A stretch of DNA of 64,000 nt from Pseudomonas oryzihabitans (GTDB taxonomy: Bacteria; Pseudomonadota; Gammaproteobacteria; Pseudomonadales; Pseudomonadaceae), in assembly GCF_024652905.1 (NCBI RefSeq), contig NZ_CP102428.1, positions 3,518,001-3,582,000 of the forward strand, given 5' to 3'. Shown in pieces: positions 1 to 64,000 of this stretch; within the stretch, counting starts at the first letter, position 1; each line of letters opens with the position of its first letter. The notes beneath the pieces were generated by a model that saw nothing but the letters and a program-made list of their open reading frames with translations, was not told where the DNA came from and ran no database searches. A program made the translations under genes and the position numbers.

Positions 1-584
1 GCCACCTGCTGGACTGGCTGGCCGCCTGCGACCAGCGTCCGCAGCGATTGCTGTTCGTTTCCAGCAGTGGCGTCTATGCCCAGGTCGACGGCGCCTGGGT
101 CGACGAGACCTCCCCTGCCGAACCCGAGCGCTTTTCCGGACGCCTCCTGCGCGAGGCGGAAGACCTGGCGCTGGGCAGCGGCCTGCCCGCCACCGTGGTC
201 CGCCTGACCGGCATCTACGGCCCGGGCCGCGAGGCGCTGCTGCGCCAGGTGCGCGAAGGCTCCCGGGTGACCCGCGAGCCGCCGCTGTATGGCAATCGCA
301 TCCATGTCGAGGACGCCGCCGGCCTGCTGGCACTGCTGCTGCAGCGGGATCGCGAAGGGGTCGCCCTGGAAGCGCTCTATCTGGGCGTGGACGACGATCC
401 GGCGCCGCTGGACGAGGTAGTGGACTGGCTGCGGGCGCGCCTGGGCATCACCTTCTGGTCCGCCGAAGCCCAGCTGCGCCGCGCCGGCAGCAAGAGGTGC
501 AGCAATGCCCGTGCCCGGGCGCTGGGCTGGACGCCCCGCTACCCCAGCTATCGCGAGGGCTACGCGGCCATTCTCGCCGGCTGA
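1..584 (+). CDS. NAD-dependent epimerase/SDR family oxidoreductase, 5' end outside window
   Basis: An open frame runs from the first bases of the window (codons in phase with position 3) to the TGA at 582-584, so the true start lies upstream. Visible features are the SDR active-site region 'FVSSSGVYAQ' (Ser and Tyr of the extended-SDR triad), then 'VVRLTGIYGPGR', typical of sugar-epimerase-like SDRs, and a C-terminal 'NARARALGWTPRYPSYREGY', which resembles the YeeZ-like branch. The Rossmann nucleotide-binding N-terminus (GxxGxxG) is missing only because of the window edge. The substrate cannot be told from sequence. The family is sure; the exact role is not. Confidence 0.8.
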   Translation, partial: HLLDWLAACDQRPQRLLFVSSSGVYAQVDGAWVDETSPAEPERFSGRLLREAEDLALGSGLPATVVRLTGIYGPGREALLRQVREGSRVTREPPLYGNRIHVEDAAGLLALLLQRDREGVALEALYLGVDDDPAPLDEVVDWLRARLGITFWSAEAQLRRAGSKRCSNARARALGWTPRYPSYREGYAAILAG

Positions 585-589
585 AACGA

Positions 590-616
590 CGGAGCCCGAC
601 ACAAGGCCGGGCTCCG
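590..616. terminator. Hairpin between convergent genes
   Basis: A 9-bp perfect stem (CGGAGCCCG with CGGGCTCCG) closes a short loop just after the epimerase stop codon and before the convergent gltP stop. The T-tract is weak on both sides, so this is a probable but not certain bidirectional terminator. Confidence 0.5.
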
Positions 617-635
617 TTCTCAACTAGCTAGCCAC

Positions 636-1985
636 TCAGTCACGCAGGGCTTCGCCGCGGGTGGCCTGAGGACGCTCCTCGACCTTGGCGGTGCTCTTCA
701 GGTGCGGCAGGGCGGCCCAGTAGGCGGCGCCCTTCTCGGCGTCGTAGAGGCCTTCCCACTTGGCGATGACCAAGGCGGCCAGGGCGTTGCCGATCACGTT
801 CAGAGCGGTGCGCGCCATGTCCATAATGCGGTCCACGCCGGCGATGAAGGCCAGGCCTTCCAGCGGAATGCCGACGCTGCCCAGGGTGGCCAGCAGTACC
901 ACGAAGGAGACACCCGGCACGCCGGCGATGCCCTTGGAGGTGACCATCAGGGTCAGCACCAGCAGCAGCTGCTGGCTCAGCGACAGGTCGATGCCATAGA
1001 GCTGGGCGATGAACAGCGCCGCGATGCTCTGGTAGAGGGTGGAACCGTCGAGGTTGAAGGAGTAGCCGGTGGGCACCACGAAGCTGGTGATGGCCTTGGG
1101 TGCGCCATAGGCCTCCATCTTCTCGATGATGCGCGGCAGCACGGTTTCCGAGCTGGCAGTGGAATAGGCCAGGATCAGCTCGTCCTTGAGGATGCGGATG
1201 ATGCGGAAGATCGAGAAGCCGAACAGCTTGGCCACCAGGCCCAGCACGCCGAGGGCGAAGAAGCCGATGGCCACGTAGACCAGCACCACCAGCTTGGCCA
1301 GCGGCAGCAGGGAGGCGAAGCCGAAGTTGGCCACGGTCACCGCGATCAGGGCGAAGACGCCGATGGGGGCGTAGTTCATGATCATGTGGGTGACCTTGAA
1401 CATGGCCTCGGAAATGCCCTGGAACACGCGCACTACCGGCTCGCGGGTGGCTTCCGGCAGGGCGCCCAGGCCCAGGCCGAACATCACCGCGAAGAAGATG
1501 ATCGGCAGCATCTCGCCGCGGGCGATGGCGGCGAAGACGTTGGACGGGATCAGGTTGAGGATGGTCGCGATGAAGGCGTGGTCATGCTGCACTTCCGCGG
1601 TGGTCTTCTGGTACTGAGAGATATCGGTGGTGCCCAGGGTGCTCATGTCGATACCGGCACCGGGCTGCACGCTGTCGGCGAAGAACAGGCCGACGACGAT
1701 GGCCAGGGTGGTGACGATCTCGAAGTAGAGGATGGTCTTGAGGCCGATGCGACCGAGCTTCTTGGAGTCGCCGACGCCGGCGATGCCGACCACCAGGGTG
1801 GCGATGACGATGGGCACCACGATCATCTTGATCAACCGGATGAAGATGTCGCCGGCCGGCTTGAGAACGTTCGCGATCCACCAGGCCTTCTCGGCGCTGA
1901 AGTGGTTGAGCAGTGCGCCGACGGCGATCCCCAGCACGAGGCCGATGAGAATCTGCCACGCGAGGCTGAGCTTGGGCTTGGTCAT
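636..1985 (-). CDS. gltP: Dicarboxylate/amino acid:cation symporter, GltP-type (DAACS)
   Basis: Inner-membrane glutamate/aspartate (or C4-dicarboxylate) proton symporter of the DAACS family, 449 residues. Diagnostic motifs are the serine-rich re-entrant loop 'AYSTASSETVLPRI' and the substrate-site motif 'GYSFNLDGSTLYQ', followed by the 'SKGIAGVPG' loop and the C-terminal 'DRIMDMARTALNVIGN' segment. The frame is open another 48 codons upstream, but the start MTKPKLSLAWQILIG at 1985 is chosen because it opens directly into the first membrane helix, as in the family. It appears monocistronic, with its promoter in the gap that follows. The exact substrate (Glu/Asp versus fumarate/malate) is not decidable here. 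Confidence 0.88.
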   Translation of the reverse strand: MTKPKLSLAWQILIGLVLGIAVGALLNHFSAEKAWWIANVLKPAGDIFIRLIKMIVVPIVIATLVVGIAGVGDSKKLGRIGLKTILYFEIVTTLAIVVGLFFADSVQPGAGIDMSTLGTTDISQYQKTTAEVQHDHAFIATILNLIPSNVFAAIARGEMLPIIFFAVMFGLGLGALPEATREPVVRVFQGISEAMFKVTHMIMNYAPIGVFALIAVTVANFGFASLLPLAKLVVLVYVAIGFFALGVLGLVAKLFGFSIFRIIRILKDELILAYSTASSETVLPRIIEKMEAYGAPKAITSFVVPTGYSFNLDGSTLYQSIAALFIAQLYGIDLSLSQQLLLVLTLMVTSKGIAGVPGVSFVVLLATLGSVGIPLEGLAFIAGVDRIMDMARTALNVIGNALAALVIAKWEGLYDAEKGAAYWAALPHLKSTAKVEERPQATRGEALRD

Positions 1986-2296
1986 GTACCGACACCTTTG
2001 TTCTATTTGGATGGAGTTCGGGACGAACGTCACCGTGCCGGGTCGTGATGCGCAAAGCGCATGCAACGCCCAACCGAAGGGTGCGTTCAGGCTGCGGAAA
2101 CGGTGCTCGAAAAGGACGAGGAGCACCAAGGCGTCACACTTTTGCCAGAGGGTAACGGGGTATGTCTAATGCCGCTGTAGCCTGCCCTATGCCGATCCGG
2201 CATGAGAGGTCCCAAAAGGGCCGCGCAGCATACAGGCACTGGCGCCTTGCACGCCAGGCATACGGAGACGCCGCTCATCGCGGCGCCCCGTGCACG
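1986..2296. other. Intergenic region upstream of gltP
   Basis: About 310 bp between the gltP start and the aldo/keto reductase stop. It must hold the gltP promoter; no convincing gene, repeat or operator was recognised. Short open frames here have no recognisable protein features. Confidence 0.5.
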
Positions 2297-3127
2297 TCAG
2301 CCGTTGAAGGTGGAAGGGTCCGGGCCCAGACGCCGGTCCTGATTCAGCCCGGCGATCTGCCGCAGGTCATCGTCGTCCAGGGTGAAGTCGAAGATCTGCA
2401 TGTTCTCTTCGATGCGCTTGGGCGTCTTGGATTTGGGGAAGATGATGTTGCCCAGCTGGATGTGCCAGCGCAGCACCACCTGGGCCGGCGTCTTGCCGTG
2501 CTTGGCCGCCAGCTGTTGCAGGATTGGGCTGCCCAGCAACTCGCCGCCCTGAGCCAGCGGACTCCAGGCCTCGGTAGCGATGCCCTTGTAGGTGTTGAAG
2601 TCACGCAGCTCCTGTTGCTGCAGCAGCGGATGGCACTCGATCTGGTTGACCACCGGCACCACGCCGGTCTCGGTCAGCAGGGTCTCGATGTCGGCCTGAC
2701 GGAAGTTGGAGACACCGATGGACTTCACCCGACCCTGGTTGCGCAATTCGATCAGCGCCTTCCAACTGTCGAGGAACAGGCCCTTTTCCGGCAGCGGCCA
2801 GTGGATCAGATAGAGGTCGACATGCTCCAGGCCCAGCTTGGCCAGACTGGTGTCGAAGGCGCGCAGGGCGCTGTCGTAGCCCTGGTCGGCATTCCACAGC
2901 TTGGTGGTGATGAACAGCTCGTCACGCGGCAAACCGGCCTGGGCGATGGCTTGGCCGACGCCCTCTTCGTTGCCATAGATGGCGGCGGTATCGATGTGTC
3001 GATAACCCAGGTCGAGGGCGGTCTTGACCACCTGGGCGGTCTCTTCGGCCGGAGTCTGCCAGACCCCCAGACCGAATTGCGGAATGTGGTGACCGTCGTT
3101 GAGCTGAAGACGGGTGATCGCGGACAT
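2297..3127 (-). CDS. Aldo/keto reductase
   Basis: NADPH-dependent aldo/keto reductase of 276 residues (AKR5/2,5-diketo-gluconate reductase-like size). The catalytic tetrad is visible in order: Asp and Tyr in 'YRHIDTAAIYGNEEGVG', Lys in 'LFITTKLWN', and His in 'VDLYLIHWPLP'. 'GVSNF' and the cofactor-binding 'IIFPKSKTPKRIEEN' follow. The start at 3127 (MSAITRLQLNDGHHIPQFG) is supported by an AGAGGAGCG ribosome-binding site; upstream residues in the open frame do not look like protein. The natural substrate is unknown; it may reduce methylglyoxal or other aldehydes. Confidence 0.88.
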   Translation of the reverse strand: MSAITRLQLNDGHHIPQFGLGVWQTPAEETAQVVKTALDLGYRHIDTAAIYGNEEGVGQAIAQAGLPRDELFITTKLWNADQGYDSALRAFDTSLAKLGLEHVDLYLIHWPLPEKGLFLDSWKALIELRNQGRVKSIGVSNFRQADIETLLTETGVVPVVNQIECHPLLQQQELRDFNTYKGIATEAWSPLAQGGELLGSPILQQLAAKHGKTPAQVVLRWHIQLGNIIFPKSKTPKRIEENMQIFDFTLDDDDLRQIAGLNQDRRLGPDPSTFNG

Positions 3128-3194
3128 GCGTCGCTCCTCTGGAATGGATGGGGTACCAGAGGTGTGACTGGCGGCGGTGGCCTTTTGCTCCCGA

Positions 3195-3557
3195 TCAGTC
3201 GAGGCGCATGGCCTCAGGCACGCTGTAGCTTTCCACCCAGCCCAGTACGGTACGGCCATCCCGCTGCAGCTCGATGCGCTTCCAACGCTGGAAGGAACGG
3301 GTCTCGATCACCCGCACCTGGGTATCGCCGTCCAGCCGTATCAGGGTGTTGCGGGCGCGCTCGCGACTACGGTCGTAGACGAAGGGCCACTTGAGGACAT
3401 CGACCGGACCGCGCAGCATCCAGCCCTGCCCTTCTTCGGCGAAGCGAAAGGACACCCCACCCTCGGCGCGCGCCAGGTTGCTGCCCAGCAGCAGCACGGA
3501 CGCCACGAGCAGTGAGGGGAGGATACGGCGAAGGGTCGAAAGGACATTCGGGGTCAT
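3195..3557 (-). CDS. Small exported protein of unknown function
   Basis: 120 residues with an N-terminal signal peptide (hydrophobic 'ILPSLLVASVLLLGSNLARA' then EGG), so the mature protein is probably periplasmic. The mature part is basic and ends 'RKRIELQRDG..VLGWVESYSVPEAMRL' in character, which resembles a short SH3-like or beta-sheet domain, but no family is recognised with confidence. It lies downstream of fdhA, separated by a terminator, and upstream of the aldo/keto reductase by 67 bp. Confidence 0.65.
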   Translation of the reverse strand: MTPNVLSTLRRILPSLLVASVLLLGSNLARAEGGVSFRFAEEGQGWMLRGPVDVLKWPFVYDRSRERARNTLIRLDGDTQVRVIETRSFQRWKRIELQRDGRTVLGWVESYSVPEAMRLD

Positions 3558-3578
3558 GCAGGCCTCGTCTGTGGCACC

Positions 3579-3606
3579 AAAAAAACAGCGCCCGAATCGG
3601 ACGCTG
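3579..3606 (-). terminator. Rho-independent terminator of fdhA
   Basis: Read on the minus strand, a CAGCGTCC / GGGCGCTG stem with a 5-base loop is followed by seven T residues. It lies about 95 bp downstream of the fdhA stop. Confidence 0.85.
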
Positions 3607-3701
3607 CGAGGGTAGACCCCTTGGTGTGGCAAACGACTGCAGGCTTTGCCCGAGAAATGCCAAATGGCCAGCATTCCCGGACAAAACCCTTAGCGCAATG
3701 A

Positions 3702-4901
3702 TCAGGCCGCGCTGAACAGCTTGTGCGGATCGATGACGAATTTCTTCGGTACGCCCGAATCGAATTCGCTGTAGCCGCGGGGTGCCTCGTCCAGGGTGAT
3801 CACCTGCACGCCGACGATGTCGGCGATCTTGATGCGATCCCACATGATGGCCTGCATCAGCTGACGGTTGTACTTCATCACCGGGGTCTGGCCGGTGTGG
3901 AAGCTGTGGGACTTGGCCCAGCCCAGACCGAAGCGGATGCTCAGGGCACCCTGCTTGGCCGCGGCGTCGACGGCGCCCGGATCGTCGGTGACGTACAGAC
4001 CGGGGATACCGATCTTGCCGGCCACTCGCACGATGCCCATCAGCGAGTTCAGCACGGTGGCCGGGGCCTCGCTCTTGGCGCCTTCGTGACCATGGCCACG
4101 GGCCTCGAAGCCAACGGCATCGACGGCGCAATCCACTTCCGGGGTGCCCAGCAGCGCGGCGATCTGCTCGTGCAGCGGGGTGTCCAGGGACAGGTCGGCG
4201 ATCTCGAAGCCCTGGGCCTTGGCGTGGGCCAGGCGCACCGGGTTGACGTCGCCGACGATGACCACGGCGGCGCCCAGCAGACGGGCCGAGGCGGCAGCGG
4301 CCAGGCCGACCGGACCGGCACCCGCTACATAGACGCTGGTGCCCGGACCGACGCCGGCGGTGACGGCGCCGTGGTAGCCGGTGGGCAGGATGTCGGACAG
4401 GCAGGTCAGGTCACGGATCTTTTCCATGGCCGCGTCGCGATTCGGCAGCTTGAGCAGGTTGAAGTCGGCATAGGGGACCAGCACGTATTCGGCCTGGCCA
4501 CCGACCCAGCCGCCCATGTCGACGTAGCCGTAGGCACCGCCGGCACGCGAGGGGTTGACGGTCAGGCAGACCCCGGTGTCCTGCTCCTTGCAGGTGCGGC
4601 AGCGACCGCAGGCGACGTTGAAGGGCACCGAGACCAGGTCGCCGACCTTGAGGGTCTCGACGTCGCGGCCCGCTTCGATGACCTCACCGGTGATCTCGTG
4701 GCCGAGCACCAGGCCTTCGGGGGCAGTGGTCCGGCCACGCACCATGTGCTGGTCGGAACCACAGATGTTGGTGGACACCACGCGCAGGATGACGCCGTGG
4801 TCGATACGCTTGCCCTGCGGGGTTTCCATCTTCGGGTAGGGGATGGTCTGCACCTCGACCTTGCCCGCGCCCAGATAGACGACGCCACGATTACCGGACA
4901 T
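3702..4901 (-). CDS. fdhA: Glutathione-independent formaldehyde dehydrogenase
   Basis: Zinc- and NAD-dependent formaldehyde dismutase/dehydrogenase, 399 residues, the length of the Pseudomonas putida enzyme. The catalytic zinc ligands are in 'TNICGSDQHMVRG' and 'LGHEITGEV'. The structural-zinc cysteine cluster is 'CGRCRTCKEQDTGVC'. The NAD site is 'VYVAGAGPVGLAAAASA'. The long insertion that makes the cofactor non-releasable in this family is present. The start 'MSGNRGVVYLGAGKVEVQ' fits the family exactly. Role: cytosolic oxidation of formaldehyde to formate without glutathione, for detoxification or demethylation pathways. Confidence 0.95.
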   Translation of the reverse strand: MSGNRGVVYLGAGKVEVQTIPYPKMETPQGKRIDHGVILRVVSTNICGSDQHMVRGRTTAPEGLVLGHEITGEVIEAGRDVETLKVGDLVSVPFNVACGRCRTCKEQDTGVCLTVNPSRAGGAYGYVDMGGWVGGQAEYVLVPYADFNLLKLPNRDAAMEKIRDLTCLSDILPTGYHGAVTAGVGPGTSVYVAGAGPVGLAAAASARLLGAAVVIVGDVNPVRLAHAKAQGFEIADLSLDTPLHEQIAALLGTPEVDCAVDAVGFEARGHGHEGAKSEAPATVLNSLMGIVRVAGKIGIPGLYVTDDPGAVDAAAKQGALSIRFGLGWAKSHSFHTGQTPVMKYNRQLMQAIMWDRIKIADIVGVQVITLDEAPRGYSEFDSGVPKKFVIDPHKLFSAA

Positions 4902-5030
4902 GTTGCACCTCGCTGTTGTTGTTGGACTGGCTCTAGGGATCCGAGCCTAGTCCTCGCGAAGCGTGGCGTCTGTGGGGATGGCGTTTTTGGCCATGCCGAG
5001 GTCGCCCTGGCGGGTCGTCCTGGCGAACCC

Positions 5031-5060
5031 GTTCACGCCGCCGGTGCAGGCGGCGTGAAC
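5031..5060 (-). terminator. Strong hairpin downstream of the MFS carrier
   Basis: A 12-bp perfect stem (GTTCACGCCGCC with GGCGGCGTGAAC) with a 6-base loop ends 9 bp past the MFS stop codon on the minus strand. There is no T-tract, so it may act as an mRNA 3'-end stabiliser rather than a classical terminator. Confidence 0.5.
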
Positions 5061-5068
5061 GGCCGGGG

Positions 5069-6382
5069 TCAGGCGGGCGCCAGGGCGGCGGCGCGGCGCT
5101 CGCGACTGAGCAGGTAGCAGCCGATACCCACGCCCAGCAGGGCCAGCCCCATGACGTACCAGGCAGGGCCCAGCGGATGCTGCTTGAGCATCAGGGTGAC
5201 GACCATGGGGGTCAGGCCGCCAAAGATGGCGTAGGCCACGTTGTAGGAAAAGGACAGGCCCGAGAAGCGCACCTTGGGCGGGAAGGCCAGCACCATCACC
5301 CGTGGCACGCCGCCGATGACGCCGACCGCGGCGCCAGCCAGGGCATAGAGCGGGAACAGCCACTCCGGGTGGATCTTCAGACCGGCATAGAGCGCCCAGC
5401 TGGCCACCGCCAGGATCAGACCGCCGACGATGAACACCGGGCCGCTGCCGAAGCGATCGGACAGGGCACCGGAGACGATGCAGCCCAGGGTCAGGAAGAC
5501 GATGGCCAGGCTGTTGGCCTTGAGCGCCAGGGCGGCGGAGAAGCCGTACTGGGTCTGCAGCAGGGTCGGGGTCATGAGGATGACCACCACGATGCCGGCG
5601 GTGAGCATCCAGGTCAGCAGCATGGACAGCACCACGCTGCTGCGGTGGTCACGCAGCACCGCCTTGAGCGGCACTTCCTCGGCCAGCGACTTGTGGATCG
5701 CCAGCTCGGCGAACACCGGCGTCTCGTGCAGCCAGCGGCGCAGATAGACCGAGAACAGGCCGAAGACCCCGCCGATCAGGAAAGGGAAGCGCCAGGCGTA
5801 GTCGGCCACCTCCACGGGGGTGAAGACGGTGTTGATCAGGGTCGCCATCAGCGAGCCAAGCAGGATGCCGAAGGTGAGACCGGCGGTCAGGGTGCCGCAG
5901 GCATAGCCGACGTGCTTGCCGGGCACGTGTTCGGAGACGAACACCCAGGCACCGGGCACCTCGCCGCCGATGGCCGCGCCCTGGATGATGCGCAGCACCA
6001 GCAGCAGGATGGGAGCGGCCACGCCGATCTGGGCGTAGGTGGGCATCAGGCCCATGCCCAGGGTCGGCAGCGCCATCATGAAGATGCTCAGGGTGAACAT
6101 CTTCTTGCGCCCGAGCAGGTCGCCGAAGTGGGCCATGATGATGCCGCCCAGCGGGCGGGCCAGGTAACCGGCGGCGAAGATGCCGAAGGTCTGCATCTGC
6201 CGCAGCCAGTCGGGCATGTCGGCGGGAAAGAACAGCTTCCCCACCACTGCGGCGAAGAAGACGAAGATGACGAAGTCGTAGAACTCCAGCGCGCCGCCCA
6301 GGGCGGACAGCGAGAGGGTCTTGTAGTCGTTGCGGCCCAGAGGGCGCGACGTGAGCGGCGCGGAGGCGGATTGCAGTTTCAT
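5069..6382 (-). CDS. MFS transporter, metabolite:H+ symporter (MHS) family
   Basis: 437-residue inner-membrane carrier with 12 predicted helices. 'LGGALEFYDFVIFVFFAAVVGKLFFP' near the N-terminus and 'GYLARPLGGIIMAHFGDLLGRKKMF' (the MFS motif A region) place it in the MHS subfamily with KgtP, ShiA, ProP and CitA. 'LRIIQGAAIGGEVPGAWVFVSEHVP' follows. The start MKLQSASAPLTS at 6382 is chosen because the longer frame upstream is composed of Arg/Ser/Pro-rich shadow sequence. The substrate is probably an organic acid or betaine; the neighbours do not specify it. Confidence 0.82.
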   Translation of the reverse strand: MKLQSASAPLTSRPLGRNDYKTLSLSALGGALEFYDFVIFVFFAAVVGKLFFPADMPDWLRQMQTFGIFAAGYLARPLGGIIMAHFGDLLGRKKMFTLSIFMMALPTLGMGLMPTYAQIGVAAPILLLVLRIIQGAAIGGEVPGAWVFVSEHVPGKHVGYACGTLTAGLTFGILLGSLMATLINTVFTPVEVADYAWRFPFLIGGVFGLFSVYLRRWLHETPVFAELAIHKSLAEEVPLKAVLRDHRSSVVLSMLLTWMLTAGIVVVILMTPTLLQTQYGFSAALALKANSLAIVFLTLGCIVSGALSDRFGSGPVFIVGGLILAVASWALYAGLKIHPEWLFPLYALAGAAVGVIGGVPRVMVLAFPPKVRFSGLSFSYNVAYAIFGGLTPMVVTLMLKQHPLGPAWYVMGLALLGVGIGCYLLSRERRAAALAPA

Positions 6383-6860
6383 CGAGGATCCCGGACAAGA
6401 GAGGAGCGCAAAGGAAATTCGGCCTCTGGCATCCCTCCGGGTGTAGCGGACAAGACGCGGCCCCGAGTGACCGTCCGCCTGGGGCGGCTGGCAGGGATCG
6501 GGCGGGTCGCCGGATGGGCGCCGGACCTGCACCGCGCCGCCTGCGCTCTTGTGGAGCACGGCAGCAGCAGGTCTACCGATCATTACCTGATCATCGGACG
6601 TGCACGACCCTCTGGATTGCCTGGCCGTGCACGGTCTCCACGATAGCAAATCCGCAAGGAATTTCCGCTATTCATTCAGTGCCCATTCAGGGCTCATCTG
6701 CCGAGCTATGCCTGTTCCATCCTGGTGCAAAAGCGGTCGAGCCGCCCTGCCCCAGGCGTTATACTGTAGCCCCCTAACGATCTCCCCAGAGAGATTGGCA
6801 GCATTCTTGCGTGCAGATGCTGAACGTTACCTACCTATCCGGGCTCCCGAGGGCCCTGTC
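6383..6860. other. Divergent intergenic region
   Basis: About 480 bp between the MFS carrier (minus) and the thioesterase (plus). It must carry two divergent promoters. A TATACT -10-like hexamer lies at 6760-6765, without a convincing -35 box. No gene or long repeat was seen. Confidence 0.45.
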
Positions 6861-7265
6861 ATGATCGAAGAGCTCGAACAAGAAGATCCCATCCCCCAGG
6901 GCGACCTGGCCATGCAGATCACCGCTCTGCCCCGCGAGACCAACGGCTTCGGCGACATCTACGGCGGCTGGCTGGTGGCCCAGATGGACCTGGCCGGCAG
7001 TGCCATGGCCAGTCGTCTGGCCGCTGGTCGGGTGGCCACGGTGGCCATCGACCGCATGGCCTTCATGACGCCGGTGCCCGTGGGCGCACAGCTCTCCTTC
7101 TATACCAACACGCTGGAAGTGGGCCGTAGCTCCATCCAGATCCTCATCGAGGTCTGGAGCGACGATCCGCTGTCCAGCGAGTGGAGCAAGGTCACCGAGG
7201 CGGTGTTCGTCTTCGTCGCCATCGACGGTAGCGGTCGCACCCGTCCCCTGCCCGCGCGGCGCTAG
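6861..7265 (+). CDS. Acyl-CoA thioesterase, hotdog fold (YciA-like)
   Basis: 134-residue single-domain hotdog thioesterase that hydrolyses acyl-CoA esters in the cytosol. The family signature is 'ETNGFGDIYGGWLVAQMDLAGSAMA', in which Asn and Asp are the usual active-site residues of YciA/BACH enzymes. 'VAIDRMAFMTPVPVGAQLSFY' and 'VEVWSDD'-type beta strands follow. The ATG at 6861 is preferred over the longer frame from 6600, whose first part has no protein character. It stands alone, convergent with the DUF4432 gene 18 bp away. Confidence 0.85.
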   Translation: MIEELEQEDPIPQGDLAMQITALPRETNGFGDIYGGWLVAQMDLAGSAMASRLAAGRVATVAIDRMAFMTPVPVGAQLSFYTNTLEVGRSSIQILIEVWSDDPLSSEWSKVTEAVFVFVAIDGSGRTRPLPARR

Positions 7266-7283
7266 CACCCGCCGGCCTTGCCG

Positions 7284-8492
7284 CTAGGGCTTCCGGGCCA
7301 GCGGCGCCTCGCGCACCTGGGTCGGTCGGCCGTGGCGGATGCCTTCGACCTGCTCCAGCGCCTGCCGGACCTCGGCGGCGGTGGCCAGCAGCCGATAGTC
7401 GAGGGTGAAGTCGCGCGTGCCGCTGGCTTCGATGCGCGGCACCAGTCCCAGGGCCCGTTGCTGGCTGCGGTTGTAGGAAAAGCTGGTGCCCGGCTCCAGA
7501 CCGGTGACGTAGCCCTGGGCCTTGGCATCGGTGTGCTTCCATAGGGTGAAGACCGGCAATTCCCGCACATTGAAGGCCAGCGCCACCCCTTGGTGGGCAC
7601 TGTGATCGTGCAGTACCGCCAGGCTATGCCCCTGATCGTCGCCCCAGGGGTAGAGGTTGTAGACCGTCTCGCCATAGCCCGGCGTGGGTGCGCGATAGGC
7701 CTGCCATTCGCCCAGTTCCTGACGCGCCCGCGCATCGAAGGGTGACACCTCCCGCACCGGCGCGGCGAACCGTGAGCCCTCGCCGAGCAGCGGCGGACCG
7801 AAGTTGCTGTGATAGAGCACCTGGTACTCGGCGGTATGCGTCCCCTGGTTGGTCAGGCGGTCGTGCAGCGTGAAGCCGGTGGCCCCGGCGTGGGTGACCA
7901 GTTCGGTGTCGATGCGAAAGTTGGCCTGCTTGAAGGCCTCTTCGTGCAGCACGCCCTTGAGGCTGATGCGGTGCGGCGGCTGTTCGTCGATGGTCAGCAC
8001 CACCTGACTGGCCGGCAGATAACTGGCCCGTCCGTGCAGGGTCAGGAGTTGCCCCCGGTCCATTCCCGGGTGGCCGACCCACTCGAAGCCGGCGCGGGCC
8101 ACCAGCTCGTTGAAGCCTTCCAGCCAGCCCAGCCCGTTACGGCTTTCCAGATTGACGAAGGCCGGATTGACCACCTCGCGTACCGGAGAATCCCAGCCCA
8201 GTCGCAGAGTGCCGGCCTGGGCGCGCAGGACATTCATGCCACGGGTCGCCACCACGGTGAGCTGCATAGCGCCGGTATCGATCTCGATCAGCACCGAACC
8301 CTCCTGGCGCCCGCTACTCAGGCGATGCACACCGACGGCGAAGGCCAGGCCATCGCGCAGACCCAGGCGGTCACTGCTGATGCTCCAGTTCTGCACCGGC
8401 TTGTCGGGCGCGATGAGGGTGTATTCCCAGGCCGAGGCGCTGGCACTGGCAAGGAGCAGGAGACAGCCAGACAACAGACGAGCGTGGATCAT
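7284..8492 (-). CDS. DUF4432-family protein (aldose-1-epimerase-like), exported
   Basis: 402 residues with a clear Sec signal peptide (MIHARLLSGCLLLLASASASA, cleavage before WEY). The mature chain has the galactose-mutarotase-like beta-sandwich pattern of DUF4432: 'VVATRGMNVLRAQ', 'NGLGWLEGFNELVARAGFEWVGHPG', 'DRLTNQGTHTAEYQVLYHSNFG' and 'TGLEPGTSFSYNRSQQRALG'. DUF4432 proteins are related to aldose epimerases, but their reaction is mostly unassigned. Export is unusual for a mutarotase. The neighbouring sugar module suggests it acts on a sugar in the periplasm; that is inference. Confidence 0.75.
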   Translation of the reverse strand: MIHARLLSGCLLLLASASASAWEYTLIAPDKPVQNWSISSDRLGLRDGLAFAVGVHRLSSGRQEGSVLIEIDTGAMQLTVVATRGMNVLRAQAGTLRLGWDSPVREVVNPAFVNLESRNGLGWLEGFNELVARAGFEWVGHPGMDRGQLLTLHGRASYLPASQVVLTIDEQPPHRISLKGVLHEEAFKQANFRIDTELVTHAGATGFTLHDRLTNQGTHTAEYQVLYHSNFGPPLLGEGSRFAAPVREVSPFDARARQELGEWQAYRAPTPGYGETVYNLYPWGDDQGHSLAVLHDHSAHQGVALAFNVRELPVFTLWKHTDAKAQGYVTGLEPGTSFSYNRSQQRALGLVPRIEASGTRDFTLDYRLLATAAEVRQALEQVEGIRHGRPTQVREAPLARKP

Positions 8493-8621
8493 GAAGTCCC
8501 CTTGGCAGCGGTCGACTTGAGTCTAGACCAGCCCGCGCCGGCCTGCAGACCCCCGCTCCAGACGCGACAAGAGGGACAAGACCCCTTATTCCCGTATAGG
8601 TTTGTTCAAGGAAATCAAAGG

Positions 8622-8647
8622 AATGGGTAAAGACAACCTTTACCATT
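8622..8647. promoter_or_regulatory. Inverted repeat in a divergent promoter region
   Basis: AATGG(G)TAAAG and CTTTAC(C)ATT arms surround a short spacer between the exported DUF4432 gene and the glycine-zipper gene. It could be an operator or a leader hairpin; no known regulator motif was recognised. Confidence 0.35.
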
Positions 8648-8723
8648 CAAACGACCGTTCGGTACTTGCCAGGGCAGCGATTTTTGCCGAGGATCGGCTC
8701 GTCTCTACCACGGAGTGGACTCC

Positions 8724-9161
8724 ATGAAACCTTCAGCCCTGTTCTTGTTGCTTGCCCTGGCGGGCGTTGCCCCGGCCTATGCGGGCAATACCGAAGCCGG
8801 ACTCGGCGGCGCCGTGGGTGGCGTACTCGGTACCCTGGTCGGCCAGCAGGTCGGCGGCAGTACCGGTGCGGCCATCGGTGCCGGCGTGGGCGGTGCAGCA
8901 GGTGGTGTACTGGGCGCTGACCGGCGCAATCGGACCGAGGCCGCCATCGGCGGCGGTCTGGGCGCGGCGGGCGGCAACGTGATCGGCAATAGAGTCGGTG
9001 GCAGCACCGGTGGCCTGGTCGGCGCGGCCCTGGGTGGCGGTGCCGGCAGTGCCCTGGGCAACAATCTGGGCGACAGCGGCCGCGACGATCGCCGCTATCG
9101 CGACCATCCCGGCAAGGGCTGGAAGCACGCCAAGCACAGACACAAGCACTGGGATCGCTAA
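8724..9161 (+). CDS. Glycine-zipper exported protein
   Basis: 145 residues with a signal peptide (MKPSALFLLLALAGVAPAYA) followed by a long glycine/alanine-rich stretch of repeated GxxxG motifs ('GGAVGGVLGTLVGQQVGG', 'GAGVGGAAGGVLGA', 'GGGLGAAGGNVIGN'). The C-terminal tail is very basic and His-rich. Glycine-zipper helices insert in or pack against membranes, as in outer-membrane lipoproteins of the OmpA/SlyB type, but there is no lipobox here. ATG 8724 is chosen over an in-frame GTG at 8715 because a CGGAG ribosome-binding site lies 8 bases upstream. Function unknown. Confidence 0.75.
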   Translation: MKPSALFLLLALAGVAPAYAGNTEAGLGGAVGGVLGTLVGQQVGGSTGAAIGAGVGGAAGGVLGADRRNRTEAAIGGGLGAAGGNVIGNRVGGSTGGLVGAALGGGAGSALGNNLGDSGRDDRRYRDHPGKGWKHAKHRHKHWDR

Positions 9162-9167
9162 TAAAAA

Positions 9168-9193
9168 CGCCCGGCATTGCCGGGCGTTTTTTT
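9168..9193. terminator. Rho-independent terminator
   Basis: CGCCCGG/CCGGGCG stem with A-tract before and T-tract after, starting 7 bases past the glycine-zipper stop. Because it is flanked by A5 and T7, it can serve both this gene and the convergent sugar porter. Confidence 0.92.
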
Positions 9194-9206
9194 GTTGCGC
9201 GCGAAG

Positions 9207-10607
9207 CTACTGACCGAGATCGCGCAGGCGCTTGCCCTGCATCAGATTGCGTTCGATGCGTTCCAGGGTGACACCCTTGGTCTCCGGCACCAGCAGGAAC
9301 ACCAGGAAGATGAACACCACGTTCAGACCGGCATAGATCCAGAAGGTGGTGCCCTGACCCAGGGTGCCCAGCATGGTCAGGAAGGTGGCGCCGACGATCA
9401 TGTTGGCGATCCAGTTGGTGAAGGTGGAGCAGCCGATGCCGAAGTCGCGGCCCTTGAGCGGCTGCACTTCCGAGCAGAGGGTCCAGATCAGCGGACCGGC
9501 CGACATGGCGAAGCCGACGATGAAGATCAGCAGCATGACCACGGTAAAGGTCTGCTGGCCGTGGCTCAGGTTGCCCGCGCCCAGCATGCTGCCGACCACG
9601 CCCAGGCCCACGGCCATGACCACGAAGCCGGTATAGAGGATGGGTTTGCGGCCCCACTTGTCGACCAGGAAGATGGCGATGAAGGTGGCCAGCACGTTGG
9701 TCAGACCCACCGCGGCGGTAAACCACATCTGGGCGGCGGTGTCGTAGCCCATACCTTCGAAGATGCGCGGCGCGTAGTACATGACCACGTTCATGCCGGT
9801 GAACTGCTGCACCACCTGCAGGAGCACGCCCAGGCCCACCGAGCGGCGGAAGTTGGCGTTTTCCTTGAACAGCGACCAGCCCTTCTGCGGCACCTTGAGC
9901 TGCTCTTCGATCTCGGCGACTTCCTGCTGGATGACCTTTTCGTCACCGCGCAGCCGGTGCAGGACCTTGATGGCCTCCTCGCGGCGACCTGCCATGATCA
10001 GCCAGCGCGGGCTGTCGGGCAGGGCGAAGACGCCGATCAGGAACAGCACCCCGGGGATGGCGATGATGCCGAGCATCCAGCGCCAGGCCTCGTAGTAGCT
10101 GAAGGCGGTGTTGGAGAGGAAGGCGAGCAGGATGCCGGCAGTGATCATCAGCTGGTACAGCGAGATCATCGAGCCACGGATGTTTTCCGGAGCGACCTCG
10201 GCCAGGTACAGCGGCGCGGTGAAGGACGCGATGCCGATGGCCAGGCCGAGCAGGAAGCGGGCGAAGATCAGCATGGTCGGCGAAGTGGCCAGGCCACAGA
10301 GGATCGAGCCGATCACGAACAGGACGGCGCCCAGCATCAGCGATTTCTTGCGACCCAGCTTGGCCGACAGCGAACCCGCGCCCAGAGCGCCCAGGGCAGC
10401 ACCGGCCATCATGCTGGAGACGATCCACTCGATCACCTGATCGGAGATCTGGAATTCCTGCTGGATGAATTTGGTGGCGCCGGAAATGACGCCGATGTCG
10501 AGGCCGAACATCAGACCGGCCAGGGCGGCCATCAAACAGGCGAAGATCGCCTTGGGCTGGGCCTTTTCGGTGACGTGACCGTCGGCGTTGGTAGTGGTGT
10601 TGCTCAT
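9207..10607 (-). CDS. Sugar:H+ symporter, MFS sugar porter family
   Basis: 466 residues, the size of GalP/AraE/XylE. Sugar-porter signatures are present: 'FGLDIGVISGA' in helix 1, 'GALGAGSLSAKLGRKKSLM', 'RFLLGLAIGIASFTAPLYLAEVAPENIRG', 'PDSPRWLIMAGRREEA', 'QQFTGMNVVMYYAPRIF' (the QQxTGxN sugar-binding motif) and 'VPETKGVTLERIERN'. It is the last gene of the minus-strand run from dgoR and lies 109 bp after the lactonase gene, so it probably imports the sugar (galactose, arabinose or glucose) oxidised by this pathway. Substrate by context only. Confidence 0.88.
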   Translation of the reverse strand: MSNTTTNADGHVTEKAQPKAIFACLMAALAGLMFGLDIGVISGATKFIQQEFQISDQVIEWIVSSMMAGAALGALGAGSLSAKLGRKKSLMLGAVLFVIGSILCGLATSPTMLIFARFLLGLAIGIASFTAPLYLAEVAPENIRGSMISLYQLMITAGILLAFLSNTAFSYYEAWRWMLGIIAIPGVLFLIGVFALPDSPRWLIMAGRREEAIKVLHRLRGDEKVIQQEVAEIEEQLKVPQKGWSLFKENANFRRSVGLGVLLQVVQQFTGMNVVMYYAPRIFEGMGYDTAAQMWFTAAVGLTNVLATFIAIFLVDKWGRKPILYTGFVVMAVGLGVVGSMLGAGNLSHGQQTFTVVMLLIFIVGFAMSAGPLIWTLCSEVQPLKGRDFGIGCSTFTNWIANMIVGATFLTMLGTLGQGTTFWIYAGLNVVFIFLVFLLVPETKGVTLERIERNLMQGKRLRDLGQ

Positions 10608-10716
10608 GACTGAGGCTCCTCGCTCGCCTTGTGGGCGATCTTGTTGGCGCGGGTCGTTCCGTATCCGCTTGTTACAGACCTGTCTAACGACCCTTGGTTC
10701 GGCCGGTGAGAGGCCC

Positions 10717-11769
10717 TTACCAGAGCCGCGCGGGCTGGGCGTTCACATAGGTGGCATAGAGCGAACCGCCGCCGGTGATGAACAGGCGATTGCCCTTGAG
10801 GCCGCCGAACTCGACGTTGGACACGGTCTCCGGCAGGTGCAGGGTGGCCAGCGGCTGGCCGCTCGGATTGAAGACCCGCACGCTGTTCTGCTCGGCCGAG
10901 CCGGCCCAGCTGCACCAGAGGTTGCCGTCGCTGTCGACGCGGAAGCCGTCGATCACGCCCTGGTCCTTGGCATCGATCAGCACCTCGCCGCCGCCCAGGG
11001 TGCCGTCGTCCTTCAGCGTGAAGGCACGCAGATGGTTGGGCTTGCCGGGATTGCCGCCGCCAGCGGTGTCGCTGATGTAGAGGCGCTTGCCATCGGGGGC
11101 GAAGGCCAGGCCGTTGGGCCGGCCGAAGTCGCCCGCCGCCACCGTGGCCTTGCCCTGGGGATCGATGCGATAGACGTTGGTAGGCAGCTCGAATTCGGCC
11201 TTGTGGCCCTCGTAGGCGCCGAGGATGCCGTAGCCCGGATCGGTGAACCAGATGGCGCCATCGGCGCCGACCACTACGTCGTTGGGGGCGTTCAGTGGCT
11301 TGCCGTCGAAGCGGTCGAGCAGCACCGTGACGCTGCCGTTCAACTCGCGGCGGGTGACGCGGCGGCTGTCGTGCTCGCAGCTGATCAACCGGCCCTCGCG
11401 GTCACGGGTGTGGCCATTGGCGTTGTGGGACTGGTCATCGTAGACGCTGACGTGGCCGTCGTCGGCGCTCCAGCGCATCACCCGGGCATTGGGGATGTCG
11501 CTGAACAGCAGGCAGCGCCAGTCGGCCATCCACACCGGGCCCTCGGTCCAGAGACCACCGGACCAGAGGCGCTCGACGAAGGCATTGCCCAGGCGGCCTT
11601 TGAAGGCCTGGTCGTGGATCTCCCAGGCGGGATCGGGCATGACGATGGGCGGCTTGCCCTCCCAGTTACGGGTGAGACCGAACTTGTCGTCGGCGAGGGC
11701 GCGACTGGCGACCAGACCGGCCGAAGCGGCCAGGGACACGCCGAGAAAGGTGCGACGGGCGAGCGGCAT
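10717..11769 (-). CDS. SMP-30/gluconolactonase-family lactonase, Tat-exported
   Basis: 350 residues with a twin-arginine signal ('MPLARRTFLGVSLAASAG...ASRALA'), so it is probably folded in the cytosol and exported to the periplasm. The six-bladed propeller typical of SMP-30/gluconolactonases is seen in 'EGPVWMADWRCLLFSDIPNARVMRW', 'PNDVVVGADGAIWFTDPGYGI' (Asn/Asp metal ligands), 'GRPNGLAFAPDGKRLYISDT' and 'IDGFRVDSDGNLWCSW'. It likely opens an aldono-lactone (galactono- or gluconolactone) to the free acid, which the downstream dgo enzymes use. Lies 93 bp after the MFS carrier in the same orientation. Confidence 0.88.
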   Translation of the reverse strand: MPLARRTFLGVSLAASAGLVASRALADDKFGLTRNWEGKPPIVMPDPAWEIHDQAFKGRLGNAFVERLWSGGLWTEGPVWMADWRCLLFSDIPNARVMRWSADDGHVSVYDDQSHNANGHTRDREGRLISCEHDSRRVTRRELNGSVTVLLDRFDGKPLNAPNDVVVGADGAIWFTDPGYGILGAYEGHKAEFELPTNVYRIDPQGKATVAAGDFGRPNGLAFAPDGKRLYISDTAGGGNPGKPNHLRAFTLKDDGTLGGGEVLIDAKDQGVIDGFRVDSDGNLWCSWAGSAEQNSVRVFNPSGQPLATLHLPETVSNVEFGGLKGNRLFITGGGSLYATYVNAQPARLW

Positions 11770-11862
11770 GGGGAGACTCCTTTGTTGTCGTTATGGGTCC
11801 GGCAAGGCCGGTGGCAGAGCACCGCGTACCGGGACAGGCACGCGGTGCTTCCTTAGTCGCCC

Positions 11863-13188
11863 TTATTCGGGCAGACGTTCCACCTTGCCCACCACCAGGC
11901 CATAGCAGAGGGCACCGATCAGTGCGGTCACGCCGATGAAGGCGATGGCCGGGGCGAAGCTGCCGTCCTTGACCAGGAAGCCGATAACGATGGGCACGCA
12001 GATGGCCGAGAGGTTGCCGATGAAATTGAACATCCCGCCGGTGAGACCGATCAGTCGCTCCGGCGCCATGGCCGAGACCATCGACCAGGTGATGGAGGCC
12101 AGGCCGTTGCCGAAGAAGGCCAGCGCCAGGCAGGCGATGATCAGGGCAGGCGAGTCGACGAAGTTGGCGCCGACGATGCTGGTGGAGATCAAGAGGCCAC
12201 CAATGATCGGCAGCTTGCGCGCCAGGCCCACGGAGGCGCCGCGACGGACCAGCCAGTCCGACAGCAGGCCCGAGCAGATCACGCCGAGGAAGGCGGCCAG
12301 GAACGGCAGCGAGGCGAGAAAGCCGGCCTTGATGAAGTCCATGCCGCGGTATTTCACCAGGTAGGTGGGGAACCAGGTGAGGAAGAACCAGAGGGTGGAA
12401 TTGAGGCAGAACTGGCCGATGTAGATGCCCCAGAGCTTGCGCTTGTTGAGCACGCTCCTGAGGTCACGCCACTGGAAGGCGGCGCGACTGCGGTTCTTCT
12501 GCTCCAGATCGACCAGACCGCCACCCTCCTGGATCAGCGCGACCTCGGCAGCATTGGCGCCGCGGAAATCCTTGGGTTCGCGATAGACCAGATACCAGAT
12601 GGCGGCCCAGAGGATGCCGACACCGCCGGTGACGACAAAGACCATGTGCCAGCCAAAGGTCTGCTGCAGGTAGATCAGCACCGGGGTGAGAAAGGCCAGG
12701 CCGACGAACTGGCCGGAGGTGTAGAAGCCGATGGCGGTGGCCCGCTCGCGCTCGGGAAACCAGGTGGTGACCACCCGGTTGTTGATCGGATAGGCCGGTG
12801 CCTCCAGGGCGCCCACGGCGAGACGCAGGATGATCAGGCCGATGAAGCTGCCGACGAAACCCAGGCCGATGGTGGCTAGCGACCAGAGCGCGATGGCCAC
12901 GGGATAGAGGATGCGCGGGGCGACCTTGTCCACCAGCCAGCCGCCGGGGATCTGCATGGCGGCGTAGGTCCAGCCGAAGGCCGAGAGGATCAAGCCCATG
13001 TGCACCGGCTCGATGCCCAGGTCCTGGGCCAGGTGCGGGGCGGCGATGGAAAGGTTGCTGCGGTCGAGGTAGTTGATCACCACGGTGACGAACAGCAGCA
13101 TCATGATGAAGAAGCGCGCCCGGCTGGGCTTGGCCAGGGTTGGGGCGGCCGTGGCCGCCGCCGGGGAGGCCTGGGTAGGGGATGGCAT
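11863..13188 (-). CDS. dgoT: MFS transporter, anion:cation symporter family (galactonate/hexuronate type)
   Basis: 441 residues with the ACS-family hallmarks 'VVINYLDRSNLSIAAPHLAQDLG' and 'GWTYAAMQIPGGWLVDKVAPR', then 'GALEAPAYPINNRVVTTWFPERERA', a core that matches DgoT, GudP and ExuT carriers. It lies directly downstream of dgoD (with a repeat block between) and is therefore the likely D-galactonate/H+ symporter. The symbol rests on family plus context; glucarate or hexuronate transport cannot be excluded. Confidence 0.8.
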   Translation of the reverse strand: MPSPTQASPAAATAAPTLAKPSRARFFIMMLLFVTVVINYLDRSNLSIAAPHLAQDLGIEPVHMGLILSAFGWTYAAMQIPGGWLVDKVAPRILYPVAIALWSLATIGLGFVGSFIGLIILRLAVGALEAPAYPINNRVVTTWFPERERATAIGFYTSGQFVGLAFLTPVLIYLQQTFGWHMVFVVTGGVGILWAAIWYLVYREPKDFRGANAAEVALIQEGGGLVDLEQKNRSRAAFQWRDLRSVLNKRKLWGIYIGQFCLNSTLWFFLTWFPTYLVKYRGMDFIKAGFLASLPFLAAFLGVICSGLLSDWLVRRGASVGLARKLPIIGGLLISTSIVGANFVDSPALIIACLALAFFGNGLASITWSMVSAMAPERLIGLTGGMFNFIGNLSAICVPIVIGFLVKDGSFAPAIAFIGVTALIGALCYGLVVGKVERLPE

Positions 13189-13256
13189 GGCTCGGGTCCT
13201 GTAATTGACGTTGTGGCGAGCGTTGTTGCGGTCTGGGGTTCAGGGCGCCGCGGCGG

Positions 13257-13507
13257 CCCTCACCCTGGCCCTCTCCCAAGAGGAGAGGGAATGGTCGGTG
13301 CGGAGGTCGAGTCCCGCGCTCCTGCTCTTGCCCCTCTCCCTTGGGGAGAGGGTTGGGGTGAGGGGCCAGCGGTGTGTCTGGCCATTAACAGTGGCGTTGC
13401 TTTTCCCTCACCCTGGCCCTCTCCCAGAGGGAAAGGGGACGGTCAGTGCGAGCATCGGGGCCGGAGCTCCTGCTCTTACCCCCTCGGGAGAGGGTTGGGG
13501 TGAGGGC
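13257..13507. repeat. Two copies of a composite palindromic repeat (CCCTCACCC...GGGTGAGGG)
   Basis: Two roughly 105-bp units (13257-13364 and 13405-13507) sit between dgoD and the MFS gene. Each starts with CCCTCACCCTGGCCCTCTCC and ends with the inverted form GGGTTGGGGTGAGGG, with internal AGAGGGA hairpins and a shared CTCCTGCTCTT core. The same palindrome recurs elsewhere in the window (24612, 30629, 50000, 51900), so it is a dispersed REP-like family. In mRNA it would fold into strong hairpins and could attenuate dgoT expression. Confidence 0.85.
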
Positions 13508-13512
13508 GTCTC

Positions 13513-14661
13513 TCACCATTCCGCGAAACTGCCGTCCTTGTGCCGCCAGATCGGGTTGCGCCAGCGATGGCCGATGGCGGCCTGTTCCTTGACGAATTCC
13601 TCGTTGACCTCGACGCCCAGCCCCGGTCCCTGGGGGATCTTCACGTGGCCATCGGCGTAGTCGAAGACCTCGGGATTCTTGATGTAGTCCAGCAGGTCGT
13701 TGCCCTGGTTGTAGTGGATGCCCAGGCTCTGCTCCTGGATGAAGGCGTTGTAGCAGTTGGCATCCAGCTGCAGATTGACCGCCAGGGCAATGGGGCCGAG
13801 CGGGCAATGCAGGGCGATGGCCACGTCATAGGCCTCGGCCATGTTGGCGATCTTACGCGTCTCGGTGATGCCTCCGGCGTGGGACGGATCGGGCTGCAGG
13901 ATGTCGACGTAGCCTTCCTGGAGGATGCGCTTGAAGTCCCAGCGCGAGTACAGCCGCTCGCCCAGGGCGATGGGCGTGTTGCTCATCAGGGCGATTTCCT
14001 TGAGCGCCTCGTGGTGCTCGCTGAGCACCGGCTCCTCGATGAACATCAGGCGGAACTGCTCCAGCTCCTTGACCAGCACCTTGGCCATGGGCTTGTGCAC
14101 CCGGCCATGGAAATCCACGCCGATGCCGAAGTGCGGACCACAGGCGTCGCGAATGGCGGCGACATTGGCGATCACCTGGTCGACCTTGTCGTAGGTGTCG
14201 ACGAACTGCATCTCTTCGCTGGCGTTCATCTTGATCGCGGTGAAGCCCTTGGCCTGGCGCTCCAGGGCCTGGGCCGCGGTCTCCGCCGGGCGGTCGCCGC
14301 CGATCCAGGAATAGACGCGGATGCTATCGCGCACCTGGCCGCCCAGCAGCTCGTGCACCGGTACGCCCAGGGCCTTGCCCTTGATGTCCCACAGGGCCTG
14401 GTCGATGCCGGCCAGGGCGCTCATGTGGATGCCGCCGCCGCGATAGAAGCCGCCCCGGTAGAGCACCGTCCAGTGGTCCTCGATGTTGCGCGGGTCCTTG
14501 CCGATCAGGTAGTCGGCCAGTTCCTCGACCGCCGCCGCCACGCTGTGGGCGCGCCCTTCCAGCACGGGTTCGCCCCAGCCGTGGATGCCCTCGTCGGTCT
14601 CGATCTTGAGAAAGCACCAGCGCGGCGGGACGACATAGGTGGTGAGTTTGGTGATCTTCAT
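13513..14661 (-). CDS. dgoD: D-galactonate dehydratase
   Basis: 382 residues, the enolase-superfamily enzyme that converts D-galactonate to 2-dehydro-3-deoxy-D-galactonate. Metal ligands and catalytic groups are in expected order: '[16 protein letters not shown]' (Asp and His), '[11 protein letters not shown]' (Glu), '[14 protein letters not shown]' (Glu), and '[13 protein letters not shown]' with '[13 protein letters not shown]' (His/Asp dyad region). The start [25 protein letters not shown] at 14661 matches the family; the additional 20 upstream codons fall in the repeat. It is fourth in the dgoR-K-A-D order. Confidence 0.95.
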
Positions 14662-14709
14662 GGTGTGGAAATCTCGACAGTAATTATTGGAATCGAGGGG
14701 AATTGGGCA

Positions 14710-14776
14710 AATCGCGGTCATGGACCGCTCCTACGGAGGCACCGGGTATCTGTAGGAGCGGTCCATGACCGCGATT
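14710..14776. repeat. REP element pair (GTAGGAGCGG type)
   Basis: Two 25-bp perfectly inverted arms (14710-14734 and 14752-14776) with a 17-bp spacer lie in the dgoA-dgoD gap. The core is ATCGCGGTCATGGACCGCTC. The same class occurs at 29316-29379, and it resembles the REP sequences known from Pseudomonas. It forms a large hairpin in the transcript and may shield the dgoRKA mRNA end. Confidence 0.88.
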
Positions 14777-14779
14777 GAA

Positions 14780-15400
14780 TTAGGAAACGGACCGCCACCC
14801 CGCCGCGAAGGCCTGGGCGTTGGCGCTCACCTGGGCCGCCGTGAGGCCCGGCTTATACAGCGCCGAGCCGAGTCCGAAGCCGTTGGCGCCGGCCGCCACG
14901 TAGGGGCCCATGTTGTCCGGGGTGATGCCACCCACCGGCAGGAGCGCCAGCTCCTTGGGGAAGACCGCGCGCCAGGCCTTGACCACCGCCGGGCCGAGTT
15001 GCTCGGCGGGAAACAGCTTGAGGCTGTCGGCCCCGGCGTCGAGGGCGGCGAAGCCTTCCGACGGAGTGGCCACGCCCGGGGCGCTGACCAGGCCAGCGGC
15101 CTTGCTGGCGCGGATCACCGCCAGGTTGGCGTTGGGCGAGACGATCAGCCGGCCGCCCGCGGCGTCCACCTCGGCCACCTGGGCCTCGGTGAGCACGGTG
15201 CCGGCGCCGATCAGGCAGCTTTCATCCAGCTCCGCGGTCAGTCGGCGGATACTTTCGAAGGGCTGCGGCGAGTTGAGCGGGATCTCGATGACGCGAAAGC
15301 CGGCGTCGTACAGGGCACGACCGACCGGGACGATCTCGTCCGGGGTGACGCCGCGCAGGATGGCGATCAGCGGCAGGTCCTTGAGGTAGGTATCAAGCAT
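14780..15400 (-). CDS. dgoA: 2-dehydro-3-deoxy-6-phosphogalactonate aldolase
   Basis: 206 residues, class I KDPG/KDPGal aldolase that splits 2-dehydro-3-deoxy-6-phosphogalactonate into pyruvate and glyceraldehyde 3-phosphate. 'LIAILRGVTPDE' opens the barrel, and the Glu near 'FRVIEIPLNSP' and the Schiff-base lysine in 'ADSLKLFPAEQLG' are present. The start codon overlaps the last 8 bases of dgoK, with its GGAGGC ribosome-binding site inside dgoK, so the two are translationally coupled. Called DgoA rather than Eda from the gene context. Confidence 0.92.
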   Translation of the reverse strand: MLDTYLKDLPLIAILRGVTPDEIVPVGRALYDAGFRVIEIPLNSPQPFESIRRLTAELDESCLIGAGTVLTEAQVAEVDAAGGRLIVSPNANLAVIRASKAAGLVSAPGVATPSEGFAALDAGADSLKLFPAEQLGPAVVKAWRAVFPKELALLPVGGITPDNMGPYVAAGANGFGLGSALYKPGLTAAQVSANAQAFAAGWRSVS

Positions 15401-16346
15401 GGGAGCCTCCAGAGGTGGGGAGCAGGCCGGCGGCCTGGGCCAGGCGCCAGAGCCCGGCCCGGGTGGCCTGCTCCAGCAGGCGGACCTGGTGGATGTCGAA
15501 CAGCGCCAGGGCGTCGCGATAGCGCTGGCAGAGCGCCGCGTCGCCGATCAGCACCAGGGGTGGGCAGGTGGCGCCCTTGAGCGCGGCGACCTGGCTGCGC
15601 AATTCTTCGCCGATCAGCAGACCGGACAGGTAGTCGAGGCTGTGCGCCGCGCCCAGCTCGCCGGCCAGCACCCGGCTGCGGGCGGTGAAGAGCCGGCCGA
15701 ACAGGCCCTCGGCCCCGGCGTCGCGGGCGGTGACCAGGCCCAGGCGGAAGGCCTCGGCACTGGCCTCGGGACCGGCCTCGGTGGCCGGACGCCCCAGGAT
15801 GGAATGTTCGCGCAGGACGGCGAACAGCTCGCCAGTCATGTAGGTGGCGAAATCGGTGAGGCGACCGTCACGCACCCGCACCCACTTGCTGTGGGTGCCG
15901 GGCAGCACCAGCAGGGCCTCGGCGGCCAGGTCCGGCTCCAGTTCGAGGGCGCCGAACACCTGGGTTTCCTCGCCACGCAGCACGTTGGGCAAGGCGCCGC
16001 GCTGCATCACGCCGGGGACCAGATGGAGCTCGCCGCAGCCGCTGTCCAGGCGCAGCAGACCGGCAGCCAGGCTGTGGACGTCGGCGGGGCAATCGGCATA
16101 GGGCACCTCGCGCCAGCCACCGCGACTGCCGACCATGCCGCAGGCGATGGCGGGCAGGTCCGGCTGGGCCTCGCGCCAGTCGCCCACCAGGGTGCGATAG
16201 GCCGCGGCGAAGTCGCCATCGGGCACGTGCATGATGCCCCAGGGGCGGCTACGGGTTTCCAGCACGGCGCCCTGGGCGTCGAACAGCTGGGCGCGCAGGG
16301 ACGAGGTGCCCCAGTCGAGGCCGATGAGGTGCGGGGTGGCGGTCAT
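15393..16346 (-). CDS. dgoK: 2-dehydro-3-deoxygalactonokinase
   Basis: 317 residues, sugar kinase that phosphorylates 2-dehydro-3-deoxy-D-galactonate at O-6. The N-terminal phosphate-binding motif 'LIGLDWGTSSLRAQLFD' and the internal 'LVLPGTHSKWVRVRDGRLTDFATYMTGE' are typical of DgoK. The ATG at 16346 overlaps the dgoR stop by four bases (ATGA), so they are in one transcript. The longer upstream open frame is inside dgoR and is not used. Confidence 0.93.
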   Translation of the reverse strand: MTATPHLIGLDWGTSSLRAQLFDAQGAVLETRSRPWGIMHVPDGDFAAAYRTLVGDWREAQPDLPAIACGMVGSRGGWREVPYADCPADVHSLAAGLLRLDSGCGELHLVPGVMQRGALPNVLRGEETQVFGALELEPDLAAEALLVLPGTHSKWVRVRDGRLTDFATYMTGELFAVLREHSILGRPATEAGPEASAEAFRLGLVTARDAGAEGLFGRLFTARSRVLAGELGAAHSLDYLSGLLIGEELRSQVAALKGATCPPLVLIGDAALCQRYRDALALFDIHQVRLLEQATRAGLWRLAQAAGLLPTSGGSHA

Positions 16347-17137
16347 GCAGGACTCCAGCCGAGTTCGCGGGAAATGGCCCGGGCGCAGGCACTGACCTCG
16401 GGCTGCAACTCGTGCAGCCGCGCCTCGGGCATATAGGGGATGGCACTGGCCACGCTCAGGGCCGCGACGATGGCGCCGTCGGCACCACGGATGGGCGCGG
16501 CCACGCAGCGGATGCCCAGTTCGTTCTCTTCCAGATCCAGGGCATAGCCTTCGGCGGCATGGCGGCGCAGGCGCGCGCAATAGTCGGCCCAGGGCAGGAA
16601 GTCCTCGCGCAGGCCGGGCTGGCCGCTACGCCGCGCCACGCCTTCGCCATAGAGGGCTTCCCACTCGACTTCGGCGAGATCCAGCATCAGCGCCTTGCCG
16701 ACCCCGGTCAGCGCCAGCGGCATGCGCAGGCCGACCCGGGATCTCATCTCTAGGCCCCGGCTGCCCGGCAGCTTGTCCAGATAGAGCACATCACCGCCTT
16801 CGCGCACCCCGAGGTGCACGGTGTCGCCGCAGTGCTGGGCCAGGCGTTGCAGATGGGGCCGGGCCACGCCGGTCAGCGGCAGCTGTTCGCGGGCCTGGTA
16901 GCCGAGGGCGATGAGGTGGCTGCCGAGGATCAACCGCCCGCTATCGCTGCGCAGATAGCCGGCCTGGGTCAGGGCGGCCACCAGGCGATGGGTGGTGCTG
17001 CGGGTGCAGCCAATGGCGGCGCCGACCTGGGCCAGGTTGTCGGCCCCGGTGGCAACGGCTTCGAGCACCGCCAGGCCGCGAAACAGCGCCTGGGCCCCGC
17101 TGGGCGCTTCGCCCTTGTTGGAATTGTTGTCATTCAT
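16343..17137 (-). CDS. IclR-family regulator of the galactonate operon
   Basis: 264 residues. An N-terminal winged helix-turn-helix ('LAQVGAAIGCTRSTTHRLVAALTQAGYL') is followed by the IclR effector domain ('LQRLAQHCGDTVHLGVREGGDVLYLDKLPG', 'PLALTGVGKALML', 'IRCVAAPIRGADGAIVAALSVA'). It heads the dgo operon and presumably autoregulates it in response to galactonate or a derivative. In E. coli the equivalent DgoR is a GntR-family protein, so the regulator has been exchanged here. The start MNDNNSNKGEAP at 17137 is chosen; an in-frame stretch upstream contains the operator palindrome and is thus more likely promoter than coding. Confidence 0.9.
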   Translation of the reverse strand: MNDNNSNKGEAPSGAQALFRGLAVLEAVATGADNLAQVGAAIGCTRSTTHRLVAALTQAGYLRSDSGRLILGSHLIALGYQAREQLPLTGVARPHLQRLAQHCGDTVHLGVREGGDVLYLDKLPGSRGLEMRSRVGLRMPLALTGVGKALMLDLAEVEWEALYGEGVARRSGQPGLREDFLPWADYCARLRRHAAEGYALDLEENELGIRCVAAPIRGADGAIVAALSVASAIPYMPEARLHELQPEVSACARAISRELGWSPA

Positions 17138-17186
17138 GGCCTTCACTCTAGAAGCCTCGCTGGCAAATCTCAATATGTGATACATC

Positions 17187-17203
17187 ATCCCACATTGTGG
17201 GAT
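17187..17203. promoter_or_regulatory. Palindromic operator, likely for the IclR-type regulator
   Basis: ATCCCACA-T-TGTGGGAT is a perfect 8-1-8 inverted repeat, 50 bp upstream of the regulator start in the gap divergent from phoB. Its size and placement fit an IclR-family operator. A GTGATAC sequence just outside it could be a third half-site. Confidence 0.65.
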
Positions 17204-17223
17204 ACAAGTTAGATATGACAGCC

Positions 17224-17241
17224 TTGTCACATAGCTGCAAT
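17224..17241 (+). promoter_or_regulatory. Candidate Pho box upstream of phoB
   Basis: TTGTCACATAGCTGCAAT matches the first half of the consensus CTGTCAT-N4-CTGTCAT well and the second half partly. Placed 56 bp before the phoB start, it suggests the usual PhoB autoregulation. Confidence 0.5.
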
Positions 17242-17296
17242 ATTGGCGCTATCTAATGCACGGCACATTGCAAGGACTCGAGAGGCAGAGCGCTCC

Positions 17297-17986
<690 letters not shown>

Positions 17987-18004
17987 CGCGGGATCACCGC
18001 CGCC

Positions 18005-19318
18005 GTGAACATCAACTGGCGCTCCCGTCTGGCCACCCAGCTGTCGATCGTGGTCGGCGGCTGCGCCCTGGCCGGCTGGCCCTTCGGCCATGTCGGCCTG
18101 GCGGTGGCCCTGGGACTGGCGGTCTATCTGGCGGTCACCCTGAAACACCTGCTGCGCCTGCATGCCTGGCTGCTGAGCGAGGCGCCAGGCGCGCCACCCG
18201 AAGCCGAAGGCCTGTGGGGCGATGTCCTGGATCGGCTCTATCGCCGGCAACGCCACGAGCAGCGCCAGCGTGAAGAACTGCTCGCCGTCATCGGCCGCGC
18301 CCAGGCCTCCACCGAGGCCCTGCGCGATGCCATCATCCTGGTGGACCGCCATGGCAACCTGGAATGGTGGAACCGCGCCGCGGAAACCCTGCTGGGTCTG
18401 CGCCAGCCCCAGGATCTCGGCCAGCCCATCACCAACCTGGTGCGCCATCCGCGCTTTTCCGATTACTTTATCGGCGGCGACTATGGCGAGCCGCTGGAAC
18501 TGGCCTCGCCGCTCAACGACGACCAGTACCTGCACATCCTGATCACCCGCTTCGGCGAGGGCGATCGCCTGCTGCTGGTGCGTGACGTGACTCGCATCCA
18601 CCAGCTGGAACAGATGCGCAAGGATTTCGTCGCCAACGTCTCCCATGAGCTGCGCACCCCGCTGACGGTGATCACCGGCTACCTGGAAACCCTGCTGGAC
18701 AACGCCGAGCATGCCACCCCACGCTGGCGCCGGGCGTTGGGACAGATGCAGCAGCAGGCCGGCCGGATGCAGCACACCATCGACGACCTCCTGCTGCTGG
18801 CCCGCCTGGAAGCCACCGACTACCCTGCCGACAATCGCCCCGTGGCCCTGGAACCCCTGCTCGCCTCCATCCTGCAGGACGGCCGCGCCCTGTCCGGTGC
18901 GATAGGCCACCGCCTGAGCCTGGACTGCGCCCCGGACCTGGCGCTGCTGGGTAGCGAGACGGAACTGCGCAGCTGCTTTTCCAACCTGGTGTTCAACGCG
19001 GTCAAGTACAGCCCCGAGGGCGGCGAGGTGCGGGTACGCGCCTGGCAGGACGCCGAAGGCGCCCACGTCGCGGTGCAGGACACCGGCCCTGGCATCGACG
19101 CTCGCCACCTGCCGCGTCTGACCGAGCGCTTCTATCGCATCGACGCCAGCCGCGCCTCCAGCACCGGTGGCACCGGCCTGGGCCTAGCCATCGTCAAGCA
19201 CGTGCTGATCCGTCATCGCGGCGGCCTGGACATCCACAGCGTGCCCGGCGAGGGCAGCTGCTTCACCTGCCATTTCCAGCCCGAGCAGATCGCCCAGCGC
19301 ACCGCCGCCTCGGCCTGA
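18005..19318 (+). CDS. phoR: Phosphate regulon sensor histidine kinase
   Basis: 437 residues, begins with GTG. The N-terminus carries two short membrane segments (about residues 12-45) followed by a charged linker and a PAS domain (about 97-195, 'ALRDAIILVDRHGNLEWWNRAA'). The phospho-acceptor His214 is in 'FVANVSHELRTPLTVI', and the kinase N, G1 and G2 boxes are 'FSNLVFNAVKYS', 'VQDTGPGI' and 'GGTGLGLAIVKH'. It has no large periplasmic domain, as usual for PhoR, which senses phosphate through PstSCAB-PhoU. Operon with phoB. Confidence 0.95.
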   Translation: MNINWRSRLATQLSIVVGGCALAGWPFGHVGLAVALGLAVYLAVTLKHLLRLHAWLLSEAPGAPPEAEGLWGDVLDRLYRRQRHEQRQREELLAVIGRAQASTEALRDAIILVDRHGNLEWWNRAAETLLGLRQPQDLGQPITNLVRHPRFSDYFIGGDYGEPLELASPLNDDQYLHILITRFGEGDRLLLVRDVTRIHQLEQMRKDFVANVSHELRTPLTVITGYLETLLDNAEHATPRWRRALGQMQQQAGRMQHTIDDLLLLARLEATDYPADNRPVALEPLLASILQDGRALSGAIGHRLSLDCAPDLALLGSETELRSCFSNLVFNAVKYSPEGGEVRVRAWQDAEGAHVAVQDTGPGIDARHLPRLTERFYRIDASRASSTGGTGLGLAIVKHVLIRHRGGLDIHSVPGEGSCFTCHFQPEQIAQRTAASA

Positions 19319-19373
19319 GCCGCCGTTTCCCCGGCGTGCTATCGTCCGGCCACTCCTGCCACGGTCTCCTGCC

Positions 19374-21140
19374 ATGCCCCCTGCCCTGCGCCTGCTGCCG
19401 GTCCTGTTGCTCGCCCTGCTCGGCGGTCTGCTGGTCAGCAGTCTGGCCTGGCAGCGCGCCGAACGGGCGAGCCTGGCCGAGGCCAGCCTGCTCGGCCAGG
19501 AACAGTTGCGCCTGCATGCCAGCAGCCTGCAGACCCTGATCGATCGCTTTCGCGCCCTGCCCGCGGTGCTGGCCCAGGATCCCGAGCTGATCGCCGCCCT
19601 CACCACGCCACCCGATGCCGCTGCCACCGAGCGCCTCAATCTCAAGCTGGAACGACTCAATGCCGCTGCCCAGTCCTCGACCCTGGAGGTGCTGGATCGC
19701 AGCGGCCTGGCCATCGGCGCCAGCAACTGGCGGCTGCCCACCAGCTACGTCGGCCATAACTACGGCTTCCGGCCCTATTTCCGCGAGACCCTCGCCGGCG
19801 GCAGCGGCCGCTTCTATGCCGTGGGGGTCACCACCGGCATTCCCGGCTATTTCCTCTCCCACGCGGTGCTGGACGCCGAGGGTCGCTTTCTCGGCGCCGT
19901 GGTGGTCAAGCTGGAATTTCCCGCCATCGAGGCGCGCTGGGGCGAGCATCCCGAGGTGCTGCTGGTCAGCGATGCCCGCGGCGTGGTCTTTGCCGCCAAC
20001 CGCCCGGCCTGGCGCTATCGCCTGCTGCGCGAGCTGACGCCCGCCGAACGCGCCGAACTGGCCACCACCCGGCAGTACGACAGACGCACCCTGCAACCGC
20101 TGCTGCATAGCCAACAGGTGGTCTTGGACGACCAGCGCCAGGTGGCCCGTATCGAGGCGCCCGGAGGCAGCGCCGACTACCTCTGGGACAGCCTGCCGCT
20201 GCCCAGCGAAGGCTGGACCCTGCACCTGATCAGACCGACCCGGGAGCTGCAGGGCAGCGGCCTGGGCGCGGCCCTGGCCGCCGGTTGCGCCTGGCTGCTG
20301 CTGGTCTGCGCCGGCTTGCTGCTGGTGCAGCGGCGGCGGCTGCAGCGCCTGCGCCTGCGCAGCCGACTGGAGCTGGAGCAGCTGGTGGAAGCACGCACCG
20401 CCGAGTTGCGCACCGCCCAGGATGGCCTGGTGCAGGCCGCCAAGCTGGCCGCTCTGGGGCAGATGTCGGCGGCCCTGGTGCATGAACTCAACCAGCCGCT
20501 CACCGCCCAGCGCATGCACCTGGCCAGTCTGCGGCTGCTGCTGGACCACGGCCGGCTGGACGAGGCCCGCGCCGCCCTGGAACGCCTCGACGGCCTGCTC
20601 ACCCGCATGAGCGGCCTGACCGCCCATCTCAAGACCTATGCCCGCAAGACCCCCGCCGGTCTGCGCGAGCGGGTCGATCTGGCTCAGGTGGTGGACCAGG
20701 CGCTGGAGTTGCTGGAGGCGCGGCGCGCCGAGCTGGCTGTCGAATTGAACCTGGAACTGCCGCGCCCGGCCTGGCTGCTGGGCGATCCGATTCGCCTGGA
20801 GCAGGTGCTGGTCAATCTGCTGCGCAATGCCCTGGATGCGGTGGCCGAACGACCGCGGCCGCAGGTCAGGGTCAGCCTGCAGCGGGAAGACGAGACCTGG
20901 CAGTTGGAGGTGGCGGACAACGGTGGCGGTATCGCCGCTGAACACCTGGGCCAGGTATTCGATCCCTTTTTCACCACCAAGCCGGTCGGCGAAGGCCTGG
21001 GGCTGGGGCTGGCGGTGTCCTCGGCCATCGTCCAGGCCCAGGGCGGCAGCCTGACGGCCACGAACGACACCGAAGGCGCGGTCTTCAGGCTTCGGCTGCC
21101 GGTAGCCTCCTGCGGCCAAGAAGCGTCTCCCTCCCCCTAG
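19374..21140 (+). CDS. Dicarboxylate sensor histidine kinase, DctB/MifS type
   Basis: 588 residues. A membrane helix (about 6-25) is followed by a periplasmic dCache sensor (about 30-290) with the DctB ligand-site signature 'NYGFRPYFRETLAGGSGRFYAVGVTTGIPGYFLSHAV' region, then a second helix (about 297-318), a coiled linker and the kinase. His370 lies in 'LVHELNQPLTAQR', and the ATPase boxes are 'NLLRNALDAV', 'VADNGGGI' and 'GLGLGLAVSSAIV'. It senses C4-dicarboxylates or 2-oxoglutarate outside the cell and pairs with the response regulator 154 bp downstream. Context next to a KgtP-like carrier makes the MifS assignment of P. aeruginosa as likely as DctB. Confidence 0.9.
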   Translation: MPPALRLLPVLLLALLGGLLVSSLAWQRAERASLAEASLLGQEQLRLHASSLQTLIDRFRALPAVLAQDPELIAALTTPPDAAATERLNLKLERLNAAAQSSTLEVLDRSGLAIGASNWRLPTSYVGHNYGFRPYFRETLAGGSGRFYAVGVTTGIPGYFLSHAVLDAEGRFLGAVVVKLEFPAIEARWGEHPEVLLVSDARGVVFAANRPAWRYRLLRELTPAERAELATTRQYDRRTLQPLLHSQQVVLDDQRQVARIEAPGGSADYLWDSLPLPSEGWTLHLIRPTRELQGSGLGAALAAGCAWLLLVCAGLLLVQRRRLQRLRLRSRLELEQLVEARTAELRTAQDGLVQAAKLAALGQMSAALVHELNQPLTAQRMHLASLRLLLDHGRLDEARAALERLDGLLTRMSGLTAHLKTYARKTPAGLRERVDLAQVVDQALELLEARRAELAVELNLELPRPAWLLGDPIRLEQVLVNLLRNALDAVAERPRPQVRVSLQREDETWQLEVADNGGGIAAEHLGQVFDPFFTTKPVGEGLGLGLAVSSAIVQAQGGSLTATNDTEGAVFRLRLPVASCGQEASPSP

Positions 21141-21294
21141 TCGCCTGCGGCTTGCCGCACTGGCCCAAGCTGAAATCACTGAGCGGCCCCCCGGGTCTGT
21201 TCCGCTGCCCACTACGTTCATTCCTTCGGATGACTCGACCGCCCCGTGCCGTTCGGGCAAGGTAACCGCGCACCGGCCGCGAGAGGACGCCCCC

Positions 21295-22629
21295 ATGCAA
21301 GCCCAGGTCTATCTGGTCGACGACGAAGCCAGCATCCGCGAAGCGGTGCGCCAGTGGCTGGAGCTGTCGGGGCATCAGGTGCGGCTGTTCGCCCGCGCCG
21401 AAGACTGCCTGGCGGCGGTGACCCCGGATTTCGCCGGCGTGGTGGTCAGCGACGTGCGCATGCCCGGCATGGACGGCCTGGCCCTGTTGGGCCGGCTGCA
21501 GGCCCTGGATCCCGACCTGCCGGTGATCCTGCTCACCGCCCATGGCGACGTGGCCCTTGCAGTGACCGCCATGCGCCAGGGTGCCTACGACTTCCTGGAA
21601 AAGCCCTTCAGCCCCGAAGCGTTGCTGGGCGATCTCGGCCGCGCCCTGGAAAAGCGCCGGCTGGTGCTGGAGAACCGCCAGCTGCACCGCCGGGTCGACG
21701 ACCAGAGCGCCCTCGCCCGTCGGCTGCTCGGCGTCTCGCCCGGCATCGTCCGCCTGCGCCAGCAGATCCTCGATCTGGCGCCGACCCCGGTCAACGTGCT
21801 CTTGCGCGGCGAGACCGGCAGCGGCAAGGAATTGGTCGCCCGTTGCCTGCACGATTTCGGGCCCCGGGCCGGCAAGGCCTTCGTCGCCCTCAACTGCGCG
21901 GCCATCCCCGAGCAGCTGTTCGAGAGCGAATTGTTCGGCCACGAGAGCGGCGCCTTCACCGGTGCCCAGGGCCGGCGCATCGGCAAGCTGGAATACGCCA
22001 ACGGCGGCACCCTGTTTCTCGACGAGATCGAAAGCATGCCCCTGGCGCAGCAGGTCAAGCTCTTGCGGGTGCTGCAGGAGCAACGCCTGGAGCGCCTCGG
22101 CTCCAACCAGAGCATAGCCCTGGACCTGCGCATCGTCGCCGCCACCAAGCCGGATCTGCTGGAAGAGGCGCGCGCCGGGCGCTTTCGCGAAGATCTGGCC
22201 TATCGCCTCAATGTCGCCGAGCTGCACCTGCCGCCGCTGCGGGCGCGACGCGAGGACATACCGCTGCTGTTCGATCACTTTCTCGCCGAGGCCGGCGCCC
22301 GCCTGGGGCGCCCGGTCACCCCGCCCGGCGCGGCGCGACTGGCCCAGCTGCTGGGTCACGGCTGGCCGGGCAATGTCCGCGAACTGGCCAACGCCGCCGA
22401 ACGCGAGGTCCTCGGCCTAGGCGCGCCGCCGACCGCCCAAGGCAATTCCCTGGCCGATCAGCTGGAAGCCTTCGAAGCCCAGTGCCTGCGCGCCGCCCTG
22501 GCCCGTCATGGTGGCGAGATCAAGGCGGTGATGGACGAGTTGCAATTGCCGCGGCGTACCCTCAACGAGAAGATGCAGCGTCACGGCCTGGTGCGTGCCG
22601 ACTTCCGCGACAGTCTCGAGGATGACTGA
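21295..22629 (+). CDS. Sigma-54-dependent response regulator, DctD/MifR type
   Basis: 444 residues with three domains. The receiver has Asp53 in 'VVSDVRMPGMDG' and Lys in 'DFLEKPFSPE'. The AAA+ domain has Walker A 'GETGSGKE' (172-179), the sigma-54 contact loop 'GAFTGA' (219-224) and Walker B 'GTLFLDEIES'. A Fis-type helix-turn-helix follows at the C-terminus ('ELQLPRRTLNEKMQRHGL'). It activates -24/-12 promoters; one lies 100 bp downstream before the carrier gene, with a palindrome between, so the target is plain. DctD versus MifR naming is open. Confidence 0.92.
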   Translation: MQAQVYLVDDEASIREAVRQWLELSGHQVRLFARAEDCLAAVTPDFAGVVVSDVRMPGMDGLALLGRLQALDPDLPVILLTAHGDVALAVTAMRQGAYDFLEKPFSPEALLGDLGRALEKRRLVLENRQLHRRVDDQSALARRLLGVSPGIVRLRQQILDLAPTPVNVLLRGETGSGKELVARCLHDFGPRAGKAFVALNCAAIPEQLFESELFGHESGAFTGAQGRRIGKLEYANGGTLFLDEIESMPLAQQVKLLRVLQEQRLERLGSNQSIALDLRIVAATKPDLLEEARAGRFREDLAYRLNVAELHLPPLRARREDIPLLFDHFLAEAGARLGRPVTPPGAARLAQLLGHGWPGNVRELANAAEREVLGLGAPPTAQGNSLADQLEAFEAQCLRAALARHGGEIKAVMDELQLPRRTLNEKMQRHGLVRADFRDSLEDD

Positions 22630-22639
22630 CCGGCCATAG

Positions 22640-22651
22640 GCGGAAATCCGC
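22640..22651. promoter_or_regulatory. Candidate upstream activator site for the DctD/MifR-type regulator
   Basis: GCGGAAATCCGC is a perfect 5-2-5 palindrome about 77 bp upstream of the -24/-12 promoter. A related ACTTCCGCCT half-site follows at 22676-22685. Spacing is normal for a sigma-54 enhancer. Confidence 0.55.
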
Positions 22652-22727
22652 TCATTGCCCAGGCCGTCCAGGCAGACTTCCGCCTATTCACCGAGCAGAA
22701 AGCCAGCAGTGGCGCGGCTTCACGATC

Positions 22728-22743
22728 TGGCACGCCGTCTGCA
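22728..22743 (+). promoter_or_regulatory. Sigma-54 (-24/-12) promoter of the dicarboxylate carrier
   Basis: TGGCACGCCGTCTGCA agrees with TGGCAC-N5-TTGCA except for one base. The GG and GC elements have the required spacing. It lies 58 bp before the GTG start. Confidence 0.82.
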
Positions 22744-22800
22744 ACCTCTCTCGTCGACGCCCCGAGCGCCCTAATAACAACGACAAGAGAGGAACACCCT

Positions 22801-24108
22801 GTGGATAGCACCGCTACCCTCGCGGCCGGCCAGACCGCGCCCAAGACCACCTCGCAGCGCATCAAGTCCATCTTCAGCGGCTCCGTCGGCAACCTGGTTG
22901 AATGGTACGACTGGTACGTCTACGCCGCCTTCTCGCTGTATTTCGCCAAGGCCTTCTTTCCCAAGGGCGACCAGACCGCCCAGTTGCTCAACGTCGCCGC
23001 CATCTTTGCCGTGGGCTTCCTGATGCGTCCCATCGGCGGTTGGCTGATGGGACTCTACGCCGACAAGGCCGGCCGCAAATCCGCGCTGATGGTCTCGGTG
23101 ATCATGATGTGCGCAGGCTCGCTGATCATCGCCCTCACCCCCAGCTACACCACCATCGGTGTCGCCGCCCCCATCATGCTGGTGCTGGCGCGGCTGCTAC
23201 AGGGCCTCTCGGTGGGCGGTGAATACGGCACCTCCGCCACCTACCTGAGCGAGATGGCGACCAAGGAAAGCCGCGGCTTCTACTCCAGCTTCCAGTACGT
23301 CACCTTGATCTCCGGCCAGCTGCTGGCCCTGGCCACCCTGATCGTGCTGCAGCAGACCCTCACCGTCGAACAGCTGGAAAGCTGGGGCTGGCGCATTCCC
23401 TTCCTGATCGGCGCCGCCTGCGCCGTGACCGCGCTCTACCTGCGACGCGGCATGGAAGAGACCAGCTCCTTCAAGAAGGCCGAAAAGCCCAAGGAATCCC
23501 TGATGCGCACCCTGGCGCGCCATCCCAAGGAATTCCTCACCGTGGTCGGCCTGACCATGGGTGGCACCCTAGCCTTCTACACCTACACCACCTACATGCA
23601 GAAGTATCTGGTCAACTCGGTGGGCATGAGCAAGACCGACGCCACCTCCATCTCGGCGGCGACGCTGTTCCTGTTCATGCTGTTGCAGCCCATCGTTGGC
23701 GCCCTCTCCGACCGCGTCGGCCGGCGCCCGGTACTGATCGCCTTCGGCGTGCTCGGCACCCTGTTCACCTATCCGATCCTGACCGCCCTGGGCAGCGTCA
23801 CCTCCTGGTGGGGCGCCTTCGGCCTGATCATGGTGGCGCTGGTGATCGTCAGCTTCTACACCTCGATCAACGCCGTGGTGAAGGCCGAGCTGTTCCCCAC
23901 CGAGATCCGCGCCCTGGGCGTCGGCCTGCCCTATGCCCTGACCGTGTCCATCTTCGGCGGCACCGCCGAATACCTGGCGCTGTGGTTCAAGAGCATCGGC
24001 ATGGAGAGCGGCTACTACTGGTACGTGACCGGCTGCATCGCCTGCTCGCTGCTGGTCTACGTCTTCATGAAGGACACCCGCGACCACTCGCGCATCGTCC
24101 ACGAATAA
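22801..24108 (+). CDS. kgtP: 2-oxoglutarate/dicarboxylate:H+ symporter, MHS family
   Basis: 435 residues, GTG start after an AGAGGAA ribosome-binding site. MHS-family motifs: 'GNLVEWYDWYVYAAFSLYFAKAFFP', 'MRPIGGWLMGLYADKAGRKSALM', 'RLLQGLSVGGEYGTSATYLSEMA' and 'SDRVGRRPVL'. These closely follow KgtP. In P. aeruginosa the homologous carrier is controlled by MifSR and RpoN; here the regulator genes lie directly upstream and the gene has its own -24/-12 promoter. Imports 2-oxoglutarate or C4-dicarboxylates. Confidence 0.87.
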   Translation: MDSTATLAAGQTAPKTTSQRIKSIFSGSVGNLVEWYDWYVYAAFSLYFAKAFFPKGDQTAQLLNVAAIFAVGFLMRPIGGWLMGLYADKAGRKSALMVSVIMMCAGSLIIALTPSYTTIGVAAPIMLVLARLLQGLSVGGEYGTSATYLSEMATKESRGFYSSFQYVTLISGQLLALATLIVLQQTLTVEQLESWGWRIPFLIGAACAVTALYLRRGMEETSSFKKAEKPKESLMRTLARHPKEFLTVVGLTMGGTLAFYTYTTYMQKYLVNSVGMSKTDATSISAATLFLFMLLQPIVGALSDRVGRRPVLIAFGVLGTLFTYPILTALGSVTSWWGAFGLIMVALVIVSFYTSINAVVKAELFPTEIRALGVGLPYALTVSIFGGTAEYLALWFKSIGMESGYYWYVTGCIACSLLVYVFMKDTRDHSRIVHE

Positions 24109-24283
24109 CCGCTCGTCCCTGGGTGCGGGCCTCTCGGTCATTAGATTTGGCCGTCCGGCCCGCCCCCCTTTGCCTGGGCTTTGGGGCACGCCATCGTAGT
24201 GCCACCGGCAGCGCTCACAACGGTCATTTCGCTGGCCGCTGTGGCGAGTTCGTCCCCTCCTCCCAAGCCCCGGTTACACACTC

Positions 24284-24592
24284 ATGGAAATCGACTACGG
24301 TCCCAGCTACGCCAAACTGGGTATCCAGTTTCAATACCAGTGGAGCACCCTGCTGCGCGATGCCCTGAAGAAGCACGGCATCACCGACGCCCAGGCCAAG
24401 GCCATCTGCGGTGACTTCGCCTTCGATCTCTCCAAGCTCATCGACGAAGCCGAAATCAAGGCCGACGGCCTCTCCTATCGCCCGGTGATCGCCTTCACCG
24501 AGGACGAGGAAACCCTGCTGGTGCAGTCCGCCGAATTCGACTATCACGAAGCGGCCTACGCCACCGCCGCGGCGGCGTTCGAGAAGAAGTAA
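24284..24592 (+). CDS. Conserved small acidic protein, unknown function
   Basis: 102 residues, acidic, no signal peptide or membrane helix. The sequence begins MEIDYGPSYAKLGIQF and contains 'KAICGDFAFDLSKLIDEAEI' with a single cysteine. I do not recognise a characterised family. Codon use resembles the neighbouring genes, so it is probably real. It stands alone and is followed by a REP-like repeat block. Confidence 0.65.
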   Translation: MEIDYGPSYAKLGIQFQYQWSTLLRDALKKHGITDAQAKAICGDFAFDLSKLIDEAEIKADGLSYRPVIAFTEDEETLLVQSAEFDYHEAAYATAAAAFEKK

Positions 24593-24611
24593 GCCTTGCC
24601 GGGGGCCCTGC

Positions 24612-24808
24612 GCCCTCACCCCAACCCTCTCCCCCAGGGAGAGGGGGCGGTTTGGAGCGGTGGCGGGCTCTTCCTCCAGACATCGGCCTCGATATTGTTT
24701 CAGTGTTACTGCAATAGCGGTTTTGACTGTCTTTCAGCGAAAGCTGCTTCATGGCCCGCTTCGCTCCGTATGGCCCCCTCTCCCTCCGGGAGAGGGCTGG
24801 GGTGAGGG
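24612..24808. repeat. Palindromic repeat pair flanking a spacer
   Basis: CCCTCACCCCAACCCTCTCC at 24612-24631 and its inverted form GAGAGGGCTGGGGTGAGGG ending at 24808 enclose about 150 bp without a gene. Each arm also has an internal hairpin. It belongs to the same dispersed family as the block at 13257. Confidence 0.8.
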
Positions 24809-24845
24809 CAAACCCGACATCAGAACACCCAGGGAAAGGATTCCC

Positions 24846-25178
24846 ATGCCCCTCATCAGCCATGCCCGCGCCCTGCGCCGGGGTCAGACCGACGCCGAGC
24901 GCGCACTCTGGTATCACCTGCGCGGCAATCGTCTACAGGGTCATAAATTCCGCCGTCAGCATCCCTATGGCCGCTACATCCTGGACTTCGTCTGCCTGGA
25001 AGCGCGGCTGGTGATTGAACTGGATGGTGGCCAGCATCAGGGCAGCGCCAACGACCGCGAGCGCGACGCCTGGCTGCAGGCCCAGGGCTTCCAGATCCTG
25101 CGCTTCTGGAACCACGACGTCCTGGCCCGGCCCGACGCCGTGCTCGAGTGCCTCTTCACCGCCCTTAGCCTGGCTTGA
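24846..25178 (+). CDS. DUF559 endonuclease-like protein
   Basis: 110 residues, a single DUF559 domain related to the Vsr/restriction-endonuclease fold. The core is 'RRGQTDAERALWYHLRGNRLQGHKFRRQHPYGRYILDFVCLEARLVIELDGGQH', where Asp of 'LDFVC' and Glu-x-Asp of 'IELDGGQH' are the PD-(D/E)XK-like catalytic groups. 'ILRFWNHDVL' near the end is also conserved. The ATG at 24846 with an AAAGGA ribosome-binding site is the family start. Function in bacteria is not established. Its 3' end overlaps the end of topB on the other strand by 14 bp. Confidence 0.88.
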   Translation: MPLISHARALRRGQTDAERALWYHLRGNRLQGHKFRRQHPYGRYILDFVCLEARLVIELDGGQHQGSANDRERDAWLQAQGFQILRFWNHDVLARPDAVLECLFTALSLA

Positions 25179-27129
25179 CCCTCGGCTTGCGCGCGCGCGG
25201 CGGTGCGCCGCCCGTCTTCGCCGTCGCCTTGGCCTTGCTCCCGCCCGTACGCCGCTTCTTCTTCCAGGGCGCGCCCTTGCCCGCCGGCGGGGGTCCGCTG
25301 ATGGTCAGGGTCAGGCCGAGACAGCGCTCCACCTGCTTGCCCATCCAGGCCGACTGCTTGGTGACGAATTCGGCCAGGCTCAGCTCGCCCTCCTGCACCC
25401 GATCCAGCGCCTGCTCCCAGAGCGCCGTGGTACCCGGATCGGCGATGGCCCGAGGCACGGCGTCGATCAGGCCGAAGGCCGCCGGCGTCGCCGCCAGGGC
25501 CTTGCCCTGCTTGACCATATAGCCGCGGTCCAGCAAGCCCTGGATGATGCTGGCGCGGGTCGCCTCGGTGCCGATGCCGGTGGTGTCCTTGAGCTTCTGC
25601 TTGAGGGCCAAATCCTCCACCAGCTTGGCGACATTTTTCATCGCCTTGATCAAATCGCCCTCGGTGAAGGGCTTGGGCGGCTGGGTCAGTTGATCCCGGC
25701 AGCGCACCTCCACCACCGGATAGGACTCCCCCTCGCGCAACTCGGGCAGCGCCTGGGGCGGCGGGGCCTCACGGCCCTTGGGCGGCGTGAGCGACTCGGG
25801 CAAGGCGCGCCGCCAGCCCGGTTCCACCAGCCGCTTGCCGGTGGCGCGCAGGCGTTCGCCGCCCGCCTCGAAGTCGGCCTGGGTGCGATCGAATTCGTGC
25901 TGCGGCAGGAACTGCGCCAGGTAACGGGCACGGATCAGGCCATAGACGTTGCGCTCCTGCGGACTCAAACGCCCCAGGTCGCGGGTCACCAGGGTCGGGA
26001 TGATGCCGTGGTGAGCGCTGACCTTGGCGTCGTTCCAGGCCCGCGAGCGGCGACTGGCGTCCAGGTGATCGCGCAGGGGGGCGAGACTGTTGTCGGCGCC
26101 CAGCAAGGCGGCCAGCAGCGCCGGCGCCTCGGCGTGCTGGGACAGCGGCAGGTAGCCGCAGTCGCTGCGTGGATAGGTGATCAGCTTGTACTTCTCATAG
26201 AGCGCCTGGGCCACGTCCAGGGTCTGCTGGGCGCCCAGGTTGAGGCGCTTGGAGCAGACCTCCTGCAGGGTGCCCAGGTCGAAGGGCAAGGGCGCCGCCT
26301 CGCGGATGCGTTCGGTCTTGAGCTTGACCAGCCGTGCCTGCCCGGCCGCCTCGATGGCCCGCGCCGCGGCCTGGGCCACCTCGGGCTTGAGGCAGCGCCC
26401 CTGGTCGTCACAGACGTCCTCTGGCGGCTGCCATTGGGCCTGAAAGCGACTGCCCGAGGCCTCCAGGGTCGCCTCCACGGTCCAGAAAGGCATTGGCACG
26501 AAGGCGGCGATGGCGCGGTCGCGGTCCACCACCAAGCGCAGGGTCGGGGTCTGCACCCGCCCGACCGAGAGTACGCCCTGGTAGCCGGAGCGCCGCCCCA
26601 GCAGGGTGAACAGCCGGCTCATGTTCATGCCGATCAGCCAGTCGGCGCGCGAACGCCCCAGGGCGGACTGATAGAGCCCATAGGTCTCGGCACCGGGCTT
26701 GAGCGCGGCCAGGGCGCGGCGGATGGAGACGTCATCCAGCGCCGACAGCCACAGCCGGCGAATCGGCCCGCGATAGCGGCAATGTTCCACCAGCTCGCGG
26801 GCGATCATCTCGCCCTCGCGGTCGGCATCGGTGGCGATCACCAATTCGCTGGCCTCGCCGAGCAGGCGCTTGACCGCCTTGAACTGGCTGCCGGTGGTCT
26901 TCTTGACCTGCAGCTTCCACTGCTCAGGGACGATGGGCAGGTCGTCCAGCGACCAGCGCTTGTAGCGCGCGTCATAAGCATCCGGTGGCGCCGTTTCCAG
27001 CAGATGACCGATGCACCAGGTGACGGTCATACCCTGCCCCTGCAGGCAGCCCTCGCCACGGCGCGTGGCGCCGAGGACACGGGCGATGTCCTTGGCCTGG
27101 GAGGGTTTTTCGCAGAGATACAGCTGCAT
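25165..27129 (-). CDS. topB: DNA topoisomerase III
   Basis: 654 residues, type IA topoisomerase that relaxes and decatenates DNA. The Toprim domain starts the protein ('LYLCEKPSQAKDIARVLG') and carries the acidic motif at Asp101 in 'VIATDADREGEMIAREL'. The active-site tyrosine is Tyr319 in 'KLITYPRSDCGYL', and 'GRVQTPTLRLVVDRD' is in place. There are no zinc fingers; the end is a Lys/Arg-rich tail, as in TopB. The start MQLYLCEKPSQ at 27129 is chosen over the longer frame. Confidence 0.95.
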   Translation of the reverse strand: MQLYLCEKPSQAKDIARVLGATRRGEGCLQGQGMTVTWCIGHLLETAPPDAYDARYKRWSLDDLPIVPEQWKLQVKKTTGSQFKAVKRLLGEASELVIATDADREGEMIARELVEHCRYRGPIRRLWLSALDDVSIRRALAALKPGAETYGLYQSALGRSRADWLIGMNMSRLFTLLGRRSGYQGVLSVGRVQTPTLRLVVDRDRAIAAFVPMPFWTVEATLEASGSRFQAQWQPPEDVCDDQGRCLKPEVAQAAARAIEAAGQARLVKLKTERIREAAPLPFDLGTLQEVCSKRLNLGAQQTLDVAQALYEKYKLITYPRSDCGYLPLSQHAEAPALLAALLGADNSLAPLRDHLDASRRSRAWNDAKVSAHHGIIPTLVTRDLGRLSPQERNVYGLIRARYLAQFLPQHEFDRTQADFEAGGERLRATGKRLVEPGWRRALPESLTPPKGREAPPPQALPELREGESYPVVEVRCRDQLTQPPKPFTEGDLIKAMKNVAKLVEDLALKQKLKDTTGIGTEATRASIIQGLLDRGYMVKQGKALAATPAAFGLIDAVPRAIADPGTTALWEQALDRVQEGELSLAEFVTKQSAWMGKQVERCLGLTLTISGPPPAGKGAPWKKKRRTGGSKAKATAKTGGAPPRARKPRVKPG

Positions 27130-27372
27130 GGCGGGCGTCGCGCGAGGGGAATCGCCACAGGATGCAAAGCCTGCGCGACCTGCGCAAGAACTAATCTGTA
27201 TATCCGTACAGAAAACGGTCTTGGCGCAAATTCGCCCAACAGGCCACAGCGCGCTTAGGACGTGGATCACAGCTTGAACGGCTGCTACCAGGGGAGCGGA
27301 ATCTTGCCCGTGACGGCCGGTCCTTGGGCTACGGCACTTTCGCCGTCTTTAGCCGAGCTCTGGGAGGCGTCA

Positions 27373-27564
27373 ATGAACACTGTAGCTATGGATCGCGCCA
27401 CGGCCGAGAGCACCGGCGCCGGAAATTTCGTCGACACCGCCAGTGGCCAGGCCCTGCGCGCCAGCATTTCGGCCATGCGCCGGACCACTAGCCAGGTGCA
27501 GCGCATCAACGATCAACTCTGGGAAGTCTGGCCGGACGGCCGTCGCAAGCTGCTGCTGCGCTAA
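27373..27564 (+). CDS. Small basic protein, unknown function
   Basis: 63 residues beginning MNTVAMDRATAESTG, ending in a basic 'WPDGRRKLLLR'. It has no signal, membrane helix or cysteine. A GGGAGG ribosome-binding site lies before the ATG. I do not recognise the family; a short C-terminal 'INDQLWEVWPDG' looks structured. Plausible but unproven gene. Confidence 0.5.
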   Translation: MNTVAMDRATAESTGAGNFVDTASGQALRASISAMRRTTSQVQRINDQLWEVWPDGRRKLLLR

Positions 27565-27575
27565 GACGCTCCGCC

Positions 27576-27596
27576 CGACGCCCTAAGCGGGCGTCG
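27576..27596. terminator. Hairpin between convergent genes
   Basis: CGACGCCC / GGGCGTCG stem with a 5-base loop lies after the 63-residue gene and covers the LysR stop codon. There is no T-tract, so the assignment is tentative. Confidence 0.4.
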
Positions 27597-28488
27597 GCGC
27601 CTCCAGCGCGGCCAGATAGGTCGCGACCTCGGCCTGGATCCAGGCGCTGAAGCGCTCCTGCTTGTCCGCCGATTCGGCACGTTCCGGCCAGACCAGCCAG
27701 TAGGCATAGGGATAGGGCGCCGTCACCGGACTGAGCTGGACCAGACGCCCCTCGTTCAGCGCGGCCTGCACCAGGCTGCGCCGCTCCAGCGCCAGCGCCT
27801 GACCAAGGCGTAGCGCCTCCAGTACCACGTTGGAATCGTTCACGCTGATGCCGCGATTGGGTGCCGCTTCGCCTAGACCGGCCGTTTCGCCCCAGTGCAG
27901 CCAGGTTTCCTCCGTATGCAACAGCGGCTGCGCGAGGGCCTCGTCTAGACTGCGCGGCAGTTGCCCACCGTTGTAACCAGGCGCCGCCACCAGCAGCACA
28001 TCGTCCTGAAACAACCGTAGCGCCGTCAGGCCATCCCACTGCCCCTCGCCCATGCGCACTCCAATATCCACCATGCCCTGGCGCAGATCCTGGAAATCCA
28101 GGCTGGTCTGGATACGGATGCGGTACTCCGGGTGCAGGGCGCGAAAACGCGGCAGCCGGGGCAACAGCCAGTGGGTGGCGAAGGAGGGAAAGGTGGCGAA
28201 TACCAGCTCGTTGCGCCGCGGGCGGGCCTGCAGGCGCCGAGTCGCCTCGCCCAGATCGTCGAGCAACTGGCGGACCTGCTCGGCATAGACGCGACCGTCG
28301 CCGGTGACCTCGATCCCGCGCCCCTGGCGCTCGAACAGCACCATGCCCAGTTGATGCTCCAGCCCCTTTACCTGCTGACTGACCGCGGCATGGGTGAGGT
28401 GCAATTCATTGGCGGCGCGGGTCACGCTGCCCAGGCGGGCAACCGCTTCGAAGCAGCGCAGGGCATTCAAGGGCGGCACGCGGGACAT
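27583..28488 (-). CDS. LysR-family regulator, GcvA-like
   Basis: 301 residues. The N-terminal helix-turn-helix is 'NALRCFEAVARLGSVTRAANELHLTHAAVSQQVKGLEHQLGMVLFERQGRG', the form typical of the GcvA/AmpR branch. The remainder is the periplasmic-binding-like effector domain. It is divergent from the glutathione S-transferase gene with a 155-bp intergenic region, so that gene is its likely target. The start MSRVPPLNALRCFE at 28488 fits; 33 further upstream codons lie in the promoter region. Confidence 0.88.
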   Translation of the reverse strand: MSRVPPLNALRCFEAVARLGSVTRAANELHLTHAAVSQQVKGLEHQLGMVLFERQGRGIEVTGDGRVYAEQVRQLLDDLGEATRRLQARPRRNELVFATFPSFATHWLLPRLPRFRALHPEYRIRIQTSLDFQDLRQGMVDIGVRMGEGQWDGLTALRLFQDDVLLVAAPGYNGGQLPRSLDEALAQPLLHTEETWLHWGETAGLGEAAPNRGISVNDSNVVLEALRLGQALALERRSLVQAALNEGRLVQLSPVTAPYPYAYWLVWPERAESADKQERFSAWIQAEVATYLAALEAPTPA

Positions 28489-28643
28489 GTAAGTTTTCCT
28501 TAACGATCCGGTCAGAATTTCTCGCTGGTGGCAGCTTCGCTGAATGCTTAATGTCCTGTCCAGAGCGGCACCCAGTGTGAAACACACGACAAGGGTGACG
28601 TTCCACGTGAAACAGGATTCACTCTTTCTGACAGGATGCCCCC

Positions 28644-29258
28644 ATGCAACTCATCGGCATGCTCGACTCCCCCTATGTGCGGCGAGTCGCGATCTCCCTA
28701 CGCCTGCTGGTACTGCCTTTCGAACTGCGCCAAGTGTCGCTGTTTCGCGAAGTCGAGCGCTTTCGCAGCTTCAACCCGGTGCTCAAGGCGCCCACGCTGA
28801 TCTGCCTGGACGGCCAGCGGCTGATGGATTCGTCGCTGATCCTGGACTACGCCCAGCATCTCGCCTGCGGCAGTCGCCAACTGCGACCCGCTGGCCATGC
28901 CGCGCGGGCGACCGCCCTCAGTCGCAGCGGCCTGGCGCTGGCCCTGTCCGAGAAGGCGGTGCAGCTGGTGTACGAGCGCGACCTGCGGCCGGAAGACAAG
29001 CGCCATGCGCCCTGGCAGCAACGGGTGGAGGGGCAGTTGCGCGCGGCCTGTGGCGCCCTGGACAAGGCCTGGCTGGGCCCGCGTCCGCCGCTGGGCGAGG
29101 ACAGCATCGGCCAGGACGCCATCGACACCGCCGTGGCCTGGACCTTCCTGCACTTCGCCCTGCCGGGACTGATCGAGCGGCGTAACTACCCGACGCTGGA
29201 GGCCCTGACTGCCGAAGCGGAGGCCTTGTCGGTGTTTCGGGATTATCCGGTGGCCTAA
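28644..29258 (+). CDS. Glutathione S-transferase family protein
   Basis: 204 residues. The thioredoxin-like N-terminal domain starts 'MQLIGMLDSPYVRRVAISLRLLVLPFELRQV', with Ser9 the likely glutathione-activating residue, and includes 'KAPTLICLDGQRLMDSSLILDYAQ' (the cis-Pro and Ser glutathione contact). The all-helical C-terminal domain follows from about residue 85. It probably conjugates or reduces electrophiles. Likely controlled by the divergent LysR protein. Confidence 0.87.
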   Translation: MQLIGMLDSPYVRRVAISLRLLVLPFELRQVSLFREVERFRSFNPVLKAPTLICLDGQRLMDSSLILDYAQHLACGSRQLRPAGHAARATALSRSGLALALSEKAVQLVYERDLRPEDKRHAPWQQRVEGQLRAACGALDKAWLGPRPPLGEDSIGQDAIDTAVAWTFLHFALPGLIERRNYPTLEALTAEAEALSVFRDYPVA

Positions 29259-29262
29259 AGAG

Positions 29263-29379
29263 CATCGCGGCCATGGCGGTACGCCGAGGCGACTGCTCCT
29301 ACGTCTTACCGGTTTATCGCGGCCATGGGCCGCTCCTACAGAGGGTGATGCTTTTGTAGGAGCGGCCCATGGCCGCGAT
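29263..29379. repeat. REP cluster (GTAGGAGCGG type), three units
   Basis: A degenerate unit at 29263-29301 is followed by two 24-bp exact inverted arms at 29316-29339 and 29356-29379 (core ATCGCGGCCATGGGCCGCTC) with a 16-bp spacer. It lies between the glutathione S-transferase and gcvT stop codons and may act as a two-way transcript end. Same class as 14710-14776. Confidence 0.88.
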
Positions 29380-29394
29380 GCTCTTGGCAACTAC

Positions 29395-30504
29395 TTACCC
29401 GCGGTAATACCGCTGCGGCACGAAGGGCGTCTTGGCGACCTTGACCGGCACCTGCTTGCCGCGCACCACGGCGAACAGCTGGGTATCCAGGGCGGCGAAG
29501 TCGCTGTCGACATACCCCATGGCCACCGGCGCCCCCAGGGTCGGGCCGAAGCCGCCACTGGTCACGCGACCGATGCTGGCGCCATTGGCATCCACCAGCT
29601 CCGCGCCCTCGCGCACCGGCACCCGCTCCTGCACCAGCAGGCCGACACGCTTGCGCGTCACGCCGTCGCGCTGTTCGGCGAAGATACGCTCGGCGCCCGG
29701 GAAACCGCCAGCGCGGCCGTTGCCTTCGCGGCGCACCTTGGACAGCGCCCACCCCAGGTTGGCCATCACCGGCGTGGTGCCGGCATCCATGTCGTGGCCA
29801 TAGAGGCAGAGGCCCGCTTCCAGGCGCAGGGAATCCCGGGCACCCAGGCCGATGGCTTCGACTTCCGGCTCGGCCAGCAGGCGGCGGGCCAGGGCTTCGG
29901 CGGCAGCACTCGGCACCGAGATCTCGTAGCCGTCTTCGCCGGTGTAGCCGCTGCGACTGACGATGCAGGGCTGGTCCAGCAGCTTGACGCGGCGGACCTG
30001 CATGAAGGTCATCTCGGCCACTTCCGGCGCCAGGCGCGCCAGCACCGCGGCAGCGGCGGGGCCCTGCAGGGCCAGCAGGGCGCGGTCGAATTGCGGCAGC
30101 ACCTGGCAGCGGTCGCCCAGGTGCTTTTCCAGGTGGGCGAGATCGGCTTCCTTGCAGGCGGCGTTGACCACCAGGTAGAGGCAGTCACCCAGGTTGGCGA
30201 CCATGAGGTCGTCGAGGATGCCGCCGTTGTCGTCGGTCAGCAGGGCATAGCGCTGCATGCCGCTGGGCAGGTCGATGATGTCGACCGGTACCAGGGTCTC
30301 CAGCGCCTCAGCGGCTTCCTCGCCTTCGAGCAGGACCTGGCCCATGTGCGACACATCGAACAACCCGGCCTGGGCACGGGTGTGCTGGTGCTCCTTGAGC
30401 ACGCCGAGCGGGTACTGCACCGGCATCTCGTAGCCGGCGAAGGGCACCATGCGGGCGCCGAGTTCCAGGTGCAGGGCGTGCAGCGAAGTCTTGAGCAGGG
30501 ACAT
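29395..30504 (-). CDS. gcvT: Glycine cleavage system T protein (aminomethyltransferase)
   Basis: 369 residues. It transfers the methylene group from aminomethyl-lipoyl GcvH to tetrahydrofolate and releases ammonia. Family features: 'MVPFAGYEMPVQYP' near the start, 'AGLFDVSHMGQ', 'RSGYTGEDGYEISV' and 'EAIGLGARDSLRLEAGLCLYGHDMD' (catalytic Asp region). The start at 30504 is the family one. It is the last gene of gcvHPT but is separated from gcvP by 210 bp holding a repeat. Confidence 0.95.
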   Translation of the reverse strand: MSLLKTSLHALHLELGARMVPFAGYEMPVQYPLGVLKEHQHTRAQAGLFDVSHMGQVLLEGEEAAEALETLVPVDIIDLPSGMQRYALLTDDNGGILDDLMVANLGDCLYLVVNAACKEADLAHLEKHLGDRCQVLPQFDRALLALQGPAAAAVLARLAPEVAEMTFMQVRRVKLLDQPCIVSRSGYTGEDGYEISVPSAAAEALARRLLAEPEVEAIGLGARDSLRLEAGLCLYGHDMDAGTTPVMANLGWALSKVRREGNGRAGGFPGAERIFAEQRDGVTRKRVGLLVQERVPVREGAELVDANGASIGRVTSGGFGPTLGAPVAMGYVDSDFAALDTQLFAVVRGKQVPVKVAKTPFVPQRYYRG

Positions 30505-30628
30505 GGTGGGGCTCCGTGTCGGCTTTCTCGCTCTGGTCCTCTGTTCAGCGAGGACGAACGAGGAAGCGGTGATCTGGTTGATCGCGCCCTGCTGTTGGAA
30601 GCGGGCGCGACTTGGGTGATTCGGGTTT

Positions 30629-30713
30629 GCCCTCACCCCAGCCCTCTCCCTGGGGGAGAGGGGGAAGAGCGGCTCTGCTCCCCTTCTCCCGGAAGAGGGG
30701 CCGGGGGTAAGGG
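30629..30713. repeat. Palindromic repeat in the gcvP-gcvT gap
   Basis: CCCTCACCCCAGCCCTCTCC at 30630 and a degenerate inverted form ending GGGGGTAAGGG at 30713 enclose a purine-rich hairpin region. It is a member of the dispersed family and may reduce gcvT expression relative to gcvP. Confidence 0.75.
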
Positions 30714-30714
30714 C

Positions 30715-33570
<2,856 letters not shown>

Positions 33571-33577
33571 GGCGGTC

Positions 33578-33946
33578 TTACCCCTTGATCAGTTGCTGAT
33601 AGGCGGCTTCGTCGAGCAGCGCGGCGAAGGCTTCGGCATTGGCGGGCTGGAAGCGAAAGAACCAGCCGGCGTTCAGCGGATCGCTGTTGATGGTCTCGGG
33701 CGCATCGTCGAGCGCCTCGTTGACGGCCAGGACCTCGCCGTCCAGCGGCATGGTGATGTTGCTGGCGGCCTTGACCGACTCCAGCACCGCGACCTCATCG
33801 CCCTGGGCGTAGCTGCGCAGCTCCGGCAGTTGCACGAAGACCAGGTCGCCCAGCGAGTCCTGAGCATAGTCGGTGATGCCGACGGTGATGCTGCCATCGG
33901 CTTCCTGACGCAGCCATTCGTGTTCTTCGGTATAGCGCAGACCCAT
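33578..33946 (-). CDS. gcvH: Glycine cleavage system H protein
   Basis: 122 residues, lipoyl carrier. The modified lysine is in '[21 protein letters not shown]', and the start '[12 protein letters not shown]' and the end region '[16 protein letters not shown]' fit the family. First gene of gcvHPT, under the -24/-12 promoter and triple box upstream. Confidence 0.96.
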
Positions 33947-33995
33947 TGCCAGACTCCTGCGGACCTTTGTCCTGATGGATAGATGGGTCTAGCAG

Positions 33996-34011
33996 TGCAA
34001 GGGCGATGCCA
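33996..34011 (-). promoter_or_regulatory. Sigma-54 (-24/-12) promoter of gcvHPT
   Basis: On the minus strand, TGGCATCGCCCTTGCA matches TGGCAC-N5-TTGCA with a single base change. It is 50 bp upstream of the gcvH start. Together with the boxes further upstream it makes a normal enhancer-dependent promoter. Confidence 0.85.
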
Positions 34012-34062
34012 GGAACAAAATTCAGTATTTTCAAGGGCTTATCGGGTCAGAGGATGGTGTTC

Positions 34063-34080
34063 TGTAACGAAATCGTTACG
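34063..34080. promoter_or_regulatory. GcsR-type box 1 upstream of gcvH
   Basis: TGTAACGAAATCGTTACG has the TGTAACG-N4-CGTTNCG form reported for GcsR in P. aeruginosa. Its central 16 bases are a perfect palindrome. It lies 52 bp upstream of the -24 element. Confidence 0.8.
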
Positions 34081-34104
34081 ATTAATAGATTAGCCGCCTA
34101 TAGC

Positions 34105-34122
34105 CGTATCGATTTTCGAACA
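34105..34122. promoter_or_regulatory. GcsR-type box 2 upstream of gcvH
   Basis: CGTATCGATTTTCGAACA lines up with the reverse of box 1, with the same outer CGT...ACA bases and the central ATT. Weaker than box 1. Confidence 0.6.
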
Positions 34123-34123
34123 T

Positions 34124-34141
34124 CGTATCTAAATCATTACA
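34124..34141. promoter_or_regulatory. GcsR-type box 3 upstream of gcvH
   Basis: CGTATCTAAATCATTACA keeps the CGTA...TTACA ends and lies one base from box 2. It is the most divergent of the three. Confidence 0.5.
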
Positions 34142-34291
34142 GTGTTAGCTGGGCTCTTGGATCTGACAGCTAGGCTGAACGGGTTGCAGGCTGCTGTCCC
34201 TTATCCATACAGGATAGACAAGGCCTGCGTGAACGCCCTCGCCGACCCATTCCCTTCGGCAGTAGCCAGTCTTCAAAGCATGCCGTTGCCT

Positions 34292-34410
34292 GGTGTGCGC
34301 CGCGGCTTCCTGACCGTACTTCAACACGTCCAGACGTGCGGCGAAGCCCTAGATCAGCTCCATCAGGGTGATCGTACTGATGCCCAACTGCCCCTGGTGT
34401 CGAGTGAAGG
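34292..34410 (-). pseudogene. vapC-like toxin fragment
   Basis: In one minus frame a PIN-domain VapC-like stretch reads 'AFTRHQGQLGISTITLMELI', then a TAG stop at 34349-34351, then in the same frame 'GFAARLDVLKYGQEAAAHT'. Both parts are typical of VapC tRNA endonucleases (Glu of 'LMELI' is a catalytic residue). The first part of the toxin, including the N-terminal Asp motif, is missing, and the segment normally found between 'ELI' and 'GFAARL' is deleted. No functional toxin can be made. Confidence 0.75.
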
Positions 34411-34631
34411 CTCACGCTCCTGCTCGGTGGGCTGGCCACGTTCCGCCATGAAATCCGCCGTGACACCCTCCCCTCGAACCAGAAATCCCAGGATTCCCCG
34501 ACCGGAGCAATGATCCTCGCGCGGCCAACGGCGACCACATCGACACGCTTTACGTCTTCGGGCAGGGAAACCGCGTTGGGCAGTCTCACCGCCTGACTGC
34601 GATTGCTCTGAAACACGGCACCTTGATCCAT
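34411..34631 (-). pseudogene. vapB-like antitoxin, frameshifted
   Basis: Starting at 34631 the frame reads 'MDQGAVFQSNRSQAVRLPNAVSLPEDVKRVDVVAVG..', a VapB antitoxin with the SpoVT/AbrB swapped-hairpin DNA-binding domain, up to 'GESWDFWF'. A one-base loss near 34470 then moves the ending 'VTADFMAERGQPTEQERE' into another frame. The end is fused to the toxin fragment by deletion of the junction. The 5' part would still encode a DNA-binding domain. Confidence 0.78.
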
Positions 34632-34927
34632 GCTCGGCCTCCCGGAACGTATCGGCTGTATATCCCATATTGAGAGCAAGACCAGATCTGTCAATCGGCA
34701 TGCTCTCGGCAGCGGACGACGCAGCTGGCAGAGCGCTCTGCTCGCGGATGCCACCTGGCGAAGCCTGGGCAAGAACGCCGGAAGCGGGACGTCAGCGGAG
34801 CCGGAGGCCAGATTCAGACAGGAGCACCCAAGGCGAACTTCCACCCCGCTCTGTCGGACCAAGAAAGCACAACAAGACCTCTGCCAAGCGGCTTTGCCCT
34901 CCCCCACCCTTGCCTGGAGTCTTTGTC
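34632..34927. other. Intergenic region, vapB relic to poxB
   Basis: About 296 bp. It holds the promoters of the decayed vapB gene (TATATCCCATATTG at about 34660) and of poxB. No other gene was supported; the open frame continuing upstream of poxB has no protein character. Confidence 0.45.
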
Positions 34928-36652
34928 ATGGCTGTGAAAACCGTTGCCGATCTGCTCGTCGCCACCCTCGAAGCGGCTGGCGTCGACACCATCTGGGGCC
35001 TGCCGGGCGATTCGCTCAACGGCCTCACCGAAAGCCTGCGCAAGCGTGAGCGCATCCGCTGGCGCGGGGTGCGGCACGAAGAAGCCGCGGCCTTCGCCGC
35101 CAGTGCCGCGGCCGACACCAGCGGGCGTCTGGCGGTGTGCGCCGGCTCCTGCGGTCCGGGCAACCTGCACCTGATCAATGGCCTGTTCGACGCCCAGCGC
35201 AGCGGTGCGCCGGTGCTGGCCATCGCCGCTCAGATTCCCTCCAGCGAGATCGGCCTGGGCTATTTCCAGGAGACCCATCCGGAGCGGCTGTTCCGTGACT
35301 GCAGCGACTTCTGCGAGGTGGTCTCCCATCCCGAGCAACTGCCGCGCATCCTCGAGACCGCCATGCGTTCGGCCATCCTCAATCGCTCGGTGTCGGTGGT
35401 GGTGATTCCCGGCGACGTGGCCCTGGCCGAGGCGCCAGTCAAGGAAGCCCAGTGGAGCGAGCCGGTGCGTCCGGTAGTGGTGCCGCCGGACGCCGAACTG
35501 GACGCCCTGGCCGAATTGCTGGCCGGGGAAAAGCGCATCACCCTGCTCTGCGGCGCCGGTTGTGCCGGTGCCCATGCCCAGGTGGTGGCCCTGGCCGAGC
35601 GCCTGCAGGCGCCGGTGGTCCATGCGCTGCGCGGCAAGGCCCATATCGAATATTCCAATCCCTATGGCGTGGGCATGACCGGCCTGATCGGCTTTTCGTC
35701 CGGCTATCATGCGCTCAAGGAGTGCGACCTGCTGCTGATGCTGGGCAGCAACTTCCCCTATCGCAACTTCTTCCCGGATCACGGCCGCGTGGTGCAGATC
35801 GACGTGCGCGGCGCCCACCTGGGCGTGCGCACCCCGCTGCTCAAGGGGCTGGTGGGCGATGTCCGCGCCACCCTCGACGCCCTGCTGCCGCGACTCCAGC
35901 CCAACAGCCACAGCCGCTTCCTGGAAAAGGCCCAGCAGCACTACCGCAAGACCCGCGCCGAGCTGGACGAACTGGCCACCGCCACCGCCGATGGCGAGCC
36001 GTTGCATCCGCAGTACCTCACCACCCGGGTCAGTGAACTGGCCGCGGCGGACGCCCTCTTCACCTGCGACGTCGGCACCCCCACGGTGTGGGCGGCGCGC
36101 TACCTGGCGATGAATTTCGAACGCAAGCTGGCCGGCTCCTTCAGCCACGGCTCCATGGCCAACGCCCTGCCCCAGGCCATGGGCCTGCAGGCGGCCTATC
36201 CCGATCGCCAGGTGGTGGCGCTGGCCGGCGATGGCGGGCTGTCCATGCTGCTCGGCGAACTGGCGACCCTCGCCAGCGAACAGCTGCCGGTCAAGGTCAT
36301 CGTCTACGACAACGCCACCCTGGGCTTCGTCGCCATGGAGATGAAGGCCGCCGGCATGATCGACGAGACCACCGATCTGGGTGAGGTCGATTTCGCCCGG
36401 GTCGCCGAGGCCTGCGGCGTGCGCGGCTGGAAGGTGGAATCGGCCAGTCTGCTCGACGCCACCCTGGAGGAGGCCTTCGCCCACCCCGGTCCGGCGCTGG
36501 TGGACGTGCGCATCGCCAAGCAGGAACTGTCGCTGCCACCGAAGATCGAGGCCGCCCAGGCCAAGGGCTTCAGCCTCTACATGCTGCGCGCGGTAATGAG
36601 TGGTCGCGGTAGCGAGGTGGTGGATCTGGCCAAGACCAACGTGCTGCGCTGA
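34928..36652 (+). CDS. poxB: Pyruvate dehydrogenase (quinone) / pyruvate oxidase
   Basis: 574 residues, thiamine-diphosphate- and FAD-dependent enzyme that oxidises pyruvate to acetate and CO2 and reduces the quinone pool at the inner membrane. Motifs: 'GLPGDSLNGLTESL' and the ThDP glutamate in 'RHEEAAAFAASA' at the N-terminus; 'GSCGPGNLHLINGLFDA'; the ThDP/Mg motif 'VVALAGDGGLSMLLGEL...NATLGFV' in the C-terminal domain. The ATG at 34928 is the family start. No obvious partner genes. Confidence 0.9.
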   Translation: MAVKTVADLLVATLEAAGVDTIWGLPGDSLNGLTESLRKRERIRWRGVRHEEAAAFAASAAADTSGRLAVCAGSCGPGNLHLINGLFDAQRSGAPVLAIAAQIPSSEIGLGYFQETHPERLFRDCSDFCEVVSHPEQLPRILETAMRSAILNRSVSVVVIPGDVALAEAPVKEAQWSEPVRPVVVPPDAELDALAELLAGEKRITLLCGAGCAGAHAQVVALAERLQAPVVHALRGKAHIEYSNPYGVGMTGLIGFSSGYHALKECDLLLMLGSNFPYRNFFPDHGRVVQIDVRGAHLGVRTPLLKGLVGDVRATLDALLPRLQPNSHSRFLEKAQQHYRKTRAELDELATATADGEPLHPQYLTTRVSELAAADALFTCDVGTPTVWAARYLAMNFERKLAGSFSHGSMANALPQAMGLQAAYPDRQVVALAGDGGLSMLLGELATLASEQLPVKVIVYDNATLGFVAMEMKAAGMIDETTDLGEVDFARVAEACGVRGWKVESASLLDATLEEAFAHPGPALVDVRIAKQELSLPPKIEAAQAKGFSLYMLRAVMSGRGSEVVDLAKTNVLR

Positions 36653-36660
36653 TCCGGACG

Positions 36661-36683
36661 CCCGCGGCGTTCAACGCCGCGGG
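36661..36683. terminator. Hairpin between poxB and the convergent regulator gene
   Basis: CCCGCGGCGTT/AACGCCGCGGG, an 11-bp perfect stem with a single base between arms (in practice a 4-5 base loop). It covers the stop codon of the regulator gene. There is no T-tract, so termination is likely but not certain. Confidence 0.5.
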
Positions 36684-38188
36684 ATGCCGTAGCGCCGCAG
36701 GCGCATGGCGATGGCCGAGTGGGAGGTCTGCAGGCGTGCGGCCAGCTGGCGGCTGGACGGATACTGTGGATAGAGCCGTTCCAGCAGCGCCGCCTCGTAG
36801 CCCTGGATGGCGGCTTCCAGGGTGCTGACCTCGGTCTCGACCTGACCGGCCACTGCGGTACCGGCCAGGTCCAGGTCGTCGACGTCGATCTGGCCGCTCT
36901 CGCTGATGGCAGCCGCCCGAAAGAGGATGTTCTGCAATTGCCGGACGTTGCCCGGCCAGGCATTGCCCAGCAGCACGCCGTAGGTGGCCGGCGCCAGGCG
37001 GCACGGCGGTCGACCGATCTGGGCGCAGGCCTGCTGCAGGAAGTGCCGCGCCAGCAGCAGGATGTCCTGGCCGCGCTCGCGCAAGGCCGGCACCTGCAGG
37101 CTGAGCACATTGAGGCGGTAGAAGAGGTCTTCGCGAAAGGTGCCGGTCGCGACCATGGCCTGCAGGTCGCGATGGGTGGCGGCGAGAATGCGCACATTGA
37201 CCTTGGTTTCCTGGGCCCCGCCAACGCGGCGAAAGCTGCCGTCCGAGAGAAATCTCAGCAACTTGGCCTGCAGATAGGGCGACATCTCGCCGACCTCGTC
37301 GAGAAACACCGTGCCCTGGTCGGCCAGCTCCAGCAGGCCCGGCTTGCCGCCGCGCTGGGCGCCGGTGAAGGCCCCTGGGGCATAGCCGAACAGTTCGCTC
37401 TCGGCCAGGCTCTCCGGCAGAGCAGCGCAATTCAGCGCCAGAAAGGGCGCCTCGCGCCGCGCACTGGCCGCATGGCAGGCGCGCGCCACCAGTTCCTTGC
37501 CGGTGCCGGTCTCGCCCAGGATCAGCAGTGGCGCCTCCAGGGCGGCCAGGCGCTGGGCCCGGGCCTTGAGGGTACGGATGGCGGCGCAATCGCCAAGCAG
37601 CGAATCGAAGCCCTCGGGGGTGTCGTGGCGCAGCGCCGAGAGGCGGCCACCGATGCGACTGGGGGCATAGAGGGTCAGCAGCCCACCGGCCAGTCCGCCC
37701 ACGGGTTCGCCAATGGGGGTGGCGTCCAGCAACAGCGCTTGGCCGCGCAGCACCACCTCGCGCAGGGGCAGGCGAAAGCCCTGATCCAGCAATTCGGCGG
37801 GCAATTCGCTGTCGTTGAAGAGTTCGGCCAGGGTATTGCCGGCGCCCTGACCGGCCAAGGCGGCAAAGGCCGGATTGGCCAGCAGGATGCGCCCTTCGCC
37901 GTCCACCGCCAGCACCGGATCGGCCATGGCGGCGAGCAGGGCGTCGAGCTGGAGTGAGCGCCGCTGGCCCGGCAGGATGTCCACCACCCGCACCGCCTCG
38001 ACCCCCACCACAGTGAGCAGGGCGGCGCGCAATTCCTCCAGCACCGCCGCGCTCAGGGTCGGCGCATCGATGTAGACGTTGGGCGGCACCATCTCCACAG
38101 CGTCCAGGTTGAGATTGCGCGCCCCGAGCAACGCCAGGACTTCCTGGGTGATGCCGACACGATCGATGAACGACACATGGATACGCAT
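36671..38188 (-). CDS. gcsR: TyrR-like sigma-54 enhancer-binding protein, likely glycine-responsive GcsR
   Basis: 505 residues. Domains: an N-terminal ACT domain ('MRIHVSFIDRVGITQEVLALLGARNLNLDAVEM'), a PAS domain (about 77-190), an AAA+ domain with 'GETGTGKE', an intact 'GAFTGA' sigma-54 loop and Walker B 'GTVFLDEVGE', and a C-terminal Fis/TyrR helix-turn-helix ('SSRQLAARLQTSHSAIAMRLRRYGI'). E. coli TyrR has lost GAFTGA, so this protein can still act with sigma-54. The paralogues PhhR (phenylalanine) and GcsR (glycine) are both possible. The nearby gcvHPT operon with a -24/-12 promoter and three GcsR-type boxes favours GcsR. Confidence 0.75.
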   Translation of the reverse strand: MRIHVSFIDRVGITQEVLALLGARNLNLDAVEMVPPNVYIDAPTLSAAVLEELRAALLTVVGVEAVRVVDILPGQRRSLQLDALLAAMADPVLAVDGEGRILLANPAFAALAGQGAGNTLAELFNDSELPAELLDQGFRLPLREVVLRGQALLLDATPIGEPVGGLAGGLLTLYAPSRIGGRLSALRHDTPEGFDSLLGDCAAIRTLKARAQRLAALEAPLLILGETGTGKELVARACHAASARREAPFLALNCAALPESLAESELFGYAPGAFTGAQRGGKPGLLELADQGTVFLDEVGEMSPYLQAKLLRFLSDGSFRRVGGAQETKVNVRILAATHRDLQAMVATGTFREDLFYRLNVLSLQVPALRERGQDILLLARHFLQQACAQIGRPPCRLAPATYGVLLGNAWPGNVRQLQNILFRAAAISESGQIDVDDLDLAGTAVAGQVETEVSTLEAAIQGYEAALLERLYPQYPSSRQLAARLQTSHSAIAMRLRRYGIPRR

Positions 38189-38276
38189 GGAAACCCTGGG
38201 GTCTGAAAGCGAAAGGGCTAATGCTACCCAAATGCTCGGGGTAGAATCACTTCTCATTTACCCAGGCGGGACCGCC

Positions 38277-38711
38277 ATGACCAACAAAGACCCTCTTCTG
38301 CTCGATCAGCAGCTGTGCTTCGCGCTGTACTCCACCTCGCTGGCCATGACCAAGGTGTACAAGCCGCTGCTCGAGGAGGTGGGCCTGACCTACCCGCAGT
38401 ACCTGATGATGCTGGTGCTCTGGGAAAACGACCGCCTGCCGCTCAAGGAGCTGGCACGGCGGCTGCACCAGGATTCCGGCGCCCTGACCCCGGTGCTCAA
38501 GCGCCTGGAAGCCGAGGGCTACGTGACCCGACAGCGCAATGCCGAGGACGAGCGCAACCTGTCCATCGAGCTCACCGAGGCTGGCCGGGCCCTGCGCGAG
38601 CGGGCCCAGGAGATCAACGGCACCATCAGCGGCTATTGCGCACTGGGCGATGCGCAGATGAATGCCTTGCGGGAAAACCTGATGACCCTGCGTGCCAAGC
38701 TGGAGCGTTGA
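38277..38711 (+). CDS. ohrR: Organic hydroperoxide-sensing MarR-family repressor
   Basis: 144 residues, OhrR. The redox-sensing cysteine is Cys14 in 'LDQQLCFALYSTSLAMT', followed by the winged helix 'KELARRLHQDSGALTPVLKRLEAEGYVTRQRNAEDERN' (recognition helix and wing arginine). Oxidation of the cysteine by organic peroxides releases DNA. It lies 88 bp from the divergent regulator gene and upstream of its target ohr, which follows after 146 bp. Confidence 0.93.
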   Translation: MTNKDPLLLDQQLCFALYSTSLAMTKVYKPLLEEVGLTYPQYLMMLVLWENDRLPLKELARRLHQDSGALTPVLKRLEAEGYVTRQRNAEDERNLSIELTEAGRALRERAQEINGTISGYCALGDAQMNALRENLMTLRAKLER

Positions 38712-38768
38712 TCCCGTCCCACCACCGCTGGTCGCCTGCTCCCAAAAATATATTTGCGCGATAACAAG

Positions 38769-38778
38769 TATCGCGATA
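38769..38778. promoter_or_regulatory. Palindrome upstream of ohr, candidate OhrR operator 1
   Basis: TATCGCGATA is a perfect 10-bp palindrome. A TTGCGC (38754-38759) and a TAACTT (38777-38782), spaced 17 bp, flank it as possible -35 and -10 boxes, so a bound repressor would block transcription. Confidence 0.55.
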
Positions 38779-38829
38779 ACTTAAATCCGTACCTGGGCAA
38801 TCCTTGCGATCCAAGCCCGATCAAACAGT

Positions 38830-38839
38830 TATCGCGATA
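38830..38839. promoter_or_regulatory. Palindrome upstream of ohr, candidate OhrR operator 2
   Basis: The same TATCGCGATA palindrome is repeated exactly 61 bp after the first and ends 18 bp before the ohr start. Either a second repressor site or a leader element. Confidence 0.5.
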
Positions 38840-38857
38840 CCCAAAAAGGAGCACGCC

Positions 38858-39274
38858 ATGAACATCCTCTACACCGCTTCCGCAACCAGCACTGGTGGCC
38901 GCGACGGCCGTTCCATCAGCAGCGACAAGGCCCTGGACGTGCAGCTGTCCACGCCCAAGGAGCTGGGCGGTGCCGGCGGTGCCGGGACCAACCCCGAGCA
39001 ACTCTTCGCCGCCGGTTACTCGGCTTGCTTCATCGGCGCGCTCAAGTTCGTCGGTGCCAAGGAAAAGATCGCCGTGCCGGCGGACGTCAGCGTGACCGCC
39101 CAGGTCGGCATCGGCCCCATCCCCACCGGCTTCGCCCTGGACGTCGAGCTCGTCATCAGCCTGCCGGGCCTGGAGCGCGCCGTGGCCGAAGACCTGGTCG
39201 AGAAGGCCCACCAGGTCTGCCCCTACTCCAACGCCACCCGCGGCAACGTCGACGTGCGCCTGACCCTGGCCTAA
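38858..39274 (+). CDS. ohr: Organic hydroperoxide resistance protein
   Basis: 138 residues, thiol-dependent peroxidase that reduces organic hydroperoxides. The two catalytic cysteines are in '[14 protein letters not shown]' and '[15 protein letters not shown]'. The start [17 protein letters not shown] is the family one; an AAAGGAG ribosome-binding site precedes it. Repressed by OhrR from the gene upstream. Confidence 0.95.
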
Positions 39275-39342
39275 GGGTCGCGGCACCCCCCAGGCGCCTC
39301 CGCCGAGGCGCCCGGTCCTTTCCGTTCGAGGAGTCTTCTGTC

Positions 39343-40368
39343 ATGCGTACCCTGTCTCGCCTGCTTGGTCTTTCCGCGCTCAGCCTGGCCCTGGGCAGCG
39401 CCTTCGCCGCGCCCCAGCCCGATCCGCATCTGGAGCGCACCACCCAGGGCTTCGTCGACGCCCTGAACGGGAGCGGTGGCAAACCCCTGGAAACCCTGAG
39501 CCCCAAGGACGCCCGCGCGGTGCTGGCCGGCGCCCAGTCCGGCGTCAAGGTCGATCTCTCGGGCGTCAAGACCAGCGAAAAGACCATCCAGGTCGACGGC
39601 AAGCCGCTGCAGCTGACCATTGTCCGCCCGGCCAATGCCAAGGGGCAGACGCCGGCCTTCATGTTCTTCCACGGCGGCGGCTGGGTGCTGGGCGACTTCC
39701 CCACCCACCAGCGCCTGGTGCGTGACCTGGTGGTGGCGTCCGGCGCCACGGCGGTATTCGTCAACTACACCCCGAGTCCGGAAGCCCACTTCCCGGTGGC
39801 CATCAACCAGGCCTATGCCGCGACCCAGTGGGTGGCCGAGCACGGCAAGGACATCGATGTCGACGGCAGTCGCCTGGCGGTGGCCGGCAACAGCGTCGGC
39901 GGCAACATGGCCGCGGTGGTCAGCCTGATGGCCAAGGACAAGGGCACGCCCAAGCTGCGCTACCAGGTGCTGTTCTGGCCGGTGACCGATGCCAGCTTCG
40001 ACAACGGCTCCTACCAGGCCTATGCCGAGGGCCGCTTCCTGACCCGCAACATGATGAAGTGGTTCTGGGACAATTACACCACCAGCGAGACCGAGCGCGC
40101 CAACGTCTACGCCTCGCCGTTGCGGGCCAGCGAGGCCCAGCTCAAGGGTCTGCCGCCGGCGCTGGTGCAGACCGCCGAGAACGACGTGCTGCGAGACGAG
40201 GGCGAGGCCTATGCCCGCAAGCTCAACGCCGCCGGCGTCGATGTCGTCCAGGTGCGCTACAACGGCATGATTCACGACTATGGCCTGCTCAACGCCCTGG
40301 CCAAGGTACCCGAGGTCCAGGCTGCGCTGACCCAGGCCGGCCAGTTGCTCAAGCAGCACCTGCAGTAA
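39343..40368 (+). CDS. Alpha/beta-hydrolase, hormone-sensitive-lipase-like esterase, exported
   Basis: 341 residues with a Sec signal peptide (MRTLSRLLGLSALSLALGSAFA). The oxyanion motif 'FFHGGGWVLGDFPTHQ' and nucleophile elbow 'VAGNSVGGNMAAV' (Ser) put it in the HSL/bHSL esterase family; the acid is in 'ENDVLRDEGEAYA' and the histidine in 'GMIHDYGLL'. It lies 68 bp downstream of ohr and could be co-transcribed. Probable periplasmic esterase; physiological substrate unknown. Confidence 0.85.
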   Translation: MRTLSRLLGLSALSLALGSAFAAPQPDPHLERTTQGFVDALNGSGGKPLETLSPKDARAVLAGAQSGVKVDLSGVKTSEKTIQVDGKPLQLTIVRPANAKGQTPAFMFFHGGGWVLGDFPTHQRLVRDLVVASGATAVFVNYTPSPEAHFPVAINQAYAATQWVAEHGKDIDVDGSRLAVAGNSVGGNMAAVVSLMAKDKGTPKLRYQVLFWPVTDASFDNGSYQAYAEGRFLTRNMMKWFWDNYTTSETERANVYASPLRASEAQLKGLPPALVQTAENDVLRDEGEAYARKLNAAGVDVVQVRYNGMIHDYGLLNALAKVPEVQAALTQAGQLLKQHLQ

Positions 40369-40425
40369 GGCGGGCCGCGGTACCCGAGGGGGTGGTTCCG
40401 TTCGCGGCGCCACCCCCTTTGCGTT

Positions 40426-41334
40426 TCAGGGTTGCTCGCCCAGGGCCGCGAAGCGTTCCGCCAGCCAGCCATGCAGCTGCCGCACCGCCGGCGAGAATTG
40501 CCGCCGGTGCGGGCAGAACAACTGCAGCGGCAACGGCTCGCCGGGCTGCTCGGGCAACAGCCGCACCAGCCGACCGCTGTGCAGGTCGTCGCGCATGTCC
40601 AGCCAGGACTTGTAGACGATGCCCTCCCCGGCCACCGCCCAGCGCCGCACCACCTCGGCATCGTCGCTTTGCAGGGGTCCGCTGACGGCCACCTGGCGCA
40701 GGCTGCCGTCGGCCTGTGGAAAGCTCCACTTGTCATAGGTGCGCCCATGTAGCTGGTAGAGCAGGCAGGCGTGCCCGGACAGGTCGTCCAGGTTGCGCGG
40801 CGCGCCCTGGCGGGCCAGGTAGGTCGGCGCCGCCGCCAGCAGCCGGCGGTTGTCCGGGGCCAGCGGCAGGGCTACCAGGCTGTCGTCCTGGCTGCGGCCG
40901 TAGCGGATGGCGATGTCCACCGGATCGCGATAGACGTCGGCCTGCTGGTCCGAGACGTAGAGCCTGAGGGTCAGGCCGGGATGGCGCTGACGAAACTCGG
41001 CCAGCCAGGGCAGCAGGAGGTTGCGCCCCAGGTCCGAAGGCGCCGCCACCTGCAGCACCCCGCGCAATTCCGGACTCTCCCCCTGCAGCCGCTCGCGCCC
41101 CTCGCGCAAGGTCTCCAGCACCTCGCGGGCATAGGGCAGATAGGCCTCGCCCTCGGCGGTCAGGCGCAGGCTGCGGGTCGAGCGGGCGAACAGGCGGATG
41201 CCCAGTTCGCGCTCCAGCCGGCCGATGGCGGCGCTCACCTGCCCCGGCAGGAGGTCTGCCTCGCGGGCGGCGCGGGAAAAGCTGCCGAGGGCGGCGGAGC
41301 GGACAAAGAGGCCGAGGTCGTCGAAGCGGATCAT
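40426..41334 (-). CDS. LysR-family regulator
   Basis: 302 residues. Helix-turn-helix 'FVRSAALGSFSRAAREADLLPGQVSAAIGRLERELGIRLFARSTRSLRLT', then the effector domain with 'DIAIRYG', of the CrgA/PA-type branch. The start MIRFDDLGLF at 41334 is the family one. It is divergent from the oxidoreductase gene at 41440 with a 105-bp gap that should hold its operator, so it likely controls the three-gene operon downstream. Confidence 0.9.
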   Translation of the reverse strand: MIRFDDLGLFVRSAALGSFSRAAREADLLPGQVSAAIGRLERELGIRLFARSTRSLRLTAEGEAYLPYAREVLETLREGRERLQGESPELRGVLQVAAPSDLGRNLLLPWLAEFRQRHPGLTLRLYVSDQQADVYRDPVDIAIRYGRSQDDSLVALPLAPDNRRLLAAAPTYLARQGAPRNLDDLSGHACLLYQLHGRTYDKWSFPQADGSLRQVAVSGPLQSDDAEVVRRWAVAGEGIVYKSWLDMRDDLHSGRLVRLLPEQPGEPLPLQLFCPHRRQFSPAVRQLHGWLAERFAALGEQP

Positions 41335-41439
41335 TTTCACTCCTGCAGTGAAGGTGCTATCCGATTCTGCCGCTTTTTCCGGTCGAGCATGAAGACGACC
41401 ATGGGCCCACGTCTTCTTATCGTACAAAGGAACCCGCCC

Positions 41440-42447
41440 ATGAAAGCCATCGTCCACGGTGACACCACCCTGCCCGCCAGCGATCCCCGTGCCCTGCAGG
41501 ACGCAGTGCTGCCCGACCCCACGCCCGAGGCCCATGACCTCCTGGTGGAAGTCCGCGCCGTGTCGGTCAATCCGGTCGACACCAAGGTGCGCCAGGGCCT
41601 GGTGCAGCGCGAGTCCAAGGTACTGGGCTGGGACGTCTCCGGCGTGGTGCGGCAGGTGGGCAGCGCCGTCAGCCGCTTCGCCGTAGGTGACGAGGTCTAT
41701 TACGCCGGCGAGCTGTTCCGCCCCGGCTGCAACAGCGAACTGCACCTGGTCGACGAACACCTGGCCGGGCACAAGCCCAAGCGCCTGGATCACGCCCAGG
41801 CCGCGGCCCTGCCGCTGACCGCCATCACCGCCTGGGAATTGCTGTTCGACCGTCTCGGCGCGACCGAAGGCGGCGGCGCCGGCCAGCAGTTGCTGGTGAT
41901 GGGCGCGGCAGGTGGCGTCGGCTCCGTGCTGGTGCAGCTGGCCCGCCAGCTCACCGAGCTGACGGTGATCGGTACCGCTTCGCGCCAGGAAACCCAGGAC
42001 TGGGTGCGCCAGCTGGGTGCCCACCACGTCATCGACCACCACCAGCCGCTGCGTCCCCAGCTCGAAGCCCTGGGTCTGGATGGCGTGACCCTGGTGGCCA
42101 GCCTCACCCATACCGATGAGCACTTCACCCAGCTGGTGGATGTCCTGCGGCCCCAGGGTCGCCTGGGCGTGATCGACGATCCGGCGCAACTCGACGTGGT
42201 GCCGATGAAGGCCAAGTCACTGTCGCTGCACTGGGAACTGATGTTCACCCGCTCGCTGTTCCAGACCCCGGACAAGGTGCGCCAGCACGAGATCCTCGAG
42301 CGCGTCGCCGGCCTGATCGACCAGGGCACCCTCAAGACCACCCTGGGCGAACACCTGGGCCGGATCGATGCCGCCAACCTGCGCCGCGCCCATGCCCAGC
42401 TGGAAAGCCACCAGGCCCGCGGCAAGCTCGTGCTGGAGGGCTTCTGA
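41440..42447 (+). CDS. Zinc-type/quinone alcohol dehydrogenase (MDR superfamily)
   Basis: 335 residues. It begins 'MKAIVHGDTTLPASDPRALQDAV' and has the MDR groove motifs 'VRAVSVNPVDTKVRQG' and 'LGWDVSGVVRQVGSAV' and the NADPH-binding 'LLVMGAAGGVGSVLVQLARQL'. It lacks the zinc ligands of true alcohol dehydrogenases, so it is likely a quinone oxidoreductase/enoyl-reductase (ZADH subfamily). It overlaps the next gene by one base (TGATG), so they are translationally coupled. Confidence 0.85.
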   Translation: MKAIVHGDTTLPASDPRALQDAVLPDPTPEAHDLLVEVRAVSVNPVDTKVRQGLVQRESKVLGWDVSGVVRQVGSAVSRFAVGDEVYYAGELFRPGCNSELHLVDEHLAGHKPKRLDHAQAAALPLTAITAWELLFDRLGATEGGGAGQQLLVMGAAGGVGSVLVQLARQLTELTVIGTASRQETQDWVRQLGAHHVIDHHQPLRPQLEALGLDGVTLVASLTHTDEHFTQLVDVLRPQGRLGVIDDPAQLDVVPMKAKSLSLHWELMFTRSLFQTPDKVRQHEILERVAGLIDQGTLKTTLGEHLGRIDAANLRRAHAQLESHQARGKLVLEGF

Positions 42448-43595
42448 TGCCCCGCCTCAATGCCCTGACCCTCGCCGTCGCCCTGGCCGTGGGTAGCCTG
42501 ACCGCCCAGGCCGCGCCGCTGCCCCAGGAGCGCACCCTCGGTCAGCTGGAGCCAGTATTCGCCTTCCAGGACGCCATGCCCACCGGGGTCACCGTCAGCG
42601 AGACCGGGCGGATCTTCGTCAACTATCCCCGCTGGGGCGACGTGGTGCCCTTCACCGTCGCCGAACTCAAGGACGGCAAGGCGGTGCCCTATCCGGACGC
42701 CGCGTTGAACGTGGAAACGCCCGGCCAGTCGGGCAAGGGTTTCATCAGCGTGCAGAGCGTGGTGGCCGATGGGCGCGGGCACCTCTGGGTGCTGGATACC
42801 GCCGCTCCTGGCTTCGCTGCGCCCAAGCCCGGCGGCGTCAAGCTGGTGGCCATCGACCTCAAGACCAACAAGGTCGCCAGGACGCTGGTCTTCCCCGCAG
42901 CGGTGCTCGAACCCAACAGCTACGTCAACGACGTGCGCTTCGACTTTCGCGTCGGTCGCGCCGGGGTGGCCTATGTCACCGACTCGGCGCCTCCCGGTGG
43001 CCTGATCATCCTCGACCTCGCCACCGGCCAGGCCCAGCGCCGCCTGAACGGCGCGCCCCAGGCCAACGTCGACCCCAGCTTCGTCCCGGTGGTGGAAGGC
43101 GAGCCCTTGCTTATGCAGCGTCCCGACGGCAGCAAGGTCCGCCCGGCCATCGCCAGCGACGGCATCGCCCTGTCGCCGGACGGCGGCACCCTCTACTTCA
43201 GCCCGCTGTCCAGCCGCCACCTCTATGCCGTGCCCACCGCGCTGCTACGTGATCCCAGCGCGAGCGAGGCCCAGGTGCGCGCTGGGGTGCAGGATCTCGG
43301 CGAGAAAGGCGCTTCCGACGGCCTCGAAGCGGATGCCGAGGGCCGCGTCTATGCCGGCGACTACGAGCACAACGCCGTGCGCCAGCGCCAGGCCGATGGC
43401 AGCTGGAAGACCCTGGTCCACGATCCGCGCGTGCTCTGGCCCGACACCTTCAGCATCGGTCCGGACGGCTATCTCTATTTCACCGCCAATCAGCTCCATC
43501 GCCAGGCCCAGTTCCACGGTGGCCAGGACCTGCGCCAGAAGCCCTACAGCCTGTTCCGCGTCAAGATCGACGCCCAGCCGGCCCCTACCCACTGA
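42447..43595 (+). CDS. Exported major royal jelly protein/Yellow-family protein
   Basis: 382 residues with a signal peptide (to 'SLTAQAAPLPQERT'). The rest is a six-bladed propeller of the MRJP/Yellow type ('FAFQDAMPTGVTVSETGRIFVNYPRWGD', 'GHLWVLDTAAPG', 'YVNDVRFDFRVGRAGVAYVTDSA' and 'LAPDTFSIGPDGYLYFTANQLH'-like strands). Such proteins are related to lactonases; bacterial function is unknown. It follows the quinone oxidoreductase and precedes a nitroreductase in one operon. Confidence 0.85.
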   Translation: MPRLNALTLAVALAVGSLTAQAAPLPQERTLGQLEPVFAFQDAMPTGVTVSETGRIFVNYPRWGDVVPFTVAELKDGKAVPYPDAALNVETPGQSGKGFISVQSVVADGRGHLWVLDTAAPGFAAPKPGGVKLVAIDLKTNKVARTLVFPAAVLEPNSYVNDVRFDFRVGRAGVAYVTDSAPPGGLIILDLATGQAQRRLNGAPQANVDPSFVPVVEGEPLLMQRPDGSKVRPAIASDGIALSPDGGTLYFSPLSSRHLYAVPTALLRDPSASEAQVRAGVQDLGEKGASDGLEADAEGRVYAGDYEHNAVRQRQADGSWKTLVHDPRVLWPDTFSIGPDGYLYFTANQLHRQAQFHGGQDLRQKPYSLFRVKIDAQPAPTH

Positions 43596-43613
43596 TCCGA
43601 TCAGGAGTTATCC

Positions 43614-44261
43614 ATGCAGCTGTCCCAGATCGCCCGCACCCGCTACACCACCAAGGCCTTCGACGGCTCCCGCAGCATCCCGGCCGAACAGGTCGAGGAA
43701 TTGCTGGAGCTGCTGCGCCAGGCGCCCTCCTCGGTCAACTCCCAGCCGTGGCACTTCGTGGTCGCCGCCAGCGCCGAGGCCAAGGCGCGCATCGCCCGGG
43801 GCATGCAGAGCCCCTACAACGAACCCAAGGTGCTGCCGGCCTCCCACGTCATCGTGCTCTGCACCCGCCTGGAAATGACCGAGGGCCATCTGGCCCAGGT
43901 GCTGGAGCAGGAAGCCCAGGACGGCCGCTTCGCCAAGCCCGAGGCGCGCGCCACCCAGGACGGTACCCGCCGTCACTTCGTCGACCTGCATCGGTATGAG
44001 CGCAAGGACGTGCAGCACTGGATGGAGAAGCAGACCTACCTGGCGCTGGGCACCCTGCTGCTGGGCGCCGCCGCCCTGGGCATCGATGCCACGCCCATGG
44101 AAGGCTTCGACGCCAACAGCCTGGACCAGGAACTGGGCCTGCGCGAACAGGGCTACACCGCCCTGGTGGTGGTCGGCCTGGGCTATCGCGGCGAAAGCGA
44201 CTTCAACGCCGCCCTGCCCAAGTCCCGCCTGACTCGCGAACGGGTCTTCACCTTCCTGTAG
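43614..44261 (+). CDS. Oxygen-insensitive NAD(P)H nitroreductase, NfsB-like
   Basis: 215 residues, FMN-dependent dimeric reductase. 'RTRYTTKAFDGSRSIPAEQVEELLELLRQAPSSVNSQPWHF' carries the FMN and substrate contacts; 'YLALGTLLLGAAALGIDATPMEGFD' and 'VVVGLGYRGESDFNAALPKSRLT' (phosphate-binding Arg) follow the NfsB/dihydropteridine-reductase family. It starts 18 bp after the royal-jelly-type gene, and is last in the LysR-controlled operon. Reduces nitro compounds and quinones. Confidence 0.9.
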   Translation: MQLSQIARTRYTTKAFDGSRSIPAEQVEELLELLRQAPSSVNSQPWHFVVAASAEAKARIARGMQSPYNEPKVLPASHVIVLCTRLEMTEGHLAQVLEQEAQDGRFAKPEARATQDGTRRHFVDLHRYERKDVQHWMEKQTYLALGTLLLGAAALGIDATPMEGFDANSLDQELGLREQGYTALVVVGLGYRGESDFNAALPKSRLTRERVFTFL

Positions 44262-44352
44262 AACGCCCACGTGGATAACGCTACGCACGCGTAGGTTGGG
44301 CTGAGCGCAGCGAAGCCCAACAAAGGCAGCAGCGTTGCCCTTCCTCGACAGG

Positions 44353-44385
44353 AAAAAGCCGACCGCTAGCAAGGGTCGGCTTTTT
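44353..44385. terminator. Rho-independent terminator in repeat unit 1
   Basis: AAAAAGCCGACC / GGTCGGCTTTTT, a 12-bp perfect stem with a 9-base loop; works in both directions. Confidence 0.9.
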
Positions 44386-44529
44386 CGTTTGGGCCTGTTG
44401 GGCTTCGACGGTGAAGCCGTCTCAACCCAACCTACGGCTCATCGACGTGGATAACGCTGCGCACACGTAGGTTGGGCTGAGCGCAGCGAAGCCCAACAAA
44501 GGCGGCAGCGTTGCCCTTCCTTGGACAAG

Positions 44530-44562
44530 AAAAAGCCGACCGCTAGTATGGGTCGGCTTTTT
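44530..44562. terminator. Rho-independent terminator in repeat unit 2
   Basis: Same 12-bp stem as in unit 1, with a slightly different loop (GCTAGTATG). A second identical terminator 177 bp on. Confidence 0.9.
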
Positions 44563-44689
44563 CGTTTGGGCCTGTTGGGCTTCAACGATGAAGCCGTCTC
44601 AACCCAACCTACGGCTCATCGACGTGGATAACGCTGCGCACACGTAGGTTGGGCTGAGCGCAGCGAAGCCCAACAGACCCAATCCCCGA

Positions 44690-45691
44690 TCAACCGCCCT
44701 TCAGATCCGCCAGGATCGAGAAGGCGCGCAACCGGTCCGCCTGCTCGTAGACGTCGCAGGTAAAGATCAGCTCGTCGGCGTCGGTCTTTTCCAGCAACAG
44801 CTCCAGACGCTCCCGGACCTTGTCCGGTCCACCGATCACCGCCATGCCGAGAAAGCTCGACACCGATTCCTTCTCATGGGGCAACCACACCCCTTCCATG
44901 CTGCGCACCGGCGGCTGCAGGCGCAGGCTGTCGCCGCGGAACAGCGCCAGGATGCGCTGGTAGACGGTAGTGGCCAGGTAATTGGCCTCGTCGTCGCTGT
45001 CGGCCGCCACCAGGGGTACCCCGAGCATCACATAGGGACGATCGAGCACCGCGGACGGCTTGAAGTTCTCGCGATAGAGCCGGATCGCCTCGTGCACATA
45101 ACGCGGCGCGAAGTGCGAGGCGAAGGCATAGGGCAGCCCCTTGGCCGCCGCCAGCTGGGCACTGAACAAGCTCGAACCCAGCAGCCAGATCGGCACCTCG
45201 GTGCCCACGCCCGGCATGGCGATCACGCCCTGCCCCGGCTGCTGCGGTCCGAAATAGTGCTGCAGCTCTTCCACATCCCGCGGGAAGTCGTCGGAACTGC
45301 CCAGGCGGTCGCGCCGCAGGGCATAGGCGGTGCGCTGATCCGAGCCCGGCGCGCGGCCCAGGCCGAGTTCAATGCGGCCCGGATACAGCGAGGCCAGGGT
45401 GCCGAACTGCTCGGCCACCACCAGAGGCGCGTGGTTGGGCAGCATGATGCCGCCCGAGCCCAGCCGCAGGGTGCTGGTGCCGGCGGCCAGATAGCCCAGC
45501 AACACGCTGGTCGCGGAACTGGCGATACCGTCCATGTTGTGGTGCTCCGCTACCCAGTAGCGGGAAAAGTCGAGCTGCTCGACATGGCGCGCCAGGGTCA
45601 GGGCATTGTGCAGCGCCTGGGTCGCATCGCCGTCGTCACGGATGGGGACCAGGTCGAGGACCGACAGGGCGGTCTTAGAGAGACGGGTCAT
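44690..45691 (-). CDS. LLM-class flavin-dependent oxidoreductase (luciferase-like, YhbW type)
   Basis: 333 residues. The bacterial-luciferase TIM-barrel family is seen in '[44 protein letters not shown]', '[42 protein letters not shown]' and the substrate loop. It uses reduced flavin supplied by a separate reductase. The first 17 bases overlap the end of the HxlR regulator gene, so they form an operon. Substrate unknown. Confidence 0.9.
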
Positions 45692-46085
45692 CAGGATTCT
45701 CCTCGGCGGCCTGATCGTAGGCCGCCCTGTGGCGCTGAATTAAAGGCTGCTTCGCGGAGGCCCAGGCGGCCAGGGCACCCACCGGTACCATCAGGCTCTG
45801 GCCCAATTCGGTGAGGGCGTATTCCACCTGGGGCGGCTTGGTCGGGGTCACCGTGCGGGACACCAGGCCATCGCGCTCCAGTTGACGCAGGGTCACGCTG
45901 AGCATGCGCTGGGAAATGCCGTCGACCCGCCGGCGCAATTCGTTGAAGCGCAGCGGACCGGGTTCCAGGGTGAAGAGCGTGAGCAAGGACCAGGCATCGC
46001 CGATGCGGTCCAGCACATCCCGAATGGGACAGGCATGGGCATGCAGGCGGCGACGGCTGGAGATACGACTGACCACGGCGTCCAT
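45675..46085 (-). CDS. HxlR-family regulator
   Basis: 136 residues, winged-helix regulator of the HxlR type. '[61 protein letters not shown]' is the signature; the N-terminal cysteine could sense aldehydes or oxidants. It precedes and overlaps the luciferase-like gene and probably autoregulates the pair. Confidence 0.9.
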
Positions 46086-46211
46086 GGCGATCCTCGAAGC
46101 AGAACTGGTTCCCAGCCTACGCCTTTCGGGCAGTTATTAAAAGTAACCACCTGTCAGGACTGGTATTGCCGCCTTGGCCAGGGCACAATCCAAAAGGTGG
46201 TGACATCTTTT

Positions 46212-46234
46212 ATTGATTGAACGTTCAATAAAAA
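46212..46234. promoter_or_regulatory. BetI operator 1 (upstream of betI)
   Basis: It contains ATTGAACGTTCAAT (46216-46229), a perfect 14-bp palindrome, 50 bp before betI. A 23-bp stretch around it is identical to that before betB. Confidence 0.8.
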
Positions 46235-46280
46235 ATAGTTACCCTCCGAGGCTCCTTCCGCTCTGTTCAGGAGATGCCTC

Positions 46281-46874
46281 GTGCCCAAGGTCGGGATGCA
46301 GCCCATCCGTCGTTCGCAGCTCATTGCCGCGACCCTCGAAGCCGTCGACGAAGTCGGCATGGGCGACGCCAGTATCGCCTTCATCGCCCGCAAGGCCGGC
46401 GTCTCCAACGGCATCATCAGCCACTACTTCCAGGACAAGAACGGCCTGCTCGAAGCCACCATGCGGCATCTGATGAATGCCCTGCGCCAGGCCGTGCGCG
46501 AACGCCGCGCCGCCCTGCCCGGTGACGACCCGGCCGCCAACCTGCGCGCCATCATCCAGGGCAACTTCGACGATACCCAGGTCAGTGGCCCGGCCATGAA
46601 GACCTGGCTGGCCTTCTGGGCCACCAGCATGCACCAGCCCAATCTGCGCCGCCTGCAACGCATCAACGACCTGCGCCTCTATTCCAACCTCTGCTGGCAA
46701 TTCCGGCGCCTCCTGCCCCATGAGCAGGCCCGCGCCTCGGCGCGCGGCCTGGCTGCCATCATCGATGGCCTCTGGCTGCGCGGCGCCCTCTCCGGCGATA
46801 CCTTCAACACCCAGCAGGCCCTGCAGATCGCCTACGACTACCTGGACCTGCAACTGGCCAAGGCCTCAGATTAG
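46281..46874 (+). CDS. betI: Choline-responsive TetR-family repressor
   Basis: 197 residues, GTG start with a CAGGAG ribosome-binding site. The TetR helix-turn-helix is '[37 protein letters not shown]'. The protein starts '[22 protein letters not shown]' and the ligand domain contains '[38 protein letters not shown]', both typical of BetI. It represses betBA and itself; choline relieves repression. Normally betB follows directly; here 1.6 kb with an acyltransferase gene separates them. Confidence 0.95.
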
Positions 46875-46945
46875 TATTTCTACCAGCAATAAATTCCAAG
46901 TAGATAACCAGCGAATATCATCATGCACTTTTATTGCCGCCGAAA

Positions 46946-48178
46946 ATGAATTTCACTCAGCCAGCCTCTGCCAAAAACCTGCCACAAAAATCCGAAACCC
47001 CTAGTTTAGAGTGGCTGAACGGACTACGAGGCATAGCAGCATTCCAAGTAATCCTACTGCATTTTTTCGCTTATTTTTATCCTGCTTTCGCGGGGACTGG
47101 CACAAACGGCAGATATGCAGAAGCGGGCATTTCCTTCTACCAATCTCCTTTCTTTTTTTTGTTGGACGGCTATACGGCCGTGCATCTATTTTTCATTATG
47201 AGCGGTTTCGTTCTAGCAATGGCGTTTGAAAATGACCGGAGAAGTTTTTCAGGAAAAATTGTAAAACGTAGCATTAGACTTGCCCTGCCAGCTGCCATGG
47301 CAACCCTTCTTTCTTATGGTCTTTTTGCCATGGCACCCACCCTTTCCCAACTAACCTATCAAATTACCCAGTCCGACTGGCAGAACAGCATATTCCACCT
47401 ACAACTTAATTCTATAAGGATTACTAAAGAGATATTAGTCAGCAACATCTTTCTTGGCTATCAGGGCACATCCATACTAAAAACGACGCCAATCGCAGGT
47501 CTCCTTCAACCCTTAGCTACCTCAGGCAATGCTCCAACCTGGACATTGCATATCGAATTCTGGGGATCCATGCTGCTTCTGGCACTCTCAGCCGCAAAAA
47601 ATTCGCTCCCCAAAAAATATTATATTTTTATTATACTCATATTCGTCCTGACTATCGGGACGAGTTTCTACATTCTATTTATGGCTGGCTTTTTGTCCTC
47701 TCGATTTCGCAATCAGCTTAGCGAGAAAAAGTATTTCGGCACCACCCTCATAGCTATCGGCATACTTTTTCCTTACTTTATACCGAAAGAATTTCTGGAA
47801 TTTCTCTTTGAAATTTCTAGTAAAACGCCATTTTTGCATAGCGAAAATCCGACCGAGCTAGTTAGGACACTATCAGCATCTATTATTTTTTGGGGCATCC
47901 TGCAATCAGGCCAAGCAAAAAGAGCCTTGGAATTTAAGAGCTTTCGATGGCTTGGAAAAATCTCATTCAGCCTCTATCTCGTACACTTCCCGCTCTTGTT
48001 CACACTGGGCGCGTTTGTGATGCTCTCAAGCATCCCATTTATGGGATATGTTCCAAGTAGTATCGTCACATTTTTTACATTCGTCATTGTTAGTCTTCTC
48101 GTCGCGAGCGCGTTTGAACGCTGGATAGACCGACCAGCCATCTTGCTGTCCCGACGGGCCAAGAGGAATACGCTTTAA
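46946..48178 (+). CDS. Acyltransferase 3-family membrane protein (OafA/YrhL-like)
   Basis: 410 residues, integral membrane acyltransferase. The family motif is 'WLNGLRGIAAFQVILLHFF', with the histidine of the 'LLHFF' stretch the likely catalytic residue, then 'IMSGFVLAMAFENDRRSFSGKIVKRSIRLALPA' and many helices. Such enzymes O-acetylate or succinylate surface polysaccharides or peptidoglycan. The gene is clearly AT-rich with unlike codon use (many AAA, TTT, ATA) compared with the neighbours, so it is probably acquired. It lies in the same direction inside the betI-betB interval. ATG 46946 is preferred over a TTG four codons upstream. Confidence 0.88.
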   Translation: MNFTQPASAKNLPQKSETPSLEWLNGLRGIAAFQVILLHFFAYFYPAFAGTGTNGRYAEAGISFYQSPFFFLLDGYTAVHLFFIMSGFVLAMAFENDRRSFSGKIVKRSIRLALPAAMATLLSYGLFAMAPTLSQLTYQITQSDWQNSIFHLQLNSIRITKEILVSNIFLGYQGTSILKTTPIAGLLQPLATSGNAPTWTLHIEFWGSMLLLALSAAKNSLPKKYYIFIILIFVLTIGTSFYILFMAGFLSSRFRNQLSEKKYFGTTLIAIGILFPYFIPKEFLEFLFEISSKTPFLHSENPTELVRTLSASIIFWGILQSGQAKRALEFKSFRWLGKISFSLYLVHFPLLFTLGAFVMLSSIPFMGYVPSSIVTFFTFVIVSLLVASAFERWIDRPAILLSRRAKRNTL

Positions 48179-48385
48179 CAGATGATCAATAGCTTCCTTG
48201 GCATCTTCTTTTAATAGATGAGACGCTTCCGCATCGCCCCAGCTCCTGCTGATTCATGGCCTGGGTCAGCAGGAGCTAGGGGCGGCATACCTTAGCGATA
48301 TCCAGCCTTACCTCTAACGCCTTCATCCTCCCTCAACCCCTCTACGCCGCCTATCGGCCCGTCTCGGCACGCCTATGAATTTTTC
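48179..48385. other. Intergenic tail between the acyltransferase gene and the second BetI operator
   Basis: About 200 bp, first AT-rich, then GC-rich near 48240. A short inverted repeat (CAGGAGCTAGGG with CCAGCTCCTG) at 48238-48280 may be a weak terminator. No gene seen. Confidence 0.45.
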
Positions 48386-48408
48386 ATTGATTGAACGTTC
48401 AATAAAAA
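48386..48408. promoter_or_regulatory. BetI operator 2 (upstream of betB)
   Basis: Same 23-bp sequence as 46212-46234, with ATTGAACGTTCAAT at 48390-48403, 102 bp before the betB start. It gives betB its own choline-controlled promoter despite separation from betI. Confidence 0.8.
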
Positions 48409-48509
48409 TTAAGTAGACTGGATTCATCGCTGGAGCAAAGAGCCCTTCTTTCGCTCCCCCTGTGTTCCTTGCGGGTGCCACGGCGCCCGCCCAGCCTGGG
48501 AGAACGTCC

Positions 48510-49982
48510 ATGGCCCGTTTCGCCGAACAGCAGCTCTACATTGGTGGCCGTTATGTTGCCGCCACCGGTGGCGCCACCTTCGAAACCCTGAATCCCGCCA
48601 CCGGCGAGGTGCTTGCCGTGGTGCAGAGCGCCAGCCGCGCCGACGTGGACAAGGCGGTGGCCGCTGCCGCCGCCGGCCAGAAGGTCTGGGCCGCGATGAC
48701 CGCCATGCAGCGCTCGCGCATCCTGCGCAAGGCCGTGGACATCCTCCGCGAGCGCAACGATGAGCTGGCGCTGCTGGAAACCCTCGACACCGGCAAGGCC
48801 CTGTCCGAGACCCAGGCCGTGGACATCGTCACCGGCGCCGACGTGCTCGAGTACTACGCCGGCCTTGTTCCGGCCCTGGAAGGCGAGCAGATCCCGCTGC
48901 GCGAGACTTCCTTCGTCTATACCCGCCGCGAGCCACTGGGCGTGGTCGCCGGCATCGGCGCCTGGAACTACCCGATCCAGATCGCCCTGTGGAAATCCGC
49001 CCCGGCCCTGGCCGCCGGCAATGCCATGATCTTCAAGCCCAGCGAAGTCACCCCGCTGACCGCGCTGAAGCTGGCCGAGATCTACACCGAGGCCGGCCTG
49101 CCCGATGGCGTGTTCAACGTGGTCAATGGCGTCGGCCCGGAAGTCGGCGTGGCCCTGACCGAGCATCCCGGCATCGAGAAGATCTCCTTTACCGGCGGCG
49201 TCGCCACCGGCAAGAAGGTCATGGCCAGCGCCGCCGGCTCGACCCTCAAGGAAGTCACCATGGAGCTGGGCGGCAAGTCGCCGCTGATTATCTGTGACGA
49301 CGCCGATCTGGAGCGCGCCGCCGACATCGCCGTGATGGCCAACTTCTTCAGCTCCGGCCAGGTCTGCACCAACGGCACCCGTGTCTTCGTGCCCCAGGCG
49401 CTCAAGGCCGACTTCGAAGCCAAGGTGGTGGAGCGGGTCAAGCGCATCAAGCTGGGCGATCCCCTGGCCGCCGAGACCAACTTCGGGCCGCTGGTCAGCA
49501 CCCCGCACATGGAAAAGGTGCTGGGCTACATCGCCCAGGGCCAGGCCGAAGGCGCCCGCCTGCTCACCGGTGGCGAACGCGTCACCCAGGGCGAACTGGC
49601 CAAGGGCAACTTCGTCGCCCCCACCGTCTTCACCGATTGCCGTGACGACATGGCCATCGCCCGCGAAGAGATCTTCGGCCCGGTCATGAGCATCCTGGCC
49701 TATGCCGACGAGGACGAGGTGGTGCGCCGCGCCAACGACACCGAGTACGGCCTGGCGGCCGGCGTGGTCACCCGTGACCTGGCCCGTGCCCACCGCATGA
49801 TCCATCGCCTGGAAGCCGGCATCTGCTGGATCAACACCTGGGGCGAATCCCCCGCCGAGATGCCGGTGGGTGGCTACAAGCACTCCGGCGTCGGTCGCGA
49901 AAACGGCCTCACCACCCTCGGCCACTACACCCGCATCAAGTCGGTGCAGGTCGAGCTGGGCGACTACGCCTCGATCTTCTAA
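48510..49982 (+). CDS. betB: Betaine-aldehyde dehydrogenase
   Basis: 490 residues, oxidises betaine aldehyde to glycine betaine with NAD(P). Aldehyde dehydrogenase motifs: '[38 protein letters not shown]', catalytic Glu in '[13 protein letters not shown]' and catalytic Cys in '[13 protein letters not shown]', which is the BetB-specific form. The end '[11 protein letters not shown]' is typical. The ATG at 48510 ([16 protein letters not shown]) is the family start. betA follows after 90 bp. Confidence 0.96.
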
Positions 49983-49999
49983 GCCGCTCAGGCAGCGCT

Positions 50000-50037
50000 T
50001 TTCTCCCCTCTCCGCTGGAGAGGGTCCGGGGCTGGGG
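50000..50037. repeat. Single palindromic repeat unit between betB and betA
   Basis: CCCCTCTCC...GGAGAGGGTCCGGGGCTGGGG, a hairpin of the CCCTCACCC/CCCTCTCC family. It lies in the 90-bp gap and may tune betA translation. Confidence 0.65.
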
Positions 50038-50072
50038 CCAGACCCCACCCGCCGTCAGGAGGAGACTTTTTC

Positions 50073-51815
50073 ATGGCACACGAATTCGATTACATCGTCA
50101 TCGGCGCCGGCTCGGCCGGCAACGTCCTGGCCACCCGGCTGACCGAGGACAAGGACGTCAGCGTCTTGCTGCTGGAAGCCGGCGGCCCCGACTACCGCCT
50201 GGACTTCCGTACCCAGATGCCGGCCGCCCTCGCCTATCCGCTGCAGGGCAAGCAGTACAACTGGGCCTACCAGACCGAGCCCGAGCCGCACATGGACAAC
50301 CGCCGTATGGAATGCGGTCGGGGCAAGGGCCTGGGCGGCTCCTCGCTGATCAACGGCATGTGCTACATCCGCGGCAACGCCCTGGACTATGACAACTGGG
50401 CGCAACTCGATGGCCTGGACGACTGGACCTACCTCGATTGCCTGCCCTACTTCCGCAAGGCCGAGAAGCGCGACGCCGGGGCCAACGACTGGCACGGCGG
50501 CGACGGCCCGGTCTCGGTGACCACCGCCAAGCCGAATACCAATTCCTTGTTCGAAGCCATGGTCGAAGCCGGTGTCCAGGCGGGCTATCCGCGCACCGAA
50601 GACCTCAACGGCTATCAGCAGGAAGGCTTCGGCCCGATGGACCGCTTCGTCACCCCGAACGGCCGTCGCTCCAGCACCGCGCGCGGCTATCTGGACCAAG
50701 CCAAGGGTCGCCCGAACCTGACCATCGTCACCCACGCCACCACCGATCGCATCCTCTTCGAAGGCAAGCGCGCCAATGGCGTGGCCTACATGAAGGGCGA
50801 TTCGCTGGAAGCCATCACCGTGCGCGCCCGTCGTGAAGTCCTGCTCTGCGCCGGCGCCATCGCCTCGCCGCAGATCCTGCAACGCTCCGGCGTCGGCCCT
50901 GCGCCGCTGCTGCGTCGCTTCGACATCCCGGTCGTCCATGACCTGCCCGGCGTCGGCCAGAATCTGCAGGACCACCTGGAGATGTACCTGCAGTACGAGT
51001 GCAAGCAGCCGGTCTCGCTGTACCCGGCGCTGAAGTGGTACAACCAGCCGCAGATCGGCCTGGAATGGATGCTCAAGGGCACCGGCCTCGGCGCCAGCAA
51101 CCACTTCGAGGCGGGCGGTTTCATCCGCTCCAGCGAGGAATTCGACTGGCCCAACATCCAGTACCACTTCCTGCCGATCGCCATCAATTACAACGGCACC
51201 AACGCCATCGAAGCCCATGGCTTCCAGGCCCACGTCGGCTCCATGCGCTCGCCCAGCCGCGGCCGCATCGAGCTGACCTCGCGCGATCCGCGCCAGCACC
51301 CCAGCATCCTGTTCAACTACATGAGCACCGAACAGGACTGGCGTGAATTCCGCGACGGCATCCGCCTGACCCGCGAGATCATGCAGCAGCCGGCGCTTGA
51401 TCCCTATCGTGGCGAAGAGATCAACCCGGGCCGCGATTGCGTGACCGATGCCCAGCTGGACGCCTTCGTGCGCTCCCACGCCGAGACCGCCTATCACCCG
51501 TCCTGCTCCAACAAGATGGGTACCGACGACATGGCGGTGGTCGACGGCACCGGTCGCGTGCACGGCCTGGAAGGCCTGCGCGTGGTGGACGCCTCCATCA
51601 TGCCGATCATCGCGACGGGCAACCTCAACGCCCCGACCATCATGATCGCCGAGAAGATCGCCGACAAAATCCGTGGTCGCGCCCCGCTGCCGCGCAGCAA
51701 TGCCGCCTACTACGTCGCCAACGGCGCCCCGGTACGGGGTACTCCCATGCGTGACGTCAACGGCCAGCGCGCCGCCGAGCCCGTCCCGCAGCGTCGTGAC
51801 CAACCGGCCGCCTGA
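50073..51815 (+). CDS. betA: Choline dehydrogenase
   Basis: 580 residues, GMC-family FAD enzyme that oxidises choline to betaine aldehyde at the membrane. The FAD motif '[20 protein letters not shown]' is N-terminal; the GMC signatures '[28 protein letters not shown]' and '[15 protein letters not shown]' follow; the active-site His is in '[15 protein letters not shown]' and '[16 protein letters not shown]' closes the protein. An AGGAGGAGA ribosome-binding site precedes the ATG. Ends at a strong terminator. Confidence 0.96.
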
Positions 51816-51834
51816 TCCCAGGCAGCGGAACGCA

Positions 51835-51862
51835 AGAAGGGCGCCCTCGGGCGCCCTTCTTG
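51835..51862 (+). terminator. Rho-independent terminator of betBA
   Basis: A 13-bp stem (AAGAAGGGCGCCC with GGGCGCCCTTCTT) starts 20 bases after the betA stop; T residues follow. Confidence 0.88.
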
Positions 51863-51899
51863 TATATGCCTTTCCAGGTGACGACGGGCAGTCCGCTCT

Positions 51900-51936
51900 T
51901 CCCCCTCTCCCTCGGGGAGAGGGCCAGGGTGAGGGC
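51900..51936. repeat. Palindromic repeat unit
   Basis: CCCCCTCTCCCTCGGGGAGAGGGCCAGGGTGAGGG-like hairpin (split here for brevity: CCCTCTCCC, GGGAGAGGG, GGGTGAGGG), a fifth site of the dispersed family. It lies between the terminator and the lipoprotein gene. Confidence 0.7.
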
Positions 51937-51956
51937 AGCCTGCCTAGCCGCTCATT

Positions 51957-52304
51957 TCACAGACAATCCTTCACCGCCGTCAGAATGGTCCGCGGCCGCA
52001 GCGGATTGTTGGCCATCTGCTCACGCAGCTGGATGCGCGTGCCTCGCGACGCCGAACCGATGTCGATGATCGCCGCGGTCGCCCCAGGCACCTTGCTGTC
52101 CACCAGCAGGCGCTGCCCACTGCTGCCCTGCGGCTGGACCAGCACGTGCCGACCATCCTTCTCCAGGCCGGCCACCAGACAGGTGCGATAGTCCTCAGCA
52201 CTCTTGCCCGTGCGCAGCTCCATGGGCGGATTGCGTTCAAGATTCGCCTGGCTGGTGCAACCGGCCAGGGCAGCGGCCAGGACGGCCAGGGTTTTGGTTC
52301 TCAT
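51957..52304 (-). CDS. Small lipoprotein, unknown function
   Basis: 115 residues with a lipoprotein signal: 'MRTKTLAVLAAALAGC' (lipobox LAGC, acylated Cys16). The remainder, with 'DYRTCLVAGLEKDGRHVLVQPQG', has a second and a third cysteine. No characterised family recognised. The start at 52304 is chosen as it opens the signal peptide. Confidence 0.72.
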   Translation of the reverse strand: MRTKTLAVLAAALAGCTSQANLERNPPMELRTGKSAEDYRTCLVAGLEKDGRHVLVQPQGSSGQRLLVDSKVPGATAAIIDIGSASRGTRIQLREQMANNPLRPRTILTAVKDCL

Positions 52305-52382
52305 CAGCGGCTCCTCGCAAGCTCTTTGCGCCATTTTAGCCGCAGCTGGCTTACGCCAGCCTTAACCGTCGCACATCCTTGG

Positions 52383-52410
52383 TTTACAAGGGCTTTTCCA
52401 TGGCTATAAT
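52383..52410 (+). promoter_or_regulatory. Sigma-70 promoter of tRNA-Thr
   Basis: TTTACA (52383-52388) and TATAAT (52405-52410) are separated by 16 bp; the tRNA begins 12 bp after. The GC-rich discriminator (GGCCTCCCCC) is typical of stable RNA genes. Confidence 0.85.
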
Positions 52411-52422
52411 GGCCTCCCCCTT

Positions 52423-52498
<76 letters not shown>

Positions 52499-52622
52499 TC
52501 TCTTTTGTAATCCTGTCTGCCGGACGGTTTTGTCTAGCGGATGGAACGCACGCCTGCGACATGCAGCGGCAAGACTCGGGTCTGTATGATGACCTACAAG
52601 TCACCTACTGCCGCGGCCCGCC

Positions 52623-54620
52623 ATGTTCCTCGTCAATGATCGCTCCACGTCTCCCCACCGTGAAATCGCGTTCATCCAGAGTATTTTTCCTGATGGTACT
52701 GTAGCCCGGGGCTCAGGAACGGTCGTTGGCAACAACGACGTGCTGACAGCGCTCCATGTGATCTACGACGATCGATATGGCGGAAAAGCAGTCAGTGTCA
52801 CGGTTACACCGGGCGCATACATCAATTCCACCTCTTTTTCCGCGCCTCTAGGTACCTACGCGGCCCATAGCTGGTCCGGCTATTCCAGTAATTGGGACAA
52901 GAATGGCGATCATGTCCCGAGTTATGAAGAGGTTGGGCATGATCTGGCGCTGATCAGTCTCGACACGAATATCGGGGCGACTACCGGCATCCTGGGCATT
53001 TCCACTACCGGCTCGGATCTGACTGGCACCGTACTAGGGTATCCCGTGCGCGGTACCGGACTGATGCAAGACACCGCTACGGCATCCTATGTAGCTGACT
53101 ATCCGCTTTACTTCGTAGGTACTGGCCTGGGCTCAGGCGCTTCAGGCGGACCGCTGCTGGATGGCTCTGGTGCGACTGCAAGCATCCGTGGCGTCCTGTC
53201 CGCCGGGGACAACGCCAATACCTTCTCTCTCTATGCTGCCCTGACCGGCGCTAACGCAGCCTGGGTAGCCAAAGCGAGCAGTGCCAACGATGGCCTGCTG
53301 GATGCCAGCAGCGCCTATCGACCAAGCGGTCTTGGCGTCGCCAGTGGCAGTGATGCCAACGATATTCTTGTCCAGGCTCGACTGTCGTACGACACAACAG
53401 GTGCAGCCCAGGTCTACGGCTATCGAGGAACGGACGCGCTCATTATGCGCGGCTCTTCCTGGTCTTATCAGCTGACGACGGCTACCGATGATCCGAGCCT
53501 ATTGCAGGTAAAGGACAACGTTAATGGGCAGACGCTGAACCTGCACGACGTCAACGCGCTCGACTTTTCTGACAAGACTGTTTTTGTCATGACGGAAAAC
53601 CAAGCTCAGCTGGCAAGGCTTTATACGGTATTTGATCGTGTGCCTGATCTTGCCGGGCTAGCCTATTGGACCGACCTGCAGGCCCATGGCATGAGCTTTA
53701 CCGATATCAGTCGGAGCTTTGCCAACTCTGCTGAATTCATCGCTCACTATGGCACCAGTACCAATAGCCAGTTTGCCTCCTTGCTATACGAGCGTGTGCT
53801 TGATCGTGCAGGTGATGGCGATGGACTGAATTACTGGACTACCTTGATGGATCAAGGCATGAATCGCCTGGACGTCATGACTCATTTCACCAACTCACCT
53901 GAAAGTCAGCAGCTCACAGAAGGCTCGGCGGGCCACATCAAGATCGTTGATCACGTTGCCTGGACGAACGCGGATGTGGTCATCCAAAAAGGTGTCGCTT
54001 TCGGCAGCAGCTACGGAGACAGCCTCCTACAGAGCGAGATGGTTGCCGACTCTGGTCATATAATGCGGGTGTTTGGTGGCCAAGGAAACGATGTCCTTTC
54101 TCTGCAGGGAACCGTAGCGGATTTTGGACGTACCGCCACAGCACCTAGTACGTTGGTACTGACGGCCAACAACGGCAGTGTTGCGCTGGAAGTTCACGAT
54201 GTGAACGTGCTGCGCTTTCAGGACCGAGATATCTTCGTCCTGGATCAGCAAGAGGCGCAGATCGCGCGCCTCTATACTGCCTTCGATCGGGTGCCGGAGT
54301 ATCAGGGCATCGAGTATTGGATGCACCAGCACGCCCTTGGTCGCAGCTTTGACGACATCGCCAGCAATTTCACTGCTTCGCCCGAGTTTGCCACCTGGTA
54401 TGGCAGCCAAGATAATGTTGGCTTCACCAACACCCTCTATCGCACCGTTCTAGGCCGCGAAGGCGAAGCCAGCGGCTTGAGCTACTGGGCTACGCAACTC
54501 GAGCACGGCATGAGCCGCGCCAACGTGATGCTGCATTTCACCGAGTCACCGGAAAACCAGCAACTCACCGAAGGCGCTACCGGTTTCATACAGCTGGTGG
54601 GACAAACAGATTGGGCCTAG
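52623..54620 (+). CDS. Trypsin-like serine protease with two DUF4214-type modules, likely type I secreted
   Basis: 665 residues with no N-terminal Sec or Tat signal. Residues about 12-215 form a chymotrypsin-fold protease: His45 in 'DVLTALHVIYDD', Asp107 in 'GHDLALISL' and Ser174 in 'GSGASGGPLLDG'. Two tandem modules follow (about 265-447 and 480-665). Each starts with a beta-rich segment ('VYGYRGTDALIMRGS'; 'RVFGGQGNDVLSLQG', which is RTX-nonapeptide-like), then 'LHDVN..F.D..VFV' and helical DUF4214 pairs ('LARLYTVFDRVPDLAGLAYWT', 'LYERVLDRAGDGDGLNYWT'). A C-terminal signal and the type I secretion genes 4 kb away suggest export by that system. Confidence 0.85.
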   Translation: MFLVNDRSTSPHREIAFIQSIFPDGTVARGSGTVVGNNDVLTALHVIYDDRYGGKAVSVTVTPGAYINSTSFSAPLGTYAAHSWSGYSSNWDKNGDHVPSYEEVGHDLALISLDTNIGATTGILGISTTGSDLTGTVLGYPVRGTGLMQDTATASYVADYPLYFVGTGLGSGASGGPLLDGSGATASIRGVLSAGDNANTFSLYAALTGANAAWVAKASSANDGLLDASSAYRPSGLGVASGSDANDILVQARLSYDTTGAAQVYGYRGTDALIMRGSSWSYQLTTATDDPSLLQVKDNVNGQTLNLHDVNALDFSDKTVFVMTENQAQLARLYTVFDRVPDLAGLAYWTDLQAHGMSFTDISRSFANSAEFIAHYGTSTNSQFASLLYERVLDRAGDGDGLNYWTTLMDQGMNRLDVMTHFTNSPESQQLTEGSAGHIKIVDHVAWTNADVVIQKGVAFGSSYGDSLLQSEMVADSGHIMRVFGGQGNDVLSLQGTVADFGRTATAPSTLVLTANNGSVALEVHDVNVLRFQDRDIFVLDQQEAQIARLYTAFDRVPEYQGIEYWMHQHALGRSFDDIASNFTASPEFATWYGSQDNVGFTNTLYRTVLGREGEASGLSYWATQLEHGMSRANVMLHFTESPENQQLTEGATGFIQLVGQTDWA

Positions 54621-54683
54621 GGTCTCGAAAAGTTAAGGCCACAAAACCACAGAACTATTAAGTTCCTCATTCTAGCCAGCCGT

Positions 54684-54710
54684 CAAACGCGGCTCGCAGA
54701 GCCGCGTTTG
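54684..54710. terminator. Bidirectional terminator-like hairpin
   Basis: CAAACGCGGCT / AGCCGCGTTTG, an 11-bp stem with a 5-base loop between the protease stop and the convergent DUF6311 stop. Confidence 0.75.
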
Positions 54711-54716
54711 AGAATA

Positions 54717-56840
54717 TTAATACAAAGCAATAGTTTTTAGGCCTATTGCCAGCATTCGATCATCGCTACCAAGCCCTAAGTCACGCGGTATGATCGCACT
54801 CTTCAGATCAAAGCGGACAGTAAGTGTCCCCTTTTCAGCGATGCTATCTCTAACCGCAGCAGGTAGCTCGATCTCCAAGAGATTGTCAGAGGCCTTACTC
54901 AGCTGAAAGACTCCCACCGGGATACCATTGAAAGAAACACCAATGCGTTGCACGGGCGTTGCCGAGGTCAGGAACGCATTCATCATGAAAGCGACACCTC
55001 GCAGCTCGTTGGTGGCCGGAAAGGTCAGAGCCGATGCATGATCATTGGACCAAACGCCCCAGTCCTCCAACGTAGACCAGCCACGCTCAAGGTAAGAGGC
55101 GCTAGCCTGCCCCTTAGCGAAGCTCAAGGTAGTGCCAGCCTCTTCCTTAAATCGGCGAGCGTCAGTCACTGGGATCTCGAAGCCTTGAACGGCGAGACAC
55201 TCCTGACAAGCATTCCATCCCGGCGCCACCACATTAAAGCCATCCACAGCCGTGAGCAGATCCTCTGGTTTGAGGTTTTGCTTGACCATTTCGAGTTGGG
55301 AACTGTCGACGATGTAAAGGGTATCGCCGTCGTAAGCTCCCCTCGCAATACGTTCGTTAGCTTGCTGAACAGCCTGGGCCAGAGCTTTCTGGTCCATGCG
55401 AGCCAGATAAACCATATCGGTTGCCTGTCCATGGGACGCCGCGTATTTAGAGAACGTCGACCAGTCCCGCCCTTGATTAGTAGGAAGGGTGGATCGAACC
55501 TTCTTATAGCGGTGCGCTGCCATTTCCCAGAAGGGTGCTCTTAGCGGCGTCGTTACGGTCAGCGCAGCATCCGAGCGTACCCGGGCCTGGAAACCCTCGC
55601 GGAAATTACCGGTATCAACGATTTGAACCAAGGCAGCCAACGCCAGGAAACCCAAGGCGATACGAATTCTGGTCGTTTTTAGGAATACGTAGAGGATGGC
55701 CAATACCACTACGTAGTAAACCGGCCAGAACAGCCGGCCCGATGCACGAAAAACGTTCGCAAGACGCTCGAGCTTTCCGTTCAGGGGCAGCGTCCATTCG
55801 AAGGCACCGAATCCTATACGATGGGTAATAGCGAACAATGTCAGCGCCAAGAGCATCACGAAGAGGCAAGGATAGCGCTTGATCAGGGAAGTTAGTTTGA
55901 CGTGGGAACTGCAGTAGCCGGGAAGAGCAAAGAGCAAGATCAACAGAGTGCCGAGGCCAAGATAATTGAAGCCCTCGTAATCGCCGCTACCCTCCGGGAT
56001 ATCTCGCAATACATAGGACCAGCGAGCCATGGGTCCTGGATCCCAAGAGTTCACCGGATCAAAGAGACTAAGCAGGTTGAAACGGTACACGCCGTAGCCC
56101 GAGGCGGAGGCGCCGCCATTGCTCACGGCAAAGTAACCCGCCTGCCAGGCGCAAAAGATAACGACCGCTGCCACAGCGCCCAGCTCGACGGCTGCACCAA
56201 GGGCCTGGCGCTCTTTCTTGTAAAACTTCCACGCCAGATCGCCCAGCCACAGTGCAGCGAGCATTGGAAGGAAGTACGCATGCGTCAGGGTGGCGATGGC
56301 GAATAGGGCAACCCAGGCAATAGATTGCCGGCGCGGCATAGGTCGTAACGCCAGATATAATCCCGCCAGAACGATGAAGTGCCCGACCAGATTGAAATGA
56401 GCCTGCGCACGCCACATAAAGGGCGGAGCAAACAAAAAGAATAGACTACCTAAAACCAATACGCGTCGATCGTTTGAAATAAGGCCCAATAGCTTTAGTG
56501 AAAAAAAAGCTTGAAGAATGAAACAACAGAGCAGCCATATCCCTACGTACTGGAAGGTACCTGGCAAGATAGGTGACAGTACCTTGAACACCATGGCGAA
56601 CAGCGGATTGGAATCGGTATAGACGATGGAGTTACTAAGTTCGAGGCCATAGTTTGGGTTGAGTCCCAACGGCATTGTCCAGGCAGAATTCCTGTAAAAC
56701 GCCCAACCTAGGTAATTCTGTAACGGATCACCGCCGTTTAACCAGCTGGCATTTAGGGGATTGAGCACGCTAGGCCCCAGTATCCAGAAGAAAGCCAAGT
56801 TTCCTAGGATCAAGGCCCAGAGCAGATCACTACGCAACAT
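54717..56840 (-). CDS. Multi-pass membrane protein, DUF6311-like putative glycosyltransferase
   Basis: 707 residues. A long polytopic N-terminal half (about 10-12 helices, GT-C-like) begins 'MLRSDLLWALILGNLAFFWIL' and carries a periplasmic loop 'GGDPLQNYLGWAFYRNSAWTMPLGLNPNYGLELSNSIVYTDSNPLFAMVFK', with Asp residues in the place of the GT-C catalytic aspartate. The C-terminal half is a soluble periplasmic domain. It sits downstream of gtrB and gtrA, where the third gene of gtr clusters encodes the strain-specific glycosyltransferase. It would move a sugar from the lipid carrier to the target polymer or protein. Confidence 0.7.
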   Translation of the reverse strand: MLRSDLLWALILGNLAFFWILGPSVLNPLNASWLNGGDPLQNYLGWAFYRNSAWTMPLGLNPNYGLELSNSIVYTDSNPLFAMVFKVLSPILPGTFQYVGIWLLCCFILQAFFSLKLLGLISNDRRVLVLGSLFFLFAPPFMWRAQAHFNLVGHFIVLAGLYLALRPMPRRQSIAWVALFAIATLTHAYFLPMLAALWLGDLAWKFYKKERQALGAAVELGAVAAVVIFCAWQAGYFAVSNGGASASGYGVYRFNLLSLFDPVNSWDPGPMARWSYVLRDIPEGSGDYEGFNYLGLGTLLILLFALPGYCSSHVKLTSLIKRYPCLFVMLLALTLFAITHRIGFGAFEWTLPLNGKLERLANVFRASGRLFWPVYYVVVLAILYVFLKTTRIRIALGFLALAALVQIVDTGNFREGFQARVRSDAALTVTTPLRAPFWEMAAHRYKKVRSTLPTNQGRDWSTFSKYAASHGQATDMVYLARMDQKALAQAVQQANERIARGAYDGDTLYIVDSSQLEMVKQNLKPEDLLTAVDGFNVVAPGWNACQECLAVQGFEIPVTDARRFKEEAGTTLSFAKGQASASYLERGWSTLEDWGVWSNDHASALTFPATNELRGVAFMMNAFLTSATPVQRIGVSFNGIPVGVFQLSKASDNLLEIELPAAVRDSIAEKGTLTVRFDLKSAIIPRDLGLGSDDRMLAIGLKTIALY

Positions 56841-56893
56841 CGGGTGCGATTTGTGAGTGAGAATGTTCAAATCTAAATCCCTACAATGACGGG

Positions 56894-57307
56894 TTATGCG
56901 GCGAAGCCCCAGAACTTGCTGGCCAGAAACGACAACACGGGTACAACTAGGACGGCGATAAGCGCGCAAGTTGTGCTACCCAGAGAGGTCCAGTGCAGCA
57001 GGAGTGCCAGAAGCACGCTATTAATCAGAAAGCCACCCACGGCTATTAGGAAGAAACGAAGGACAGCACTAGCGATGCCGGCTGAACTGCGGAAAGTCCA
57101 AAAGTAATGTCCGCAGAAGGACACGCCGAAGGCACACAGGAAGGCCAGCAGATTGGCTAGCAACGGTGCCAAGCCAGCTCGAATCAGCAGGGTGACAATG
57201 GCAAGGTGCACAGCTGTGGCGGCGAGTCCTACCAAACCAAAGCGACTGGCTACCAATAGCTCGCCAAAGGCGCGGCCTTCGCGCAGTGCCTTGAGCCTGG
57301 TGATCAT
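56894..57307 (-). CDS. gtrA: GtrA-family flippase
   Basis: 137 residues, four membrane helices. 'RFGLVGLAATAVHLAIVTLLIRAGLAPLLANLLAFLCAFGVSFCGHYFWTFRSS' is the GtrA core (the His-Tyr-Phe-Trp-Phe motif). GtrA flips undecaprenyl-phosphate-linked sugars to the periplasm. It overlaps the end of gtrB by four bases (ATGA). Confidence 0.9.
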   Translation of the reverse strand: MITRLKALREGRAFGELLVASRFGLVGLAATAVHLAIVTLLIRAGLAPLLANLLAFLCAFGVSFCGHYFWTFRSSAGIASAVLRFFLIAVGGFLINSVLLALLLHWTSLGSTTCALIAVLVVPVLSFLASKFWGFAA

Positions 57308-58290
57308 GACTCGACCCGATCGGTCACTGTGTAATTCTTGCGCACCACATAGACCGGACGGCGCTTGGCTTCGATATAGGTTCGCCCCAGATACTCGCCA
57401 AGAATGCCTATTCCCATGAGCTGCAGACCGCCCAAGAACGTGACCGAGACGATGATGGAGGCATAACCGGGCACATCCACACCCTTGATCAACACTTTCA
57501 GGGCGATAGATATGGCGAAGAGGAAGGACACCAGGGAGACTGCTGATCCCAGATAGGTCCAGACCCTCAGGGGATCAGTACTAAAGCTGGTGACGCCTTC
57601 CAAGGCGAAGTTCCACAGCCGCCAGCCGTTGAATTTGGTCGAACCGGCGATCCGCTCAGGGCGCGCATAGTCCACGTAGGCGGTGCGAAAGCCCACCCAG
57701 GCGAACAACCCCTTCATGAATCGGCGCGACTCCGGGAGTTCCTTGAGCGCCTCCACCACGCAACGATCCATTAGGCGGAAATCGCCAACATTCTCCGGCA
57801 ATTGGGGATCGGCAATCTTGTTGTGCAGACGATAGAACCAGTTGGCCGAGGCACGCTTGGCCCAGGAATCCGAGTCGCGATTTAGGCGTCGTCCGAGAAC
57901 GACCTCATAGCCCTCGCGCCATTTGGCAATCATCTCCAGAATCACCTCGGGTGGATCCTGGAGATCGACGTCAATCGGCACGATCAGCTGACCGCGGGCT
58001 TCTTCGAGACCGGCGGTCATGGCCGCTTCCTTGCCGAAGTTGCGGCTCAGATCCAGCACTCGGATTCGTGGCTCACGCCGCTGGCATTCCAATAGCGTCT
58101 GCAAGGTCGCATCGGTACTGCCATCGTTGATGAACAGAAACTCCAGGTCGATTCCATTCTGTGTCGCAAAGACGGCCCCTACTCGCTCCAGGAAGAAAGG
58201 AATGGCTTCCGTCTCGTTGAATACCGGTATTACCAGGGTTAATAGCACCGGCGTGTCCGTGGCGCGTGGCCCGAGGTCGTAGCTGTTCAA
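57304..58290 (-). CDS. gtrB: GtrB-like polyprenol-phosphate glycosyltransferase (GT2)
   Basis: 328 residues. The GT2 domain contains 'LVIPVFNETEAIPFFLERV', 'FINDGSTDATLQTL', the metal-binding 'IVPIDVDLQDPPEVI' and 'VVLGRR'. Two C-terminal membrane helices follow ('LRVWTYLGSAVSLVSFLFAISIALK', 'IIVSVTFLGGLQLMGIGILGEYLGR'). It transfers a sugar from a nucleotide donor to undecaprenyl phosphate. The start is TTG at 58290, supported by AAAGGAG five bases upstream; no ATG fits. Confidence 0.9.
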   Translation of the reverse strand: MNSYDLGPRATDTPVLLTLVIPVFNETEAIPFFLERVGAVFATQNGIDLEFLFINDGSTDATLQTLLECQRREPRIRVLDLSRNFGKEAAMTAGLEEARGQLIVPIDVDLQDPPEVILEMIAKWREGYEVVLGRRLNRDSDSWAKRASANWFYRLHNKIADPQLPENVGDFRLMDRCVVEALKELPESRRFMKGLFAWVGFRTAYVDYARPERIAGSTKFNGWRLWNFALEGVTSFSTDPLRVWTYLGSAVSLVSFLFAISIALKVLIKGVDVPGYASIIVSVTFLGGLQLMGIGILGEYLGRTYIEAKRRPVYVVRKNYTVTDRVES

Positions 58291-58393
58291 CCTGTCTCCT
58301 TTGGACTAGACCTGGCTTCGCCTGATAACACCGCGAACCTGTCTACCTCGTAGTGAATACTGCAATCAGGGCAATTCTTTCAGATAGAAAAGT

Positions 58394-58417
58394 GTCTGCC
58401 CCCAATAGGGGGCAGAC
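58394..58417 (-). terminator. Terminator of the type I secretion operon
   Basis: GTCTGCCCCC / GGGGGCAGAC, 10-bp stem with a 4-base loop; on the minus strand it is followed by ACTTTTCTATCT. It lies 44 bp after the TolC-type stop, on the minus strand. Confidence 0.8.
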
Positions 58418-58461
58418 GATAGGGGGTGGGCGGCGCGGATGCAAACCCTATTGCCTTCCGC

Positions 58462-59853
58462 TCATCCTTTGGCGACCTCTCCTTCCTTGACGCCCGTCTT
58501 GCGCTCTTCACCGGGCGTAGGTACCGCCAGCCAACCGTTGATCTTCTGGATATCGGTATCACGGAAACCGCCACTCCAACGCAGCAGCACCAGCTGGTTG
58601 GTGACGAAGTCGTATTGCGCCTGCAGATAATCCCGTCGTGCGCTGTATTCCTGCTGCACCGCGTTGAGCACATCCACGGCGGTTGCCACGCCCAGGCTGA
58701 GCGATCGCTCACTGGCGGCGCGGGACTTGATCGCCGAATCCAGGGCATTACGCGACGAACCGATCTTGGCCAGGTCTGCAGCGCTCTTCATGTAGGCCGT
58801 GCGGGTTTCCTTCACCACCTGACGGCGGATCGATTCGTACTCCTGCTCCGCGGCATCGCGCGAGCCATAGGAGCTGGCGACACGGGCGCTGGTCGAACCG
58901 CCGCTATAGAGCGGGATCTGCACGCTGATGGTGGCTGAGTAGGTGTTGATCGCGGAAGAGGCGATGACGTTGTCATAGGCGAAGTCGCTGCGCTGCGCGC
59001 CCAGGTTGAAGCTCAAGGTCGGCAGATGACCGGCCTTGGCCTCGGAGATACCGTAGTTGGCGGCATCCACGGCGCGCTGCTTGGCCTCCAGTGCGGGGTT
59101 GTTCGCCACTGCAGAATTCACCCACAGTTCTTCGTCACCTTGCGGCATGGCCAATTGAGCTTTTTCGTTAAGGCGTTTGAGCGGCTGATAGACCGGACGG
59201 CCAATCAGCTCGCCCAAGGCTTCGCGGGTCACCTGGATCTGGTTGCGTGCTTCGATCTCCTGGGTTTTCAGGCTGTCCACCTTGGCGGAGATCTGCAGGA
59301 CGTCGGTGACGGTGCTCATCTGCTTGTCGAACAGCGCCTGGGCACGATCCAGATTGCGCTGCGTCGCCTTGCGCTCGGCGGTGACCAGCTCGAGCGTATC
59401 TTCAGCCGCCAAGGCGGCGAAATAGCGCTGGACGAGGTCCGCGGCCGACTGGGTCTTGGCATCCTCGTATTGGGCACGGTACTGCTCGGTCAGTTGCTCG
59501 TAGCGCTTGAAGCCGCGCCAGGCGGCAGCGTTGTAGAGCGCCTGGCTCAGGGTCAGGTTGTAGCTCTCGCCATTGTAGTTGAGAGTCTGCATGCCCTCCT
59601 CGCGCCGAACCCGACTGGTCGAAGCCCCACCGCTCAACTGCGGCAGCACCTGGCCGAAGGCGGCGCGCTCCTGGCCCTCCAGATTCTTCACCTGGGCCTC
59701 TGCACCCCGAATACGGGGGTCCGACACCGCGCTGTCCTGATAGAGCTTCCAGAGGTCTACGTAATCCTGTGACCTAGGCGCGACGGGCGTCTGTGCCTGT
59801 ACCCAGCCAGAGCAGCCCAACACGGCCACCAATGCAAGAAACTTGGCGTTCAT
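58462..59853 (-). CDS. TolC-family outer-membrane channel of type I secretion
   Basis: 463 residues, signal peptide (MNAKFLALVAVLGCSGWVQA), then the two-fold TolC repeat of long coiled helices: 'LWKLYQDSAVSDPRIRGAEAQVKNLEGQERAAFGQVLPQLS', 'TLSQALYNAAAWRGFKRYEQL', 'VQIPLYSGGSTSARVASSYGSRDAAEQEYESIRRQVVKETRTAYM' and 'ARRDYLQAQYDFVTNQLVLLRWSGG'. The periplasm-spanning channel partner of the exporter. Last gene of the operon; 7 bp after the adaptor. Confidence 0.9.
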   Translation of the reverse strand: MNAKFLALVAVLGCSGWVQAQTPVAPRSQDYVDLWKLYQDSAVSDPRIRGAEAQVKNLEGQERAAFGQVLPQLSGGASTSRVRREEGMQTLNYNGESYNLTLSQALYNAAAWRGFKRYEQLTEQYRAQYEDAKTQSAADLVQRYFAALAAEDTLELVTAERKATQRNLDRAQALFDKQMSTVTDVLQISAKVDSLKTQEIEARNQIQVTREALGELIGRPVYQPLKRLNEKAQLAMPQGDEELWVNSAVANNPALEAKQRAVDAANYGISEAKAGHLPTLSFNLGAQRSDFAYDNVIASSAINTYSATISVQIPLYSGGSTSARVASSYGSRDAAEQEYESIRRQVVKETRTAYMKSAADLAKIGSSRNALDSAIKSRAASERSLSLGVATAVDVLNAVQQEYSARRDYLQAQYDFVTNQLVLLRWSGGFRDTDIQKINGWLAVPTPGEERKTGVKEGEVAKG

Positions 59854-59860
59854 GTCTGCT

Positions 59861-61180
59861 CTACTCCTCGATCATCGAGCGAGCCATGGCATTGCGCGCT
59901 GGCTTGAGCAGGTATTGCAGCATGGTGCGCGAACCGGTGTTGATCAGCACGTCAGCAGGCATACCTGCGACCAGCTCCCGATGCCCGAGATCCTTCTTAC
60001 CCTGTTCGGTCAGCTTTACCCGGCCCAGATAGTAAGGCGTACCGTCGCGCTCATTGGTGATGCGGTCGGCCGACACATAGACCAATTCGCCCTCGATGAT
60101 GGGCGTGGTGGCATTGCTGAAGGCACTGAAACGAACCTCGGCCTTGGTCCCCAGTTCTACCCGATCGATGTCCTTGGGTTCGATATGCACCTCGACGATG
60201 AGCTTGGCCGCATCCGGCACGATATCGAGCAGATTGGTACCGGATTGCACGACGCCCCCGATGGTATGTACCGCCAGGTTCATCACCATGCCGCTGACCG
60301 GTGCCTTGACCTCGGTGCGGTTGTACTTGTCCTGCAAGGCGCCCAGCCGCTCCCGTGACTCGTAGATTCGCGACTGGGTATCAGCCAGACGACTCGCCAC
60401 GTCAGATTTAAATTTCTGGGTAGTCTGCAGGATCTGCAGCCGCGTCTCACCGATCTGGACCTTGGCCCTGGCGATAGCCGAACGCTGATCGGCGATCTCT
60501 GCCTGCAGACGAGAGAGATTGCGCTCCTGGTCACGAAGACGCTCGTTGCTGACGAAGCCCTCTTTCAACAGACCGGTAAGATCCTTGATCTCGCTGGCAT
60601 AGGATTTGGCCAGACTCTCCTTGCTGGCGATGACCTCGTTGTAGCCCCGAATCTGCTGTTCGAGCTCTGCGGCGCGATTCTTCAGAACGTCTATTTCACC
60701 ACGGCGCGCATCGCGGCCTGCTATGAAGATTTGCCGTTCACTGGCGCGCGCCTCTTGGACGCGCTTATCCGCGGTGGGAAAGTCACTCGCGCCAAAGGTA
60801 ATGTTATTGGCGTCGTCACGCTCGGCGATGAGCCGGGCCTCCTGCGCCTGGGCGGCAATCAGCTGACCACGGGTCGCCTCCAGTTCCGAACCCGCCTGGG
60901 TGCTGTCCAGAACGATCAGCACGTCCCCGGCCTTAACGTCGTCGCCGTCGTGTACCCGCACCTCGCGGACAATACCGCCTTCCAGGTGTTGGACCGACTT
61001 GCGGTAGCTGTCTACCGCCACCAAACCTGTGGCGAAGGCCGCACTATTGAGCGGTGCCAGGGCTGCCCAGCCACCGCCGATACCGAACACAGCAAAGAGA
61101 ATGATCAAGCCTAACCGGCGCACAGGAACGTCGTTGACTTTGAGACCTGCGGCCTCAGCTTCCAAATAAACGTCTTTCAT
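59861..61180 (-). CDS. Type I secretion membrane-fusion protein (HlyD/PrtE type)
   Basis: 439 residues. A membrane helix at about 25-50 ('RRLGLIILFAVFGIGGGWAALAPLNSAAFATG') is followed by the barrel-sandwich motif 'VQHLEGGIVREVRVHDGDDVKAGDVLIVLDSTQ', two long coiled coils, and the C-terminal 'VKAPVSGMVMNLAVHTIGGVVQSGTNLLDIVPDAAKLIVEV' beta barrel. It bridges the ABC transporter and the outer channel. It overlaps the ABC gene by four bases. Confidence 0.92.
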   Translation of the reverse strand: MKDVYLEAEAAGLKVNDVPVRRLGLIILFAVFGIGGGWAALAPLNSAAFATGLVAVDSYRKSVQHLEGGIVREVRVHDGDDVKAGDVLIVLDSTQAGSELEATRGQLIAAQAQEARLIAERDDANNITFGASDFPTADKRVQEARASERQIFIAGRDARRGEIDVLKNRAAELEQQIRGYNEVIASKESLAKSYASEIKDLTGLLKEGFVSNERLRDQERNLSRLQAEIADQRSAIARAKVQIGETRLQILQTTQKFKSDVASRLADTQSRIYESRERLGALQDKYNRTEVKAPVSGMVMNLAVHTIGGVVQSGTNLLDIVPDAAKLIVEVHIEPKDIDRVELGTKAEVRFSAFSNATTPIIEGELVYVSADRITNERDGTPYYLGRVKLTEQGKKDLGHRELVAGMPADVLINTGSRTMLQYLLKPARNAMARSMIEE

Positions 61181-62943
61181 ACGGGTGCGCCCCCTGCACT
61201 ACCAGGCTTGGGAGGTAAGGGAGTAACCGAGCCCGGATTGGGCACCGGCTGAGGACCACCTGATTGCTGAGCCTTTAGCTGCGCTAGTACCTGATCCCGG
61301 GCTCCAGACATTACGATCTGGCCTTCACTCAGTACCAGGAGGTTGTCCACATAGGCCAGAGCGCTGACCCTGTGGGTAATGATGAAGAGCGTAGTGCCCT
61401 TCTGCTTGAGCTTGATAAGAGCCTCGCCCAGCGCGCGCTCACCGACGTCGTCCAGATTGGAGTTCGGCTCATCGAGGATGACCAGTTTCGGATCGCCGTA
61501 TATGGCGCGCGCTAGTCCGATACGCTGACGCTGCCCGCCCGATAAAACACCACCATGGGCACCGATGACGGTGTCATAGCCTTGGGGCAAGCGGAGGATC
61601 ATTTCGTGGACACCCGCGATCTGGGCAGCCTCAACCACCTTTGCCGCATCAACCTCGCCGAAGCGCGCGATATTGTCACCTAAAGAACCTTCAAAAAGCT
61701 CGATGTCCTGAGGCAGGTAACCGAGGTATGGACCTACCGCCGCTCGATCAAGATGGAACATGTCTGCCCCATCCAAGCGCACCTTTCCACTCTGAGCAGG
61801 CCAGATTCCGAGGAGCGCGCGTGCCAAGGTAGATTTTCCGGCGGCGCTTGCGCCTAGGACACCAACGGATGCACCGGGAGGGGCACGAAAACTAATCCCT
61901 TTGAGAACGGGGAGATGACCACCAGGTGGAGTAACCACCAACTGCTCCACAGAAAGATCTCCCATTGGAGCAGGTAGAGACATCCGCTCAGGCTCTGCCG
62001 GGATTTGCTTCAATACCTCGTTCAATCGAGCATATTGGCCGCGGGCATTAACGAAACCTTTCCAGTTTGCGATCATTTGATCAATAGGCGCGAGTGCCCG
62101 ACCAATTAGCAGCGAGGCCGCGGTCATGAGCCCTGGAGTAATTTCGTTATTAATAACAAGATAGGCGCCCAACCCAAGCACAAAAGACTGCAACAGTATT
62201 CGCCAAGTGCGCGAGATATTAGAAATTGCCCCGCCCATCTCGCTTGCCCTGCCTTGCAAAGCAAGCGTCTTATAACTTCTCACTTTCCATTTCTTGGTTA
62301 GATTAGGAAGCATCCCCATCGCCGACAAAACTTCAGAATTACGTAGCGCCATTCCTACCAGACTCAAAGCAGCACTATTTTCCTTGTTCGCCTCCGACAA
62401 CCTCTTTGCTGTAGCTCGTTCATTTGCAAACGCGAGAGCAGTCGCTACTAATGCGCCAACGACTGTTAATACGCCAAACCAGGGATGGAAAAAAAACATG
62501 ATGCCGATATATATAGGCATCCAGGGAGCATCAAAAAAGGCAAAAACGCCGCTACCGGTTAGAAATTGCCGCAGCCCTGTCAGATCACCCATAGGTTGGG
62601 CGGAGACGCCTGTACTACCTGCATATAGCGACTGCTTAAAACTAGCTCCCAGTACGCGCTCGCCTAAAAGTAGATCCAACTTGGTTGATATTCTCACCAT
62701 TATGCGAGAACGAATCCATTCTAATGCCCCATAAGTGGCCATTAGCACGGTCACTAATATTGTCAGCATAATAAGCGTAGTAACACTTCTACTGCTGACA
62801 ACTCGGTCATACACCTCCAACATGTAAAAGGATGGAGCCAGAAGTAAAAGGTTTATGAACAGACTAAAAAATCCTGCATAAAGGAAACTTGACTTGCAAG
62901 CTTCCAGCGCCATTTGCAGGTCGGTTTTCGTTATGACCCTCAT
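61177..62943 (-). CDS. Type I secretion ABC exporter (permease/ATPase, PrtD type)
   Basis: 588 residues without a C39 peptidase domain, so of the AprD/PrtD/LipB class. The membrane part (six helices, about 20-310) starts 'ACKSSFLYAGFFSLFINLLLLAPSFYMLEVYDRVVSSRS'. The ATPase has Walker A 'GASAAGKSTLARALLG', signature 'LSGGQRQRIGLARAI', Walker B 'LVILDEPNSNLDD' and the H-loop 'IITHR'. The membrane half is more AT-rich than the rest. It lies 25 bp after the DUF4214 gene and heads the HlyD-TolC operon. Confidence 0.93.
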   Translation of the reverse strand: MRVITKTDLQMALEACKSSFLYAGFFSLFINLLLLAPSFYMLEVYDRVVSSRSVTTLIMLTILVTVLMATYGALEWIRSRIMVRISTKLDLLLGERVLGASFKQSLYAGSTGVSAQPMGDLTGLRQFLTGSGVFAFFDAPWMPIYIGIMFFFHPWFGVLTVVGALVATALAFANERATAKRLSEANKENSAALSLVGMALRNSEVLSAMGMLPNLTKKWKVRSYKTLALQGRASEMGGAISNISRTWRILLQSFVLGLGAYLVINNEITPGLMTAASLLIGRALAPIDQMIANWKGFVNARGQYARLNEVLKQIPAEPERMSLPAPMGDLSVEQLVVTPPGGHLPVLKGISFRAPPGASVGVLGASAAGKSTLARALLGIWPAQSGKVRLDGADMFHLDRAAVGPYLGYLPQDIELFEGSLGDNIARFGEVDAAKVVEAAQIAGVHEMILRLPQGYDTVIGAHGGVLSGGQRQRIGLARAIYGDPKLVILDEPNSNLDDVGERALGEALIKLKQKGTTLFIITHRVSALAYVDNLLVLSEGQIVMSGARDQVLAQLKAQQSGGPQPVPNPGSVTPLPPKPGSAGGAPV

Positions 62944-62968
62944 TAAGTCGACAACCCTCTTAGACCAT

Positions 62969-64000
62969 TCATTTTTTGTAGATTAAGATTTGAACAACCC
63001 TCAAACTGGCATTATTGTTAAGCGTAATCAATCTAGGCTCTACGAATGTGTTGTTTGAGCCAACGTGAAATGTAGCGCGAAATTTCGAAGTTCCAGAAAG
63101 ATCTGAATGAAATAGCTTGTGAAATCCAAAATCTGAAACAACATCAACAGCGTACGTGGACCAGTCTGCTGCTTCTATATGCAAGTCCAGAACGTAAGCG
63201 CCAGGTGCCAAATCTAGCTTCATGCCATAGAGCAAGAAACCTGGGTCACTCCGCATAATCGACGTATTCTCGTCGCTATACATACCTTCGATAACTACAC
63301 CTTCCCCTAGAAAATACTCGTCACCCTTAGACAAATAGGCAACAACGTACTGCTTTTCATTGGACGACTTCATATAAGAAACTCTATTAACATTCAAAGA
63401 ATCGTTCTCAATTGCGCGCTCATTATAATATGAGGCAAAAGGAAGCTCTTTCGGATCATCGTATCCTATCGCAATACCAGTTGAAACTCTGTCATCGATA
63501 TTGACATATTGATCTCTGTCTAACAAAAAGAATTCGTCACTATTAGTCAGACTTTCCCAAACCTCGTCTAAAGGCAGACCATCTTCAATAGCTGTAGAGT
63601 AATCCTTCAAACCTTTTTCATCCGGCATGCGGCCCAGAGCCATCATGTACAGCTCCGATATGATGGATGCGGAATCAATAGAATTCAGATTAGTAGCTAT
63701 TGGTATACTGCTTTTTGAAAAATATTTCACTTCTCCGCGGGACATCCAAGAATTTATTTGATCACTGGCTGTCAAAAATTTTCCCTTATATAATCCATTA
63801 TTACTTGCCAGACTTACAAAAAGCTTCCTGCGTTGATCTTCAGAGGCAACTATTAAATTTTGACGAAAAGACTTCCAAAAGCGGCTTGAACCTCCCTTAG
63901 GCAGAATCTCCTTCATCAACTCACGGCATCCTTCGAAGTTTCCGAGATCACTTTTTATTATTTTGGACCACAGACTCTCCGTATTATCTAAACTTGACGA
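62969..64000 (-). CDS. DUF4214-type protein, cut by window edge, likely a cargo of the type I exporter
   Basis: At least 344 residues are visible; the frame is open to the last base of the window, so the start at 63919 is not taken. A DUF4214-type helical unit is visible as 'ISELYMMALGRMPDEKGLKDYSTAIEDGLPLDEVWESLTNSDEFFLL'. The C-terminal part ('YVLDLHIEAADWSTYAVDVVSDFGFHKLFHSDLSG') is a beta-sandwich-like domain. The gene is AT-rich. It ends 25 bp upstream of the ABC exporter on the same strand, so it is first in the operon and may be the dedicated substrate, or a surface-polysaccharide protein; both are inference. Confidence 0.7.
   Translation of the reverse strand, partial: SSSLDNTESLWSKIIKSDLGNFEGCRELMKEILPKGGSSRFWKSFRQNLIVASEDQRRKLFVSLASNNGLYKGKFLTASDQINSWMSRGEVKYFSKSSIPIATNLNSIDSASIISELYMMALGRMPDEKGLKDYSTAIEDGLPLDEVWESLTNSDEFFLLDRDQYVNIDDRVSTGIAIGYDDPKELPFASYYNERAIENDSLNVNRVSYMKSSNEKQYVVAYLSKGDEYFLGEGVVIEGMYSDENTSIMRSDPGFLLYGMKLDLAPGAYVLDLHIEAADWSTYAVDVVSDFGFHKLFHSDLSGTSKFRATFHVGSNNTFVEPRLITLNNNASLRVVQILIYKK

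Follow-up and report, generated by a model that had tools for sequence, protein, structure and literature searches.

How is the glycine cleavage operon gcvHPT of Pseudomonas oryzihabitans controlled, and to what extent does its promoter follow the pattern described for other pseudomonads? In P. aeruginosa, the gcs2 operon is switched on in response to glycine by GcsR, which occupies three 18-bp repeats preceding gcvH2, and a predicted RpoN site has been reported for that operon (Sarwar et al., 2016, PMC4894688). Table 2 of the same paper includes P. oryzihabitans RIT370 among the GcsR carriers, and the paper speaks of GcsR proteins more than 80% identical to that of PAO1. A 2022 3D-seq study places the dominant peak of P. 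aeruginosa GcsR at gcvH2, with other peaks in the genome weakly supported (PMC9159945, excerpts), and P. fluorescens GcsR is treated as glycine-responsive (PMC10482368, excerpts). An earlier note, made from the DNA letters alone, had described P. aeruginosa GcsR as activating a gcv operon through three tandem boxes, in agreement with PMC4894688, and had proposed the same for the present locus.

We analysed a 64,000-nucleotide stretch of P. oryzihabitans DNA, hereafter the window, together with related loci. The site most probably (about 93%) represents a GcsR-dependent sigma-54 promoter of gcvHPT that would act by the mechanism proposed below, compact enhancer included. The sequence elements, the orthology of the regulator, the conservation and the geometry are established in this analysis. 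The core finding is itself ordinary, another member of the known GcsR system, because the mechanism was published in 2016 and a P. oryzihabitans ortholog was already listed. Newly described here are a compact promoter geometry and an extra 37-bp conserved block; the core circuit is already known.

A sigma-54 element and three unequal boxes upstream of gcvH

The sigma-54 (RpoN) -24/-12 promoter element of gcvHPT is located on the minus strand at 33996..34011. It reads TGGCATCGCCCTTGCA, with GG and GC spaced ten bases. The ATG of gcvH at 33946 lies 51 bp from the -12 end of the element, and the minus-strand element that the earlier note had placed about 50 bp before gcvH is thus borne out. The motif TGGC-N7-TTGCW occurs twice in the 64-kb window against 1.37 expected occurrences and is not significant alone; since the motif by itself is no better than chance, the credibility of the element comes from its position and conservation. 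No further sigma-54 element that might serve poxB or gcsR was found in the intergenic regions 33947-34927 and 38189-38290 when a match to 8 or more of the 11 consensus letters was required.

Farther upstream and on the same strand are three 18-bp boxes, named P, D2 and D1 in order of increasing distance from the promoter. The proximal GcsR box P (34063..34080, TGTAACGAAATCGTTACG) is a near-perfect palindrome, as had been claimed, and is the sole exact TGTAACG-N4-CGTTACG in the 5,220,184-base genome. Distal GcsR box 2, D2 (34105..34122, TGTTCGAAAATCGATACG), is degenerate, and distal GcsR box 1, D1 (34124..34141, TGTAATGATTTAGATACG), occupies the same place in ten clade genomes. All three box starts given before proved exact on direct reading. 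The first scoring matrix included members of the window's clade; a control matrix of 441 sites was devoid of any member of the window's genus. With this genus-free matrix P, D2 and D1 scored 25.2, 5.9 and 17.4 bits and ranked 1, 4 and 2 among the 63,983 positions of the window. Dinucleotide shuffling of the 280 bp preceding the sigma-54 element, repeated 2000 times, never yielded a score as high as that of P or that of D1, nor a comparable pair with 19-bp spacing. The claim of three similar boxes therefore stands as to places and ranks but not as to similarity, P being strong, D1 moderate and D2 degenerate. Weak single boxes are uninformative by themselves because the TGTAACG-N4-CGTTACG pattern at up to three mismatches is not enriched in the genome (124 matches versus 377 for the backward control).

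The regulator belongs to the GcsR clade

The gene at 36671..38188 on the minus strand encodes a TyrR-like sigma-54 activator, identified as GcsR by its domains, motifs and tree position. Its domain order is ACT-like, PAS, AAA+ with GAFTGA, and HTH_50. The PAS, Sigma54_activat and HTH_50 matches are above cut-off, and the ACT match (residues 9-57) is sub-threshold at 14.7 bits versus a cut-off of 27. Walker A, Walker B and the GAFTGA motif (residues 272-277) are all intact, the last as previously noted.

TyrR and PhhR regulators have the same domain order and related palindromic sites, and the boxes might be taken for TyrR/PhhR sites, in which case the regulator would be a PhhR acting on aromatic amino-acid metabolism. 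Similarity between GcsR and TyrR boxes is indeed described (PMC4894688, excerpts), and the regulator matches the TyrR model with 439 bits, under the cut-off of 576. We constructed a tree of 67 hand-picked rows, in which named P. fragi, P. putida and P. syringae loci serve as GcsR references and the long betaproteobacterial rows may be misplaced. The window regulator falls into the GcsR clade (55 rows, support 100/98), whereas seven PhhR proteins form a separate clade (100/100) far from it; the earlier note had named grouping with PhhR as the outcome that would speak against GcsR. The GAFTGA loop, intact in the window regulator, is altered in all seven sampled PhhR proteins (six GAFEGA and one GAFDGA). 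PhhR was also not found in the window genome at the thresholds used (E 1e-95 for the TyrR model and E 1e-90 for a PhhR query): the TyrR model had one match at E 1e-95 or better, and the PhhR query at E 1e-90 or better recovered GcsR only, at 45-46%, in all ten genomes of the window's clade. The effector of TyrR/PhhR regulators differs as well, according to the excerpts of PMC4894688. We consider the PhhR reading extremely improbable, and the assignment of the protein at 36671-38188 to GcsR is supported.

GcsR is present in all 13 genomes of the genus that were compared, namely the window's own, nine with proteins at 97-99% identity and three at 81%. PhhR is present in the three other genus members, once as a partial copy with an internal stop. 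As the PhhR query recovers only GcsR in the window genome, GcsR is the only TyrR-family candidate found for the boxes.

By analogy with P. aeruginosa, we infer that GcsR binds the boxes in the window, that the promoter responds to glycine and that it depends on sigma-54. Three GcsR dimers would occupy the boxes, two of them on the D1-D2 pair with its 19-bp spacing and one on P alone. Glycine, sensed by the N-terminal ACT/PAS part, would allow the GcsR dimers to join into an ATPase ring, and through DNA looping the GAFTGA loops would reach the sigma-54 RNA polymerase at 33996-34011. ATP hydrolysis would then open the gcvH promoter, allowing glycine to be split when plentiful.

Organization of the gcvHPT locus

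The operon runs on the minus strand. Its first gene is gcvH (33578..33946; NF002270 and TIGR00527, both above cut-off), followed by gcvP (30715..33570; TIGR00461, 1482 bits), the only gcvP found in the genome, and gcvT (29395..30504; NF010093, 564 bits, above cut-off), whose start codon was chosen within the open reading frame 29395-30636. The locus resembles gcs2 of P. aeruginosa PAO1 (PA2449; PMC4894688, excerpts) in having a TyrR-like activator, a predicted RpoN site, gcvH as the first gene of the operon and three 18-bp boxes of the TGTAACG-N4-CGTTCCG type. It also resembles P. fluorescens, P. putida and P. syringae, for which the same excerpts give a GcsR ortholog beside a gcs cluster with putative GcsR and RpoN sites. 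Compared with gcs2 (gcvH2-gcvP2-glyA2-sdaA-gcvT2), the window operon is devoid of glyA2 and sdaA, poxB separates gcsR from gcvH, the middle box is degenerate and the 37-bp conserved block is additional; PhhR, as stated above, was not found in the genome.

The lack of glyA2 and sdaA in the operon had been noticed before and is confirmed: the gcvP-gcvT gap is only 214 bp, and one monomeric-type sdaA and two glyA genes over cut-off lie elsewhere in the genome. The arrangement is not unusual, given that gcvT directly follows gcvP in five other surveyed loci (L023, L045, L055, L058 and L067) and that many clusters of the kind found in L009 have a gap of only 1.5-1.8 kb containing sdaA. We rejected control of the distant sdaA by GcsR, as inspection of its upstream sequence by eye revealed neither boxes nor a sigma-54 element. 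This sdaA adjoins a different LysR-type gene. A 3-mismatch box about 0.7 kb beyond the sdaA 3' end was taken as chance, being one of the 124 such matches in the genome.

The gene between gcsR and gcvH is a poxB-type ubiquinone-dependent pyruvate dehydrogenase gene on the plus strand (34928..36652; NF006591, 954 bits). It occupies this gap in 10 of the 13 genus genomes and was not counted as a member of the circuit. With poxB in between, gcsR and gcvH are 2.7 kb apart on the same strand. Like the weak D2 box, this gap speaks against the proposed circuit, the distance being 0.3-0.6 kb in most named loci, but L023, L045 and L058 have 4.7-4.9 kb. The gap also harbors a minus-strand open reading frame (34170-34907) with a VapB-type antitoxin fragment at residues 97-146 (67 bits versus a cut-off of 60); such a fragment was matched in loci L110 and L112 as well.

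A conserved promoter architecture beside GcsR genes

We surveyed 213 GcsR-type loci, comprising the window, 80 named loci, 12 genus relatives and 120 chosen family members. The last group contains 80 of 88 non-genus matches plus 40 regions hand-chosen among the further matches listed, with unusual lengths and small genomes favoured; sampling was thus non-random, and some near-duplicate promoters are still included. A search at E 1e-170 detected GcsR in 83 of 198 family genomes, and in a larger set in 248 of 398. A gcvH gene was identified in 164 of the 213 loci, on the same strand as gcsR in all 164. The remaining 49 loci had no gcvH within reach, some of them through a contig end. Four of the 164 promoters were dropped as duplicates, leaving 160 distinct ones.

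A sigma-54 element and box-like sites lie upstream of gcvH in 164 of 164 loci, with TGGC-N7-TTGC present in 163. Each promoter has three boxes by construction (the three best non-overlapping scores), and the weight of the comparison lies in where they fall. D1 and D2 are 19 bp apart in 158 of the 160 distinct promoters and 20 bp apart in the other two. With the genus-free matrix, a 19-bp first gap was obtained in 158 of 160 promoters and in none of 160 matched stretches taken as controls at the same loci. Controls scored 10.7 at best, and the lowest best score in a real promoter was 17.7.

Outside the window's clade, D2 is 80-85 bp from P in 142 of 150 promoters and P is 79-85 bp from the -24 element in 149 of 150. 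The total distance from D1 to the -24 element is 179-186 bp in 141 of 160 promoters and 129-131 bp in the ten promoters of the clade. The other nine have 170-171 bp (L056, L062, L065 and L087), 172 bp (L205), 174 bp (L214), 162 bp (L221), 192 bp (L061) and 236 bp (L055).

A compact enhancer in the window's clade

The window and its nine close relatives (the compact clade) have 42-43 bp between D2 and P, 68-69 bp between P and the -24 element and 129-131 bp between D1 and the -24 element. The window spacing of 19 / 42 / 69 bp is outside the 19 / 80-85 / 79-85 bp usual in the survey (typically 19 / about 81 / about 82 bp), and the enhancer falls short of the family norm measured in the present survey by 52 bp, or about five helical turns. 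D2 is also weaker in the clade, with a median score of 10.3 versus 22.8 overall. In the open-licence literature, covered as titles and abstract starts with subscription papers outside the scope, we recognised no account of GcsR box spacing or of this clade's promoter. The usual length occurs in the other three genus members and 138 more promoters, and the short enhancer would thus appear to be the derived form. In the GcsR tree, the window pair branches off first within the GcsR clade and the rest are joined at only 84/82; this tree alone does not settle whether 52 bp were lost in the clade or gained in the others.

Relative to the usual geometry, the distal pair of the compact clade is displaced by 4.95 turns, P by 1.24 turns from the promoter and by 3.71 turns from D2. 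The distal pair is therefore in phase with the promoter and P is about a quarter turn off. Seven length changes can be inferred by comparison with relatives, the clade's own being the first: -52, -11, -10, -10, -20, +11 and +55 bp. In turns of 10.5 bp these are near -5, -1, -1, -1, -2, +1 and +5 (the last, in L055, being 5.2). If a common reference of 182 bp is used, the change in L214 becomes -8 bp, or -0.8 turn. Most of the changes are on separate branches of the tree; L205 and L221 belong to one clade and may share history.

The same circuit could operate with a 19/42/69-bp geometry that is the product of drift, the loops being flexible and the near-whole-turn changes coincidental. We regard this as somewhat improbable but as a serious competitor. 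Only seven events are available, normal D1 distances already span 179-186 bp (7 bp, two-thirds of a turn), P of the window's own clade departs from the whole-turn rule, and single events are about a quarter turn off in a reference-dependent manner. Against drift, clustering of the changes in phase differs from a uniform distribution with p values of 0.0004 (local references), 0.0012 (common reference of 182) and 0.0039 (common reference without L205), all from seven events and reference lengths chosen after seeing the data. Among twelve periods tried, 10.5-10.8 bp fits best, and the 19-bp pair is fixed in 158 of 160 promoters. The evidence that length changes cluster near whole turns is fair but not final, given the few events and the post hoc choice of references.

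Under the reading we prefer, that of a phase-constrained GcsR enhancer, phase would be what selection kept. The five-turn shortening would leave the distal pair facing the promoter as in relatives, with P rotated by about a quarter turn. Because phase persists for the distal pair and not for P, the geometry suggests that the pair carries the constraint in this clade. Across the family, the 19-bp pair and the mostly whole-turn distance changes suggest a fairly rigid modular design of the GcsR enhancer, which would make these promoters a natural experiment on the importance of enhancer geometry in bacteria.

A clade-specific conserved block and a GcvA-like LysR neighbor

Four base pairs upstream of D1, on the minus strand at 34146..34182, the compact clade has a specific, weakly dyad-like conserved block of 37 bp. 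Among the ten clade genomes, 16 of the 37 columns of the block are invariant, compared with 28 of 54 in the boxes, 10 of 16 in the sigma-54 element and 6 of 76 between the elements; farther upstream of the block the alignment breaks down. Fisher tests against the between-element columns gave p values of 3e-8 for the boxes, 6e-6 for the sigma-54 element and 2e-5 for the block, which are descriptive only since the clade genomes are related and not independent. Scores with a matrix of the block are 41-52 within the clade and do not exceed 5.8 in the remaining 150 promoters; with up to three mismatches allowed, the block is matched once in the genome. Its match to its own reverse complement is weak (13.1 bits). 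A hairpin or terminator is not indicated in the block, as single-strand folding with DNA parameters was not unusual (z -0.18). The block is a candidate second input to glycine catabolism.

A GcvA-like LysR gene (27583-28488; 281 bits versus a cut-off of 288) and a GST gene adjoin gcvT in all ten compact-clade genomes. In the three other genus members, neither gene was found although more than 5 kb past gcvT was covered in each. The lysR-GST intergenic region (28489-28643) is strongly conserved in the ten genomes and contains the palindrome-like GTTTCACGTGGAAC, perhaps a candidate LysR operator. LysR binding to the 37-bp block was considered but gained no support, as the intergenic motif differs from the block; scanning the intergenic region of the ten genomes with the block matrix yielded nothing convincing. 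A search for a glycine riboswitch or other known RNA found none in 33000-38600. An L25-leader match was sub-threshold (28.2 bits versus 34.1), lies inside the gcsR coding sequence and was discarded.

These neighbors raise the question of whether the gcv operon is mainly controlled by a LysR regulator of the GcvA type or by a glycine riboswitch, with the boxes being relics. Both the LysR-GST pair beside gcvT and the conserved block beside the boxes are confined, within the genus genomes compared, to the compact clade, which counts in favour of this explanation. Yet the riboswitch search was negative in its region, the lysR-GST motif is unlike the block, and the boxes and sigma-54 element are conserved at least as well as the block, which is unexpected of relics. 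We judge the relic explanation very unlikely.

A more elaborate version of the GcsR-dependent promoter is that the clade rebuilt its enhancer: five turns would have been removed with only the distal pair phase-locked, P would have rotated by roughly a quarter of a turn, and the 37-bp block would be a newly added dyad operator at which a second regulator acts, in a lineage devoid of PhhR and with a GcvA-like LysR gene by gcvT. Taken as a whole, this scenario is speculative and rather doubtful.

Variation among GcsR relatives

Some relatives recovered in the survey differ in the GAFTGA loop or in their neighborhood. The Stutzerimonas-type orthologs L074, L075 (the same place as L222), L221 and L223, at 66-68% identity, have lost GAFTGA, which is replaced by GAAHAS, GVASGT, GAAGGT and GTANAS. 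L075 and L223 adjoin an apparent AGCS-type symporter gene and sdaA, as judged by eye, and gcvH was not found in either locus; in L221, gcvH and its sigma-54 element are retained. The GAFTGA-less orthologs may be sigma-70 regulators like E. coli TyrR. Other loop variants, GSFTGA or GAFSGA, are present in L196, L197, L199, L216 and L220, all of which retain gcvH, the sigma-54 element and the boxes. GcsR proteins with GAFTGA intact also occur at loci where gcvH was not found within the flank examined (L008, L024, L042 and others). In L008 the neighbor, judged by eye, is a gene for a malonate decarboxylase alpha subunit.

Betaproteobacterial GcsR relatives have 56-62% identity (L079, 6793-9725; L081, 7469-9920; L085, 3341-6184). 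By eye and from protein starts, their neighbors are dadA, alanine racemase or AGCS-type symporter genes, which suggests control of D-alanine catabolism. The title of a paper on A. brasilense TyrR (PMC6375630) agrees with such control.

Pseudomonas sp. BBP2017 carries two GcsR paralogs (L036 and L072), each beside its own gcv cluster. The boxes are of the TGGAGC...GCTCCA kind in L072 and of the TGTA...TACA kind in L036, a difference that possibly avoids crosstalk between the two systems.
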